Shown here piece by piece: positions 1 through 64,000 of a stretch of DNA of 64,000 nt (within the stretch, counting starts at the first letter, position 1; each line of letters opens with the position of its first letter). The notes under the pieces were generated by a model that saw only the letters and a list, made by a program, of their open reading frames with translations, ran no database searches and was not told the origin of the DNA. Source of the DNA: Cladorhizidae sp. MBARI D1340-BT2 (taxonomy: Eukaryota; Porifera; Demospongiae; Poecilosclerida; Cladorhizidae); the NCBI GenBank assembly GCA_028752905.1, contig JAQNBH010000014.1, positions 947,231 through 1,011,230 on the forward strand, read 5' to 3'. A program made the translations under genes and the position numbers.

Positions 1-179
1 ATTGTAAAGGCATTGATAATGGAGATCAGAAAGAATGAAGCCAAACTATTGGCTATTATTATTATCACTTTACAGTACATATGTATAGAAAGCATGAGTG
101 GTGAGCATGATTTGGGAGTTAATTTTAAGTAGATTTTTATGAAAAGTGACATGAACGAGAATCCTTCCTGACAGTACAT

Positions 180-1460
180 GCTGGCTACTGATGAGACAGA
201 CCACCAAGTGTTGCAGGATGGCTACTGATGAGACAGACCACCAAGTGTTGCAGGCTGGCTACTGATGAGGTAGACCACCAAGTGGTGCAGGCTGGCTACT
301 GGTGAGACAGACCACCAAGTGGTGCAGGCTGGCTACTGGTGAGACAGACCACCAAGTGTTGCAGGCTGGCTACTGATGAGACAGACCACCAAGTGTTGCA
401 GGGTAGCTACTGATGAGACAGACCACCAAGTGTTGCAGGCTGGCTACTGGTGAGACAGACCACCAAGTGTTGCAGGCTGGCTACTGATGAGACAGACCTC
501 AAGTGGTGCAGGCTAGCTACTGATGAGACAGACCACCAAGTGGTGCAGGCTGGCTACTGGTGAGACAGACCACCAAGTGTTGCAGGCTGGCTACTGATGA
601 GACAGACCACCAAGTGTTGCAGGGTAGCTACTGATGAGACAGACCACCAAGTGTTGCAGGCTGGCTACTGATGAGACAGACCACCAAGGGGTGCAGGCTG
701 GCTACTGGTGAGACAGACCACCAAGTGGTGCAGGCTAGCTACTGATGAGACAGACCACCAAGTGTTGCAGGCTGGCTACTGATGAGACAGACCAAGTGGT
801 GCAGGCTGGCTACTGATGAGACAGACCACCAAGTGGTGCAGGCTAGCTACTGATGAGACAGACCACCAAGTGTTGCAGGCTGGCTACTGATGAGACAGAC
901 CACCAAGTGTTGCAGGCTGGCTCCTGATGAGACAGACCACCAAGTGGTGCAGGCTGGCTCCTGTTGAGACAGACCACCAAGTGGTGCAGGCTGGCTACTG
1001 GTGAGACAGACCACCAAATGGTGCAGGCTGGCTCCTGGTGAGACAGACCACCAAGTGTTGCAGGCTAGCTCCTGATGAGACAGACTACCAAATGGTGCAG
1101 GCTAGCTCCTGGTGAGACAGACCACCAAGTGGTGCAGGCTGGCTCCTGTTGAGACAGACCACCAAGTGTTGTGGCTGGCTACTGATGAGACAGACCACCA
1201 AGTGGTGCAGGCTGGCTTCTGATGAGACAGACCACCAAGTGGTGCAGGCTAGCTACTGATGGGACAGACCACCAAGTGTTGCAGGCTGGCTCCTGGTGAG
1301 ACAGACCACCAAGTGGTGCAGACTAGCTCCTTGTGAGAGAGTGGTGCAGGCTGGCTCCTGTTGAGACAGACCACCAAGTGTTGCAGGCTGGCTCCTGGTG
1401 AGACAGACCACCAAGTGTTGCAGGCTGCCTCCTGGTGAGACAGACCACCAAATGTTGCAG
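180..1460. repeat. 37-bp minisatellite, about 35 copies
   Basis: Tandem repeat with a 37-bp period, measured between successive 'ggtgagacag' blocks at 301 and 338. The core is 'gagacagaccaccaagtg' followed by g/t-tgcaggctggct. Units vary at a few positions (tactga, tactgg, tcctgg, tcctgt), and some have small deletions near 490, 790 and 1330. No unique spacers and no coding logic. Short open frames on the minus strand are by-products of the repeat. Confidence 0.95.
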
Positions 1461-1808
1461 AGCTGAATCTTCTCAACATCACTGTACATAGACTGTAAAT
1501 TAAGTTATTTGCTTCAGGTTATCGTGTGTCTTCATGCATGGCAGAGGTCCCACTCCTGGACCATCACCTAGTCGTGCAACTTCTACACAATACCTACAGC
1601 ACTACTGTAAGTAAATGTTGGATTATGTGTGTGAGACAGAATGACAGCTCCTAAGGACACATGTTTCTCCTATACCAGTAAATAAGCTTTTCAAATCCCA
1701 AGGCCTTACAGATTCAAATGATCGACTGCCACGATCGAGTAGTTTAATAATTGAGCCTTGAGATAGGCGATCACTAAGTACATACAGACAATTAACTACT
1801 GGAGAAAA
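1461..1808. other. Non-repetitive stretch, nothing recognised
   Basis: About 350 bp of moderately AT-rich single-copy-looking sequence between the 37-bp array and the LINE fragment. I see no exon, RNA gene or repeat here. Confidence 0.5.
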
Positions 1809-1809
1809 A

Positions 1810-2165
1810 TGATTATTACTACAAAACGAGATGAAGTTTAATTGCAAGAAGAGCGAGCTCATGGTGGTAGGGAAGAAGGAAGCAGGAGGGAATTGGTGGA
1901 CTGGTAAGGAAATATTGGAAGAGGTCGAACAATTCAAGTACAGGGAGTATGGTTCGATAGGAAGCTAAGAGAGAAGATGGCAAATAAGGCAGAGTGGGTT
2001 GGGAAGGTGGCATGGATGAGTATAGTGAATGAGCAGGTGGAAGTAGATAGAGAAAAGATGGTTTGGGAGCTCCTAGTGAGACCTAGAATGAAGTAAGCAG
2101 CTGAAGTATGGTGGACAGGAGGCTTGCATGAAGTTTGAGTAAGCAGAGATGATGAGAGTGGGTAT
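1810..2165 (+). pseudogene. LINE reverse transcriptase C-terminal fragment (first part)
   Basis: Translating the plus strand in two frames gives 'FNCKKSELMVVGKKE', then 'FDRKLREKMANKAEWVGK' and 'VWELLVRPRM', ending near AEVWWTGG. This is the usual spacing of the region after the catalytic core of a non-LTR retrotransposon RT (K-SE-MVVG, then an FKY/WFD block, then KxxWxxK). Frames shift several times and stops are present, so it is dead. Its natural continuation is the minus-strand fragment at 4190-4540, which begins just where this one stops. Assignment to a LINE clade is not possible by eye. Confidence 0.5.
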
Positions 2166-2830
2166 ATACAGTGCACCTGGACTTGGATGTTTACTAGTTA
2201 TTGCTGGGCACTAGCTTGAGTTAGCTAGTGTTATAAAAAGGCTATTAACAACAAGAGTAGCATATCCTAATGACAGACAAAGGCCAGATTCCCAGAAATA
2301 TTATTACGCTTTATCATGAAGTTTACAACATTGGGCTGCACCAGTAGTATTCAGGGGCGTAGGAAGCAATTTTAAGGCCATTCGAAGCAATGGTCCAAAC
2401 GCTGATGGTTGTAGTTCCAGTTTGGGAGTGAGTAAAGGGAGGTATATATTGATTGTATAATCATAACCAAAAAAGTATTACCATTTCTTATTATAAATTG
2501 CTGGTGTCATATCACTGTGTAAGACCTCCTCACCCCTAGCAATTTAAAAGAGCCATCAACCTGGACACATCAGCATCAAGTCAACTGAAATTATTTTCTC
2601 TCTTACCAACTGTGTATAATAATAATGTATTATATAATTTATAGTTGTGTGTGGTATTCTTTTCTTAAAAAATTATATTAGTGCCAAATAATTGTGTAAA
2701 ATTAGGAACAGATAGAATTATTAATTCATAGTGTTTGAGTTCTATAGGTCACTGGGTTTGAATGTGCCAAAAATTGATAAGTGATGTTCACTTTCAGAAA
2801 CAAAATCATTGGCAACTGAAATTAAGTCCA
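2166..2830. other. AT-rich intergenic stretch, nothing recognised
   Basis: About 660 bp, AT-rich, with no convincing exon, RNA or tandem repeat. It separates the LINE fragment from the first hAT fragment. Confidence 0.45.
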
Positions 2831-2832
2831 AC

Positions 2833-3015
2833 CTATATATCAGTTGCATCTTTATGAATGTGCAAAATCATGAGATGATTTAATCGGACTTCAGTCATGG
2901 TGGACCTAAAATACGATTTTATTCTCCTTAAAGCACTGAAGGATCTCTCACTAACAGCGTTTGATGCAGGCATAACTAAAAGTAACATTAGCAATTTACA
3001 AACTTCAGATAGCAA
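2833..3015 (-). pseudogene. hAT transposase C-terminal dimerisation fragment
   Basis: The minus strand encodes 'ASNAVSERSFSALRRIKSYF' followed by RSTMTEVRLNHLMIL. This is the signature of the C-terminal hAT dimerisation region (SxxAxxERxFSALxxIKxxLRSTM) in the zinc-finger MYM1-like / TTF-type hAT lineage. Only about 60 residues are open. The middle of the protein is missing on this strand and appears instead on the plus strand next door (3060-3240), so the copy is rearranged. Confidence 0.8.
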
Positions 3016-3059
3016 TTCACATTCAGCAGTGAAGCGGTCTTTAAATGGTCAATGACGTC

Positions 3060-3240
3060 ATTTAATAGTACAACCTCATCTGAGCAGAAAATTGTTGATC
3101 TGCTGAAATCCAAAACGAGATGCTAAAAGTCATGGCTCTGAAGGTTCTTCGTAAAATAGCAGCCTCCCTGCATGCAGCTCCATTCTACACTATCATGGCA
3201 GATGAGACTGCAGATGTGAGCAACCAAGAGCAAGACTTCA
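3060..3240 (+). pseudogene. hAT transposase middle fragment in inverted orientation
   Basis: The plus strand reads 'EMLKVMALKVLRKIAASLHA', then 'APFYTIMADETADVSNQEQ'. The MADETxDxSxxEQ stretch contains the first catalytic Asp region of the TTF-type hAT transposases (DUF4371-like). Its neighbours on both sides (2833-3015 and 3300-3851) are pieces of a similar protein on the opposite strand. Either an internal inversion or two overlapping insertions explains this. Confidence 0.75.
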
Positions 3241-3299
3241 ATGGTCAGTTATTGAAAACCCAACTTGAAATTGTATGGTGTATTTATTTGCTCTGCGCT

Positions 3300-3851
3300 T
3301 TAGCCTCTTTTGTCATCATATCCACGAAGCCTAAACAATTGAATAAAGTCGGAGTCAGATTCATCGCCACGACCACGCAGTGGCAAAGATCGTCTAGCCA
3401 AGAACACAACATTAGATAGAAATTTGAGTAAGCACTGCCGATTTTCCTTCATTTCCCGAGCGGAAAGACTCTCACCAATTTTAGGACATGACTGGGGGAG
3501 AGTAATGACTCTCAAAATAGCATCCTTATGACAATTGCTAGCTTCATGGGCAGAAAATCTTAGAGAAGCATCCTTCCAGTTCGTATATCCAGTTGATATA
3601 TAATTATATGCAGTCTCAATAGTTGCGACAGAAAAAAGCCGTTTTTCTTTGTAAGCCTTCACACAAATATAACAGAAGACTGAATCATGGCCCTCATCAT
3701 AATGAAGCCATGTCCAGCGTGTAAACCATTGTGGCTGGAAAGATCTTCTAACAAGATTCTTTTTTCCAAACTCACGCTTTGGAAAACTGAAAGATGGTTG
3801 ATGTGGCTTCTCACCAATAGAGGGAATGGGTAAGTCCTTGGAGAGTGACAT
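3300..3851 (-). pseudogene. hAT transposase N-terminal part with TTF-type zinc finger
   Basis: An open frame of 183 residues on the minus strand starts MSLSKDLPIP. It carries 'FPKREFGKKNLVRRSF', then 'QWFTRWTWLHYDEGHDSVFC' and CYICVKA, the TTF-type zinc finger at the start of ZMYM1-like hAT transposases. 'NWKDASLRFSAHEASNCHK' and 'CLLKFLSNVVFLARRSLPLR' follow, leading into the DUF4371 domain. It ends after LFRLRGYDDKRG; the rest of the domain is not contiguous. The reading frame is unbroken, so this part decayed late or was rearranged recently. Confidence 0.85.
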
Positions 3852-4189
3852 GTCGTCTCGATGATGACTTCGAAAACAAAGCTAACACTAAGTGACTTTC
3901 AGCAGGCTAGCAGCACAAACTATTAGCCAGCATGCTTTAGGCTCTGGCTAGTAGTCAACCCCAATCATTTGAAGGTAAAGGGTTCACCACGCCAGACTAG
4001 ATTTAGGCATGCGCAAATAATAATATTGACCAATTCCCTTGGCCGCTCTCTCAGAAAGTGGTAAGGCCATGGCCTCACCGGTCGCACCGCCCTTGGTATT
4101 AGCTGCACCAGTAGTTGCAGTAGTATTAGTTGCACCAAATTGCAATTGACAACTTCCTGACCATTCATTGACCTCACATACCTCTCCAC
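3852..4189. other. Intergenic stretch, no feature recognised
   Basis: About 340 bp between the hAT and LINE fragments. Open frames exist on the minus strand (3965-4196) but match nothing I know, and no splice structure supports them. Confidence 0.4.
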
Positions 4190-4540
4190 CCACCATTCTT
4201 TGCCAATTTATTAAATTTCAACGTTCTCTTGCTGTTTATTTCCTCCTCCCAATCCTTTTCATTTCTCACCTCATTTTTTTCTTCAACTTATATACTGACC
4301 CAACCTCGTTGTTTAGCTCATATTTCCTCCTGAAGATCTCACATTCTTCCCCACCATTCGATTCCTCCATCTTCTTTTAGTTTATATACGACTATTTTTT
4401 TAACCAATCTGCTCTGTTCCAAAACCTCCAATCTCTTACCAAACAAAACCTTCATCTCTTCCCTCCTCTCTTCCAGCTTCCTCCATCCCATACCTCCACT
4501 TATTGCCACTCTTGCTACAGTATTACTTTCCCCCAACTAC
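4190..4540 (-). pseudogene. LINE reverse transcriptase C-terminal fragment (second part)
   Basis: The minus strand reads 'SNTVARVAISGGMGWRKLEE' and continues RREEMKVLFGKRLEVLEQSRLVKK, a typical extreme C-terminal segment of a LINE ORF. A region with stop codons follows that still reads as charged helical sequence. It appears to continue directly from the fragment on the other strand at 1810-2165. The two are now about 2 kb apart and inverted relative to each other. Pseudogene with several stops. Confidence 0.5.
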
Positions 4541-4731
4541 CTCCTATATAGCTAACTATGGAAGTGACATCTTAGCAACAGTTTGAATTGGAAATCATGT
4601 GACCAGATCTTTCAACAAGTTGTTGGATTTTCCCAGGGAAATTCCAAGAATGTTGTTGATATGTGTACTTTATAATGTCTCTTCTGGCTGCAATTTTTTA
4701 TTTTGTATTTGCTTTTGACTCCTTTGCCATC

Positions 4732-6398
4732 ATGGTCAATCAGTTTGCCTTGAGGATAAGTTTGGCATTCATCCTAATAAGTTCTGCTGCAGGTACTCTA
4801 TAGCTAACTAACAGTTCATTCTCACCATTGCACTTATTTTCTATATCTGTATTTTAGCTTGCAGAGGAGAAATTTTAGTCGCTATTGAAGACAGCCCTGA
4901 AGGAGTTGCTGTAAACATCTTCCCAGCTAATGAGACTTTCCAGCAACAGAAGAGCAAATCTTTTGAGCAAGTTTTGTTGAAAAACTATCGCCTCTCTCTT
5001 GAATGTGGCACTGCCTTTGAGCGATGCCAGGATCTCCTTGTGGAGAACTATGTTAACAGTGCAGATCAATCAAGGCATAGCATCCTCTTTATTCCACTTG
5101 ATGGAGGTCTTGGTTTAGTGGATGTGGCCAGAGATAACTACACTTTGGATGTGACCTCATCTCAGCAGTTTATCTTGCAGACTAATGGAGAACCAGCAGA
5201 GATCAGTTGCAGCCCTAGTGCTGTGTTCAAGATCATTGATGGCTTTTTTGCAGTCTGCACAAACCAGACCACTAATGCAGTATCAGTCTTTGAAGTCTAT
5301 CTTAACAAGACATCCCTAAACAGCACGCAATTTTCTTTCCCCCTTAACTTCCTCACTGTGCCTGCTTCCTTGGGGAACATCAGTAACTCCACCAACTTTA
5401 TGCACATGGAATTCCTTAACTATCAGTACATTGTCTTTGCACTTGGTACAGCAGTGTTCTCCCTGAGGCCATTTCTTTATGCTGAGAACCGTCTGGGTGA
5501 TATCCCAAGCACGCACTGTGATGCTGTCCACTCAATAGTTCCCAAGGAAGGTGTAGAGTTCTGGGCTTATTGCAGCAATTATGTCTTCAAGTACAACATT
5601 GGAGAGGGTGACTGGGAGACTTGGTACTCCTTAGCAGAAAGAGGTATCTCTTATCAGTGTTCCCAGGTGGGAACTAATGTTAGTGTATTTTCAGACTGTG
5701 CTATTGTCAGTGGGAGCTTAGCTCAGACTGTGATGAACATGCAGGGTAGCAGATTTGCCAGTGGCATTTGTTTTGGGAATGGAAGTCACGACTTCTTTGC
5801 TTACATTGACAAGATAGCTGGAGCCTATGTTGTGGATCTGGACAGCACTAAGATGAGAACCATCTATGCATCTGGATGCCATGATCGATGTTGGCCTCCA
5901 TTAGTGCTGAATAACAGCTACTTAATAGTCCGAGACATAGAGGAGAGAAGAGTGTCTGTTCTAAATGTATTTCAAGATCCTCAGGAGTTAGTCGAAGTTG
6001 TAGGCATCGCTCCTCCATTGGTTGGCCTGCTGTCTCTCCCTTGCCCATCAGTGGCTCCTTATCGTGGTGAAGGGTTGGACATACTTGGCCAATCCAAATC
6101 TCAATTGTTTGGAAGTGTGTTTGGAGGTGTGGCATTCATTTTATTTACAGCCATTGTGGTGGTGGTGGCGATTGTGAGACTAAGAAAGTAAGTTTGTGTG
6201 TGCGCATTTTCATACCTATGTTTCATACCTATGTTTCATACCTATGTTTCATACCTATGTTTTTGCAGCAAGCTCAATGAAACTCCAAAGCCATCTTTTC
6301 CAGAGAAAACAAATAATTTTGCTCATAACTATTTAGTGGGAGTAAGTTTATGGAGAACAGACCCACCATTACCAGAAGCTATGAAGTGCATGTGCTAG
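4732..6398 (+). CDS. Single-pass membrane glycoprotein, function unknown (three exons)
   Basis: Proposed CDS join(4732..4792,4858..6187,6269..6398), 506 residues. Exon 1 starts at ATG 4732 and encodes a signal peptide, 'MVNQFALRISLAFILISSAA'. Intron 1 (65 bp, gt...ttttag) and intron 2 (81 bp, gtaagt...tttgcag) keep the frame exactly. The ectodomain (about residues 21-435) is rich in hydrophobic/aromatic beta-like segments and cysteines and has at least nine N-glycosylation sequons (NET, NQT, NKT, NST, NIS, NVS, NGS, NNS). A hydrophobic helix, 'VAFILFTAIVVVVAIV', then RLRK gives a type I topology with a short cytoplasmic tail. A second strong donor (GTAAGT at 6342) pairs with TTATAG at 6421-6426, giving an alternative end (...NYLVGA, 489 residues). 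No family recognised; a beta-propeller-like ectodomain is only a guess. Probably a real, expressed host gene. Confidence 0.8.
6208..6259. repeat. Four 13-bp repeats inside intron 2
   Basis: 'tttcatacctatg' is repeated four times exactly, immediately before the polypyrimidine tract and acceptor (tttttgcag) of the membrane-protein gene's second intron. Confidence 0.95.
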
Positions 6399-7647
6399 GA
6401 ATGAATTGAACTTTGTCATTTTATAGGCGTGAGACTGATCCTGTCTGACTCCATTCAAATTTTCTCATGACAATCAAGCACCTAACATTGCTGGCACCAA
6501 ACGAAGTTGACAGATTTTTATTTTTTATACCTGCCTCCCTGTGACAATTAATTTGAGGACACTTGTTTACTTAATGATTTAATCTTGTGCTGAGCCCGTT
6601 AAAGGCCATCACATATTATATTACAGCACAGTGTGGAACTATTTAGTAACTAACCTAATTAATCTTGTGCTGAGCCTGACCATCACATATATATACAGCA
6701 CAGTGTGGGACTATTTAGTACATCATTCAAGACTGTATCAGATCATGTTGGTTTAGTTGTGCAAACTTTGATGACAATACAAAGTTTGAGGTAGATAATT
6801 CTTGGGAGAGTACCTGGGGAATTCCCAAGGGTAGTTGCTGTGTGGTCAAGGTGTAGTACCACTTTTGGTCAGTGCATGTGCTGCCCACACAGCGTGCAAA
6901 TTAGTATGGCTAGAACTTAGCCTAGGAATGTGCACAGCTGTCCAAGCAGCCAATTAATGACTTCTCTCAGAGTGGGTGGTATGGGTCAGTCTTGTAACTA
7001 ATTTTATCTCCACAAGATATATATATATTATCATATTGTAATTCCAGGCTGAGTGGAAATTAAATGACTACAGGCCCCACACTTTTGAAGCTTCCAAGTA
7101 TCATAAATGCCAATTTAACCCCCAAAATATCGCTAAGGAAGTGAAGTGGCAAAATCCACAAAATTCATCTCCTGGATCTTGTATCTCTGTATAGCTGTAA
7201 GAACTGGTCCACTCACTATAAACACTCGAAAACTAATCTACCCATTTAACTTCCTTCACCCATGAAGATTTTAAATAGGTATATATATAAAGGGTCTAAA
7301 TATACTTTTGTGGTCTGCTGACAAGTCAATCCAATATATATTCTCTTGTGTATCTATCTAACTGTTTGGGTATTTGGTTCTCTATATATATGGAAAATGG
7401 TGGAAAAATAAAGAAGCCTGTGCTAAAACATCAGACCCTCCAACTTTTCAAAATTGAAATCCGGGACATTGGCCACACCCACCATGAATGTAATTATGAA
7501 GAGTATCATTTTTGCATAGAAAATCATTTTTGCATAGAAATGGTTGTGGCTTGTTTACATTTTTGATTTTTGATTTTCATCTGCATCAAAACAACAAGAA
7601 TGAGAATTGCTGTTAAACTTGACTGACATTAAGGAAACAATGGTATC
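6399..7647. other. Intergenic, AT-rich; contains one local duplication
   Basis: About 1.25 kb after the membrane-protein gene. It contains the direct duplication at 6581-6725 and short AT tracts (near 7020 and 7285). Open frames such as 7348-7566 show no recognisable protein. No RNA gene seen. Confidence 0.45.
6581..6725. repeat. Direct duplication of about 75 bp
   Basis: Two adjacent copies, one beginning 'taatcttgtgctgagccc' near 6581 and one beginning 'taatcttgtgctgagcct' near 6659. Both end in acagcacagtgtgg-actatttagta. The second lacks about 9 bp in the middle. Confidence 0.85.
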
Positions 7648-8217
7648 CTAGTTTAGACAGTCCATGTGGACTTTTCTGATTATAGAAAAGCCCCTCTTTG
7701 CATCAGCATTGGAGCAGGGTGTGGTCAACAGACCAGCCATGGGACGGAACAAGTAACTAAACCTTAACTCCCCAGCCAAAGTTCTGATCTGGCCCACTTT
7801 CCACCAAAAAGAGCCAGCACAAGGCTTTTCTACAGTTGGTGATGTGGTATGTATCTGGTTTGGAATGTCAGCTGGGGAAAGAAGAAAGTCATTAAATTCC
7901 TCTTCAATGCGGTCAAGTGATTCAGAATCAGATAAACCAATCTGCAGAAATCGGCTCGCCAAATTCAAGACAGTAGCTGTTGAATAAGTGGATGTTTTGT
8001 AAGTGGATGTTTTGTCTGGCTGAAGAACACCTAAATTCTTTAGGAGAGGATCCCCCAAAGGAAACTTCTTTACCATTTTTGCAATGGTTGCCAAGTAGAA
8101 GTTGCATACTGCTGTAAAGAATGGCTTTGGATCCTCTCTCTTCTTCAAATGCTGCAAGACAACCCCAAGTTTCAGTACATATTCCTCGATTCTCATCTGC
8201 AGGGGTGGCTCCGCCAA
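7648..8217 (-). pseudogene. hAT-like transposase C-terminal fragment
   Basis: The minus-strand frame of 189 residues contains 'FPLGDPLLKNLGVLQPD', 'VLNLASRFLQIGLSDSESLD', 'EEFNDFLLSPADIP' and, near its end, 'TTPCSNADAKRGFSIIRKVH'. The closing block corresponds to the hAT dimerisation motif (P-SNADxERGFSxxxKI). It belongs to a different hAT lineage from the pieces at 2.8-3.9 kb. The N-terminal zinc finger and catalytic region are absent, and the frame ends shortly after the motif, so this is a truncated relic. Confidence 0.65.
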
Positions 8218-8826
8218 TTTTGAGGTGGTCAGGCCCAGATGTGGGTGTGGTCAAAACGTGACAGATTTTTCATTTTCACGTTTAAATTAAATTGCATAGA
8301 GATTCATTAAATAAAGGTACCAAATACACATTATATATATATATACAGAAATATACTAATTTGATCAATAATACAGGCGAAAATAAAGTTTAAAAAGGAT
8401 GAAGGGGGTTCATCGTCAACTTCCTCCATACCTTGATGAATTTATGTGGAGGGAGAGGAATGTCCGCACAACTGCTGAGGCTTTTGGCAGCATCCTACAT
8501 GCAACAAAACACAGTACACAGTATAAGTTTGCCCTCTGATGTTTTGTTTTGTTGTTTTTTTGGGTCTCAAAGTCGATGCTGCATTTGTTGTTTTATGAAG
8601 TTGTAGTTGTGTTGTTGTGTATTGCTGCTAATGAATATTGTTCTGTCCAGGGGTATTTGTTACTTACTTTGAGTATCCTTTCTTGATGCCTTCTGAACGC
8701 TCCATCAAAATTAAAGGACCTACATGGTGCGCGCATTTAAGATAAGCAGGGAAAAGTGCATTTTAAAATATATACCGCAAAAACAATTGACGCGCATGGA
8801 TTTTTCAACTTCCGGAGTCTTACTCT
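8218..8826. other. Intergenic, AT-rich, nothing recognised
   Basis: About 600 bp with a short (TA)n tract near 8330. No exon, RNA or repeat family identified. Confidence 0.45.
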
Positions 8827-9497
8827 TTACATGATCCCAATTACCTTGGAGTCCTCTTCACTCATGAGCTTCATCAGTTGAAACAGATTTCCATCACCAC
8901 AATTGTCATGACCACGTATCCCACATCCCTGCCTTGCCAAAAACTTTAGACTGCTCAGAACCTTTAGAAGGCAGTGCCAATTTTTTGCTCTGTCTTGGGC
9001 CAAAGTACTAGAGAGCATCTCACCTACATCTCGTGTAGTTGTTGGCACTGTAATTAGCTCCTCAACTGCTATCTTGTGGCACTGACTTTTCTCATGCTGT
9101 CGATGCCTAGTGTGGCATCTTTCCAGTTCGTAAATCCCTGAGATAACTACAATATAAAGCATTCTAAATAAGTGAATAGTACTATAAACTTTAAAAGTAA
9201 GTTAAAAGATCTACGAGGAAGTCGCTAAACTTACAAAAGCAGCATCGGTAGCTCCTGGCTTCACTGTTATATGCTTAGCCTTAACAGCTTTGCAGCAGAG
9301 GTGGCAGTCCAGAGAATCTCTGGCTTCACTATAATGTAGCCAAGACCAGGTACGAAACAGCTCGCTTGGCAAGATCTCTCCACTACCTTCTTTTTCCCGA
9401 AAGCTCTCTTCGGAAAGGCGAAGGATTCGGGCGGTTGATGGGGAACTTCAGGAAGGTTATCGATCACTTCAGACGCTACACCAAAGCTCGAAGCCAT
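8827..9497 (-). pseudogene. hAT transposase N-terminal pseudogene retaining an intron
   Basis: The minus strand starts MASSFGVASEV and gives 'FAFPKRAFGKKKVVERSCQA', then after a one-base shift 'FRTWSWLHYSEARDSLDCHL'-CCKAVKAK, the TTF-type zinc finger of ZMYM1-like hAT transposases. A GT-AG intron (9138-9234 on the plus numbering; gtaagt...tctcag) is preserved before GFTNWKDA. A second frameshift follows, then 'FRQHEKSQCHKIAVEE'-like sequence, then CLLKVLSSLKFLARQGCGIRGH. The same domain order is seen at 3300-3851, but this is a separate, more diverged copy. At least two frameshifts make it non-functional. Confidence 0.8.
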
Positions 9498-9885
9498 GCC
9501 ACATCCACAGGCAAGTCAATAATTGGGTGAGGTCCTTAATCACGCATGCGCAGCATGTTACCAAAAGGTCCAGCCAAAACCGGAGTGGCAGGACCATCAA
9601 CGCCGCCACTGCCTGACACTCTTCATCAAACTTGAGAAGTCTAATGTTGTCACCAGCAGCAAGAATAGTTTCAGCCGTCAACAAAATTTTTGCATACAGC
9701 TTTACAAGTCGATCTTCATAAAGTTCGCAGGTAGTATTTTCTGTTGACTTCTGGAATTGTTTATTAATTCTCACAAAATCATATAATTATTATTATTATT
9801 AACTCTGACTGTCAGGTAGCAGCTGGATTTTCCTCTGCTCGTCAGTTGTGAAGTGAAGCGCTGACTTGTGTAGGGGCAAGGTGTA
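9498..9885. other. Intergenic, nothing recognised
   Basis: About 390 bp. It has overlapping open frames on both strands (9469-9774 minus, 9523-9747 plus) with no recognisable similarity or splice support. Confidence 0.4.
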
Positions 9886-10072
9886 GCAGCTGCTAAGGAG
9901 GAGCCTTTAGTCTCATAGTGCTGTATAGCCAGTTGTAAATTGGCAGCTGCTATGGAGGAGCCTTTAGTTTCACAGTGCTGTAGCCAGTTGTAAATTGGCA
10001 GCTGCTATGGAGGAGCCTTTAGTTTCACAGTGCTGTAGCCAGTTGTAAATTGGCAGCTGCTATGGAGGAGTC
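9886..10072. repeat. Short tandem array, 55-57-bp unit, 3-4 copies
   Basis: Blocks beginning 'ggcagctgctatggaggag' followed by cctttagtttcacagtgctgtagccag recur; 'cctttag' lies at 9904, 9961 and 10016. The last copy diverges into unique sequence (tctaatagtctgc). Confidence 0.9.
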
Positions 10073-10324
10073 TAATAGTCTGCATTTCCGGGACAAACAC
10101 AGGACACATTTCATCAAGTGCAAATCCGATTGGGAGCAGTTGGAGGGTATGTATTGTAGTAGCTTAAATGATGCTTTTGGCTTATTCTAGACATTGCATA
10201 CAATTGGTCCATTGATCCATTCTTTATAATTGACTACCAGAGCACTCCAAATTCTCCAGAGCTTTGCAGCAGGTTATGTTTTTCGATTAAAAAAAACCCC
10301 ACCAAAATATATAGATAAAAGATA

Positions 10325-10748
10325 CAGATAGATAAAATATTGTCAGGAGTGGTGCTGCCACACTACTAGGTATATATAGCAACAGTGGTGCTGCCACACT
10401 ACTAGTTATATATTGTATACTAATATTGTGAAGAGTGGTTGCGTATATATTGTCAAGAGTGGTTGCCACACCACTAGGTATATATTGTCAAGAGTGGTGC
10501 TGCCAGGTATATATTGTCAAGAGTGGTGCTACCACACTACTAGGTATATATTGTCAAGAGTGGGGCTACCACACTACTAGGTATATATTGTGAAAAGTGG
10601 TTGCAGGTATATATTGTCAAGAATGGTGCTGCCACACTACTAGGTATATATTGTCAAGTGTGGCCACTCTACTAGGTATATATTGTCAAGAGTGGTACTG
10701 CCACACTACTAGATATATATTGTCAAGAGTGGTGCTGCCACACTACTA
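10325..10748. repeat. 37-bp minisatellite, left part of a split array
   Basis: The unit contains 'gtatatattgtcaagagtgg' followed by tgctgccacactactag, 37 bp. Units are irregular at the left edge. The array stops at 10748 where a hAT element begins and resumes in phase at 13547. Confidence 0.93.
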
Positions 10749-13546
10749 CAGTGGCGGAGAAAACAGGGGGGCAGGGGGGGGCTCTGCCCCCCCAATTTTT
10801 ATACTGTGGGAGGCTTAGCCCCCCCACCCATTTTTTGTCAATGTCAACATGTTTAGTTTGATCATTCACGAACTGCCTTGTGTAATTACAGATATAACTA
10901 TGCAAGTTATGTAGGCAGAGTGAGACTGCAAAGAACATACACTAGATACACTAGATGTTCATGGTTTAATTAGTGCCTTGTGCATGTTATTATAATTTAA
11001 CCATAATCATTGGTGCACTGAGGCTCCTACACTGACACTCATATTATAATGCCCAATTAACCAACTTGCTAGCTCAGCATCTAGACCACATGCATTATAA
11101 CCAGCTACATTATTATCTAGATACCAAGTTGATTTGTAGGCCCTTACTAATAGCTACATTATGCGACAAGCCTCACTGAAAAGTTAGTCCAAAAAAGCAA
11201 AGAAAACTGAGGAACTGGAAAATAGTTCAGAAGCCAGTGATTGTGATGAATCTGAAGCAATGGTTGTCCTTGGCAGTGATGAAAAAGGTGATCCTCAACA
11301 TGGAAGTCCAGAAAATGTAGAGCAGCATTCAAGTGAGATAAACTCAAAACACTCCTATCTTACCAACCCCTAATTATGCTGAGACTTCAAATCAGTGCAT
11401 GTCACAATGTTGTAGAAGCGATATAGAGGCTTTTCAACCAGTTGATAAGCCAACACTAGCACTATTGGTATCTAAACAGAGAAATTTTCAACCAAAGTGG
11501 TATATTAGTATGTGCATTACACAAAAGCAAGTATTTTGTCTTTATTGTCGTTATAGCAAAAAGCATGGTTTACTTTCATTCAGTAAAATGGGGGACAGTG
11601 CTTTTATTAAACCAGGATTCCAGTATTGAAAAAAGCCTTGGAAAAGTTCAGAGGACATGAAGTTTCGCAGAGAAGCAAAATTAAAATAGATAGCTCGTGG
11701 GATGCCAACAATTGCGAGCCAGCTGAGCTGCCACATGCAACAACTTAACCCGAAGAGAAGGACTGCTAATGCAGTTAAAAGGCACAAGATATCTTACTCG
11801 TCAAGCAATAGCCATACTGAATCAGATACAACAGATTCTGCTGGTTTGGAGTGAGAATAATGAAGCTATAAAAAAAACTGGATCAAAGAAAACCGATTCA
11901 CTAGTCATCAGTCAACAGCTCGATTTGTCCATCCGCTGGGTGAATACTGACTATGAAGTACGAGAAGATTCAATTGGCTTATTTAGGGTTCCTGACAATA
12001 GAGCAGAGACTCTTTTCACATAATCAACTGATTCGATGCAGCCTCCCATTATCATTATGTCGAGGACAGGCCTATGATGGAGCTGCCAACATGCAGGGAA
12101 GAAAATCTGGTGTGGCAACGAGGTTCTAAAAATGAATAACCTTCTGCAATTGCACTGCATTGTTGTGCACATTCACTGAATCTTTGCTTACAGGATGTTG
12201 GAAGGAAGCTTGCATGTATCAGAGATGGTCTCGAAACAGTGAAGGAAATAAGCAAGCTCATTCGTCTATCTCTGAAACGACAACATCTCTTTTCATTGAA
12301 GTTACAGGAGACAAGTGGAGGTATTAGTCTGAAGCCATTATGTCCTACCAGATGGACAGCAAGAAAATAGAAGCCATTCTCAAATACAACACTCTATTGT
12401 TAGAGGCACTGGAGGAAATTTATTCAACAACACATGATGAATATGGTTTAAAGGCTGCTGGCTTGATGCACTTTTTGGAAAAATTCAGCACTTTATTTGG
12501 TCTCCAAGTCACTTTTTATTTAGTGCAACAGAGCAAGTTTCTTTCACTTTGCAAAAAGAAGACATAGCCTTGCATGAAGCACACTCTGCTGTTGATGCTG
12601 CTAAGATATTCTTCAAACGAAACCGGACAGATGAAAATTTCGACAGGTTTTATGACAAGTGTGTCACTATTGCTGAAAAGTTCAATATTGGCCAACCAGA
12701 ATTACATCATTACAGAAGGCATCCTCCACGTTTTGAAAGTGGTAGTGGACCACACCTTTTTATGTCTGCAAAGGCAAGCTTTCGGCAAATGTTCTTTGAA
12801 GCGTGTGACCTGCTCTATGGTGAGTTGGAAGACAGGTTTAGTAAACATCAATCCTGGCAATTGAAAAAACTCTTGTGAACTCTTGTGAGTGCAGCAAATG
12901 GTAATGATTATGAAGACAGCATGGAAGATCTCAAGAAATCTTTCTTACAAAGATGATGTCAATATGTCAGACTTAGCCAGACACCTCCAACTCTTACAAG
13001 ATGTTGTCAAGCAAGGTAGCCTTGAAGTGAAGAAAGTCACTTCTGTACAGACGATCTGTGATGTAATGAACAAGAAAAACATTTTCAAAACAATGCTACC
13101 AACTGTGCATCAGCTTCTTCGTCTCTATCTAACAATCTCTGTTACATCTGCAACGGCTGAAAGAACATTTTCTGCACTGAAGCATGTCTTAATGTACACA
13201 AGGTCTACGATGACTGAAGTAAGGCTTTTGCTTGCTTCTCCATGTCCACAAAGATTTAACTGGCTCATGGTTTCAGTCGCCAATGAATTTATTAATAATG
13301 ATGAACGAAAGAAGTTTTTTTTGAAGCTTTCCTTGATGTTTTATATTTATCTTTGTACACACAATCATGCAAAGAATACACCATTGAGTCCTTTAAATTA
13401 AATTTGTCAGTTGAGTGAGAATCCATGGGAGGAGGTATAATAATTGTTCCACCAATTAGCTAGCTAGACAAGGTGGGTGTAGTCCACCAACATTTCTGCA
13501 TGCATATCTCAGCCCCCCCACTTTTAATCTCCTGTCTTCTCCCCTG
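10749..13546. mobile_element. hAT DNA transposon inserted in the 37-bp minisatellite
   Basis: The element begins CAGTGGCGGAGAAAACAGG and ends with a sequence whose complement starts CAGGGGAGAAGACAGG, an imperfect hAT-type terminal inverted repeat opening with CAG. It is flanked by the direct repeat TACTA (10744-10748 and 13547-13551). Removing the element plus one TACTA restores a normal minisatellite unit (...cacactacta-agtatatattg). Just inside the left end is a strong G/C hairpin (ggggggg-ctct-gcccccc, about 10772-10792). Length 2,798 bp. It carries a decayed transposase. Confidence 0.85.
11161..13401 (+). pseudogene. Decayed ZMYM1-like hAT transposase
   Basis: Pieces in order on the plus strand: an acidic/serine-rich N-terminus (11190-11375); a TTF-type zinc finger at 11399-11629 ('QRNFQPKWYISMCITQKQVF', CLYCRYSKKHG); a central region split over several frames (11769-12567); 'FNIGQPELHHYRRHPPRFES' near 12700, typical of the segment before the dimerisation domain; and 12889-13401 with 'YLTISVTSATAERTFSALKH' then RSTMTEVRL, the hAT C-terminal motif. 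Many frameshifts and an in-frame stop soon after the first ATG make it inactive. It lies wholly inside the TIR-bounded element. Confidence 0.85.
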
Positions 13547-14642
13547 TACTAAGTATATATTGTCAAGAATGGGGCTACCACACTACTAGGTATATATTGT
13601 CAAGAGTGGTGCTGCCATACTTGTCAAGAGTGGTGCTGCCACACTACTAGGTATATATTGTCATGAGTGGTTGCCACACTACTAGGTATATATTGTCAAG
13701 AGTGGTGCTGCCATACTACTAGTCAAGAGTGGTGCTGCCACACTACGTACTAAGTATATATTGTCAAGAGTGGGGCTGCCACACTACTAGGTATATATTG
13801 TCAAAGAGAGGGACTGCCACACTACTAGGTATATATTGTCAAGAGTGGTGCTGCCACACTACTAGGTATATATTGTCAAGAGTGGGGCTGCCACACTACT
13901 AGGTATATATTGTCAAAGAGAGGGACAGCCACAATAGGTATATATTGTCAAAGAGAGAGGCTGCCACACTACTAGATATATATTGTCAAGAGTGGTGCTG
14001 CCCCACTACTAGGTATATATTGTCAAGAATGGTTCTGCCACACTACTAGGTATATATTGTCAAGAGTGGTGCTGCCACACTTCTAGGTATATATTGTCAA
14101 GCATGGGGTTGTCAAACTACTAGGTATATATTGTCAAAGAGAGGGGCTGCCACACTACTAGATATATATTGTCAAGAATGGTGTTGCCACACTACTATAT
14201 AGGTATATATTGTCAAGAGTGGTGCTGCCACACTACTAGGTCAAGCGTGGGGTTGTCAAACTACTTTGTCAAGAGTGTGGCTGCCACACTACTAGTTATA
14301 TATTGTCAAGAGTGTTGCTGCCACACTACTAGGTATATATTGTCAAGAGTGGTGCTGCCACACTACTAGATATATATTGTCAAGAGTGGGGCTGCCACAC
14401 TACTAGGTATATATTGTCAAAGAGAGGGACAGCCACACTAGGTATATATTGTCAAAGAGAGGGGCTGCCACACTACTAGATATATATTGTCAAGAGTGGT
14501 GCTGCCACACTACTAGGTATATATTGTCAAGAGTGGTACTGCCACACTACTAGATATATATTGTCAAGAGTGGTGCTGCCACACTTCTAGGTCACTATAT
14601 ATTGTCAAGAGTGGTGCTGCCACACTACTAGGTATATATTGT
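13547..14642. repeat. 37-bp minisatellite, right part of the split array
   Basis: The same unit as at 10325-10748 continues for about 30 copies. Variants include 'gtcaaagagaggggctgcc', 'gtcaagcatggggttgtc' and shortened units. Some variant units recur at intervals (e.g. the agagaggga-cagccac unit near 13920 and 14430), pointing to block duplication. Confidence 0.93.
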
Positions 14643-15707
14643 TGCATACAGTCTAGTGAGATGGAGAACAAGATGGTGGAGACTGCTATCATCCAGAGCA
14701 TGGAAACTGTTGCGTCGGCAGAATCCATAGCCATGGAAAATAAGTAATTTTTGTAACAATAGGAAGTATAATTTTTTAAGCTCTATCTAATTTTCAATCC
14801 ATGTATATTTATTCTCACCTTTGTTTTCTAAAAAATATCTTGAGTTCTGCAATATTTTTTGTTGCAGGGACAATCCTTTAGCCACTACTATAAAGAGATT
14901 GAGAAGCAATATTGTTGAGTCTACATTTCGTGTGGATGTGTGAAGGGAATTCCTTCTTAAGGATACCTTGAGAGAATTGAAGAAGAAGAAATTTATTCAT
15001 ACTAAAAGACAATAAAGGTAATTGTATTTGGCCTTGTGTGCATGGCCATGGAATATTTGAGTTTCACTGCCAGTAAAATGAGACAATTCACTGAAGTGTT
15101 GCCTGTACTTTTTTCTATCAGAGCTCTCATTTGAAATTTTAATTGCTAATTGAACACTAGAGGTTACTTTTGTTGGAGAAGGAGCAGTTGATCAAAGTGG
15201 ACCCAAAAAGGAGTTTTTCAGACTGTTAGCACAAGCAGTGTCTAGAGCATACTTCAGAGGGGATGATCAACCCCCAAAATGTATGGATAACAATATTACA
15301 AGTGCAGGTAAACAATGTTGGCAATTTTGCTTCGTATATTTCAGTACTTAGCAACCCTATTTGATACATTTTGAATAGTGTACTCTGACTTTGCCAACTT
15401 GAGAGTCACTATTCCTGATTCATTGTGAATGTAGTTTTCATAAATATATTGTCAGTTGTAACTGGGTGTTGCCTTTCTAAAGTAAGGCTGTCACAAACTT
15501 TGAATCTAAACTGAACAAGCCAATATAGTGCTAGTGCTGTCGGCATGATTGATAACCATAGGGGGGAAAGATAACCGGTGTAATTTGCCACTGATCAACA
15601 AGTATTCCAAGCTGTTTTTTTGGTAAGACAACCAGTCGTAGGCACGATTTGTGATGACTAGAAGTTACCAATGATGCAGATGTGGCTTTGTGATTATGAT
15701 GACAATA

Positions 15708-15868
15708 ATAGTTCTGTGATTATAATGACAATAATAGTTCCATGATTATGATGACAATAATAGTTCCGTGATTATGATGACAATAATAGTTCCGTGATTA
15801 TGATGACAATAATAGTTCCATGATTATGATGACAATAATAGTTCCGTGATTATGATGATAATAATAGT
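15708..15868. repeat. 26-bp tandem repeat, about 6 copies, in a HECT intron
   Basis: 'gttccatgattatgatgaca' plus ataata is repeated with c/t, a/g variants in the intron between the 15161-15306 exon and the next HECT exon. Confidence 0.92.
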
Positions 15869-16047
15869 TCCTTGAATATGGCCATTACATGCATTCTGAA
15901 CAACTAAAAATAGTGCCTAACCGGTTGTTATACTTAACACATTGAGACATACAACTGTGACTATCTTTTCTCTTTGCAAGAGCTCTTCTTCATGGGAACA
16001 GTTCCTTGTTTTGTGTATTATTCATGGAGGCAGTGGCTATCCATTTA

Positions 16048-16248
16048 CAGGGTTTCATTTAGAAAATTGTCCAAGGTGAGGCAACTGGAGGAATCCAGAT
16101 TTTAAGATTTTAAGGGGGGGAGCATGATGGTTAAAGATGTGACAAAGTTTCTAATGAATTTTAATAATACAATTTCCAAAGGGGGGGGCCAAAAAGGTTC
16201 CAAGGGGGGACAGCCATGCCCCCCTGCCCTCCCCTAAATGAAACCCCG
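16048..16248. mobile_element. About 200-bp MITE inside a HECT exon
   Basis: The left end 'cagggtttcatttag' (16048-16062) and the right end 'ctaaatgaaaccccg' (16234-16248) are inverted repeats differing at one position. The interior is G-rich on one side (aaggggggg) and C-rich on the other (gcccccctgccctccc) and has no ORF. It interrupts HECT coding sequence between 'IHGGSGYPF' and 'KEVFKYFMSGS'. No clear target duplication seen. Confidence 0.75.
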
Positions 16249-17142
16249 AAAGAAGTATTCAAATATTTCATGAGTGGAAGTTACCATTCTATTCTTGTGG
16301 AAACAGAAGAAATTCCTGGGATGCTCCTTCCATTTGTGGTGGGAAAAGTCAATGCTTGCAGGAAGCCAATTGTTCAACTTGAATAAATTTTATAGATTAA
16401 TGCAGCAGAAAGTGATGAAGAGCTTCAAATGTGTTTGACATGATGAAGCTCTTGACCTTATCACTTTTGCAGGGTTTCATAAGGCTATTTCCTTTTTCAC
16501 TCTAGACCTTCGTTCTGAAATTGTAGGAGCTCTACTTGACTACCACTTGATGGGTAAAGTGAAAGCAGAAATGCACCAATTTCAGGAAGGACTAAATCTA
16601 TTTGAGTTCCTGGACATGGTAAAGGCCTTTATGAGCAATTTTTCATGTCTAGTTCCTGTCCTCTGACACCAGGTTTGTCAATGCTGTTTTGGTGGGTTGA
16701 CGAGTTATCATGTGATATGTATTTTTTCTCTTATAGATATCTCAAAAAAAGGAAGTTACTATCGACCTGCAGAAGAGTATTTATTTTGCTGATTTTCTGA
16801 ATCAATGTGTTGGTGAGCTCTGCAATGTTTATAAAAGTGTTTTTTCTCGGCTGAAATGCACTTGAACTACATAGCTTCTTATAATCTATTTTTATGCTTG
16901 GTGTTTGTGTAGATGATGACATTGGATATTCGCTGGAGGATTTGTTTGTCTTTTTTTCAGGAGCTGATCACATTTCTTCCTTTGGGTTTAGCCATTCCCC
17001 TACACTAGTTTTGGTGAATAATCCTCAGTTGCCATCATTGTCAACATGCGACGTGATCCTTCGGATTCCAACTACTTATTCAGACTACGATGAATTCAAG
17101 GATGGTCCTTGCCTTGAAGGGTGTGGCTTTGGTGTTGAGTGA

Positions 17143-18796
17143 CTCTATAGCTACAGACCAAACTATAGCCGAGAGTTTGTAATGATTATTTGAAGACTAC
17201 GTTTGATGATGATTGCATATGAGACTTAATTAAGAATTGTGTCTGGCATGGCAGCTACACAGTACGCATTATGTACTACCAAACTTTATATAAAATATTC
17301 AACATAAAGATGGTGTATATTTATAGCTACAGACACTTACTCACACATGCACCACAATGCTTTAAAAAACTAGCGAATTAGATGACTCATTAACATCAAA
17401 AGTCAGTCTTCTCGCACTGCACTAGCACAGAGGGAGGGTATGATTGTTATAAGTAAATGTCACCTTTTTCCTTTGGCATGCAAATCTGGCTACTAAGCTC
17501 ATGAGTTCAAGTTTGTGAGGATTTCTTTTCCCCCATAAAAATAACGACAGCTGTGTGACTCAAACACGTGCTCAGTCCTACATACCTTGTCTAACAGCAA
17601 AAAGCCAAGTTGTTCCATCTTCAGGAAGGATGCCCTCATACATATTCGAACAAAGACCACGTGAGCTCGAGACATGAAAATTTATTTTGAGCAGAGCTCC
17701 AAATGGCTGCAATATAAATCAACAAACCACTGATCAATAGGCTGGCATTGTACTGACCTCTGAACCAAAGGTACAGGGTGGTGAGGGGGATTTTTTTTAA
17801 ATACAGTAATGATAAAGGGGAGACCCACAGCAGGGAGGGTAGGAAGATGGAGGTGGGTGGATGGGGAGGGGTGACACATGGTTGGTAGCAAAACGATGCA
17901 TTCTAGATTTAAAAACTTATTTTAATGTGTATAGTTAAATAAAAACACAATCAAGTCCAAAAATTTGAATACGACATTTGGAGTGTCCATTCCCTTATAA
18001 ATTATTTTGCTAGAGCAAATTGTGTTATCATTTACTGGGAAATTATATTGGTGCACACGGAGGTTAAAATTTCTTTCAGAGTTCTGCCTTGTTGACACCA
18101 GTTAGAACATCACATACTTGATCCACAATTACTCTGTTGTCATCATATTATTCTCCTGAAACAGGACCATCTCAATCAATTCCATAATTTGAACCTGCTA
18201 CCTACATAACATATAATAAATCATATGTATATATATATATACGTTCCTTATGATGAGTAAAAATTCACAAACATATTATAACAAAGTGTATTACTTTTAA
18301 TTATAGATAACTGTCCAAGAGAAGAAAGACGATGTCCAGCACATTCACTTCTATTATGTCTATACCTGATATACTCACTGTAGTATTTTCCCATAGATGT
18401 AATACTGCCCATTTTTCAGAATATTAATTTTACTAGTGAAAATACACCTTGCTCTCCCATAATGTTCGACTACTATTGATTGCGGCTATGGTAGAAGTAT
18501 AATAACTGGCAGTAGTATTGAATGAATATATCACTTATTACACTTGTCAGATTGGTTATTTCCATTGCATGCCGTGTTTTTACTCAACTTCAACTCATGA
18601 AAGTACGACCCTGTGCTAGTGATATTAACTCACCATATTCCATTCTTCGTTTAATAATTACAAGTTCAAGGACACATATGTATATACTCACCTGCAAACA
18701 GTTGCTACCCAATCACTCTCACTGATATCATGGAGACCTAGTGTCCATAATTGTTAAGGAGTTTTCTTGTTTACAGTCCTCATTTGATGATGAGCC
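17143..18796. other. Intergenic, AT-rich, nothing recognised
   Basis: About 1.65 kb. Contains a short (TA)n run near 18225 and several minor open frames (17682-17891 minus, 18522-18725 plus) with no recognisable product. No RNA gene or TE end identified. Confidence 0.45.
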
Positions 18797-21700
18797 CCTC
18801 CCTCCATGATGAAACACATCTAGATGGTGTGTATATAAGAGGTGTGGGAACAAGGTGAAGTGTCTCTGCCCCTCCATGATGAAACACATCTAGATGGTGT
18901 GTATATAAGAGGTGTGGGAACAAGGTGAAGTGTCTCTGCCCCTCCATGATGAAACACATCTAGATGGTGTGTATATAAGAGGTGTGGGAACAAGGTGAAG
19001 TGTGTCTGCCCCTCCATGATGGAGCACATCTAGATGGTGTGTATAAGAGGTGTGGGAACAAGGTGAAGTGTCTCTGCCCCTCCATGATGAAGCACATCTA
19101 GATGGTGTGTATAAGAGGTGTGGGAACAATGTCTGCCCCTCCATGATGAAACACATCTAGATGGTGTGTATAAGAGGTGTGGGAACAAGGTGAAGTGTCT
19201 CTGCCCCTCCATGATGTAGCACATGTAGATGGTGTGTATAAGAGGTGTGGGAACAAGATGAAGTGTCTCTGCCCCTCCATGATGAAGCACATCTAGATGG
19301 TGTGTATAAGAGGTGTTGGAACAAGGTGAAGTGTCTCTGCCCCTCCATGATGGAGCACATCTAGATGGTGTGTATAAGAGGTGTGGGAACAATGTCTGTC
19401 CCTCCATGATGAAGCACATCTAGATGGTGTGTATAAGAGGTGTGGGAACAAGGTGAAGTGTCTCTGTCCCTCCATAATGAAGCACATCTAGATGGTGTGT
19501 ATAAGAGGTGTGGGAACAAGGTGAAGTGTCTCTGCCCCTCCATGATGAAGCACATCTAGATGGTGTGTATAAGAGGTGTGGGAACAAGGTGAAGTGTGTC
19601 TGTCCCTCCATGATGGAGCACATCTAGATGGTGTGTATAAGAGGTGTGGGAACAAGGTGAAGTGTCTCTGCCCCTCCATGATGGAGCACATCTAGATGGT
19701 GTGTATAAGAGGTGTTGGAACAAGGTGAAGTGTCTCTGTCCCTCCATAATGAAGCACATCTAGATGGTGTGTATAAGAGGTGTGGGAACAATGTCTGTCC
19801 CTCCATGATGGAGCACATCTAGATGGTGTGTATAAGAGGTGTGGGAACAAGGTGAAGTGTCTCTGCCCCTCCATGATGAAGCACATCTAGATGGTGTGTA
19901 TAAGAGGTGTTGGAACAAGGTGAAGTGTCTCTGCCCCTCCATGATGGAGCACATCTAGATGGTGTGTATAAGAGGTGTGGGAACAATGTCTGTCCCTCCA
20001 AGATGAAGCACATCTAGATGGTGGGTATAAGAGGTGTGGGAACAATGTGAAGTGTCTCTGCCCCTCCATGATGGAGCACATCTAGATGGTGTGTATAAGA
20101 GGTGTGGGAACAAGGTGAAGTGTCTCTGTCCCTCCATGATGGAGCACATCTAGATGGTGTGTATAAGTGGTGTGGGAACAATGTGAAGTGTGTCTGCCCC
20201 TCCATGATGAAGCACATCTAGATGGTGTGTATAAGAGGTGTGGGAACAATGTGAAGTGTCTCTGCCCCTCCATGATGGAGCACATCTAGATGGTGTGTAT
20301 AAGAGGTGTGGGAACAAGGTGAAGTGTCTCTGCCCCTCCATGATGGAGCACATCTAGATGGTGTGTATAAGAGGTGTGGGAACAAGGTGAAGTGTCTCTG
20401 CCCCTCCATGATGAAGCACATCTAGATGGTGGGTATAAGAGGTGTGGGAACAATGTGAAGTGTCTCTGCCCCTCCATGATGGAGCACATCTAGATGGTGT
20501 GTATAAGAGGTGTGGGAACAAGGTGAAGTGTCTCTGCCCCTCCATGATGGAGCACATCTAGATGGTGTGTATAAGAGGTGTTGGAACAAGGTGAAGTGTC
20601 TCTGCCCATCCATAATGAAGCACATCTAGATGGTGTGTATAAGAGGTGTGGGAACAAGGTGAAGTGTGTCTGTCCCTCCATGATGGAGCACATCTAGATG
20701 GTGTGTATAAGTGGTGTGGGAACAAGGTGAAGTGTGTCTGCCCCTCCATGATGAAGCACATCTAGATGGTGTGTATAAGAGGTGTGGGAACAATGTCTGT
20801 CCCTCCATGATGGAGCACATCTAGATGGTGTGTATAAGAGGTGTGGGAACAAGGTGAAGTGTCTCTGCCCCTCCATGATGAAGCACATCTAGATGGTGTG
20901 TATAAGAGGTGTGGGAACAAGGTGAAGTGTGTCTGTCCCTCCATGATGGAGCACATCTAGATGGTGTGTATAAGAGGTGTGGGAACAAGGTGAAGTGTCT
21001 CTGCCCCTCCATGATGGAGCACATCTAGATGGTGTGTATAAGAGGTGTTGGAACAAGGTGAAGTGTCTCTGTCCCTCCATAATGAAGCACATCTAGATGG
21101 TGTGTATAAGAGGTGTTGGAACAAGGTGAAGTGTCTCTGCCCCTCCATGATGAAGCACATCTAGATGGTGTGTATAAGTGGTGTGGGAACAAGGTGAAGT
21201 GTCTCTGCCCCTCCATGATGGAGCACATCTAGATGGTGTGTATAAGAGGTGTGGGAACAATGTCTGTCCCTCCATGATGGAGCACATCTAGATGGTGTGT
21301 ATAAGAGGTGTGGGAACAAGGTGAAGTGTCTCTGCCCCTCCATGATGAAGCACATCTAGATGGTGTGTATAAGAGGTGTTGGAACAAGGTGAAGTGTCTC
21401 TGCCCCTCCATGATGGAGCACATCTAGATGGTGTGTATAAGAGGTGTGGGAACAATGTCTGTCCCTCCAAGATGAAGCACATCTAGATGGTGGGTATAAG
21501 AGGTGTGGGAACAAGGTGAAGTGTCTCTGCCCCTCCATGATGAAGCACATCTAGATGGTGTGTATAAGAGGTGTGGGAACAAGGTGAAGTGTCTCTGCCC
21601 CTCCATGATGAAGCACATCTAGATGGTGTGTATAAGAGGTGTGGGAACAAGGTGAAGTGTCTCTGCCCCTCCATGATGGAGCACATCTAGATGGTGTGTA

Positions 21701-23835
21701 TAAGAGGTGTTGGAACAAGGTGAAGTGTCTCTGTCCCTCCATGATGAAGCACATCTAGATGGTATGTATAAGAGGTGTGGGAACAAGGTGAAGTGTGTCT
21801 GTCCCTCCATGATGGAGCACATCTAGATGGTGTGTATAAGTGGTGTGGGAACAAGGTGAAGTGTCTCTGCCCCTCCATGATGAAGCACATCTAGATGGTG
21901 TGTATAAGAGGTGTGGGAACAAGGTGAAGTGTCTCTGCCCCTCCATGATGAAGCACATCTAGATGGTGTGTATAAGAGGTGTGGGAACAAGGTGAAGTGT
22001 CTCTGCCCCTCCATGATGGAGCACATCTAGATGGTGTGTATAAGAGGTGTTGGAACAAGGTGAAGTGTCTCTGCCCCTCCATGATGAAGCACATCTAGAT
22101 GGTGTGTATAAGAGGTGTGGGAACAAGGTGAAGTGTGTCTGCCCCTCCATGATGAAGCACATCTAGATGGTATGTATAAGAGGTGTGGGAACAAGGTGAA
22201 GTGTGTCTGTCCCTCCATGATGGAGCACATCTAGATGGTGTGTATAAGTGGTGTGGGAACAAGGTGAAGTGTCTCTGCCCCTCCATGATGAAGCACATCT
22301 AGATGGTGTGTATAAGAGGTGTGGGAACAATGTCTGTCCCTCCATGATGGAGCACATCTAGATGGTGTGTATAAGAGGTGTGGGAACAAGGTGAAGTGTC
22401 TCTGCGCCTCCATGATGAAGCACATCTAGATGGTGTGTATAAGAGGTGTGGGAACAATGTCTGCCCCTCCATGATGAAGCACATCTAGATGGTGTGTATA
22501 AGAGGTGTGGGAACAAGGTGAAGTGTCTCTGCCCCTCCATGATGAAGCACATCTAGATGGTGTGTATAAGAGGTGTGGGAACAAGGTGAAGTGTCTCTGC
22601 CCCTCCATGATGAAGCACATCTAGATGGTGTGTATAAGAGGTGTGGGAACAAGGTGAAGTGTGTCTGCCCCTCCATCATGAAGCACATCTAGATGGTGTG
22701 TATAAGAGGTGTGGGAACAAGATGAAGTGTCTCTGTCCCCCCATGATGAAGTACATCTAGATGGTGTGTATATAAGGGGTGTGGGAACAAGGTGAAGTGT
22801 GTGTGCCCCTCCATGATGAAGCACATCTAGATGGTGTGTATAAGAGGTGTGGGAACAAGGTGAAGTGTCTCTGCCCCTCCATGATGAAGCACATCTAGAT
22901 GGTGTGTATAAGAGGTGTGGGAACAAGTTGAAGTGTCTCTGTCCCTCCATGATGAAGCACATCTAGATGGTGTGTATAAGAGGTGTGGGAACAAGGTGAA
23001 GTGTCTCTGCCCTTCCATGATGAAGCACATCTAGATGGTGTGTATAAGAGGTGTGGGAACAAGGTGAAGTGTCTCTGTCCCTCCATGATGAAGCACATCT
23101 AGATGGTGTGTATAAGAGGTGTGGGAACAAGGTGAAGTGTCTCTGCCCATCCATGATGAAGCACATCTAGATGGTGTGTATAAGAGGTGTGGGAACAAGA
23201 TGAAGTGTCTCTGTCCCTCCATGATGAAGCACATCTAGATGGTGTGTATAAGAGGTGTGGGAACAAGGTGAAGTGTGTCTGCTCCTCCATGATGAAGCAC
23301 ATCTAGATGGTGTGTATAAGAGGTGTGGGAACAAGGTGAAGTGTCTCTGTCCCTCCATGATGAAGCACATCTAGATGGTGTGTATAAGAGGTGTGGGAAC
23401 AAGGTGAAGTGTGTCTGCTCCTCCATGATGAAGCACATCTAGATGGTGTATATAAGAGGTGTGGGAACAAGGTGAAGTGTCTCTGCCCATCCATGATGGA
23501 GCACATCTAGATGGTGTGTATAAGAGGTGTATGAACAAGGTGAAGTGTCTCTGCCCCTCCATGATGAAGCACATCTAGATGGTGTGTATAAGAGGTGTGG
23601 GAACAAGGTGAAGTGTCTCTGCCCCTCCATGATGGAGCACATCTAGATGGTGTGTATATAAGGGGTGTGGGAACAAGGTGAAGTGTGTCTGCCCCTCCAT
23701 GATGCAGCGCATCTAGATGGTGTGTATAAGAGGTGTGGGAACAAAGTGAGGTGTGTCTGCCCAGTGCCCATCCATGATGAAGCACATCTAGATAGTGTGT
23801 ATAGGAGGTGTGGGAACAAGGTCAAGTGTGTGTAG
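18797..23835. repeat. 68-bp minisatellite, about 75 copies, with higher-order structure
   Basis: The unit contains 'ccctccatgatgaagcacat', then ctagatggtgtgtataagag and gtgtgggaacaaggtgaagtgtctctg, 68 bp. A 59-bp variant lacks 9 bp (gggaacaatgtctg in place of gggaacaaggtgaagtgtctctg). The first three units carry an extra TA (gtgtatataag). Spacing 68-68-68-68-59-68-68-59 starting at 19488 is repeated exactly starting at 20957. Short minus-strand frames ending in HTI are produced by every unit and are not genes. Confidence 0.97.
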
Positions 23836-24500
23836 ATTCAAAGGTGAGTCCACATTCAGAAGCCCAATATCCGCCAAGTTATAGAAGAAGTTGCATCCAA
23901 TGAAGAGGTCTCGCCGCAAGCTTTCAATGCTGATTATGTGTGCCCCTAGTAATTGCACTACTTGATCTGGACCACGTTCTGGGTTCTCTACCATATACCT
24001 GGCCACTGCTGCATTTTCACAACCTCTGTCCATCCGTACTATAGATGGAAGGCCATGCTCAGCTTTCATAAAATAATGAGAACAGTAGCTGAATGATTGT
24101 TGTGGCAGTGCTAAGATACATGACCAGTCTACTGAAGCCATCTATGCCACCATGCACAACAAATCTCCATCGAATCAATTTGTGAGATCTATCAATATGC
24201 CATAAAGCATTTGGTGATGAGACATTGTATTGAATGACGGTGCAATACATTTCTAATCCGTGAACTGACACCCGAAGCATCAACTGGATGCAAACAATCT
24301 TTGACTCTTTCATGCTGAATACCACAGCCTTTAAGCCCTCCACTCAGAGTTTTTTCACCACATTGAGGAAATAAGGTTGTGATTTGTTTTACTGCCGCAT
24401 CAAGATATGAATTTGTTAAATAGTCTATCATATTGAGATCAATCTTGGAATTTTTTGGTACAAGCTTGTTTGAACTGATTTTAGTATGTATGGATGTCAA
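23836..24500 (-). pseudogene. Integrase-core (rve-like) transposon ORF relic
   Basis: The minus strand, in three frames in order: '[20 protein letters not shown]'[13 protein letters not shown]; then '[20 protein letters not shown]'[17 protein letters not shown]; then 'LPSIVRMDRGCENAAVARYM'-VENPERGP and SIESLRRDLFIGCNFFYNL. The HID...GGIDGxSR and the later D-x-G-x-EN block match the DDE-type integrase core found in a multi-copy metazoan ORF family (integrase core domain proteins). Two frameshifts at least. Its 3' end runs straight into the 68-bp minisatellite, so the C-terminus is missing. Confidence 0.75.
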
Positions 24501-24640
24501 GGTTTACCAAAAAAAAGTAAGGTCAAATAGAGGGCGGGGAAGTTGCATTTTTGGAGGTAAAAAGGTCATCGACCTCCGCCTAAAATTGTATCTCGACAAC
24601 TACATTATTGATCTTGGTGTCAAAATGGTCAATTCACTCC
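24501..24640 (+). repeat. Left arm of terminal inverted repeat
   Basis: Contains 'ggaggtaaaaaggtcatcga'-cctccgcc followed by taaaattgtatctcgacaac and ttgatcttggtgtcaaaatg. Matches the complement of 29870-30010 with a 6-bp gap and scattered substitutions. Confidence 0.65.
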
Positions 24641-25122
24641 AAATCTTCTGCCTGCACCTCTGTTGCTGTGCTGCTCTGCAAATGCCACCACTGTCAATTT
24701 GAATGATGCACCAAAACACCTCCTTTTTGTTGTACTAGTACATTGTGTCTCTGCCATTGTAAATGTTGAATTTTGTAAACTCTTCTGGTACATGGTACAG
24801 TGTGGTCAATCAAATATCGCGTGAGTGTTCTTTGCTAATGATATATGACTGCGTATCTGCAAGAGCGGTGGTATAATTAATTAGTGTGCTACATTTGGAG
24901 TGCAGCTTTCAGAGCGACTTGTATTCAGTGTGCGACTTGTTTTTGAGTGAATATGGTGTGGTTATGTTTGCTCAGAAGCCTGCAGGATCATCTGTAGGAT
25001 CTTGCACAAAACATGCAAAATCCTGCACAAAACATGCAAAATCCTGCCCAGCTTGCACCCTTTGATGTGTTTTGGTGGTTTGTGCAGGATTCTGCAAGAA
25101 CATAGTGTGTGCTGTGTTTGTC

Positions 25123-25130
25123 TATAAAAG
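25123..25130 (+). promoter_or_regulatory. TATA-box-like motif upstream of the element's ORF
   Basis: TATAAAAG lies about 170 bp before the first open segment of the ORF at 25294, within the TIR element. Position and sequence suit a core promoter, but nothing else supports it. Confidence 0.3.
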
Positions 25131-25293
25131 GACTAGACATTGTTGCATAAGTATCTTACTATATCTTACTCGATTCGATGAGCAGTTGTCAACAAAATAG
25201 AAAGGTGTGAGATTTGACTGAGGACTCATCAGAAGCAGGAAAGCTACAGAAGTTGTACATCAAGGGCTATGAGAACCAAATTGAGCGGTGTAG

Positions 25294-28200
25294 ATGTATC
25301 AGAGACTCTTCATTGTTAGAGTGATTGGAAAGAAAATGGACAAGCTATATTTTGATGAATGTAATCAAAGATCCAGAGCCCTTTTCATGCAAAAGGAGCC
25401 TGATGTTGAAGAACAGGAGCATGAGTCACGCCCTAAACATAAAAAAGTGTCAGTAAATGACAACAAAGATTATTGTAAGAAAGAGTCTCTTGAATTTAAA
25501 TTAAATGTCATACAATTCCACACCCCTACATGTTTTATTCTTAATGTAGCATACAATATATTGTTGATTTGGCTAACTTAGTCCAGATAATAATTTCAGA
25601 CTGGGGTCCTACACAATTTCCATACAGTGAAAGATGTATTATCTGCAATGAGGACATCTATTTTGATGAAAGACATCCTGCCAGACAGCAGACCATACAC
25701 CAGGCATCAACTATCACATTTAAGACATCACTTCTGAGAATCGCAAGTGCAAGAAAAGATAGTCTTGGAATGGCTGACCAAGAACACTTGGAAGGCATGG
25801 CAGATCTTGTAGCAGAAGAGGCTGTCTATCATCACAAATGCTACTGCACCCTATGATGTACCAGGTCGACGTAATGTAAGTAAAATTGCTAGAGTATTGT
25901 ATACCACAATTAATTATTAAAGTTTATTTTCAGAAATCTGGAAGACCTGTGGATAGTTCTAAGGAAAATGCCTTCTACAAGCTCTGCAAGTGGTTTTACA
26001 GTGAAATGGAGAGTGGTGTTTACACTGTAAGCCACTTGCATGAGCACATGAAGAATTAGTAGGTGATAATGACCTTCCAGTGTATCATGAGAAATATTTG
26101 AAACAAGCACTTGAGAGGCACTATGGTAATAGTATATTCAACAATGTAGGAAGGATGTTGTCTGCTTTAGGAACTGCACAGCAGATATCATCAGAGACTA
26201 CCACAAAAAGATGGAAACAGGTATTGAAGATGAGAAAAAGAAAGCCATCATCAAAATGGCTGCTTCACTCATTATCAATGACATTAAGTGTCTTAACTTC
26301 AGCAAAGAGGAATTTTCCTCGCTCATAGAAATGACATCCCATTATGAGCTACGAGAATCTCTTGAACCATTGCTAGCATGTTTAATGCCACGCTCATCAG
26401 TCAGGAGAAATGTTGTAGGGCAAAATATTATATCTTCACAATGCCTACGATCATTCAAGATGCTTTTCCAACTTGGCATGAGCTGATACCCTGATCATAA
26501 GTTCGGTTTAGATCAGCTGATTAACATCATGCACAGGATTGGCATATGTGAAAGTCCAAAAGAAACTATGGACTACAAGTACACATAGACTCGACTAATA
26601 ACATACAAGCAGCATCAATGGCAGTAATGGAGAAGCAGATTGAGCAGCACATTGGTGACAACATGGACCATGATTTGATAACCTTAGATAGAAAGTCAGG
26701 CTTTCATGCCATGGGACTGATCAAAGTCACCACACCAGAACATGCCAATCAACTTGAAATTGGAAGATGCAGCGAAAAATAATTGTAAAGAATGAAACTC
26801 TGTCAAATATGGAAGGTCTGCAACATTATGTGTCTCAACCAACAAATGCTCTAAGCTAAAAAAGTTGAAGAATTTCTGCAGAAAATACCAGAAAGATCAA
26901 TGTAGCTGTTACAATGCATGGGCAGAAGGAAGATCCCTTCACCCAAATTTAATGGGGTTTATGCATCAGAAATACAATGGACTAACAGTGAAATCTTCCA
27001 TTGGGTTTCTGTTCATCATAAATGCAAATCCGAATGACATGCAGACAATATAGACCACCATCATGAGAGCTATCAAAGGAACACATGAATCGCCAGCAAT
27101 CATAACATTTGACCTTCCTCTGTTCATCAAGGTATCTCAAATTGTTAAGTAGCAGAAGTTAGAAGTTGTTGTGCAGCTTGGAGGATTCCACTTCCTTAAA
27201 AGTTTCCTTGGCATTGGGTATTATCATAGAAGGCAGTGGTTTGGCAGAAACTATGGGGTCATCTATGGACCAAACACAGTCAAGTACATCCTCAAAGGCG
27301 TGGCATCAAAGGCCCTGAGAGCACACTTCTTGACAGATGCCGCTCTTGTCAAACACATGATGGGTACAAATAACAGCTCCAATCTTGATGAGACACTCAA
27401 GGACTTGCAAGAAATGTCAAGAATGGCAAAGCTGTGGGTTCTTTACCACCAACTTGTAAGAACAGTGCAGGAGTTCATCTTAGCAGAAAGACTCCATTGG
27501 CAGAGACATCTGAATGTGGTTGCTAAGATGCTTGGTATATTTGCAGCAGCTGGGCATGGTTGTATGGCAAATTTGGACTTATATACTTACACGAGATGCT
27601 GAGACTACCAGAACAATATCCTCAGGTTAGTACCATAAAAACAACAACTTTGCAACTATCTAGTTATATATAGGATGTTTGTTTCTTCAGGTTCATGAAG
27701 CATTCATGGGAGGGAAATCACACCACCCATTACTCCAATGTGAGGAATTTTCTGGAGAGTTTTCTGACCAGACAATCGAAAAAACCCTTATGAGGAAAGC
27801 AAAATCAAATGGTGGCTTAACAAGAGGAAGGATACGTAATGAGAATTCTGTGAAAGTATGGCTGGCACATTTTCACATCTCAAGCTTCTAGGGGACCTGA
27901 TGGAGGAAATAATTGGAGGCAAGCAGAGTAAGAGGACTCACAAAGACCTTGGAGCAAAGCATATGGAAAACGACAGCCAATGCATCAAGTTAATTTCTAA
28001 TGGTTTTCGACCCACAACCCCTTCACAAAGGTTAGTATCTGTTTCATGTCCTGATAGTTCATTCTAGATTTCAATTGACATTTCAAAGTTATCACACAAT
28101 GATTGCTATATTTCATTTCAGGTAAATGATCCCATGACCATTCTTCACTGTCTAGTGGAGGGAAAACCACCGACAAGTCAGCTATCTGTGAAGATGTAGC

Positions 28201-29650
28201 GAGTATAGGGAAATAAATCCAGAATGATCTTGATGATGAGTCACCTGTTAAAAGCATGATGACATAAAACAAATGCAAAAATCTGGCTGCCCTTCAGAAG
28301 AAAGTAAAAATAGGAGACAAGAAGGTGTACATTGAAACTCTTTAATAGATTGATCATCGTGGTAGAGAGAGATGAAGCGATTGAAGAGATATTCCACTTT
28401 GAACTGACACCTGTTCCAGCAGCTCTCTTCACTATGGATCAGATGACGAGGTAACCCCGAAAGCATGAGTTTGGCAGGATGATCAAGGAAACAACAACAA
28501 AACTTAGCTTGAATATGAACATGTTATTGATGGAGGAGGGCTACTTCATCAGGTAAAGAGGACCAGCGGTGCAACCATCAAGACCAAAGTTACTACCTAT
28601 GTCAGGTATGTTAGAGCCCAATTCAAGGATTCTACTGTAGTCTTTGATTGCTATGGGGATGAAGCTTCATCGAAAGATCATGAGCATATGTGGCGGATGG
28701 CTGGGAAGAAGGTTTCTCCGGACTTAAGAATTTCGCCAAAATTGACCATATCATGTGACAGAGAAGTTTTCCTGGCAAATGTGAAGAACCAAGGAGCTCT
28801 AGTCATGACAATGTCTCCAGAGATGGCAAACCACAATATCATTGTACGTCAAGCAAAAGGTGATGGTGACACGCTCATTGTAAAGACTGCAATGGACTTG
28901 GTCACAAGTGTGAATACCCCAGTTGTTGTTGTCGCACAAGACACTGATATATTGGATTTGCTCTGTCATCATTGTCCATGCGACTGTTCTAATTTGTACT
29001 TACAATCAGATGCTGATAGTCTTTATGACATCTCTACTTATACACATCGTTGACCGGGAAGAGTTCCTCTTCAAGTACGGCTGGTCTAGAAATGACACTG
29101 TTTCATGCATTCATGGACATACCAAATGTGCTCTCTACAAATGCAAATTCCCTGCCAGTGTTATCACTACAATCACAACTATTACTTCAACTGAATCCAC
29201 AATTCGAGCAGCTGGATTAAAAGCAATGCAGATCACATATGGCTGTGGGGATACTCACCTTGAAAAGGCTCGCTATTTGAAGTTCCAGAAGCAAGCATCA
29301 AAGGGTAAAATCGACCCAGACTGCTTATATACCACCAAGGGAAAATGCTCAGCACAACATTCCCTTCATGTACATCTTCAAGTTGTGGTATGGAAGCATC
29401 TAAACACCTCTGTTCTTAATCCCATTGGAAGGGGATGGGAGTTAGATGGCAATGGGGAAAGCTCAGACTGAAGATGTTGACCAGTCGTATTGCCTCAGAC
29501 AACCTTTGCAAGGAAGGGGAGAGGCAGTGCCAAACCATGAAATAGAGCTGCATGAGAGCTAGCATGTCATGTGTTTCTGTATGTGGTGTGTGCTACTGTT
29601 CTAATGGAGCGGAAGAGGAACTTGGTAGCGATGAAGAGGAAAACGACTAA
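25294..29650 (+). pseudogene. Large multi-copy metazoan transposon ORF (XPG-like nuclease motif), decayed
   Basis: Segments in order: a zinc-binding block at 25569-25856 ('CIICNEDIYF' ... 'AEEAVYHHKCYCTL'); 'AFYKLCKWFYSEMESGVYTV'-SHLHEHM; 'SSIGFLFIINANPNDMQTI' (about 27000); 'LGGFHFLKSFLGIGYYHRRQ' (27177); 'SDQTIEKTLMRKAKSNGGLT'-RGR (27765); then 'VIVRQAKGDGDTLIVKTA'-like sequence and 'VVVVAQDTDILDLLCHH' (about 28860-28980), an acidic motif like that of XPG/PIN nucleases; a late block 'ALYKCKFPASVITT'; and a Cys-rich, acidic end 'SVCGVCYCSNGAEEELGSDE'. Short GT-AG introns remain (for example 25874-25932, about 27626-27690 and about 28031-28121). Several frameshifts and stops. This protein type recurs in many invertebrate genomes as 'uncharacterized'. 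Its confinement between inverted repeats here argues it is a transposase gene. Confidence 0.7.
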
Positions 29651-29869
29651 ATTTGCAACCAGTAGAAGCTGTAATCAGTATTTCAATTGTTGGTTTTACA
29701 TTGTATTCTTTATGGATTCTATTTAACATTGTTTGACACCATGCAGCCGCAAAATTATGTTATAAATGCCATTTCAATGATACTTTTGACCTTTGACCTC
29801 ATATTTTGAGGTTAAGATTTGGTCCTAAAGGTCCAATTTTATTTTTTGGCTCCTTCTTGTATAATCCTG

Positions 29870-30010
29870 TACATTTTGTTTTAACAACATGATCAAGCAT
29901 ATGACATTTTTTGTTGCCGAGATACAATTTTAAGTGCTTTAGGCCGGGGTCAATGATCTTTATACCCCCAAAGGGTAATCTCCCAACCCCTATTCCATCT
30001 GGGGTAAATT
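29870..30010 (-). repeat. Right arm of terminal inverted repeat
   Basis: Contains 'gttgccgagatacaatttta' and 'ggccggggtcaatgatcttt', the complement of the left arm at 24501-24640. It ends near ggggtaaatt, matching tttacc at the left tip. Confidence 0.65.
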
Positions 30011-31850
30011 GTGATATATATACCTATATACACATATCAGCTTCTCTAAAAAAAAATCCCAGATGCTATTTTAGTATGGGATACTAATAGAACTGTATTT
30101 CTGAATGGAAATGTTGGAACTATTTTAACTTTCGTTCAATTGTTCATTTTGAGCAACCAAACAGTACGCTAATATTGACAATAGTTAAACCATTCTCAAT
30201 AAGAAATATAATTGCTCTTTACTGATTGGTATTGCAGGCTTTCCCTTCTTTTTTGCCCTATTCTCCTTGTCATTTGCAATGGCCAAAAATAAATCCCTTA
30301 GGGCAGAGAATAATTCATTTTGTTGACCATTGAGCAGAATAATATACTGAAGTGCTATATATATAGTTTAACTTGCTCCAAAAGGTGATCAAGTGTTTCT
30401 TCATTACAATTACGACAGTTACACTGAATGCATGCGACAGCTTCTTCAACAACTGAAATTACTTCATCCTCATTGTCCTCTTCTAAAAGTTCCATTTGTA
30501 GCCATGATATATAAGTATACCAATAATTATTAAGTTCCATTTTTGTGGCATGAAAAAACCATTAGAATTATGAATCCATGACACTAAATAGAATGTGATG
30601 TGTGTTGTAATTGCTTAATCTAATTAGGTTGCACATGTTCTATTAATTTTATGAAATGCACCAACATTTGCATCACCAGATATCAATCAGGTAATGATAG
30701 CTTTGTGCATTTATTTGTCGATTACTCTTCCTTCCAGGTCAGCTTAATCATGAAGAGGTAATTAAAATCACAGATCTCTCCATGTCTATTCTTTGTTCTG
30801 GTCAGAGCAAGGGAGAGGCTTAGTTGGACTCAAGCTCTCTCCTTAGATATGCATGCATGGAGTCAGTTTTCTAAATGCTAAGACCGAGGATAGGATATAA
30901 TGTAATGCCTTGGCTGCTCATGATCAATAGAAACATTATTAGTTCATGAGTGGACCACAATATAACAAAAATTCCAGAACTCATATATACAAATGGTGAC
31001 GATCAGTCTACATATGATACTGCAACACAGATATGTTAGTTGAATTGTTTAGTTAAACTGTCATTTCGAATTTATTAGTTAACTTGTCGCATCAAATTTA
31101 ATTGAACCCCACTGAATACAATACATGACTATAACATATCTGTGTTGAAGTATCCTAGTACACTACAATACATGACACTAGCTAGCTATGCATTTGCAGT
31201 AAACTACACTTTTTTTAGGAAAGTCTGTTCATTTCATTTTCTTGTTCGTTTTTCCCACCTCCTTGGAAGTGGGCTTTGAAAACTCTATTTGAGGGCTTCG
31301 AAAACTCTATTCGTCAGTTTCTCCGAACCTTATGTTTGGGTTTTGTGTTCACTGGTTTGACACACATCACACACATTGTTATTGCTATTTACCTGTTAGC
31401 ATTATTAATACTGTACTATTAAAGTCCATTCTGCGTTCACTTTTAACTTAGAAATATCTGATATATTTCTAATTATTCAATATTTCGATGACCAGAGTGA
31501 CGCTCATGTGTTGATCGTTCTTTACCCATTGTATATCTAAATAGAAAGTGCTTCAACAAAAAGTTGGTTGCACGTGCCATAAGCACAGTAGATGCATTAT
31601 ATCACAGCGATCGACTTCCGGGTGACAAGTGAACGCGAAAGGACTTTAGTTTGTTAATGTACATAAGATTTTTTATGTTGCTTTTTCACTGACGGAAGGA
31701 GGCATTGACTTCACATTATGTTTTACATATAATATATACTATTTTTAATATTGCGACTCAATTCATTTACCGTATTTTAACCCACTAACAACAAAGAAAT
31801 GTGATATCAATGAGATGATACAGAACCACAGAGTGGAAATGATCGTCATA
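30011..31850. other. AT-rich intergenic region holding one small inverted-repeat element
   Basis: About 1.8 kb. Apart from the element at 31005-31190 I see no gene. A minus-strand frame at 30355-30540 has CxxCNCRNC-like residues but no recognisable family. Confidence 0.45.
31005..31190. mobile_element. MITE-like inverted-repeat element related to the 55-bp minisatellite
   Basis: Left arm 31011-31038 ('gatactgcaacacagatatg'-tta) and right arm 31132-31160 (taacatatctgtgttgaagtatc) are inverted repeats around an AT-rich centre containing 'ttaattgaaccccactga'. The right arm continues through the complement of 'agctagctagtgtcatgtat'. Both arms match the tandem unit at 33735-34555, and the central motif recurs at 33712-33729. 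Confidence 0.7.
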
Positions 31851-32584
31851 TTATTTTCTGAAAGCCCCATTTATCTTCAATAACACAAGCAGTTCGAACA
31901 AGTCGTCGGTCAACCCAGACCTTCTAGCTGTCAAAACAAGGATTGCATTAGAAAATAGCCTCTCGGAGGGTGCCGAAGATGCGGGAGCAGTTATAGGCAC
32001 GAAAAAGTGTGAGAATGGATGGATACTCAAGCAGGATGTCTTTGCTTGTCCGTGGGTCCAGCAAAAAACGTTGCAGCTCTGAGCCCTTGGAGTTGCGCTT
32101 AGTGTCCAAAAAATCATCGGAGTCTGAACTTTCTGCTGATTCTTCATGCTGCAGCTCCCGTTCCAACTGCTGGATGATACGCAACCTCTCGTCATCTTTG
32201 CACCACTTCAATTGCGGATACAGTGCAGCTGCCACCAGAAAATCTCCAGTATCTTCCCATTTCCTGAAACGGTCTTTAACTCGAGAAACTATGAAGTCTC
32301 TCAAGCAGTCACCCGTCACAGTATTTATGTTCCTAAGCTTTTTCTGCAGCATGCGAATAGTGGGTAGTACACATCCTGCTCCAACCGAATCCCCTTGCAA
32401 AACATCTAATGCACCTGCTACAGGTGACATCACACAGATCTTGTAGAAACCGCCACTGACCAAGAGTGAACACGGGCAACTTCAGCTCTGTCATCAGGTT
32501 GTTGATCTTGTTTTGTCCACTTTTCAAAATTGACTTCAAGGCATCATAAGATGTGTTCCACCTAGTGGTGTTATGCATAACCAA
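31851..32584 (-). pseudogene. BED-type hAT transposase, C-terminal half
   Basis: The minus strand begins 'HNTTRWNTSYDALKSILKSG' and continues 'LKLPVFTLGQWRFLQDLC'. After a frameshift come 'PVAGALDVLQGDSVGAGCVL'-PTIRML and 'DRFRKWEDTGDFLVAAALYP'; then 'LLEYPSILTLFRAYN' and, in another frame, 'PASSAPSERLFSNAILVLTA'-RRSGLTDDLFELLVLLK. This is the standard order of ZBED-like hAT transposases: the RWNSTYD region, the LQGE region, the PxFKxxW region, then the SAPxERLFSxxGxxxxxRR dimerisation motif. The N-terminal BED finger is absent. At least two frameshifts. The 5' breakpoint at about 32580 carries a 19-bp copy of an internal segment. Confidence 0.85.
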
Positions 32585-33734
32585 CCGAATCCCCTTGCAT
32601 CAAACCCAACTTCAACCCTGACTCCCCTTGTACCTTTCATTATGTATGTCCTTGTGCAAATTGTTCCCATACACCCCATGCTCCTATCTTTAATTAAGTA
32701 TTAATTTAATAATTTTTATCCACTGCATGTTTAGGCTACTAGTCACGTAGGCTAGTTGTCCTTCAGTGTACTTCTATTCATGTCTCACCTCGATTGTCTC
32801 AATTATATGATACTGTGAAGTAATAATAAAAATTTTTTTTTTTTAAATGATGCTGGAAGTTTGGAACTATAGTATTAATGACTTTATCGTTTATGATCCA
32901 CCCTTTACCTTCAGATGGCGTCTGTAGCTGGTCCTTCCCTAGCGCTGGCTATCACAAGCCTGCCTGCTCCTGTGTCAACCCTGCTGGGTCACTATTTCTG
33001 GTGAGTCTGTGTGTTGCTGATGAAAGAGTGCAAGAATGACAGTCAAGAGCAAGAGCAAAATGAGGGGTTTACAACCACTCTGGATCTACTCCTGCCCCCT
33101 GGAGTGTTGTATTTTGAACATTATTTTCTCATGATTCAAAGAAATGTGTATTCCCGACATTATTCAAGTTTTGCTCACTCAATTTTTGTCCATGGTATAT
33201 AATTTTTATATCATTTCAATGCTCTCTATTTGCTCTTCAATATGAATGATCACTTTTTCAATCCAGCAAATTTTCCATGGGATCACCATTCTGTGGGCTT
33301 GCTAAGTGAATAACGGGGGAGGGGGAAGTTTTATTAGAAACTGACTGACAGCAACATAAATGGCAAGTCTTGATGAAGGCTGAAAATTAAAAATAACACA
33401 TCTGTACTATTGCCAGGCTGTCAGCCAGATGTTGATGGTAACACTGCTGTGCCTATAGGCTATAATATCATTGGAAAGCACAGAGAATGAGGTACCTTTT
33501 GAGATCAAAACCATTCAAAAAGGATGAAGCATTAAATTGTTGACCACAAATATGGTCTATGCCCCCTTAATTCCCCTTAATTCAATTTTAATACAACTTT
33601 GAATTAATGGACCTCAAAACCCAGTTTAAATAAATAAAATAACTGTGACAAACTAACTTAACCAGTTGAATTAAATATACCCAAATGACAGTCTAACTAA
33701 TTCAACTTTGAATTAATTGAACCCCACTGATTGT
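32585..33734. other. AT-rich intergenic region, one weak candidate exon
   Basis: About 1.15 kb. Includes a poly-T/A run near 32830. The only coding hint is 32915-33000. The last 100 bp (33640-33734) resemble the interior of the 31.0-kb inverted-repeat element. Confidence 0.4.
32915..33000 (+). CDS. Weak candidate first exon or internal exon
   Basis: Starts at ATG 32915 directly after 'ccttcag' and ends before a good donor (gtgagt at 33001). It would encode 'MASVAGPSLALAITSLPAPV' plus about 8 residues. GC content is higher than in its surroundings. No following exon was found in the next kilobase, so this may be chance. Confidence 0.2.
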
Positions 33735-34555
33735 AGTATACATAGGATACTGCAACACAGATATGTTATAGCTAGCTAGTATGTATTGTAGTATACATAT
33801 GATACTGCAACACAGATATGTTATAGCTAGCTAGTATGTATTGTAGTATACATAGGATACTGCAACACAGATATGTTATAGCTAGCTAGTATGTATTGTA
33901 GTATACATAGGATACTGCAACACAGATATGTTATAGCTAGCTAGTATGTATTGTAGTATACATAGGATACTGCAACACAGATATGTTATAGCTAGCTAGT
34001 GTAATGTATTTTAGTATACATATGATACTGCAACACAGATATGTTATAGCTAGCTAGTATGTATTGTAGTATACATAGGATACTGCAACACAGATATATT
34101 ATAGCTAGCTAGTGTCATGTATTGTAGTATACATAGGATACTGCAACACAGATATGTTATAGCCAGCTAGTGTCATGTATTGTAGTATACATATGATACT
34201 GCAACACAGATATGTTATAGCCAGCTAGTGTCATGTATTGTAGTATACATATGATACTGCAACACAGATATAGCTAGTATGTATTGTAGTATACATAGGA
34301 TACTGCAACACAGATATATTATAGCTAGCTAGTGTCATGTATTGTAGTATACATAGGATACTGCAACACAGATATGTTATAGCTAGCTAGTGTCATGTAT
34401 TGTAGTATACATATGATACTGCAACACAGATATGTTATAACTAGCTAGTGTCATGTATTGTACATAGGATACTGCAACACAGATATGTTATAGCTAGCTA
34501 GTATGTATTGTAGTATACATAGGATACTGCAACACAGATATGTTAGTATCATGTA
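33735..34555. repeat. 55-59-bp minisatellite, about 14 copies
   Basis: The unit contains 'gtagtatacataggatactg', then caacacagatatgttatagc and tagctagtatgtatt. 55-bp units (e.g. 'tgtattgtag' at 33782 and 33837) are mixed with longer units having gtgtcatgtatt. The unit matches the arms of the inverted-repeat element at 31.0-31.2 kb. Confidence 0.95.
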
Positions 34556-34666
34556 CTGTAGTTAACAAAAACACAAATTTTAAAACTAAATGTACTACAC
34601 AGAGTTATCTTGCATTCCAGCTCTGCCAAACCTCCGGAGCAAATCTCGCATGCTGTGTGAAGCAAC

Positions 34667-35577
34667 TATACATTGACTGCTACAATACACTGACTGCTGT
34701 GATAACAATACACTGACTGTTGTGTGAAGCAACAATACACTGGCTGCTGTGTGAAGCAACAATACACTGACTGCTGTGTGAAGCAACAATACACTGACTG
34801 CTGTGTGAAGCAACAATACACTGACTGCTGTGTGAAGCAACAATACACTGACTGCTGTGTGAAGCAACAATACACTGACTGCTGTGTGAAGCAACAATAC
34901 ACTGACTGCTGTGTGAAGCAACAATACACTGACTGCTGTGTGAAGCAACAATACACTGACTGCTGTGTGAAGCAACAATACACTGACTGCTGTGTGAAGC
35001 AACAATACACTGACTGCTGTGTGGACAATACACTGACTGCTGTGTGAAGCAACAATACACTGACTACACTGGCTGCTGTATGAAGCAACACTATACTGGC
35101 TGCTGTGTGAAGCAACACTACACTGGCTGTTGTGTGAAGCAACAATACACTGACTGCTGTGTGAAGCAACAATACACTGACTGCTGTGTGGACAATACAC
35201 TGACTGCTGTGTGAAGCAACAATACACTGGCTGCTGTGTGAAGCAACAATACACTGACTGCTGTGTGAAGCAACAATACACTGACTGCTGTGTGAAGCAA
35301 CAATACACTGACTGCTGTGTGGACAATACACTGGCTGCTGTGTGAAGCAACAATACACTGACTGCTGTGTGAAGCAACAATACACTGACTGCTGTGTGGA
35401 CAATACACTGGCTGCTGTGTGAAGCAACAATACACTGACTGCTGTGTGGACAATACACTGACTGCTGTGTGAAGCAACAATATACTGACTGCTATGTGAA
35501 CAATACACTGGCTGCTGTGTGAAGCAACAATACACTGGCTGCTGTGCGAAGCAACAATACACTGACTGCTGTGTTAG
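34667..35577. repeat. 27-bp minisatellite, about 34 copies
   Basis: Unit 'aagcaacaatacactgactg' plus ctgtgtg, 27 bp. A shortened variant begins gacaatacac and lacks the aagca start. Because 27 is divisible by 3 the array stays open in several frames on both strands, producing spurious proteins up to 313 residues. Confidence 0.97.
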
Positions 35578-36079
35578 CAATGAGTTAGCAAGCCTAGCGA
35601 AGGTCAAGACTGTGCCGTGCCATGAAAAGTCTCAGCTTGAAGAATCAATACCAAAATTTTAATACAGTAGGATTTTTTTTGAGTGGGAGTTTTGGATGAG
35701 GGAGGTGGAAGAGAGACAGGAAATTTATCTGCTGTGACCTTGTATACTATCCTCTTTTCACAGTACCAGATGTCTTGCACACCAGTACACAAAGGACCAT
35801 GACATGATAACCCAGTCACATGCTCTGAGAAATTTTAGTAAAGCTAATGAAAATATGATCTGGGACTACCCATACTTCACTTGCACTAAGCCAATTTGGA
35901 TGTGGGGTGAGGGCAGAGGAAGGGTAAGAGAGAGGCTGGCTAGCCAGTGACATCACTAAATGGTCCAGTGCCTGCTGGAGGCACTATTGTGTTACACTAA
36001 TATAGCTAGTATGGCTAGGGTATGATGATGGAAGACCATACCTAGAGGGTAGTGGGTTGGTGAAAGGACTGCCTAAATA
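35578..36079. other. Intergenic, nothing recognised
   Basis: About 500 bp between the 27-bp array and the 3' end of the pogo-like relic. Open frames at 35604-35819 (minus) have no recognisable product. Confidence 0.4.
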
Positions 36080-38625
36080 CTCTGAATCATCTGCTAGCCT
36101 CACTGGCAATAATCTTACCAGTGTTTCTAGTCTTATCGATATCAAGATAATCTACACATTCCTCAAGGATCCATCTGTCACAGCAACAGCACAGCCATTC
36201 CCTTCCAGTGTCTATGTCATCATCATAACAGCCAAAGTAGACACAACACAGGTCAGAGTATGAATGGTATCATCTATCTCATCTCAGGCTTTCTTTTGCT
36301 TTGGTTGAATGCTGCGACTAGCCTCGATGAGAACTGCTCATGCTTCTTCCACTAACTTGTGCTTCTCTGCATTCTTGGCTTCCCTCTCAGCAGCCTTGCG
36401 AGCCTTTTCAACTACTTTGCGAGTCTTTTCCTGAGCCTTCCTGTAGCTTGGTGAGCTCCCTTGCATTTCAGTTCCTCTTCTCTTGCTTCTTTTTAAACTC
36501 TCTCTCCTGCTTTCTCATTTCTTTCTCCCTTGCTACTCATTGCTTCTGATCTTCCTTCTCCTTCAATACACGCAAACATTCACTACTTGTTAGAACACGA
36601 GCTGTTCCTGTCTTAGGCCTCTTGGAAGTACTTGTCAAATGGTGGTAAGTTAAGCAAATCAGAAAACGGAGAACGTTTAGTGGATGTCACTAAAGATGAA
36701 CTTGAAGTAGGTGTTGGAGTAGTACTTGAAATAGGAGAATAGGAATTTGGAATGTGAGATGTTAAAGGGGGTAATAGAAGATGGTAAAAATGAGTTCCAA
36801 CTACTTTTGCATGCTTATTCAGGGTGATGTATTTTCAGCCTCGCTTCACACCTTGGTTCAAAACCTGTTAACATATCTTAACTCCTCCTCAACAGAAAAC
36901 ATTGCATTGCTGTCAGTGAGATCTCATCTCCAGACAAGTCGACGTCACCAAGGCCTTTTTCCCCAGCAGAGGACGAATTATACTATCTCCATCTCAAGGT
37001 CTACAGTGTTCGAGTCACCAGAGGCTCCAGGGTTCAAGTAACCAGGGACTCCAGGATTTGGCACCAGGGTCTCCAGGGTTCGAGTCACCAGTGACTTGAT
37101 CTCCATCACCTGCAGCCTGAGATTCATCTCCACCACTACCAACATCTCTGTCTTCCAGGTCACTACCCCCACTTGAATTATGTGTATAATTATATATATA
37201 TACATGTCACCTGAATAAAAAATTTCAATAGCAGTGAGTGTATGTGTGCATGTGCATGTCTGTGTCAGTCTAAAGTCATTATTACATTTTTAACCACATT
37301 ATTTTGAACATGCCGTCATCATTCCAAATGCTGATGTGCATGATTGGTATGTGAGTGTGTGTGTGTGCGAGGCAGAGTGAGGAACAGAGAACTTACTAAG
37401 GTCTCCTCCACTGCAAGTATCATCACTGCCTGCAGATCTGTTGTCATAGAGTTGCACCACATCTCGGTTAAATGAAAATACTCCAGCCTATATACTTAAA
37501 TCCAGTGTAGATGCTTGCAGGGGTTCCAAAACACACTGCAGAAGATAAGCTTAGAGATGACTTAGCCAGTTATTTCGATAAAATGTGTGACATACCTCCT
37601 GCCAATGTTGTTTCAATGGTCCAAAAAGATTACAGTCTAGAGGTAGATGACATTCGTGTGTGGTGTGAGGAGGGAGACAAAAGATGATCACTTTGCAAAT
37701 TGAATGCTGCTCAGCTCAAAGTGAGAGCTGTGGCCATCCAGTAGTAAAAGAAGTGGGCGTTGTGATACCGCATTCACTAGGAAGTTCTCCTTCAGCAAAA
37801 AATAGAAGAGTCCTTGATCAACCAACCTTTATCACTGACTCCATAACAGGAGCCACATATCTCATCCTTGGTCCAAAGTATATTCAATTGTTTGGCAGTG
37901 AAGATAATGAAAGGTGGAAGGCATTGGCCTGTAGCACTTCCACTCCCTATAACAGTAATTTGTGCTTTTTCCCCAGAAGTAGGTTACCGAACCATTTTCT
38001 GCCCTTTTGCAGCAATGACTCTAGGGGTACGAAGTTCCAATGGGACTCCAGTCTCATCCATATTATATATCCTTTCAGCATTGTCATCAAATCCAAATTC
38101 ATCATATATGCTTCTTAAGAGTTCGAAGTAGGCATTAATATTTTCAGCACTGACAGCACTCCAGCAGTAGAATCACCAGTGCAAAACAATGGGGTTTCTC
38201 TTCAGAAACTTCTGCCACCACCCATTGGTGATAGTCGAGCCTTTAAGTGTCCACTTCTGCTTAACATACATTTCCACTCAACATTTAACATCACGCTGAG
38301 TCTTGCCAAACCCTATCTTGGCAACGACAACAAGATGGAAGCTTCTTCGTCATTGCTCAAGTAAGACTTAGAACCAGGTTTGGAACCATGCACTTACTCA
38401 CCCGCTCAAACGGCCCTTCAATGTGGAACGAGGCACTCCATGTAGATCTACGGCTTCGTTACCAGAAAGGTCTTGAGTTGTTACACTATTTATAGCAGCT
38501 GACATTTGCTCTTGAGTCCATTGGGCTCCCATAGAACTGTGCTTCATCTGGGTGGCCATGGTAGTAGAAGCACGCTTGAATCCCTTTTTCTTTTTGTTGG
38601 GCATCTTCCTAAAACGAACACACAT
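36080..38625 (-). pseudogene. pogo/jerky-like (Tc1-mariner superfamily) transposase pseudogene
   Basis: Read on the minus strand. 38625-38398 starts MCVRFRKMPNKKKKGF and contains 'WTQEQMSAAINSV' and 'HGVPRSTLKGRLSG', a psq-type DNA-binding HTH. 38010-37690 contains 'ELRTPRVIAAKGQKMV', 'AQITVIGSGSATGQCLPPFI' and 'RPLLLLLDGHSSHFEL', the DDE_1 catalytic core with its second Asp. 37680-37560 has 'PPHTTHECHLPLDCNLFGPL'-KQHW. 37440-37390 has 'FNRDVVQLYDNRSAGSDDTC'. About 36610-36500 has 'GTARVLTSSECLRVLKEKED' followed by a Lys/Glu-rich coiled-coil. The end (about 36245-36100) has a Cys-rich finger, 'CCVYFGCYDDDIDTGREWLC'. Several stops and frameshifts. This domain order is that of jerky/Tigger-like proteins with a C-terminal Cys finger. 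Element ends not found. Confidence 0.8.
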
Positions 38626-39774
38626 TCCTCCTAGTTAATACCTTATTGGGGTACTTATCCCTTGTTTGGTTCCACAATAGCACTCATTATCAACTGCACT
38701 TTGTTATAACATGCTATTTGCTTGGCACACTAGAAAGGAGACTTTGAGTACAATGGGCATGCGGGTATTCCCGTAAAATGTAAAAGATATTGTCCATAAA
38801 CTACCTGCCGATAATAGACAAAAGGCTGATAATGGTTATCGGTCGATAATCGATGTCTTATGCTATAATGAATGCCTTCACATTGATAATATACTCCATA
38901 TTTTCTCTGATGCTTCCTTTTGGGCTAGAGTATCCAACTGAAATATCCAGAGAATATTTTTAATGGAGCCATCAAAAATATTATTTTTATCTATTTGATT
39001 ACCAGAACACAGTCATCAGTACTAATGCTACTGCCACTATATATACCCAGAGCCATTTTTAGGAGCATGCTAATGTAATTCTAGCTCATCTGAGGCCGAG
39101 TCAGAATAGATACTCGGGGATCCTGAGTCTGAAATAGTACCTTATCAGGAGCAGGAATAAATTAACAAAACTCTGTTGATTTGCTAAATAAATTTACTTC
39201 TGGAGGAACTTTTAGGGAAGAAGTCGAGTATCTCATGCTCTGAATCTTGCAGAATTTCCTGGTAGCTGGCCTTACTAAATTAATTCTTGTGCTAGACAGT
39301 GTACTTCAAGACAAGTCACATGCAGTGAGTAGACGGTTTGGAGGTGTGCCGTTATGTTTGAACTTGACCTGTGGTGCACATTTCAAAATGGCTTATGCCT
39401 TGTTAATGCAGATGAGATATTGCCCCAAACTATAATAGGAATTGGACCCCACCCCCTCTACCCCATGGAGATATCTGTCTGGAAGATTTCAGTGACCTGA
39501 TCATGCCCAAATCACAGCTCTGTTGTAATAATGAGAAGTCTCATGCAAACTCCCTAAAAGAAAAACTTCATCAAAATGGCCATATTAGTTACCTTTTTAA
39601 CACTATGAAACTGTTTCTAGTCTTAAATTCTCTGCAGCAATCTCCAACCTGGCCTAAGAGAATGGTGCTTTTAGTTGGCTCACCTCCTGAACCCTGGCTT
39701 ATCCCTCCACAAAATGTCCTTCAGGTACACAATTGCTCTCAGACGGATGGCAACCTTCAAACATGCCCCGCCCA
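38626..39774. other. Intergenic, AT-rich, nothing recognised
   Basis: About 1.15 kb upstream of the pogo-like ORF. Contains small local motifs (tatcggtcgataatcgat near 38840) but no gene or repeat family that I recognise. The element's 5' end should lie here. Confidence 0.4.
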
Positions 39775-40410
39775 TTGTCATTCTGGCACCAACTTCAGCA
39801 TTCAACATGCCCCACCCATTGTCCTTGTTGCACCAACTTCAGAATTCAACATGCCACACCCATTATCCTTGTTGCACCAACTTCATCATTCAACATGCCC
39901 CACCCATTGTCCTTCAATTTCAGAATTCAACATGCCCCACTCATTATCTTTGTGTTACCAACTTCAGCATTCAACAAGCCCACCCACCAACTTCAGCGTT
40001 CAACATGCCCCATCCATTGTCCTTGTTGCACCAACTTCAGCATTCAACATGCCACACCAATTATCTTTGTGGCACCAACTTCAGCATTCAACATGCACAC
40101 CCATTGTCCTTGTTGCACCAACTTCAGCATTCAACATGCCACACCAATTGTCTTTGTGGCACCAACTTCAGCATTCAACATGCACACCCATTGTCCTTGT
40201 TGCACCAACTTCAGCATTCAACATGCCCCACCCATTGTCCTTGTTGCACCAACTTCAGCATTCAACATGCCACACCAATTGTCTTTGTGCACCAACTTCA
40301 GCATTCAACATGCCACATCAATTGTCTTTGTGGCACCAACTTCAGCATTCAACATGCACACCCATTGTCCTTGTTGCACCAACTTCAGCGTTCAACATGC
40401 CCCACGGTCG
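39775..40410. repeat. 44-bp minisatellite, first block
   Basis: The unit contains 'accaacttcagcattcaaca' and tgccccacccattgtccttgttgc, 44 bp, with shorter variants (tgcacacccattg, tgccacaccaattgtctttg). About 14 copies. The second block at 40944-41262 has the same unit. Confidence 0.95.
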
Positions 40411-40943
40411 GGGAAATTTCACCCTGCCTAAAACCTTTCTTCGTCAATAAGAAAATGGTACTGCTGTAGCCCGAGCGGTTAGCTACCTCGTACCCCGCAA
40501 CGCCTAGGTACTCCAGGGATTGGCTACTAAACCAATCACCCTACCTAGACCACTGATCTCCGTGACCCAAGTCTCAGCCCTCTCTACTGAGGACTTTACT
40601 CCGGGCGTCACCCCTGGGGTTGACTCTCTCTCTCTCTCTGTCCTGTCAGGGAAGTAAGCATACACCTTGCTATATAGTACTTACAAATATCAGTCAAAAC
40701 TCCCAAGTGGAGCTCTGGCACCTTACAATACAGGTATTTCCTAACAGACACCTGATATGCCTAGCGGATCATATTGCTGTAGAACAGTCTAGAAGTTCTA
40801 TTCCATATAGGTACTAGTCTATTAGTCACAATGCCCATTGTTGTGTCCTTGCCCAGTTGCGGATTAGCTGTGGGTTGTGGTTGCTGTGGTTATGGTGGGT
40901 TCTTGTTTGGAAAGTCAGGGAGTGGTCCTGTTGATTTCCCTGA
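40411..40943. other. About 530-bp spacer splitting the 44-bp minisatellite
   Basis: No ORF family recognised. Contains 'gtagcccgagcggttagcta' (a tRNA A-box-like motif at about 40474) and a (CT)n run near 40628. Could be an inserted SINE-like element or diverged spacer; no target duplication was found. Confidence 0.4.
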
Positions 40944-41262
40944 CACCCACCCATTGTCCTTGTTCAACTTCAGCATTCAACATGCCCCACCCTCTGTCAT
41001 TGTGGACCAACTTCAGCGTTCAACATGTCTCACCCACTGTCCTTGTGGCACCAACTTCAGTGTTCAACATGCCCCAACCATTATCCTTGCTGCACCAACC
41101 TCAGCATTCAACATGCCCCACCCATTGTCTTTGTGGCACCAACTTCAGCGTTCAACATACCCCACCCATTGTCCTTGTTGCACCAACTTCATCATTCAAC
41201 ATGCCCCACCCATTGTCCTTGTGGCACCAACTTCAGCATTCAACATGTCCTATTCTTGCCCC
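40944..41262. repeat. 44-bp minisatellite, second block
   Basis: About 7 copies of the same unit as at 39775-40410, ending at 'acatgtcctattcttgcccc'. Variants differ from the first block mainly in ccatt/ccact and gttg/gtgg. Confidence 0.93.
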
Positions 41263-41489
41263 CCAAACAGATTTCCATCCTTGCGGCACAGTGAGGTGAG
41301 AGAACTTATCAGTAAACGTTATGTCAGAAGTATGCCATGGCATGTGCACTAATCCAACATTCCAAAGATGGGAATAGCTCTCCCTCCACTGCCTCGAGGA
41401 TGGTGCACTGTAAATCACTGCTAATTGTTTCTGGGGAGGTCGCTTCAAACGCGCCTTTTTCAATGTTCCTGTTTTCAACCTGAACCAGG

Positions 41490-41940
41490 CTCTAACAGCC
41501 AGAACATTTCTACCTATGCATGCAACCTCTAACAGCCAGAACATTTCTACCTGAACATGCCACCTCTAACAGCCAGAACATTTCTACCTGAACATGCCAC
41601 CTCTAACAGCCAGAACATTTCTACCTGTCTAATAGCCAGAATCTTTCTACCTGTACATGCCACCTCTAACAGCCAGAATCTTTCTACCTGTACATGCCAC
41701 CTCTAATAGCCAGAATCTTTCTACCTGTACATGCCACCTCTAACAGCCAGAACCTTTCTACCTGAACATGCCACCTCTAACAGCCAGAACCTTTCTACCT
41801 GTACATGCCACCTCTAATAGCCAGAATCTTTCTACCTGTACATGCCACCTCTAACAGCCAGAACCTTTCTACCTGAACATGCCACCTCTAACAGCCAGAA
41901 TCTTTCTACCTGTACATGCCACCTCTAATAGCCAGAACTT
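41490..41940. repeat. 37-bp minisatellite, about 12 copies
   Basis: The unit contains 'cctctaacagccagaacatt' and tctacctgaacatgcca, 37 bp, with variants aatagccagaatc and tgtacatg. One truncated unit lies near 41625. Confidence 0.95.
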
Positions 41941-42328
41941 TTTTTAGCTGCTACAGAAAGCATGAAAACATCAAAAAGCTGCTTACGAGCAAAGAGTTCA
42001 GGAAGTGGGGCATGGCTCATTCAGTCTTGTTCATTCAGTCTTGTTCCTTACCAGAGGCATGGGTAAGGAAGGCTGCCACAATCTTCATCAAGAAACTTGC
42101 ATTCATGGTCTCATGGTCTCAGTCAAAAGGCCTACTATGTACATCAGTGCCATGGCCTGGATTAGATGTAGCTTATCTTACCAGTGCACCACAGGCCCAG
42201 CTCAACCAGAGACTATGCTGCGAAACAAAACCTACCACCAACTGGCATGTAGCCTCAGAAGCTAACTTTTCATAACTCCCCCAAGACCTTCACATATATT
42301 ACAAGACGGCGTTTTCCCGTAATTACGC
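41941..42328. other. Intergenic, nothing recognised
   Basis: About 390 bp. A 14-bp duplication (ttcattcagtcttg) lies near 42020. Open frames on the plus strand (41916-42275) show no known domain. Confidence 0.4.
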
Positions 42329-42610
42329 ATGCGTACAGAGACCGTTCTAAGAGTTCAGTTGAGGAAAATGGGTATTATTTGGAGTGTTATATCAAATGTG
42401 TTGGGCGTTTGTGGCTTGCTGGCCAACTGTTTCGGCTACTGCTGCTCTACTGCTGCTCTTCCAGACCTTAAGGAACAGTTATGGACTTTAGCGAACTCTT
42501 ACAGCTTGCTAACTCGAACAAGGTCTCAGCAAGGAAGGATGTACGTGAAATATATCTGGATTCTGTTAATTAGTCGTTGGTCCAGAGGGTGCATGCCATT
42601 AACTGTGTAG
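42329..42610 (+). CDS. Hypothetical small protein or first exon
   Basis: Open from ATG 42329; an in-frame ATG at 42368 is the likelier start because it gives a hydrophobic N-terminus, 'MGIIWSVISNVLGVCGLLAN', followed by CFGYCC and an amphipathic stretch, 'DLKEQLWTLANSYSLLTRTR'. The frame closes at 42608. A GTACGTGA donor-like site near 42541 could mean this is a first exon. The preceding sequence (gcgttttcccgtaattacgc) is less AT-rich than the surroundings. No family recognised; it sits between minisatellites and may be chance. Confidence 0.3.
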   Translation: MRTETVLRVQLRKMGIIWSVISNVLGVCGLLANCFGYCCSTAALPDLKEQLWTLANSYSLLTRTRSQQGRMYVKYIWILLISRWSRGCMPLTV

Positions 42611-42847
42611 TAATGCGTATTCCCTGCCATTTTACTATTCATGGGAAAAAGTAAAGCATGTCAATGATTACTCCCTGGGCATTTCTTTATCCTCATTCCA
42701 TCCCACTAATATTTAGTTAACCGAGCAGGATTTCTTATGCTCAGCCATGCTTCATTAGGAGATGTATATTTATGGGAGGAGGAGGGAAGAGGAGGAGGGA
42801 AGATATTATATAGGTGGTGAATATATAAGTGTTACACGTGTTCCCAT

Positions 42848-43316
42848 AGCCGACAGCCATTCTGTGCCACCTAGCCTAGCCGACAGCTGTTCAGTGCCAC
42901 CTAGCCTAGCTGACAGCTGTTCAGTGCCACCTAGCCTAGCTGACAGCTGTTCAGTGCCACCTAGCCTAGCTGATAGCCATTCTGTGCCACCTAGCTGACA
43001 GCCATTCTGTGCCACCTAGCATAGCTGACAGTATTTTTGTGCCCATAGCTGACAGCTGTTCAGTGCCACCTAGCCTAGCTGACAGCCATTCTGTGCCACC
43101 TAGCCTAGCTGACAGCCATTCTGTGCCACCTATCCTAGCACAGTCATTCTGTGCCACCTAGCCTAGCTGACAGCCATTCTGTGCCACCTACCACCTAGCC
43201 TAGCTGACAGCCATTCTGTGCCACCTAGCCTAGCACAGCCATTCTGTGCCGCCTAGCATAGCACAGCCATTCTGTGCCACCTAGCCTAGCTGACAGCCAT
43301 TCTGTGCCGCCTAGGG
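42848..43316. repeat. 30-bp minisatellite, about 15 copies
   Basis: Unit 'cctagctgacagccattctg' plus tgccacctag, 30 bp. Two main variants (gccattctg and gctgttcag) and a shortened one (agcacagccattctg). Confidence 0.95.
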
Positions 43317-43410
43317 TAGTGGTTCTGGGTGCCAAGATGTTGTAGATGATTTCTTTGTTGGGATGTTTCTTGCATAGTGCAAATCTAATCTCGTACCTGA
43401 CTGATTTTCT

Positions 43411-43635
43411 AGGGGCTGCCAGGCCTGCTAGACCAGGACCTCCATTGGTAATACCCCTTGTAATTTAGAGGCTGCCAGGCCTGCTAAACCAGCCAGGCCC
43501 ATTTGGTAACAGTCCTGGTTATCTAGGGGCTTCCAGGCCTGATAGAGCAGGCCCTCCATTGGTAGCAGCCCTGGTTATCTAGGGGCTGCCAGGCCTGCTA
43601 GACCCGGACCTCCATTAGTAGCTCTAGCAACGAGG
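43411..43635. repeat. 56-58-bp tandem repeat, 4 copies
   Basis: Copies start with aggggctgcc-like blocks at 43411, 43467, 43525 and 43581, each followed by aggcctgctagaccagg and cctccattggtaa. Moderately diverged. Confidence 0.88.
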
Positions 43636-43692
43636 ATGTGTTGTTCTTGTTCCCAAGCTTGGTCTTGTTGGCGATAGTCGTGAAGTTGGCGT

Positions 43693-43887
43693 CTACTGTG
43701 TGCTCCTCCGATGTGCCTTTTCCTTTTCAATGGAGGCAATGTGTCGAAGCTTGTGAATCACATCCCTCTCAAACACAGTGTCAAAGTCACTAACGATTAT
43801 GGCATCTTCCATTAACGACTTAGCAAAGATGGTGACTGGATGAATTGTGCATATGGAACTTTTCACAAAGTCTCTGTAGATTTTCTC
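43693..43887 (-). CDS. Candidate terminal exon, unknown protein
   Basis: The minus strand has an acceptor-like 'gttaatag' before 43887, then 64 uninterrupted codons ending in TAG at 43693. Residues include 'EKIYRDFVKSSICTIHPVTI', 'FAKSLMEDAIIVSDFDTVFE' and RDVIHKLRHIASIEKEKAHRR. The composition looks like real protein (balanced charged and hydrophobic, low in repeats) and unlike the flanking arrays. I recognise no family. No partner exons identified; minisatellites flank it on both sides. Confidence 0.3.
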   Translation of the reverse strand, partial: EKIYRDFVKSSICTIHPVTIFAKSLMEDAIIVSDFDTVFERDVIHKLRHIASIEKEKAHRRSTQ

Positions 43888-43939
43888 CTATTAACACCTC
43901 ATGATACTAAGCCTTGTGTGCAGATATATATTTTTTCTA

Positions 43940-45508
43940 GCATGAGAGCGACTCCCCAGCATGCGAGAGACTGCCCAATACTCCCGAGCGTGAGAGAGAC
44001 TGCCCAGCATGAGACGGACTCCCCAGCGTGAGAGAGACTGCCCAGCGTGAAAGAGACTGCCCAGCATGATAGGGACTCCCCAGCGTGAGAGAGACTGCCC
44101 AGCATGAGACGGACTCCCCAGCGTGAGAGAGACTGCCCAGCGTGAAAGAGACTGCCCAGCATGATAGGGACTCCCCAGCGTGAGAGAGACTGCCCAGCAT
44201 GAGACGGACTCCCCAGCGTGAGAGGGACTCCCCAGCGTGTGAGGGACTGCCCAGTGTGTCAGGGACTGCCCAGCGTGAGAGAGACTGCCCAGCATGAGAC
44301 AGACTCCCCAGCGTGAGAGAGACTGCCCAGCATGAGACGGACTCCCCAGCATGAGAGGGACTCCTCAGCGTGAGAGAGACTGCCCAGCATGAGACGGACT
44401 CCCCAGCGTGAGAGAGACTGCCCAGCATGAGACGGACTCCCCAGCGTGAGAGAGACTGCCCAGCATGAGACAGACTCCCCAGCGTGAGAGGGACTCCCCA
44501 GCGTGTGAGGGACTGCCCAGCATGAGACGGACTCCCCAGCGTGAGAGGGACTCCCCAGCGTGTGAGGGACTGCCCAGCGTGAGAGAGACTGCCCAGCATG
44601 GGACGGACTCCCCAGCGTGAGAGAGACTGCCCAGCATGAGAGGGACTGCCCAGCATGAGAGGGACTGCCCAGCATGAGAGGGACTGCCCAGCATGAGAGA
44701 GACTGCCCAGCATGAGAGAGACTGCCCAGCGTGAGAGAGACTGCCCAGTGTGAGAGGGACTGCCCAGCATGAGAGAGACTGCCCAGCATGAGAGAGACTG
44801 CCCAGCATGAGAGGGACTGTCCAGCGTGAGAGAGACTGCCCAGCATGAGAGAGACTGTCCAGCATGAGAGGGACTGCCCAGCATGAGAGAGACTGCCCAG
44901 CATGAGAGGGACTGCCCAGCATGAGAGAGACTGCCCAGCATGAGAGAGACTGCCCAGCATGAGAGGGACTGCCCAGCATGAGAGGGACTGCCCAGCATGA
45001 GAGAGACTGCCCAGCGTGAGAGAGACTGCCCAGCGTGAGAGAGACTGCCCAGCATGAGAGAGACTGCCCAGCATGAGAGGGACTGTCCAGCATGAGAGAG
45101 ACTGCCCAGCGTGAGAGAGACTCCCCAGCATGAGAGAGACTGCCCAGCATGAGCATGAGAGGGACTCCCCAGCATGAGAGGGACTCCCCAGCATGAGAGA
45201 GACTGCCCAGCGTGGGAGAGACTTCCCATCGTGAGAGGGACTGTCCAGCATGAGAGGGACTGTCCAGCGTGAGAGAGACTTCCCAGCATGAGAGGGACTG
45301 CCCAGCATGAGAGGGACTGCCCAGCATGAGAGAGACTGCCCAGCATGAGAGGGACTCCCTGGCATGAGGGAGACTGTCCAGCATGAGAGGGACTGTCCAG
45401 CATGAGAGGGACTGCCCAGCATGAGAGAGACTGCCCAGCATGAGAGGGACTGCCCAGCATGAGAGAGACTGCCCAGCATGAGAGGGACTGCCCAGCGTGA
45501 GAGAGACG
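43940..45508. repeat. 19-bp minisatellite, about 82 copies
   Basis: Unit 'gcatgagagagactgccca', 19 bp, with g/a, tgcc/tccc and gagag/gacgg variants. From about 43980 to 44600 units alternate regularly (agcatgagacggactcccc, then agcgtgagagagactgccc), a 38-bp dimer. From about 44640 to 45500 the simple form dominates. All three minus-strand frames remain open over hundreds of codons purely because of the repeat. Confidence 0.97.
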
Positions 45509-45884
45509 TCTGGAATTGGCACCGACTAACCGTAAGGTTGGCTAGCCACTAATTAGGCAATTATTAATGTTGTGATGTCGTTGTTGAAGTTCTTTAATGT
45601 AGCGATGATGTTGATGACTATCTTGTCGTTATCTGTCCATGTGTTGATGGCAACTTGTTCATACTGTCTCTGGGTCCAGCAGTGACAAAATCTAAAGCAC
45701 ATGTACACATCTTCTTGGGGATAGAGCTACATTATGTGCGCTGGTCGTGTAGCTACAGTCCAGGCCCAACGGTTGGTGATGATGTCGTTGGGTTGGGGAG
45801 GGGGGTTCTAGAACTGGCTTTGCACTTTCCTAGGGATACCACACCCACTTCTGTTCTAGTCTCCACTCCATATATCTATCTGCA
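45509..45884. other. Short unique spacer between two arrays
   Basis: About 375 bp. Nothing recognised besides a short plus-strand frame (45655-45891) without known domains. Confidence 0.4.
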
Positions 45885-48800
45885 GGCATGAATATAATAG
45901 ACCCCTCGATGTTGGCAGTAATATTATAGACCCCCTCAGTGCAGACATGAATATTATAGACCCCTCAATGCTGAAAGGAATATTATAGACCCCCTCAGTG
46001 CAGACATGAATATTATAGACCCCTCAATGCTGAAAGGAATATAATAGACCCCCTCGATGGTGGCAGTAATATTATAGACCCCCTCAGTGCAGACATGAAT
46101 ATTATAGACCCCTCAATGCTGAAAGGAATATTATAGACCCCCTCAGTGCAGACATGAATATTATAGACCCCTCAATGCTGAAAGGAATATTATAGACCCC
46201 CTCAGTGCAGACATGAATATTATAGACCCCTCAATGCTGAAAGGAATATTATAGACCCCCTCAGTGCAGACATGAATATTATAGACCCCTCAATGCTGAA
46301 AGGAATATTATAGACCCCCTCAGTGCAGGCAGGAATATTATAGACCACTCAGGAATATTATAGATCCTGTCCGTGCAGGCAGGAATATTATAGATCCCCA
46401 CAGTGCAGGTGCAGGCAGGAATATTATAGAGCCCCTCAGTGCAGGCAGGAATATTATAGACCCCCTCAGTGCAGGCAGGAATATTATAGACTCCCACAAT
46501 GCAGGCAGGAATATTATAGACCCCCTCAGTGCAGGCAGGAATATTATAGACTCCCTCAGTGCAGGCAGGAATATTATAGACCCCCTCAGTGCAGGCAGGA
46601 ATATTATAGACCCCCTCGATGGTGGCAGGAATATTATAGACCCCCTCAGTGCCGGCAGGAATATTATAGACCCCCTCAGTGCAGGCAGGAATATTATAGA
46701 GCCCCTCAGTGCAGGCAGGAATATTATAGACTCCCTCAGTGCAGGCAGGAATATTATAGACTCCCTCAGTGCAGGCAGGAATATTATAGAGCCCCTCAGT
46801 GCAGGCAGGAATATTATATACCCCCTCAGTGCAGGCAGGAATATTATAGATCCCCTCAGTGCAGGCAGGAATATTATAGACCCCCTCAGTGCAGGCAGGA
46901 ATATTATAGACCCCTCAGTGCAGGTAGGAATATTATAGATCCCCTCAGTGCAGGCAGGAATATTATAGACCCCTCAGTGCTGGCAGGAATATTATAGACC
47001 CCCTCAGTGCAGGCAGGAACCCTCAGTGCAGGCAGGAATATTATAGATCCCCTCAATGCAGGCAGGAATATTATAGACCCCCTCAGTGCAGGCAGGAATA
47101 TTATAGAGCCGCTCAATGCAGACAGGAATATTATAGAACCCCTCAATGCAGGCAGGAATATTATAGACCCCCTCAGTGCAGGCAGGAATATTATAGATCC
47201 CCTCAGTGCAGGCAGGAATATTATAGACCCCCTCAGTGCAGGCAGGAATATTATAGATCCCTCAGTGCAGGCAGGAATATTATAGACCCCCTCAGTGCAG
47301 GCAGGAATATTATATACCCCCTCAGTGCAGGCAGGAATATTATAGACCCCCTCAATGCAGGCAGGAATATTATAGACCCCCTCAGTGCAGGTAGGAATAT
47401 TATAGACCCCTCAGTGCAGGCAGGAATATTATAGACCCCCTCAATGCAGGCAGGAATATTATAGACCCCCTCAGTGCAGGCAGGAATATTATAGACCCCC
47501 TCAATGCAGGCAGGAATATTATAGACCCCCTCAGTGCAGGCAGGAATATTATAGAGCCGCTCAATGCAGACAGGAATATTATAGAACCCCTCAGTGCAGG
47601 TAGGAATATTATAGACCCCCTCAGTGCAGGCAGGAATATTATAGACCCCTCAATGCAGGCCGGAATATTATAGACTCCCTCAGTGCAGGCAGGAATATTA
47701 TAGAGCCACTCAATGCAGACAGGAATATTATAGATCCCCTCAGTGCAGGCAGGAATATTATAGACCCCCTCAGTGCAGGCAGGAATATTATAGACTCCCT
47801 CAGTGCAGGCAGGAATATTATAGATCCCTCAGTGCAGGCAGGAATATTATAGACCCCCTCAGTGCAGGCAGGAATATTATAGACCCCCTCAGTGCACGCA
47901 GGAATATTATAGACCCCCTCAGTGCAGGCAGGAATATTATAGACTCCCTCAGTGCAGGCAGGAATATTATAGACCCCCTCAGTGCAGGTAGGAATATTAT
48001 AGACCCCCTCAATGCAGGCAGGAATATTATAGACTCCCTCAGTGCAGGCAGGAATATAATAGACCCCCACAATGCAGGCAGGAATATTATAGACCCCTTC
48101 AGTGCAGGCAGGAATATTATAGACCCCCTCAGTGCAGGCAGGAATATTATAGACCCCCTCAGTGCAGGCAGGAATATTATAGACCCCCTCAGTGCAGGCA
48201 GGAATATTATAGACCCCCTCAGTGCAGGCAGGAATATTATAGACCCCCTCAGTGCAGGCAGGAATATTATAGACCCCCTCAGTGCAGGCAGGAATATTAT
48301 AGACCCCCTCAGTGCAGGCAGGAATATTATAGACTCCCTCAGTGCAGGCAGGAATATTATAGACTCCCTCAGTGCAGGCAGGAATATTATAGACTCCCTC
48401 AGTGCAGGCAGGAATATTATAGACCCCCTCAATGCAGGCAGGAATATTATAGACCCCCTCAATGCAGGCAGGAATATTATAGATCCCCTCAATGCAGGCA
48501 GGAATATTATAGACCCCCTCAGTGCAGGCAGGAATATTATAAATCCCTCAGTGCAGGCAGGAATATAATAGACTCCCTCAGTGCAGGCAGGAATATTATA
48601 GACCCCCTCAGTGCAGGCAGGAATATTATAGATCCCCTCAGTGCAGGCAGGAATATTATAGACCCCCTCAGTGCAGGCAGGAATATTATAGATCCCCTCA
48701 GTGCAGGCAGGAATATTATAGACCCCCTCAGTGCAGGCAGGAATATTATAGACCCCCTCAGTGCAGGCAGGAATATAATAGACCCCCTCAGTGCAGGCAG

Positions 48801-49365
48801 GAATATTATAGACCCCCTCAGTGCAGGCAGGAATATAATAGACCCCCTCAGTGCAGGCAGGAATATTATAGATCCCCTCAGTGCAGGCAGGAATATTATA
48901 AATCCCCTCAGTGCAGGCAGGAATATTATAGACCCCCTCAGTGCACGCAGGAATATTATAGACCCCCTCAGTGCACGCAGGAATATTATAGACCCCCTCA
49001 ATGCAGGCAGGAATATTATAGACCCTTCAGTGCAGGCAGGAATATTATAGACCCCCTCAGTGCAGGCCGGAATATTATAGACCCCCTCAGTGCAGGCAGG
49101 AATATTATAGACCCCCTCAATGCAGGCAGGAATATTATAGACCCCCTCAGTGCAGCAGGAATATTATAGACCCCCTCAGTGCGGGCAGGAATATTATAGA
49201 CCCCCTCAGTGCAGGCAGGAATATTATAGACCCCTCAGTGCAGGCAGGAATATTATAGACTCCCTCAATGCAGGCAGGAATATTATAGACCCCCTCAGTG
49301 CAGGCAGGAATATTATAGACCCCTCAATGCAGGCAGGAATATTATAGACCCCCTCAGTGCACGAA
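45885..49365. repeat. 30-bp minisatellite, about 115 copies, with a dimeric left end
   Basis: Unit 'aatattatagaccccctcag' plus tgcaggcagg, 30 bp. At 45885-46330 units alternate between one ending tgcagacatg and one reading cccctcaatgctgaaagg, a 59-bp dimer. To the right a nearly uniform 30-bp monomer runs to 49365. Single-base variants (gatcccc, gactccc, gagcccc, aatgcagg) are interspersed. Confidence 0.97.
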
Positions 49366-49484
49366 GAATGTTAGCAAAAGAATATTTACTCACTAGGATT
49401 CTAAAATGGACCACCAGACTTATTTCTCGCAAGATTGGACCATCTACTCGGATTGGGGGACTATGCCATAAAATAGAAGAGACT

Positions 49485-49560
49485 AGAACACTTACGGTGT
49501 CAGCACTGGAGCTGCGTTGATTCTGCACACTTGTCTTGATGTCTAGCTCCACAGAGAGAT
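49485..49560 (-). repeat. Short dispersed repeat, copy 1
   Basis: The complement reads gagctagacatcaagacaagtg then tgcagaatc...gcagctcca, resembling the 'aagtgtgcagaatctgtgga'-gctcc part of the repeat at 61895-62055 and the related copy at 52028-52185. Confidence 0.4.
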
Positions 49561-49671
49561 AGGGTGGCTCTCTCTCTCTGCGAAGTTACTGCAACTGAAG
49601 TGTGGGGACCTAAAAACCTGATGGAGTGCCTGATGTTGCAACAGTTATGGCTTCTAATTGGAAAGTGCTCG

Positions 49672-51853
49672 GCAGCTGAAATATGTGGCCAGAGGAAGCC
49701 TTGCTCTATACTATGCATGAGGCAGCTGAAATATGTGGCCAGAGGAAGCCTTGCTCTATACTATGCATGAGGCAGCTGAAATATGTGGCCAGAGGAAGCC
49801 TTGCTCTATACTATGCATGAGGCAGCTGAAATATGTGACTAGAGGAAGCCTTGCTCTATACTATGCATGAGACAGCTGAAATATGTGGCTAGAGGAAGCC
49901 TTGCTCGATACTATGCATGAGGCAGCTGAAATATGTGGCCAGAGGAAGCCTTGCTCTATACTATGCATGAGGCAGCTGAAATATGTGGCTAGAGGAAGCC
50001 TTGATCTATACTATGCATGAGGCAGCTGAAATATGTGGCCAGAGGAAGCCTTGCTCTATACTATGCATGAGGCAGCTGAAATATGTGGCCAGAGGAAGCC
50101 TTGCTCTATACTATGCATGAGGCAGCTGAAATATGTGGCTAGAGGAAGCCTTGCTCTATACTATGCATGAGGCAGCTGAAATATGTGGCTAGAGGAAGCC
50201 TTGCTCTATACTATGCATGAGGCAGCTGAAATATGTGGCCAGAGGAAACCTTGCTCTATACTATGCATGAGGCAGCTGAAATATGTGGCCAGAGGAAGCC
50301 TTGCTCTATACTATGCATGAGGCAGCTGAAATATGTGGCCAGAGGAAGCCTTGCTCTATACTATGCATGAGGCAGCTGAAATATGTGGCCAGAGGAGGCC
50401 TTGCTCTATACTATGCATGAGGCAGCTGAAATATGTGGCCAGAGGAGGCCTTGCTCTATACTATGCATGAGGCAGCTGAAATATGTGGCCAGAGGAGGCC
50501 TTGCTCTATACTATGCATGAGGCAGCTGAAATATGTGGCTAGAGGAAGCCTTGCTCTATACTATGCATGAGGCAGCTGAAATATGTGGCTAGAGGAAGCC
50601 TTGCTCTATACTATGCATGAGGCAGCTGAAATATGTGGCTAGAGGAAGCCTTGCTCTATACTATGCATGAGGCAGCTGAAATATGTGGCCAGAGGAGGCC
50701 TTGCTCTATACTATGCATGAGGCAGCTGAAATATGTGGCTAGAGGAAGCCTTGCTCTATACTATGCATGAGGCAGCTGAAATATGTGGCCAGAGGAGGCC
50801 TTGCTCTATACTATGCATGAGGCAGCTGAAATATGTGGCTAGAGGAAGCCTTGCTCTATACTATGCATGAGGCAGCTGAAATATGTGGCCAGAGGAAGCC
50901 TTGCTCTATACTATGCATGAGGCAGCTGAAATATGTGGCCAGAGGAAGCCTTGCTCTATACTATGCATGAGGCAGCTGAAATATGTGGCTAGAGGAAGCC
51001 TTGCTCTGCTCTATACTATGTATGAGGCAGCTGAAATATGTGGCCAGAGGAAGCCTTGCTCTATACTATGCATGAGGCAGCTGAAATATGTGGCCAGAAG
51101 AGGCCTTGCTCTATACTATGCATGAGGCAGCTGAAATATGTGGCTAGAGGAAGCCTTGCTCTATACTATGCATGAGACAGCTGAAATATGTGGCCAGAGG
51201 AAGCCTTGCTCTATACTATGCATGAGGCAGCTGAAATATGTGGCTAGAGGAAGCCTTGCTCTATACTATGCATGAGGCAGCTGAAATATGTGGCCAGAAG
51301 AGGCCTTGCTCTATACTATGCATGAGGCAGCTGAAATATGTGGCTAGAGGAAGCCTTGCTCTATACTATGCATGTGTCAGCTGAAATATGTGGCCAGAGG
51401 AAGCCTTGCTCTATACTATGCATGAGGCAGCTGAAATATGTGGCCAGAAGAGGCCTTGCTCTATACTATGCATGAGGCAGCTGAAATATGTGGCTAGAGG
51501 AAGCCTTGCTCTATACTATGCATGTGTCAGCTGAAATATGTGGCCAGAGGAGGCCTTGCTCTATACTATGCATGAGGCAGCTGAAATATGTGGCCAGAGG
51601 AAGCCTTGCTCTATACTATGCATGAGGCAGCTGAAATATGTGGCCAGAGGAAGCCTTGCTCTATACTATGCATGAGGCAGCTGAAATATGTGGCCAGAGG
51701 AAGCCTTGCTCTATACTATGCATGAGGCAGCTGAAATATGTGGCCAGAGGAGGCCTTGCTCTATACTATGCATGAGGCAGCTGAAATATGTGGCCAGAGG
51801 AGGCCTTGCTCTATACTATGCATGAGGCAGCTGAAATATGTTGCCAGAGGATG
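49672..51853. repeat. 50-bp minisatellite, about 43 copies, highly homogeneous
   Basis: Unit 'ggcagctgaaatatgtggcc' then agaggaagccttgctctatactatgcatga, exactly 50 bp, so lines in the sequence recur with the same phase. Variation is confined to a few sites (ggcc/ggct, gaagcc/gaggcc, one ctctgctcta insertion near 51007). The array begins abruptly after 'ttggaaagtgctc' and ends at gttgccagaggatgg. Confidence 0.98.
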
Positions 51854-52027
51854 GCAGAGAATTCCGTTGTTACCCATTTTAAGCACATATGGTTGACCAA
51901 TTACTCACTTTTTAGCGCCTAATGAGTAGGACTTCCTCTTGCCTCGGGTACCGATTTCAGCTGTCTATCACTTTCCAATCCAGAGTCACAACTGTGCAAA
52001 ATCACACCCAGAATTTGAGGTAACCCA

Positions 52028-52185
52028 CTTTGGCTGCAGGCAGTACAACTATGCAAGTATCAAAACCGAGCCCACGGAGAGATCCATCATATGAGCTATA
52101 TATCAAGTGCACTAGAGAAGTGTGCACAGAGAGACGTGTGCAGAACCTATGGAGCACGAATGTCATAACTAAAAGGTTTTTGTTC
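52028..52185 (+). repeat. Dispersed repeat, copy 2 (about 160 bp)
   Basis: Starts 'cccactttggctgcaggcag' and ends near gtgtgcagaacctatggagc-acgaatgtcataactaaaagg. Similar in order and spacing to 61895-62055 (ccactttggctgcatgga ... gtgtgcagaatctgtggagctcc ... taaccacaagg). Confidence 0.65.
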
Positions 52186-52202
52186 TCTATTTTGTGGTAT
52201 AG

Positions 52203-52232
52203 CCCCCCCACCCCCCCCCCCCCCCCCCCCCC
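52203..52232. repeat. Homopolymer C tract
   Basis: Seven C, one A, then 22 C on the plus strand. A likely slippage or assembly-error site; the exact length should not be trusted. Confidence 0.98.
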
Positions 52233-52404
52233 ATCCAAGTTTCAGCATAATATATAGACGACCTGGTTGGAAGCTCCTACCACGACCGCATCTGGGAAAC
52301 TGCCACTGTTACTAAGTTAAGCATATTGTAGACATGACTGTCCCTGCAATAGTCTGTCTCTAGAACCAGCTCCTCTCAGATGTTGCCAATGCTGAGGACC
52401 TCGA

Positions 52405-52957
52405 CAGCAGTGGGTCCTGGACTTACAAAAGATAATTAGCAGTGGCTCCTGGACTTATAAAAGGTAATTAGCAGTGGCTCCTGGACTTATAAAATATAAT
52501 TAGCAGTGGCTCCTGGACTTATAAAAGATAATTAGCTGTGCCCCGGACTTATAAAAGATAATTAGCAGTGAGTCCTGGACATACAAAATATAATTAGCAG
52601 TGAGTCCTGGACATACAAAAGATAATTAGCAGTGTGTCCTGGACTTATAAAAGGTAATTAGCAGTTGTATCCTGGACTTATAAAAGGTAATTAGCAGTGG
52701 CTCCTGGACATAAAATAATTAGCCGGGGTCCTGGACTTATAAAAGATAATTATCAGTGGCTCCTGGACTTATAAAAGATAATTAGCAGTGTGTCCTGGAC
52801 TTATAAAATATAATTAGCTGTGTCCTGGACTTATAAAAGATAATTAGCAGTGGGTCCTGGACTTATAAAAGATAATTAGCAGTGGCTCCTGGACTTATAA
52901 AATGTAATTAGCAGTGGCTCCTGGACTTATAAAATATAATTAGCAGGACTTATAAAA
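52405..52957. repeat. 32-bp minisatellite, left part of a split array
   Basis: The unit contains 'gataattagcagtggctcct' then ggacttataaaa, 32 bp, with variants (gggtcctgg, gtgtcctgg, ggtaatt, tataatt). It stops at 52957 where a transposon begins and resumes in phase at 55863. Confidence 0.95.
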
Positions 52958-52958
52958 T

Positions 52959-53478
52959 GGTCATTCCATATTAACTCAACCAGTGGCTTTGGGGTCATAT
53001 TCTCAGAATTGGTTCATACTCATCCTACAAGTTCCTATGTATGAGATATGTCGCCATGCAAAAAAAAATCGCCCAACTCTCAACTGTTCCTGAGATATGG
53101 CCCCGCCCAATTTTGGCCCCCACGTCACACTGCCATGAGACTAAAGTTACCATTTCCCCCTAAATATTATGATTTCAGGTTTAAAAACTACATCCAGTAG
53201 CTAAAATTGTGCCAGGAGTCCATTTCTGGCATCAGAATTGGCCTAACTGCCGTAGTTATTGAGTAATAAAGGATTTCCTGTTTTTGAGTTGCCTGACTTT
53301 GACCGACCGATTCACCGGGTTGGCATATCACAATCATATTCTGCTTTTGCATGTTGCTTTTGCATGTTGCTTCAGGCATCTCTGGGGTACATCTATGCAA
53401 AATATCAACTTGAGTTTATGCCATCTTCACTGTGAAATGCTGGTCACAAGAATGTGCGATTTCGCATGCGCACGAATG
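52959..53478 (+). repeat. Left terminal inverted repeat (about 520 bp)
   Basis: Matches the complement of 55338-55861 with few substitutions and short indels (for example near 52965-53005, around cccacgtcac at 53120, and a duplicated tgcttttgcatgt at 53341). The inner limit is about gcgcacgaatg. Confidence 0.9.
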
Positions 53479-53829
53479 TGAATCAATAGTTTTCTCATTG
53501 TTTCCATTATTTTTTAATGTATGCTTTAAATTCTCTGGAAATGCTAAAGGATGAAAATTAGAGTCAATAGAGTACCTTTTAAGTCATCATGAGTGACAAT
53601 ACACAACACAAACTCAAATATACACTTTAAACGGACACCAAACAGCATACGCATGGCTACTAACTAAATTGGCATTGACAAGACATGAATATATTGATTG
53701 AACAAACACAGGCTACATAACATATGCACTAACAAGCTGTCCTTTTGCAAGAGCAAATGCATATCACTGCAGTACCTGAGGATTTCCTAGCCTGAGGATT
53801 TCCTAGAGTCACTCTCCATGCTTCAAACT

Positions 53830-55482
53830 TGCGCGTGGTGCGCTGATGATCTTCAGCATTTAACTCGTAGAAGCGTGCACTTTTATGGAAGTCTGGTGCA
53901 TTTACAATGGAGAGCACATTGTGCAAAGGGAACCCAGCAGGCATGCCCCCGCATGATGAGTGGCCACGATAGTCTGCCTTGAGCATTCCGTTTCATAAAA
54001 TTGACATTGACGTCTCCCTCCTCATCTGATCTGTCCACAATACATCCAATGTACTACTCCTTGTCGTACAGACAGGCGATGTACTTGCCAACCTGCAGTT
54101 CTGCATTGTCAAAGTCCTTCTCATCTGGAACATTTCTCTCGCCAATGGCCGTACCAACAAGATCTGCAGAAATTCGTTTCATTTCCAGGGTTGTTTCTGA
54201 TGTCGGAATGCAGCAGTGTGAAGACCTGGTCCCTCTTGGACTCCCACCGCTCGTGGAGACCAAATCGCTGTGCATTTTTATCGACATCCTTATTTTTGAG
54301 ACAAAGAAAAACTTTATGCCTGGAATGTTCTTTGACAACCATTCAAACATGGCCATTGCAGTAAGAATCTGATGGTCAGCCAGTGCTTGAAAACTAGTGG
54401 TATTCAGGCACTTCACAGTACCACCCAGACCATCACAAGGACTTTTACCATGAGACATAGCAAAGAAATGCCAGACTGCTTCAATTCCAAAGTTTTTGAA
54501 GTGGAGACAGACATTGTACAGATTCTTATAGTTTTTGTACTGTTCTCTACATCCATCACTGAAATAGTGCAACTTGGTCACAAAGGGAAGCTGTTCTTTG
54601 ATGTAAGGCATCCCTTTGTTTATGAATGCGTGAACTGCAAGGGTGTCATGCTTCAGGCAGTCAGAAATCATGCACAGATTCAGGTGCTTTAGCTCACCCT
54701 TGGATTTGTAGTAGACTACAAATGGATGCTGTTGCCTGCGAGTTATTCCAGTGGAACGACTGCACCACATCCTTGGCTACAAATGAATAGTTCTCTGCAA
54801 AGTCGAGTAAAGTGATGGCTTCATTGTCTTTGAGCTCATCCTTCAGCTTAGATAGATAGCTGGCTTGTGCCTTTGAGATGTAGTGGTGCTGTCTCAAATT
54901 GTCAAAGGATTCGCATGTTTTTTCGATGAAGTCTTGAACAGTTGAAACGACTGTCATCAGCATGGCTTTACTGTCAACTGAAACCCACTGCTTGTACGAT
55001 ATCTCATCGTCCATGTCATAGTCCTCCGAGAAAGTGTCCGACAAGTACAATGTGAGACCACAGGGACAATTATCACACAACAACAGCATTCACTCACGAT
55101 TTTCCACTGAGCATACATTCTTTTGCAGCAGGTCTGAGTAATGCGGTTTGCCTGGGATGACACTGGTCAGTGGTTTGGCATTTTGGTGTGACTGACAAAT
55201 GCACACCTTATGCATACCAGCTGCCGTAACTGGCCCAAACCGCTGGACCAATTTCGACCAAATTTGGCACATAAGATCTTTGGCAATGACAATGCCTAAA
55301 AAGAAACAAGAAAGAATCGAAGAATGTGCAGATTCCCATTTGTGCGCATGTGAAATCGCACATTCTTGTGACCAGCATTTCACAGGGAAGATGGCATAAA
55401 CCCAAATTGATATTTTGCATAGATGTACCCCAGAGATGCCTGAAGGAACATGCAAAAGCAGAATATGATTGTGATATGCCAA
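53830..55482 (-). pseudogene. Transposase-like ORF of the long-TIR element, nearly intact
   Basis: Minus-strand order: 'VCICQSHQNAKPLTS' (about 55190); 'CMLLLCDNCPCGLTLYLSDT' (about 55080), a Cys-containing block; 'ISYKQWVSVDS'; 'AITLLDFAENYSFVAKDVVQ'-SFHWNNSQAT. After a one-base frameshift near 54730 come 'HPFVVYYKSKGE', 'LHYFSDGCREQYKNYKNLYN' and 'WHFFAMSHGKSPCDGLGGTV'-K. The C-terminus has 'QVGKYIACLYDKE', a premature TAG near 54051, and then 'YIGCIVDRSDEEGDVNVNF' and ACWVPFAQC. The conserved Asp/His motifs (YFSDG, FFA-SHGKSPCDG-GG) are the best catalytic candidates. The ORF starts inside or just beside the right TIR; the true start is unclear. Only one frameshift and one nonsense codon seen, so this copy is young. 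Confidence 0.75.
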
Positions 55483-55861
55483 CCCGGTGAATCAGTCGGT
55501 CAAAATCAGGCAACTCAAAAACAGGAAATCCTTTATTACTCAATAACTACGGCAGTTAGGCCAATTCTGATGCCAGAAATGGACTCCTGGCACAATTTTA
55601 GCTACTGGATGTAGTTTTTAAACCTGAAATCATAATATTTAGGGGGAAATGGTAACTTTAGTCTCATGGCAGTGTGACGTGACGGTCGCGGGGGCCAAAA
55701 ATGGGCGGGGCCGTATCTCAGGAACAGTTGAGAGTTGGGCGATTTTTTTTTGCATGGCGACATATCTCATACATAGGAACTTGTAGGATGAGTATGAACC
55801 AATTCTGAGAATATGACCCTGGAATTTTTTTATGATTTGGTTGATTTCATATGGAATGACC
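55338..55861 (-). repeat. Right terminal inverted repeat (about 520 bp)
   Basis: Complement of the left arm. It shares 'ctgagatatggccccgccca'-type sequence near its outer third and 'gtcacaagaatgtgcgattt' at its inner edge (read as complement). A small difference, gacgtgacggtcgcgggggcc, lies at about 55676-55697. Confidence 0.9.
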
Positions 55862-55862
55862 C

Positions 55863-56335
55863 AAAAGATAATTAGCAGTGGCTCCTGGACTTATAAAAGA
55901 TAATTAGCTGTGTCCTGGACTTATAAAAGATAATTAGCAGTGGGTCCTGGACTTATAAAAGATAATTAGCAGTGGCTCCTGGACTTATAAAAGGTAATTA
56001 GCAGTGGCTCCTGGACTTACAAAATATAAATAGCAGTGGGTCCTGGACTTATAAAAGATAATTAGCAGTGGGCCCTGGACTTATAAAAGGTAATTAGCAG
56101 TGGCTCCTGGACTTACAAAATATAAATAGCAGTGGGTCCTGGACTTATAAAAGATAATTAGCAGTGGGTCCTGGACTTATAAAAGATAATTAGCAGTGGC
56201 TCCTGGACTTATAAAAGGTAATTAGCAGTGGCTCCTGGACTTACAAAATATAAATAGCAGTGGGTCCTGGACTTATAATTAGCAGTGGCTCATGGACTTA
56301 TAAAATAATTAGCAGGGATCCTGGACTTACAAAAG
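55863..56335. repeat. 32-bp minisatellite, right part of the split array
   Basis: Same unit as 52405-52957, about 15 copies, beginning aaaagataattagcagtgg immediately after the transposon. A 'tataaatagcagtgggtcct' variant recurs three times at about 70-130-bp intervals, suggesting block duplication. Confidence 0.95.
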
Positions 56336-56459
56336 GAAGGGAAAAATTAATGGCGGGAAGGGGGAGGTGCATACGTGCAGGGTATTTCCCCCGTCCATTG
56401 AATAATTTCGCCTTCTATATTACGAGCGACCAAGAGTAATTATCACGCCAAAGTCTTTG

Positions 56460-56712
56460 CCCCTGGTGAGGTAATTAGCAGTGCGTCTGTTGCCTTTGCC
56501 TTGGTGAGGTAATTAGCAGTGCGTCTGTTACCTGTGCCTTGGTGAGGTAATTAGCAGTGCCTGTGCCTTGGTGAGGTAATTAGCAGTGCCTGTGCCTTGG
56601 TGAGGTAATTAGCAGTGCCTGTGCCTTGGTGAGGTAATTAGCAGTGTGTCAGTTACCTTTGCTCTGGTGAGGTAATTAGCAGTGCGTCTGTTACCTTTGC
56701 TCTGGTGAGGTA
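56460..56712. repeat. 29/38-bp minisatellite sharing a core with the 32-bp array
   Basis: Unit 'ggtgaggtaattagcagtgc' then either ctgtgcctt (29 bp) or gtctgttacctttgcctt (38 bp). The 12-bp core taattagcagtg is identical to that of the neighbouring 32-bp array, while the remainder is unrelated. Confidence 0.93.
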
Positions 56713-56961
56713 AATCTGATATCCCACTCATCAATATAATAGCAGCGCAAGATGTTGATCAGGTTCACCTGAATTATGCATGGCTTATGAATGATTGGAA
56801 TATATTAAAAACCTGATAATGACTGATTGCCAGAAAGAGCCCTAGTCGTGTAAGCATATCACCATGGTAACCCAGCAACCCTTTGATGGTCCATGCAGGA
56901 GCTACACTGCCTTCCATACACAAGTGTAGGCCAGCACAGTTCTGGCCTGGATGGTGCTTAA

Positions 56962-57515
56962 AACCTCACCATGCTGGCCTCTCCTGGAACCCTCACCATG
57001 CTGGCCTCTACTGGAACCCTCACCATGCTGGCCTCTCCTGGAAACCTCACCATGCTGGCCTCTCCTGGAAACCTCAACATGCTGGCCTACCCTGGAACCC
57101 TCACCATGCTGGCCTCTCCTGGAAACCTCAACATGCTGGCCTTCCTGGAAACCTCACCAGGCTGTGTTCTCCTGGAACCCTCACCATGCTGGCCTACCCT
57201 GGAACCCTCATCAAGCCGGCATCCCCTGGAAGCATCACCACGCTGGCTTCCCATGGAACCCTCACCATGCTGGCCTCCCCTCGAACCGTCACCATGCTGG
57301 CCTCTCTAGGAACCCTCACCATGCTGGCCTCCCCTCGAACCGTCACCATGCTGGCCTCTCTAGGAACCCTCACCATGCTTGCCTCTCCTGGAACCCTCAC
57401 CAAGCTGGCTTCTGGAACCCCCACCAAGCTGGCCTCCCCTGGAACCCTCACCATGCTGGTTTCTATAGGAACCTTCACCATGCTGGCTTCTCCTGGAACC
57501 CTAACCAAGCTTTCT
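56962..57515. repeat. 27-bp minisatellite, about 20 copies
   Basis: Unit 'tggaaccctcaccatgctgg' plus cctctcc, 27 bp, with variants (gaaacctcaacatg, ccctcgaaccgtc, caagctgg). It lies upstream of the first recognised SPT2-like exon, so probably intronic. Open in several frames because 27 is a multiple of 3. Confidence 0.96.
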
Positions 57516-57658
57516 AGGAACCCTTATCAAGCATGTAGCAGCTACTGTTCAGTCCTAGTGTGCCTGAGGTTGAATTGGTATGTAAGGCATGTCAATTGCT
57601 TGCCTTGAGGCAAGTCAAGACTAATATGTTTACAAGTGTTTGATTTGGTGTTGTTTAG

Positions 57659-60168
57659 TACAACAAGCAGCAACAGGCCCGGCAGGATGAGCAGCAGAGG
57701 CAGGAGAGGAATGAGGTGCATCTAAAGAGCAGGGCAGCTGCCCACTTGAAAGAAGTGCAAGCAAAAGCTGATAGGGAGAGGACGAAGTACAAAGGTGTGT
57801 GTTTGTGTGCACGTGTGTCCTTGTGTGTGTGTGTGTTTGGTGATCTTATTGTCTGGGTGAGAGTGATCCCTGATGTAGTCTTGAAATTCAGGTAGAATAG
57901 CTGATGAAGTAGTGGGACTGGTGTACCAGTCTTTACCATTACCAAATACAGCTTGGTGTAGTCAAGGAAGTTGTAGTATGTATTGTATGGTGCCAGCAGT
58001 TGCTAATGAATGTGATTCATTTTGTAGGCCTTACATCCGTCCCTCAAACACTCCCTTCGTCAGATTCGCAGCCAGCTCTCCAACGACACTCAGGCAAACC
58101 ACGTCCATCAAGCCACACCTCCAAGCATGAAGACAAGTTGACAGAGTGTTCTCCGTCCAACAGGAAAGTTTCCCGCTTGTGCACCTCGGACAGTATGAAC
58201 CACACACCGGCCAAGAGCAAGTCACCATTAGCAGGTCATATCTCCTCCAAGCCAACCCACTGTGCCATCAGCGGTAAAGCTAATGTCACAGCATCAGCTG
58301 CTGGGAGTGGTGCTGGCAAGAGCAAGGGGAGCAAACACCTCGCAGCACAGAGCACAGGAGCAGCTGCTGGAGGAGCTGTTGGTGGTACTGGCAAGAGTAA
58401 GGCCACCGGATCAAAGACTAAAGCCTTGTCTCGGTCAGCCTCTCCCATTCCAGGCCACAGAGATGGCACTCCTAATAAAGTGTCGTCCAAGGCCAGGCCT
58501 TCTACTAACTTTCAGGACTTAATGAAGATGGCACAGCAGAATTCGAGCAAGGAGCCAGCCATTAACAAGTCCAGAGATGTGAAAACCATGGGCTTACCTT
58601 CCTCTGCCAGCCCTAAAGGGAACTCATCTGTTGGTAAGTCCCTGATGGATCGCGTTCATCAAAGAGCCAAAGGTCACCACGTCCCAAACAGCCAGCAAGG
58701 AAAGTCTCTCTCGAATTCGTCGAGACAGTTGCCCGAGATCCGTGGAAGCAGGGTCAGCGCAGAGCCATCAAGAGGGAGTGGCACAGAGAAGCCATTGTCT
58801 GGTAGACGAACAAGAAGTGACCATCCTCCGCCCACTAGAAGTGATCTGAAGATGGGAGGAGGTGTGGCTTCCCCTGGCAAGCATGGTGAGGTGCACATCA
58901 GTGGTCTCATGCAGTCACACATGGTCAACATCTGGGCCACTAGCCAGACTCTCAACATCTGGGCCACTAGCCAGATTCTTGCTGTCACACAGTCAACATC
59001 TAAGCCACTAGCTAGGCTCGTGTTGTCACACATGGTCAACATCTGGGCCACTAGTCAGACTCTCATGCACTCGCAATGGTCAATATCTAGGCCACTACTG
59101 GGCCACTCGCCAGACTCATGCTGTCACACATGGTCAACATCTGGGCCACTAGCCAGACTCTCATGCTGTTACACAGTCAACATCTAAGCCACTAGCCAGA
59201 CTCATGCACTCGCAATGATCAACATCTGGGCCACTAGCCAGACTCTTGCTGTCACACAGTTAACATCTAAGCCACTAGCTAGGCTCATGTTGTCACACAT
59301 GGTCAACATCTGGGCCACTAGCCAGACTCTCAACATCTGGGCCACTAGCCAGACTCTTGCTGTCACACAGTCAACATCTAAGCCACTAGCTAGGCTCGTG
59401 TTGTCACACATGGTCAACATCTGGGCCACTAGCCAGACTCTCTTGCTGTTACACATGGTCAACATCTGGGCCACTAGTCAGACTCATGTGTAACATGGTC
59501 AACATCTGGGCCACTAGCCAGACTCTCATGCTGTCACATGGTCAACATCTGGGCCACTAGCCAGACTCTCATGCTGTCACACATGGTCAACATCTGGGCC
59601 ACTAGTCAGACTCATGTGTAACATGGTCAACATCTAGGCCACTAGTCGGACTCTAATGCTGTCACACATGGTCAACATCTGGGCCACTAGCCAGACTCAT
59701 GCTGTCACACATGGTCAACATCTAGGCCACTAGTCAGACTCATGCACTCGCAATGGTCAACATCTGGGCCACTAGCCAGACTCTCTTGCTGTTACACATG
59801 GTCAACATCTGGGCCACTAGCCAGACTCTCATGCTGTCAGACATGGTCAACATCTGGGCCACTAGCCAGACTCTCAAGCTGTCACACATGGTCAACATCT
59901 GGGCCACTAGCCAGACTCATGCACTCACAATGGTCAGCATCTGGGCCACTAGCCAGACTCTCATGCACTCGCAATGGTCAACATCGTCACTGTTTAGACA
60001 TCCTTCATGGGAAAAGCTCTGTTTATGCAAAGATGAGAACAGTTCTTGAGCCTGTTATCATGACAGTGATGCCACAATCAGCCTCAGCTTAACACTCACA
60101 CACTCACACACACATGCACATACAAAACATGCCGGGGTGAATATTTGAATATATATACACACTCACTC

Positions 60169-60203
<35 letters not shown>

Positions 60204-60310
60204 CACACATGCCAATGTGAATATATATACACACTCACTCATACATACATACATACATATATATATATATATACACACATGCCAGTGTGAATATATACAC
60301 TCACTCATAC

Positions 60311-60343
<33 letters not shown>

Positions 60344-60375
60344 CACACATGCCAATGTGAATATATACACTCACT

Positions 60376-60407
<32 letters not shown>

Positions 60408-61074
60408 CATACATACATGCCAATGTGAATATACACACACACTCACTCATACATACATGCATACATATATATACACACATGTCAATGTGAATATATATAC
60501 ACACATGTCAATGTGAATATATATACACACATGTCAATGTGAATATATATACACACATGTCAATGTGAATATATACACTCACTCATACATACATACATAC
60601 ATACATATATATATATACACACATGTCAATGTGAATATATATACACACATGTCAATGTGAATATATATACACACATGTCAATGTGAATATATATACACAC
60701 ATGTCAATGTGAATATATACACTCACTCATACATACATACATACATACATATATATATATACACACATGTCAATGTGAATATATATACACACATGTCAAT
60801 GTGAATATATTGCACTCACATGTATTCACACACATACATACACACATACAGTATATATAGTGAACCAGTTGGTATTTATTCCAGAGGCATGTCTTCCTGG
60901 CAGAAACAATGCTGCACATCTTAACAAAAACATCTCCAGAAGAGGGAGGGTTCTGCTCAAGGGGCGTGGTGTGCCAAGTGGAGGTGGTCAAGCTGCTGGT
61001 GCAAATTCCTTTTATGGAACAGCTGCCACACGCATTCTAGGGAAGGATGGCCAGAGACACACCCACACTTCAGG
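57659..61074 (+). CDS. SPT2-like chromatin protein, three internal exons (partial)
   Basis: join(57659..57794,58028..58885,60885..61074); phases match at both junctions (codons GGC and GAG are each split correctly). Exon 1 encodes a charged helix, 'YNKQQQARQDEQQRQERNEV' ... HLKEVQAKADRERTKYK, like the Arg/Lys/Glu-rich N-terminal part of SPT2 (SPTY2D1), a histone H3-H4-binding protein acting in transcription and rRNA gene chromatin. Exon 2 is a basic, Ser/Pro/Gly-rich disordered region with 'STNFQDLMKMAQQNSSKEP', resembling SPT2's NFxxLLxxAxxxxxEP motif, and 'GKSLMDRVHQRAKGHH'. Exon 3 adds 'SRRGRVLLKGRGVPSGGG'-QAAG. The conserved SPT2 C-terminal acidic domain and the N-terminal start are not seen and may lie outside. 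The 2-kb second intron (58886-60884) is almost entirely minisatellite and microsatellite. The assignment rests on two weak motifs and composition. Confidence 0.55.
58919..59990. repeat. About 45-bp minisatellite inside an SPT2-like intron
   Basis: The unit contains 'atggtcaacatctgggccac' then tagccagactctcatgctgtcacac, about 45 bp, with shortened and extended variants (aagccactagctaggctcgtg, catgcactcgca). It starts 33 bp after the exon-2 donor. An exon-2 reading frame runs into it (to 59187), but the donor at 58886 makes that read-through unlikely to be coding. Confidence 0.95.
60130..60815. repeat. Microsatellite / 26-bp AT-rich minisatellite in the same intron
   Basis: Mixtures of (TA)n, (CA)n and (CATA)n with the recurring 26-bp block 'acacacatgtcaatgtgaat'-atatat. 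At least three larger blocks (actcactcatacatac...cacatg) recur. Confidence 0.95.
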
Positions 61075-61725
61075 GTATGTCAGGTAGTCGTGTAGACCAG
61101 ATACGCACCCACTCTGTAGGGTATGCGTGTGGTTTGCGAGCGACTCGGTGGGGAGGTGGCTGGGAAGGGTATTACTGTGCCTGTCATATCCACGCTCCTA
61201 TCTGTGTGTATTGGGCACATGCATTCACCCGTAAAGATAATATGAACACCCACCTTAAATGATGCTGGCTTGTCCAGCGCAGCAATTGTCATCACAAGGT
61301 TAAGAGAAAGCTTGAAACATGGCAACATAATTATTTGAATTTGCATAAATGACAGAAAATTGGCTGCACAGGCAAGTGACATCGGGCTCCCCCCAGGGGG
61401 GGGTATTCTGATAACGTGTGGTTTTAATTTATAGTACCATACATTGTATCTTTGCACACGTACACGCTCTGGTCCTGATTTATACACCAACATGTAGCCA
61501 GTGCAGATGCTTTCTCATGGTGGTCTTTGTTTTGCCATACATGTTTATCTTGTGGGACTGCAGGTTGGAATGTGAAGTGAAATCAACCCCTCAAGCCCCC
61601 TCAAACTCCTTGAGCAACTACTTTCCAGCACCAAGTCTTGAATGACTGTGATTGATAGAGCTGTAGAAACATACAGATTAAAGCAGATTAAAGCCAAGAG
61701 ATATTTTTGTTGAAGCTTGCTGAAG

Positions 61726-61773
61726 CGGGTGCTGGAAATGATTTTCTAGCGAGTGTATTTTTTCCAGCACCCG
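61726..61773. repeat. 11-bp perfect hairpin in the fold-back centre
   Basis: CGGGTGCTGGA (61726-61736) and TCCAGCACCCG (61763-61773) pair perfectly around a 26-nt AT-rich loop. Confidence 0.85.
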
Positions 61774-61894
61774 TGCTTGCCCACTTCATCACGTTTGAAT
61801 ACACTTGTTTTATGTAGAATAGGCTTCCTTTAGCCACAGATAACAATCTCAACTGGCCAATCAAAAACCACAACTACTGCCAGTTCAGGCACTC

Positions 61895-62055
61895 CGGTAA
61901 CTCCACTTTGGCTGCATGGAACAAGCAACTTTTTTTAGCATCAAAAGAGAGCACACAGAGATAGCTATCCGAGCTGTATATCTAGTTCACACAGGAAAGT
62001 GTGCAGAATCTGTGGAGCTCCAAAGTTCTAACCACAAGGATTTGTTAGTGTGTGT
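61895..62055 (+). repeat. Dispersed repeat, copy 3 (about 160 bp)
   Basis: Begins 'tccactttggctgcatggaa' and ends near taaccacaaggatttg. Similar to 52028-52185. Lies in the loop of the fold-back repeat. Confidence 0.65.
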
Positions 62056-62380
62056 GTTTATAATTTAGACCCTTCACATGAACATAAGTCCCCTTATAAA
62101 AATATCTCTTAGCTTTAATCTGTAGTGTTTCTATAGCTCTATCAATCACAGTCATTCAAGACATGGTGCTGGAAAGTAGTTGCTCAAGGAGTTTGAGGGG
62201 GTGATTTCACTTCACATTCCAACCTGCACTTCCAAAACATAAACATGTATGGCTAAACAAAGACCACCATGAGAAAGCATCTGCACTGGCTACATGTTGG
62301 TGTATAAATTATAAATCAGGCATAGCGTGAATGTGTGCAAAGATCTGGTACTTTAAATAAACCATATGTTTTATATCTTA

Positions 62381-62867
62381 ACAGCTGAGACATCGGGAAG
62401 TGCGAGATGAACTGGGTGTGGTAAACTAGAAACGATCGTCACCACAGATCAGTACCATATTAGGCCTTCAGCTATGCCAGCGCTTAGACAATAGCTAGTG
62501 CAATGCAATCTAACAATGCTAGGATTCAAGCTAAAATAATGTACACATCAGTACTGTATTAGGCCTTCAGCTATGCCAGGGCTAGGACAATGACTAGAGC
62601 TAGTAGTCTAACAAGGCTAGATATTGATGTTTATCTTCTTGTCCAGCCAATCATGTGCTGCATTTGTTATTAGTTAATGTTGTTGTTGTTAGAAGGTAAT
62701 GGAGTGATAGAAATTCCGTCAACTTTGCGTAGCAGAAGTGGCAGATGTGCTCAATAGGAACTGAAGTATGTAATTGAACACTTCGCCATCATGGGGTGAG
62801 TTTCCCTGAGAAAAATGGGAGCCAACAGAACAGACAATTATATAAGGAATCCATTTATAGCTGCACA
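62381..62867. other. Intergenic; contains a direct duplication of about 95 bp
   Basis: Two copies, starting near 62447 (cacagatcagtacc) and near 62547 (cacatcagtact), share 'attaggccttcagctatgcc' and ctag-acaat-actag. No gene seen in the remainder. Confidence 0.6.
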
Positions 62868-64000
62868 GGCCTGAGCGTGGACTGCTGCACAGGCTGGAGT
62901 GTGGGACTGCTGCACTGGCTGGAGTGTGGGACTGGCAGGAGTGTGGCTGCTGCACAGGCTGGAGTGTGGGACTGCTGCACAGGCTGGAGTGTGGGACTGC
63001 TGCACAGGCTGGAGTGTGGGACTGCTGCACAGGCTGGAGTGTGGGACTGCTGCACAGGCTGTAGTGTGGGACTGCTGCACAGGCTGGAGTGTGGGACTGC
63101 TGCACAGGCTGGAGTGTGAGACTGCTGCACAGGCTGGAGTGTGGGACTGCTGCACAGGCTGGAGTGTGGGACTGCTGCACAGGCTGGAGTGTGGGACTGC
63201 TGCACAGGCTGGAGTGTGGGACTGCTGCACAGGCTGGAGTGTGGGACTGCTGCACAGGCTGGAGTGTGGGACTGCTGCACAGGCTGGAGTGTGGGACTGC
63301 TGCACAGGCTGGAGTGTGGGACTGCTGCACAGGCTGGAGTGTGGGACTGCTGCACAGGCTGGAGTGTGGGACTGCTGCACAGGCTGGAGTGTGGGACTGC
63401 TGCACAGGCTGGAGTGTGGGACTGCTGCACAGGCTGGAGTGTGGCACTGCTGCACTGGCTGGAGTGTGGGACTGCTGCACAGGCTGGAGTGTGGGACTGC
63501 TGCACAGGCTGGAGTGTGGGACTGCTGCACAGGCTGGAGTGTGGCACTGCTGCACTGGCTGGAGTGTGGGACTGCTGCACAGGCTGGAGTGTGGGACTGC
63601 TGCACAGGCTGGAGTGTGGGACTGCTGCACAGGCTGGAGTGTGGGACTGCTGCACTGGCTGGAGTGTGGGACTGCTGCACAGGCTGGAGTGTGGGACTGC
63701 TGCACAGGCTGGAGTGTGGGACTGCTGCACAGGCTGGAGTGTGGGACTGCTGCACAGGCTGGAGTGTGGGACTGCTGCACAGGCTGGAGTGTGGCACTGC
63801 TGCACTGGCTGGAGTGTGGGACTGCTGCACAGGCTGGAGTGTGGGACTGCTGCACAGGCTGGAGTGTGGCACTGCTGCACTGGCTGGAGTGTGGCACTGC
63901 TGCACTGGCTGGAGTGTGGGACTGCTGCACAGGCTGGAGTGTGGGACTGCTGCACAGGCTGGAGTGTGGGACTGCTGCACAGGCTGGAGTGTGGCACTGC
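62868..64000. repeat. 25-bp minisatellite, at least 44 copies, running off the window
   Basis: Unit 'ggctggagtgtgggactgct' plus gcaca, 25 bp, very homogeneous. A variant pair (gtggcactgctgcactggct) recurs with regular spacing to the right. Minus-strand open frames of about 380-400 residues here are period artefacts. Confidence 0.97.

Follow-up and report, generated by a model that had tools for sequence, protein, structure and literature searches.

A non-autonomous, internally deleted DNA transposon in a cladorhizid sponge, from a family with a putative, Sola-like DDD transposase

The window analysed here, a 64,000-nucleotide stretch of the genome of a cladorhizid sponge, carries what we can call with high confidence a non-autonomous, internally deleted cut-and-paste DNA transposon; the DDD transposase of its parent family has a predicted core of the RNase H-like/retroviral-integrase kind. 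The element sits between long terminal inverted repeats (TIRs) and two copies of a 4-bp target-site duplication (TSD), within a tandem array:

52406..52957, no strand: 32-bp tandem array, left part of the target (TRF and repeat search)
52954..52957, no strand: left copy of the 4-bp TSD, AAAA
52958..55862, no strand: whole element, 2905 bp, ends set by comparing genome copies
52958..53484, plus strand: left TIR of about 530 bp, outermost base T where the family has G
55331..55862, minus strand: right TIR
55863..55866, no strand: right copy of the 4-bp TSD, AAAA
55863..56335, no strand: 32-bp tandem array, right part of the target (TRF)

A repeat search of the window resolved the TIR arms into ungapped segments of 239, 133, 130 and 24 nt that are 92-99% complementary, and the alignment of one TIR with the other reached 93.6% over 502 columns, in agreement with the inverted repeats of about 520 bp reported in the first-pass annotation. 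The boundaries given there, 52959..55861, had the tips right and the limits wrong, since the element extends one base further at either end. The family tip, read from the genome copies, is GGGTCATT (also written GGGTCATTCCATAT), and in the window copy a T replaces its outermost left G. When the flanks were fused minus one AAAA, array sequence was regained in the form of a 28-bp run with three further occurrences in the window, the array unit to the left of the fused flanks being a few bases short. Because fusion regains the array, the AAAA at the flanks reads as a true duplication, and the comparison of flanks thus bears out what had been proposed for it.

A copy search of the 857-Mb assembly (325 contigs), with 40 of 153 candidates scored, returned at least 26 rows near full element length, the window's own included and the other 25 at 90-95%. 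Twenty of these 25 were fetched with their flanks. Of these 20 copies, 16 were recognised by the tip patterns, as were the window copy itself and the longer relative L045; in these 18 sequences exact flanking repeats of 2, 3 and 4 bp occurred in 4, 1 and 13, and repeats of 5, 6, 7 or 8 bp in none. A recognised tip pair was absent from L016, L025 and L026, and L020 had an altered right tip and no TSD. L010 and L012 share identical flanks, as do L023 and L024, and these pairs look like duplicated loci. With two families of the same genome pooled, 18 of 23 independent two-tip sites carry an exact 4-bp duplication, whereas 2000 shuffles of the flank pairs gave 0.93 on average and never more than 5; L016, L020, L025, L026, L055/56, L059/60, L063/64 and L065/66, each with a tip missing or altered, had been excluded before this count. 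The 18 exact TSDs are 75% A+T, and other bases occur too. TIR lengths are about 530 and 730 bp, and element sizes 2.9, 3.5 and 4.6 kb. The search of the element's own genome that the first-pass annotation had recommended therefore yielded many copies sharing tips and a 4-bp duplication.

The protein family extends well beyond the sponge. A composite query matched 360 proteins at E 1e-3 or better, and a padded query, biased to longer proteins, matched 471 at E 0.01; the best 120 of the 360 and the best 120 of the 471 were listed, 222 proteins overall. Named members among the matches listed come from fishes, crinoids, a brittle star, a beetle, Hydra, a leech, a frog and a sea spider. Database names among them are 'uncharacterized', 'Cc8L18.2-like' and 'ARL14 effector protein', and none of the matches listed has 'transposase' in its name. 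Two listed homologues bear bacterial labels (Thioglobus and Sedimenticola) and are taken as presumed host DNA in metagenome bins. Among the 137 of the 222 listed proteins that have at least 700 aa, a strict pattern finds all three Asp motifs in 125 and not in 12. The three residues, D425, D508 and D549 of P0001, are invariant in 61 of 61 alignment rows; the first spacing is 79-90 residues, most commonly 82, and the second is 40 residues in 202 of the 206 proteins having both motifs. Predicted models fold this region as an RNase H-like/integrase core with the three Asp at RNase H-like positions: strands 1 and 4 are each followed by one of the acidic residues, and the helix behind strand 5 bears the other.

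The suggested check for an RNase H-like fold thus came out in favour of one, as a prediction, with three invariant Asp. The accompanying guess of an Asp/His active site was half right: the aspartates of YFSDG and SHGKSPCDG belong to the triad, and the invariant His is not among the three acids. Given the TIRs and target duplication in many copies and the predicted core, the earlier judgement that the protein is very likely a transposase stands, and the 'uncharacterized' family is very probably one of DNA transposases. When 61 members were compared with Pfam at E up to 1, no transposase catalytic domain appeared among the 25 families listed of 65; HTH_23 matched 9 of the 61, at best with 3.5e-5. 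Nor was such a domain found in sixteen proteins scanned singly. Inspection by eye of P0001 between D508 and D549 revealed no C/DxxH, the motif placed between the second and last catalytic residue in the hAT/P/MuDR/Kolobok/Dada group. Scanning viral contigs and genome contigs with the window ORF or the profile revealed no relatives; a phage collection held no relatives of P0001, and two tip patterns were unmatched in the viral contigs. A profile search of solved structures gave a single row at E 0.17, which is not meaningful, and a viral structure library gave no match at or below 0.001, its top row being a siphovirus transposase at 1.6e-3. Absence from viral and structure libraries is not proof of a new fold. 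Among the publications listed in literature searches, none was recognisable as describing these proteins or tips; three tip strings occur in 54 papers, and the 20 of these that were listed were unrelated by title. At about residues 660-720 of P0001 a C-terminal barrel is predicted whose model matches a Tudor/chromo-domain; chromatin reading by this barrel, if true, would be unusual for a cut-and-paste transposase.

Might these proteins define an undescribed DDD transposon superfamily that is not Sola, with the same mechanics and no recent ancestry with catalogued superfamilies? We regard this as improbable. Three things speak for it: no Pfam or NCBIfam model was found for the catalytic domain, the names found in the sources are those given above, and the tip consensus GGGTCATTCC is strong. 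Families so common in Hydra, fish and echinoderms are, we presume, already in Repbase, which counts against the idea. So does the fit of TSD length, DDD triad and TIR range to Sola as described in parts of two published accounts (PMC10741241, PMC3627910). A bolder and still less probable version holds that the animal proteins with YFSDG and SHGKSPCDG motifs form an unnamed DDD superfamily that is still mobile in this sponge, marked by ends of its own, GGGTCATTCCATRTSAAYTCAACC, and by 4-bp TSDs, its predicted Tudor/chromo-like barrel perhaps steering integration via chromatin.

The window copy is a shortened, no longer self-sufficient, non-autonomous deletion derivative of such an element. Its gene reads as follows:

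53925..55233, minus strand: remnant transposase gene, matched by tblastn to residues 257-702 of the 740-aa P0002 in two frames
55234..55236, no strand: deletion junction, where the longer L045 has about 810 bp more coding sequence
55092-55090, minus strand: stop TGA (codon checked)
54802..54804, minus strand: first predicted catalytic Asp codon (DFAENY; D425 of P0001)
54729, minus strand: one-base frameshift (checked)
54555..54557, minus strand: second predicted catalytic Asp codon (YFSDG; D508 of P0001)
54432..54434, minus strand: third predicted catalytic Asp codon (SHGKSPCDG; D549 of P0001)
54056-54054, minus strand: stop TAG (codon checked)

The motifs noted at first, YFSDGCREQYKN and FFAMSHGKSPCDGLGG, are indeed found in the window ORFs, and the two ORFs gave no Pfam match. 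The DFAENY Asp, passed over in the first-pass annotation, lies upstream of the frameshift at 54729, in a different frame from the part bearing YFSDG and SHGKSPCDG, and near 54310-54260 the gene is, by eye, apparently out of frame again. Nothing in the gene corresponds to the N-terminus as far as residue 256 of P0002 (280 of P0001). With the N-terminus absent and a TGA, a frameshift and a TAG in the gene, the description of this transposon as complete is refuted.

The origin of the 2.9-kb form is visible in L045. This 3.5-kb relative, which shares the tips and TIRs and has the TSD TATA, carries about 810 bp more at the junction, its gene running on. L045 is itself not intact: about 177 bp are missing elsewhere in the gene, whose start corresponds to residue 59 in P0002 and to residue 172 in P0121 (863 aa). 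All 20 fetched copies align through 55234-55236 unbroken. Of the relatives that retain more of the N-terminus, L044 is the closest (89%); it showed a single TIR in 5.5 kb. Across the window and 18 truncated copies, two duplicate loci being left out, private substitutions number 63/59/71 by codon position in 1068 columns and shared ones 20/14/15, counts that carry no test statistic. This even distribution looks neutral, which implies that the 2.9-kb form multiplied as a passenger, presumably moved in trans. Selective retention of the truncated gene as a repressor, in the manner of KP, the short P element product, would be favoured by those copies that hold long open frames for the catalytic part (460 aa, stop-free, at C5:32194322); it is nevertheless very unlikely, disfavoured by the near-even private substitutions and by frames broken in differing ways from copy to copy.

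Likely helpers for the 2.9-kb passenger are present in the same genome, as many copies of a lineage 46% identical to P0028. Five of its 66 matches have stop-free frames of 869-870 aa matching residues 1-731 of P0002. In L041, TIRs of about 730 bp flank the open frame and the TSD is AGCT; its frame and that of L043 are 4 bases plus 3 nt apart. Among ten further copies whose ends were examined, six have both tips, four of these with an exact TSD, and the remaining four have one tip missing within the fetched stretch. Conservation among L041, L045 and the window copy is good over the first two dozen bases. In a third lineage, 57% identical to P0028 (L046), the left tip is exact and stands upstream of the gene, and no right tip was found across the 8 kb read. 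L043, which belongs to the 46% lineage, is near-intact except that a 790-bp palindromic stretch (L043:4405-5194) breaks its right TIR. Capture of a transposase fragment by an unrelated TIR element, which would leave gene and TIRs unconnected, is scarcely credible. The gene in the window copy is truncated beside a TIR, as capture would have it, but the account is refuted as a general one by L045, which has the same TIRs plus the missing gene part, and by L041-type copies of the 46% lineage, whose TIRs share those tips and enclose an open gene; in the third lineage, too, the left tip sits upstream of the gene.

For the internally deleted transposon we infer the following course, in which movement is by cut-and-paste instead of replication. 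The transposase would recognise ends starting GGGTCATTCCATRTSAAYTCAACC, excise the element by DDD catalysis and insert it at a 4-bp staggered target cut, repair of which would leave the 4-bp duplication. The 2.9-kb form has lost about 810 bp, which code for an N-terminal part with a predicted HTH, and, having kept both long TIRs, could be mobilised in trans by fuller relatives.

In the 2.9/3.5-kb family, 10 of the 16 independent sites fall within a TRF array; for random genome midpoints the figure is 7 of 20 (one-sided Fisher p 0.096). A preference for tandem arrays is suggestive, not significant. A binomial test of array sites against base coverage gave 0.0025, from which no preference is claimed because arrays are clumped. 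Of the 7 sites of the 46% lineage, read with short flanks, one is in a tandem array. The array-borne insertions are the window's (52954-55866), L045, L009, L011, L014, L015, L017, L019, L021 and L028. Tandem arrays make up 39% of the window outside the element and 26% of bases in 20 random genome samples, and the genome is very minisatellite-rich. The window also holds a second inverted-repeat element of about 0.9 kb (61425-62365, outer limits by eye; arms 61478-61671 and 62126-62309), with no evident gene and ends that appear unlike GGGTCATTCC. ORFs at 3300-3881 (minus), 7648-8250 (minus), 12889-13401 (plus) and 31948-32481 (minus) resemble, by eye, hAT transposase fragments.

These data give a mechanism-level reading (DDD triad, ends, target length, donors and likely helpers) to a family called 'uncharacterized' from Hydra to fish. 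Gene sets that count these proteins as host genes should consider them as transposon products. One genome supplies both donors and likely helpers, and the near-identical open-frame copies make a simple excision/integration assay feasible. The system probably represents a known superfamily, one whose proteins general databases have yet to label.

In comparison with known systems, Tc1/mariner (Mos1) and the retroviral integrases differ from the present family, which has long TIRs and a variable 4-bp TSD, not TA, and for which no sequence match to a solved structure was found. Kolobok and piggyBac, likewise DDE/D transposons, use TTAA, and Kolobok termini are 5'-RR (as given in part of PMC9587614); TTAA does not occur among the 18 exact TSDs here, and on this ground neither fits. 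On balance, the best fit is the Sola superfamily in a Sola2-like form, matched on published descriptions only. Sola elements have DDD transposases, 4-bp TSDs, TIRs of 11-1124 bp and sizes mostly of 2-9 kb (from a portion of PMC10741241), and here we find a DDD triad in predicted models (61 of 61 rows), a 4-bp TSD at 18 of 23 sites with no repeat of 5 bp or more in 18 sequences, and TIRs and sizes inside those ranges. Dictyostelid Sola2 has A+T-rich 4-bp TSDs and an 888-aa transposase (from a portion of PMC3627910); the transposase here is of similar size, and its TSDs, although A+T-rich, are not exclusively A/T, a weak criterion. The first-pass annotation could name no superfamily, yet Sola descriptions fit in triad, TSD and TIR range, and an 'undescribed system' is therefore not established and probably wrong. 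Since the tested features agree with the descriptions of Sola, we assign the element to a known kind, most likely Sola2-like.
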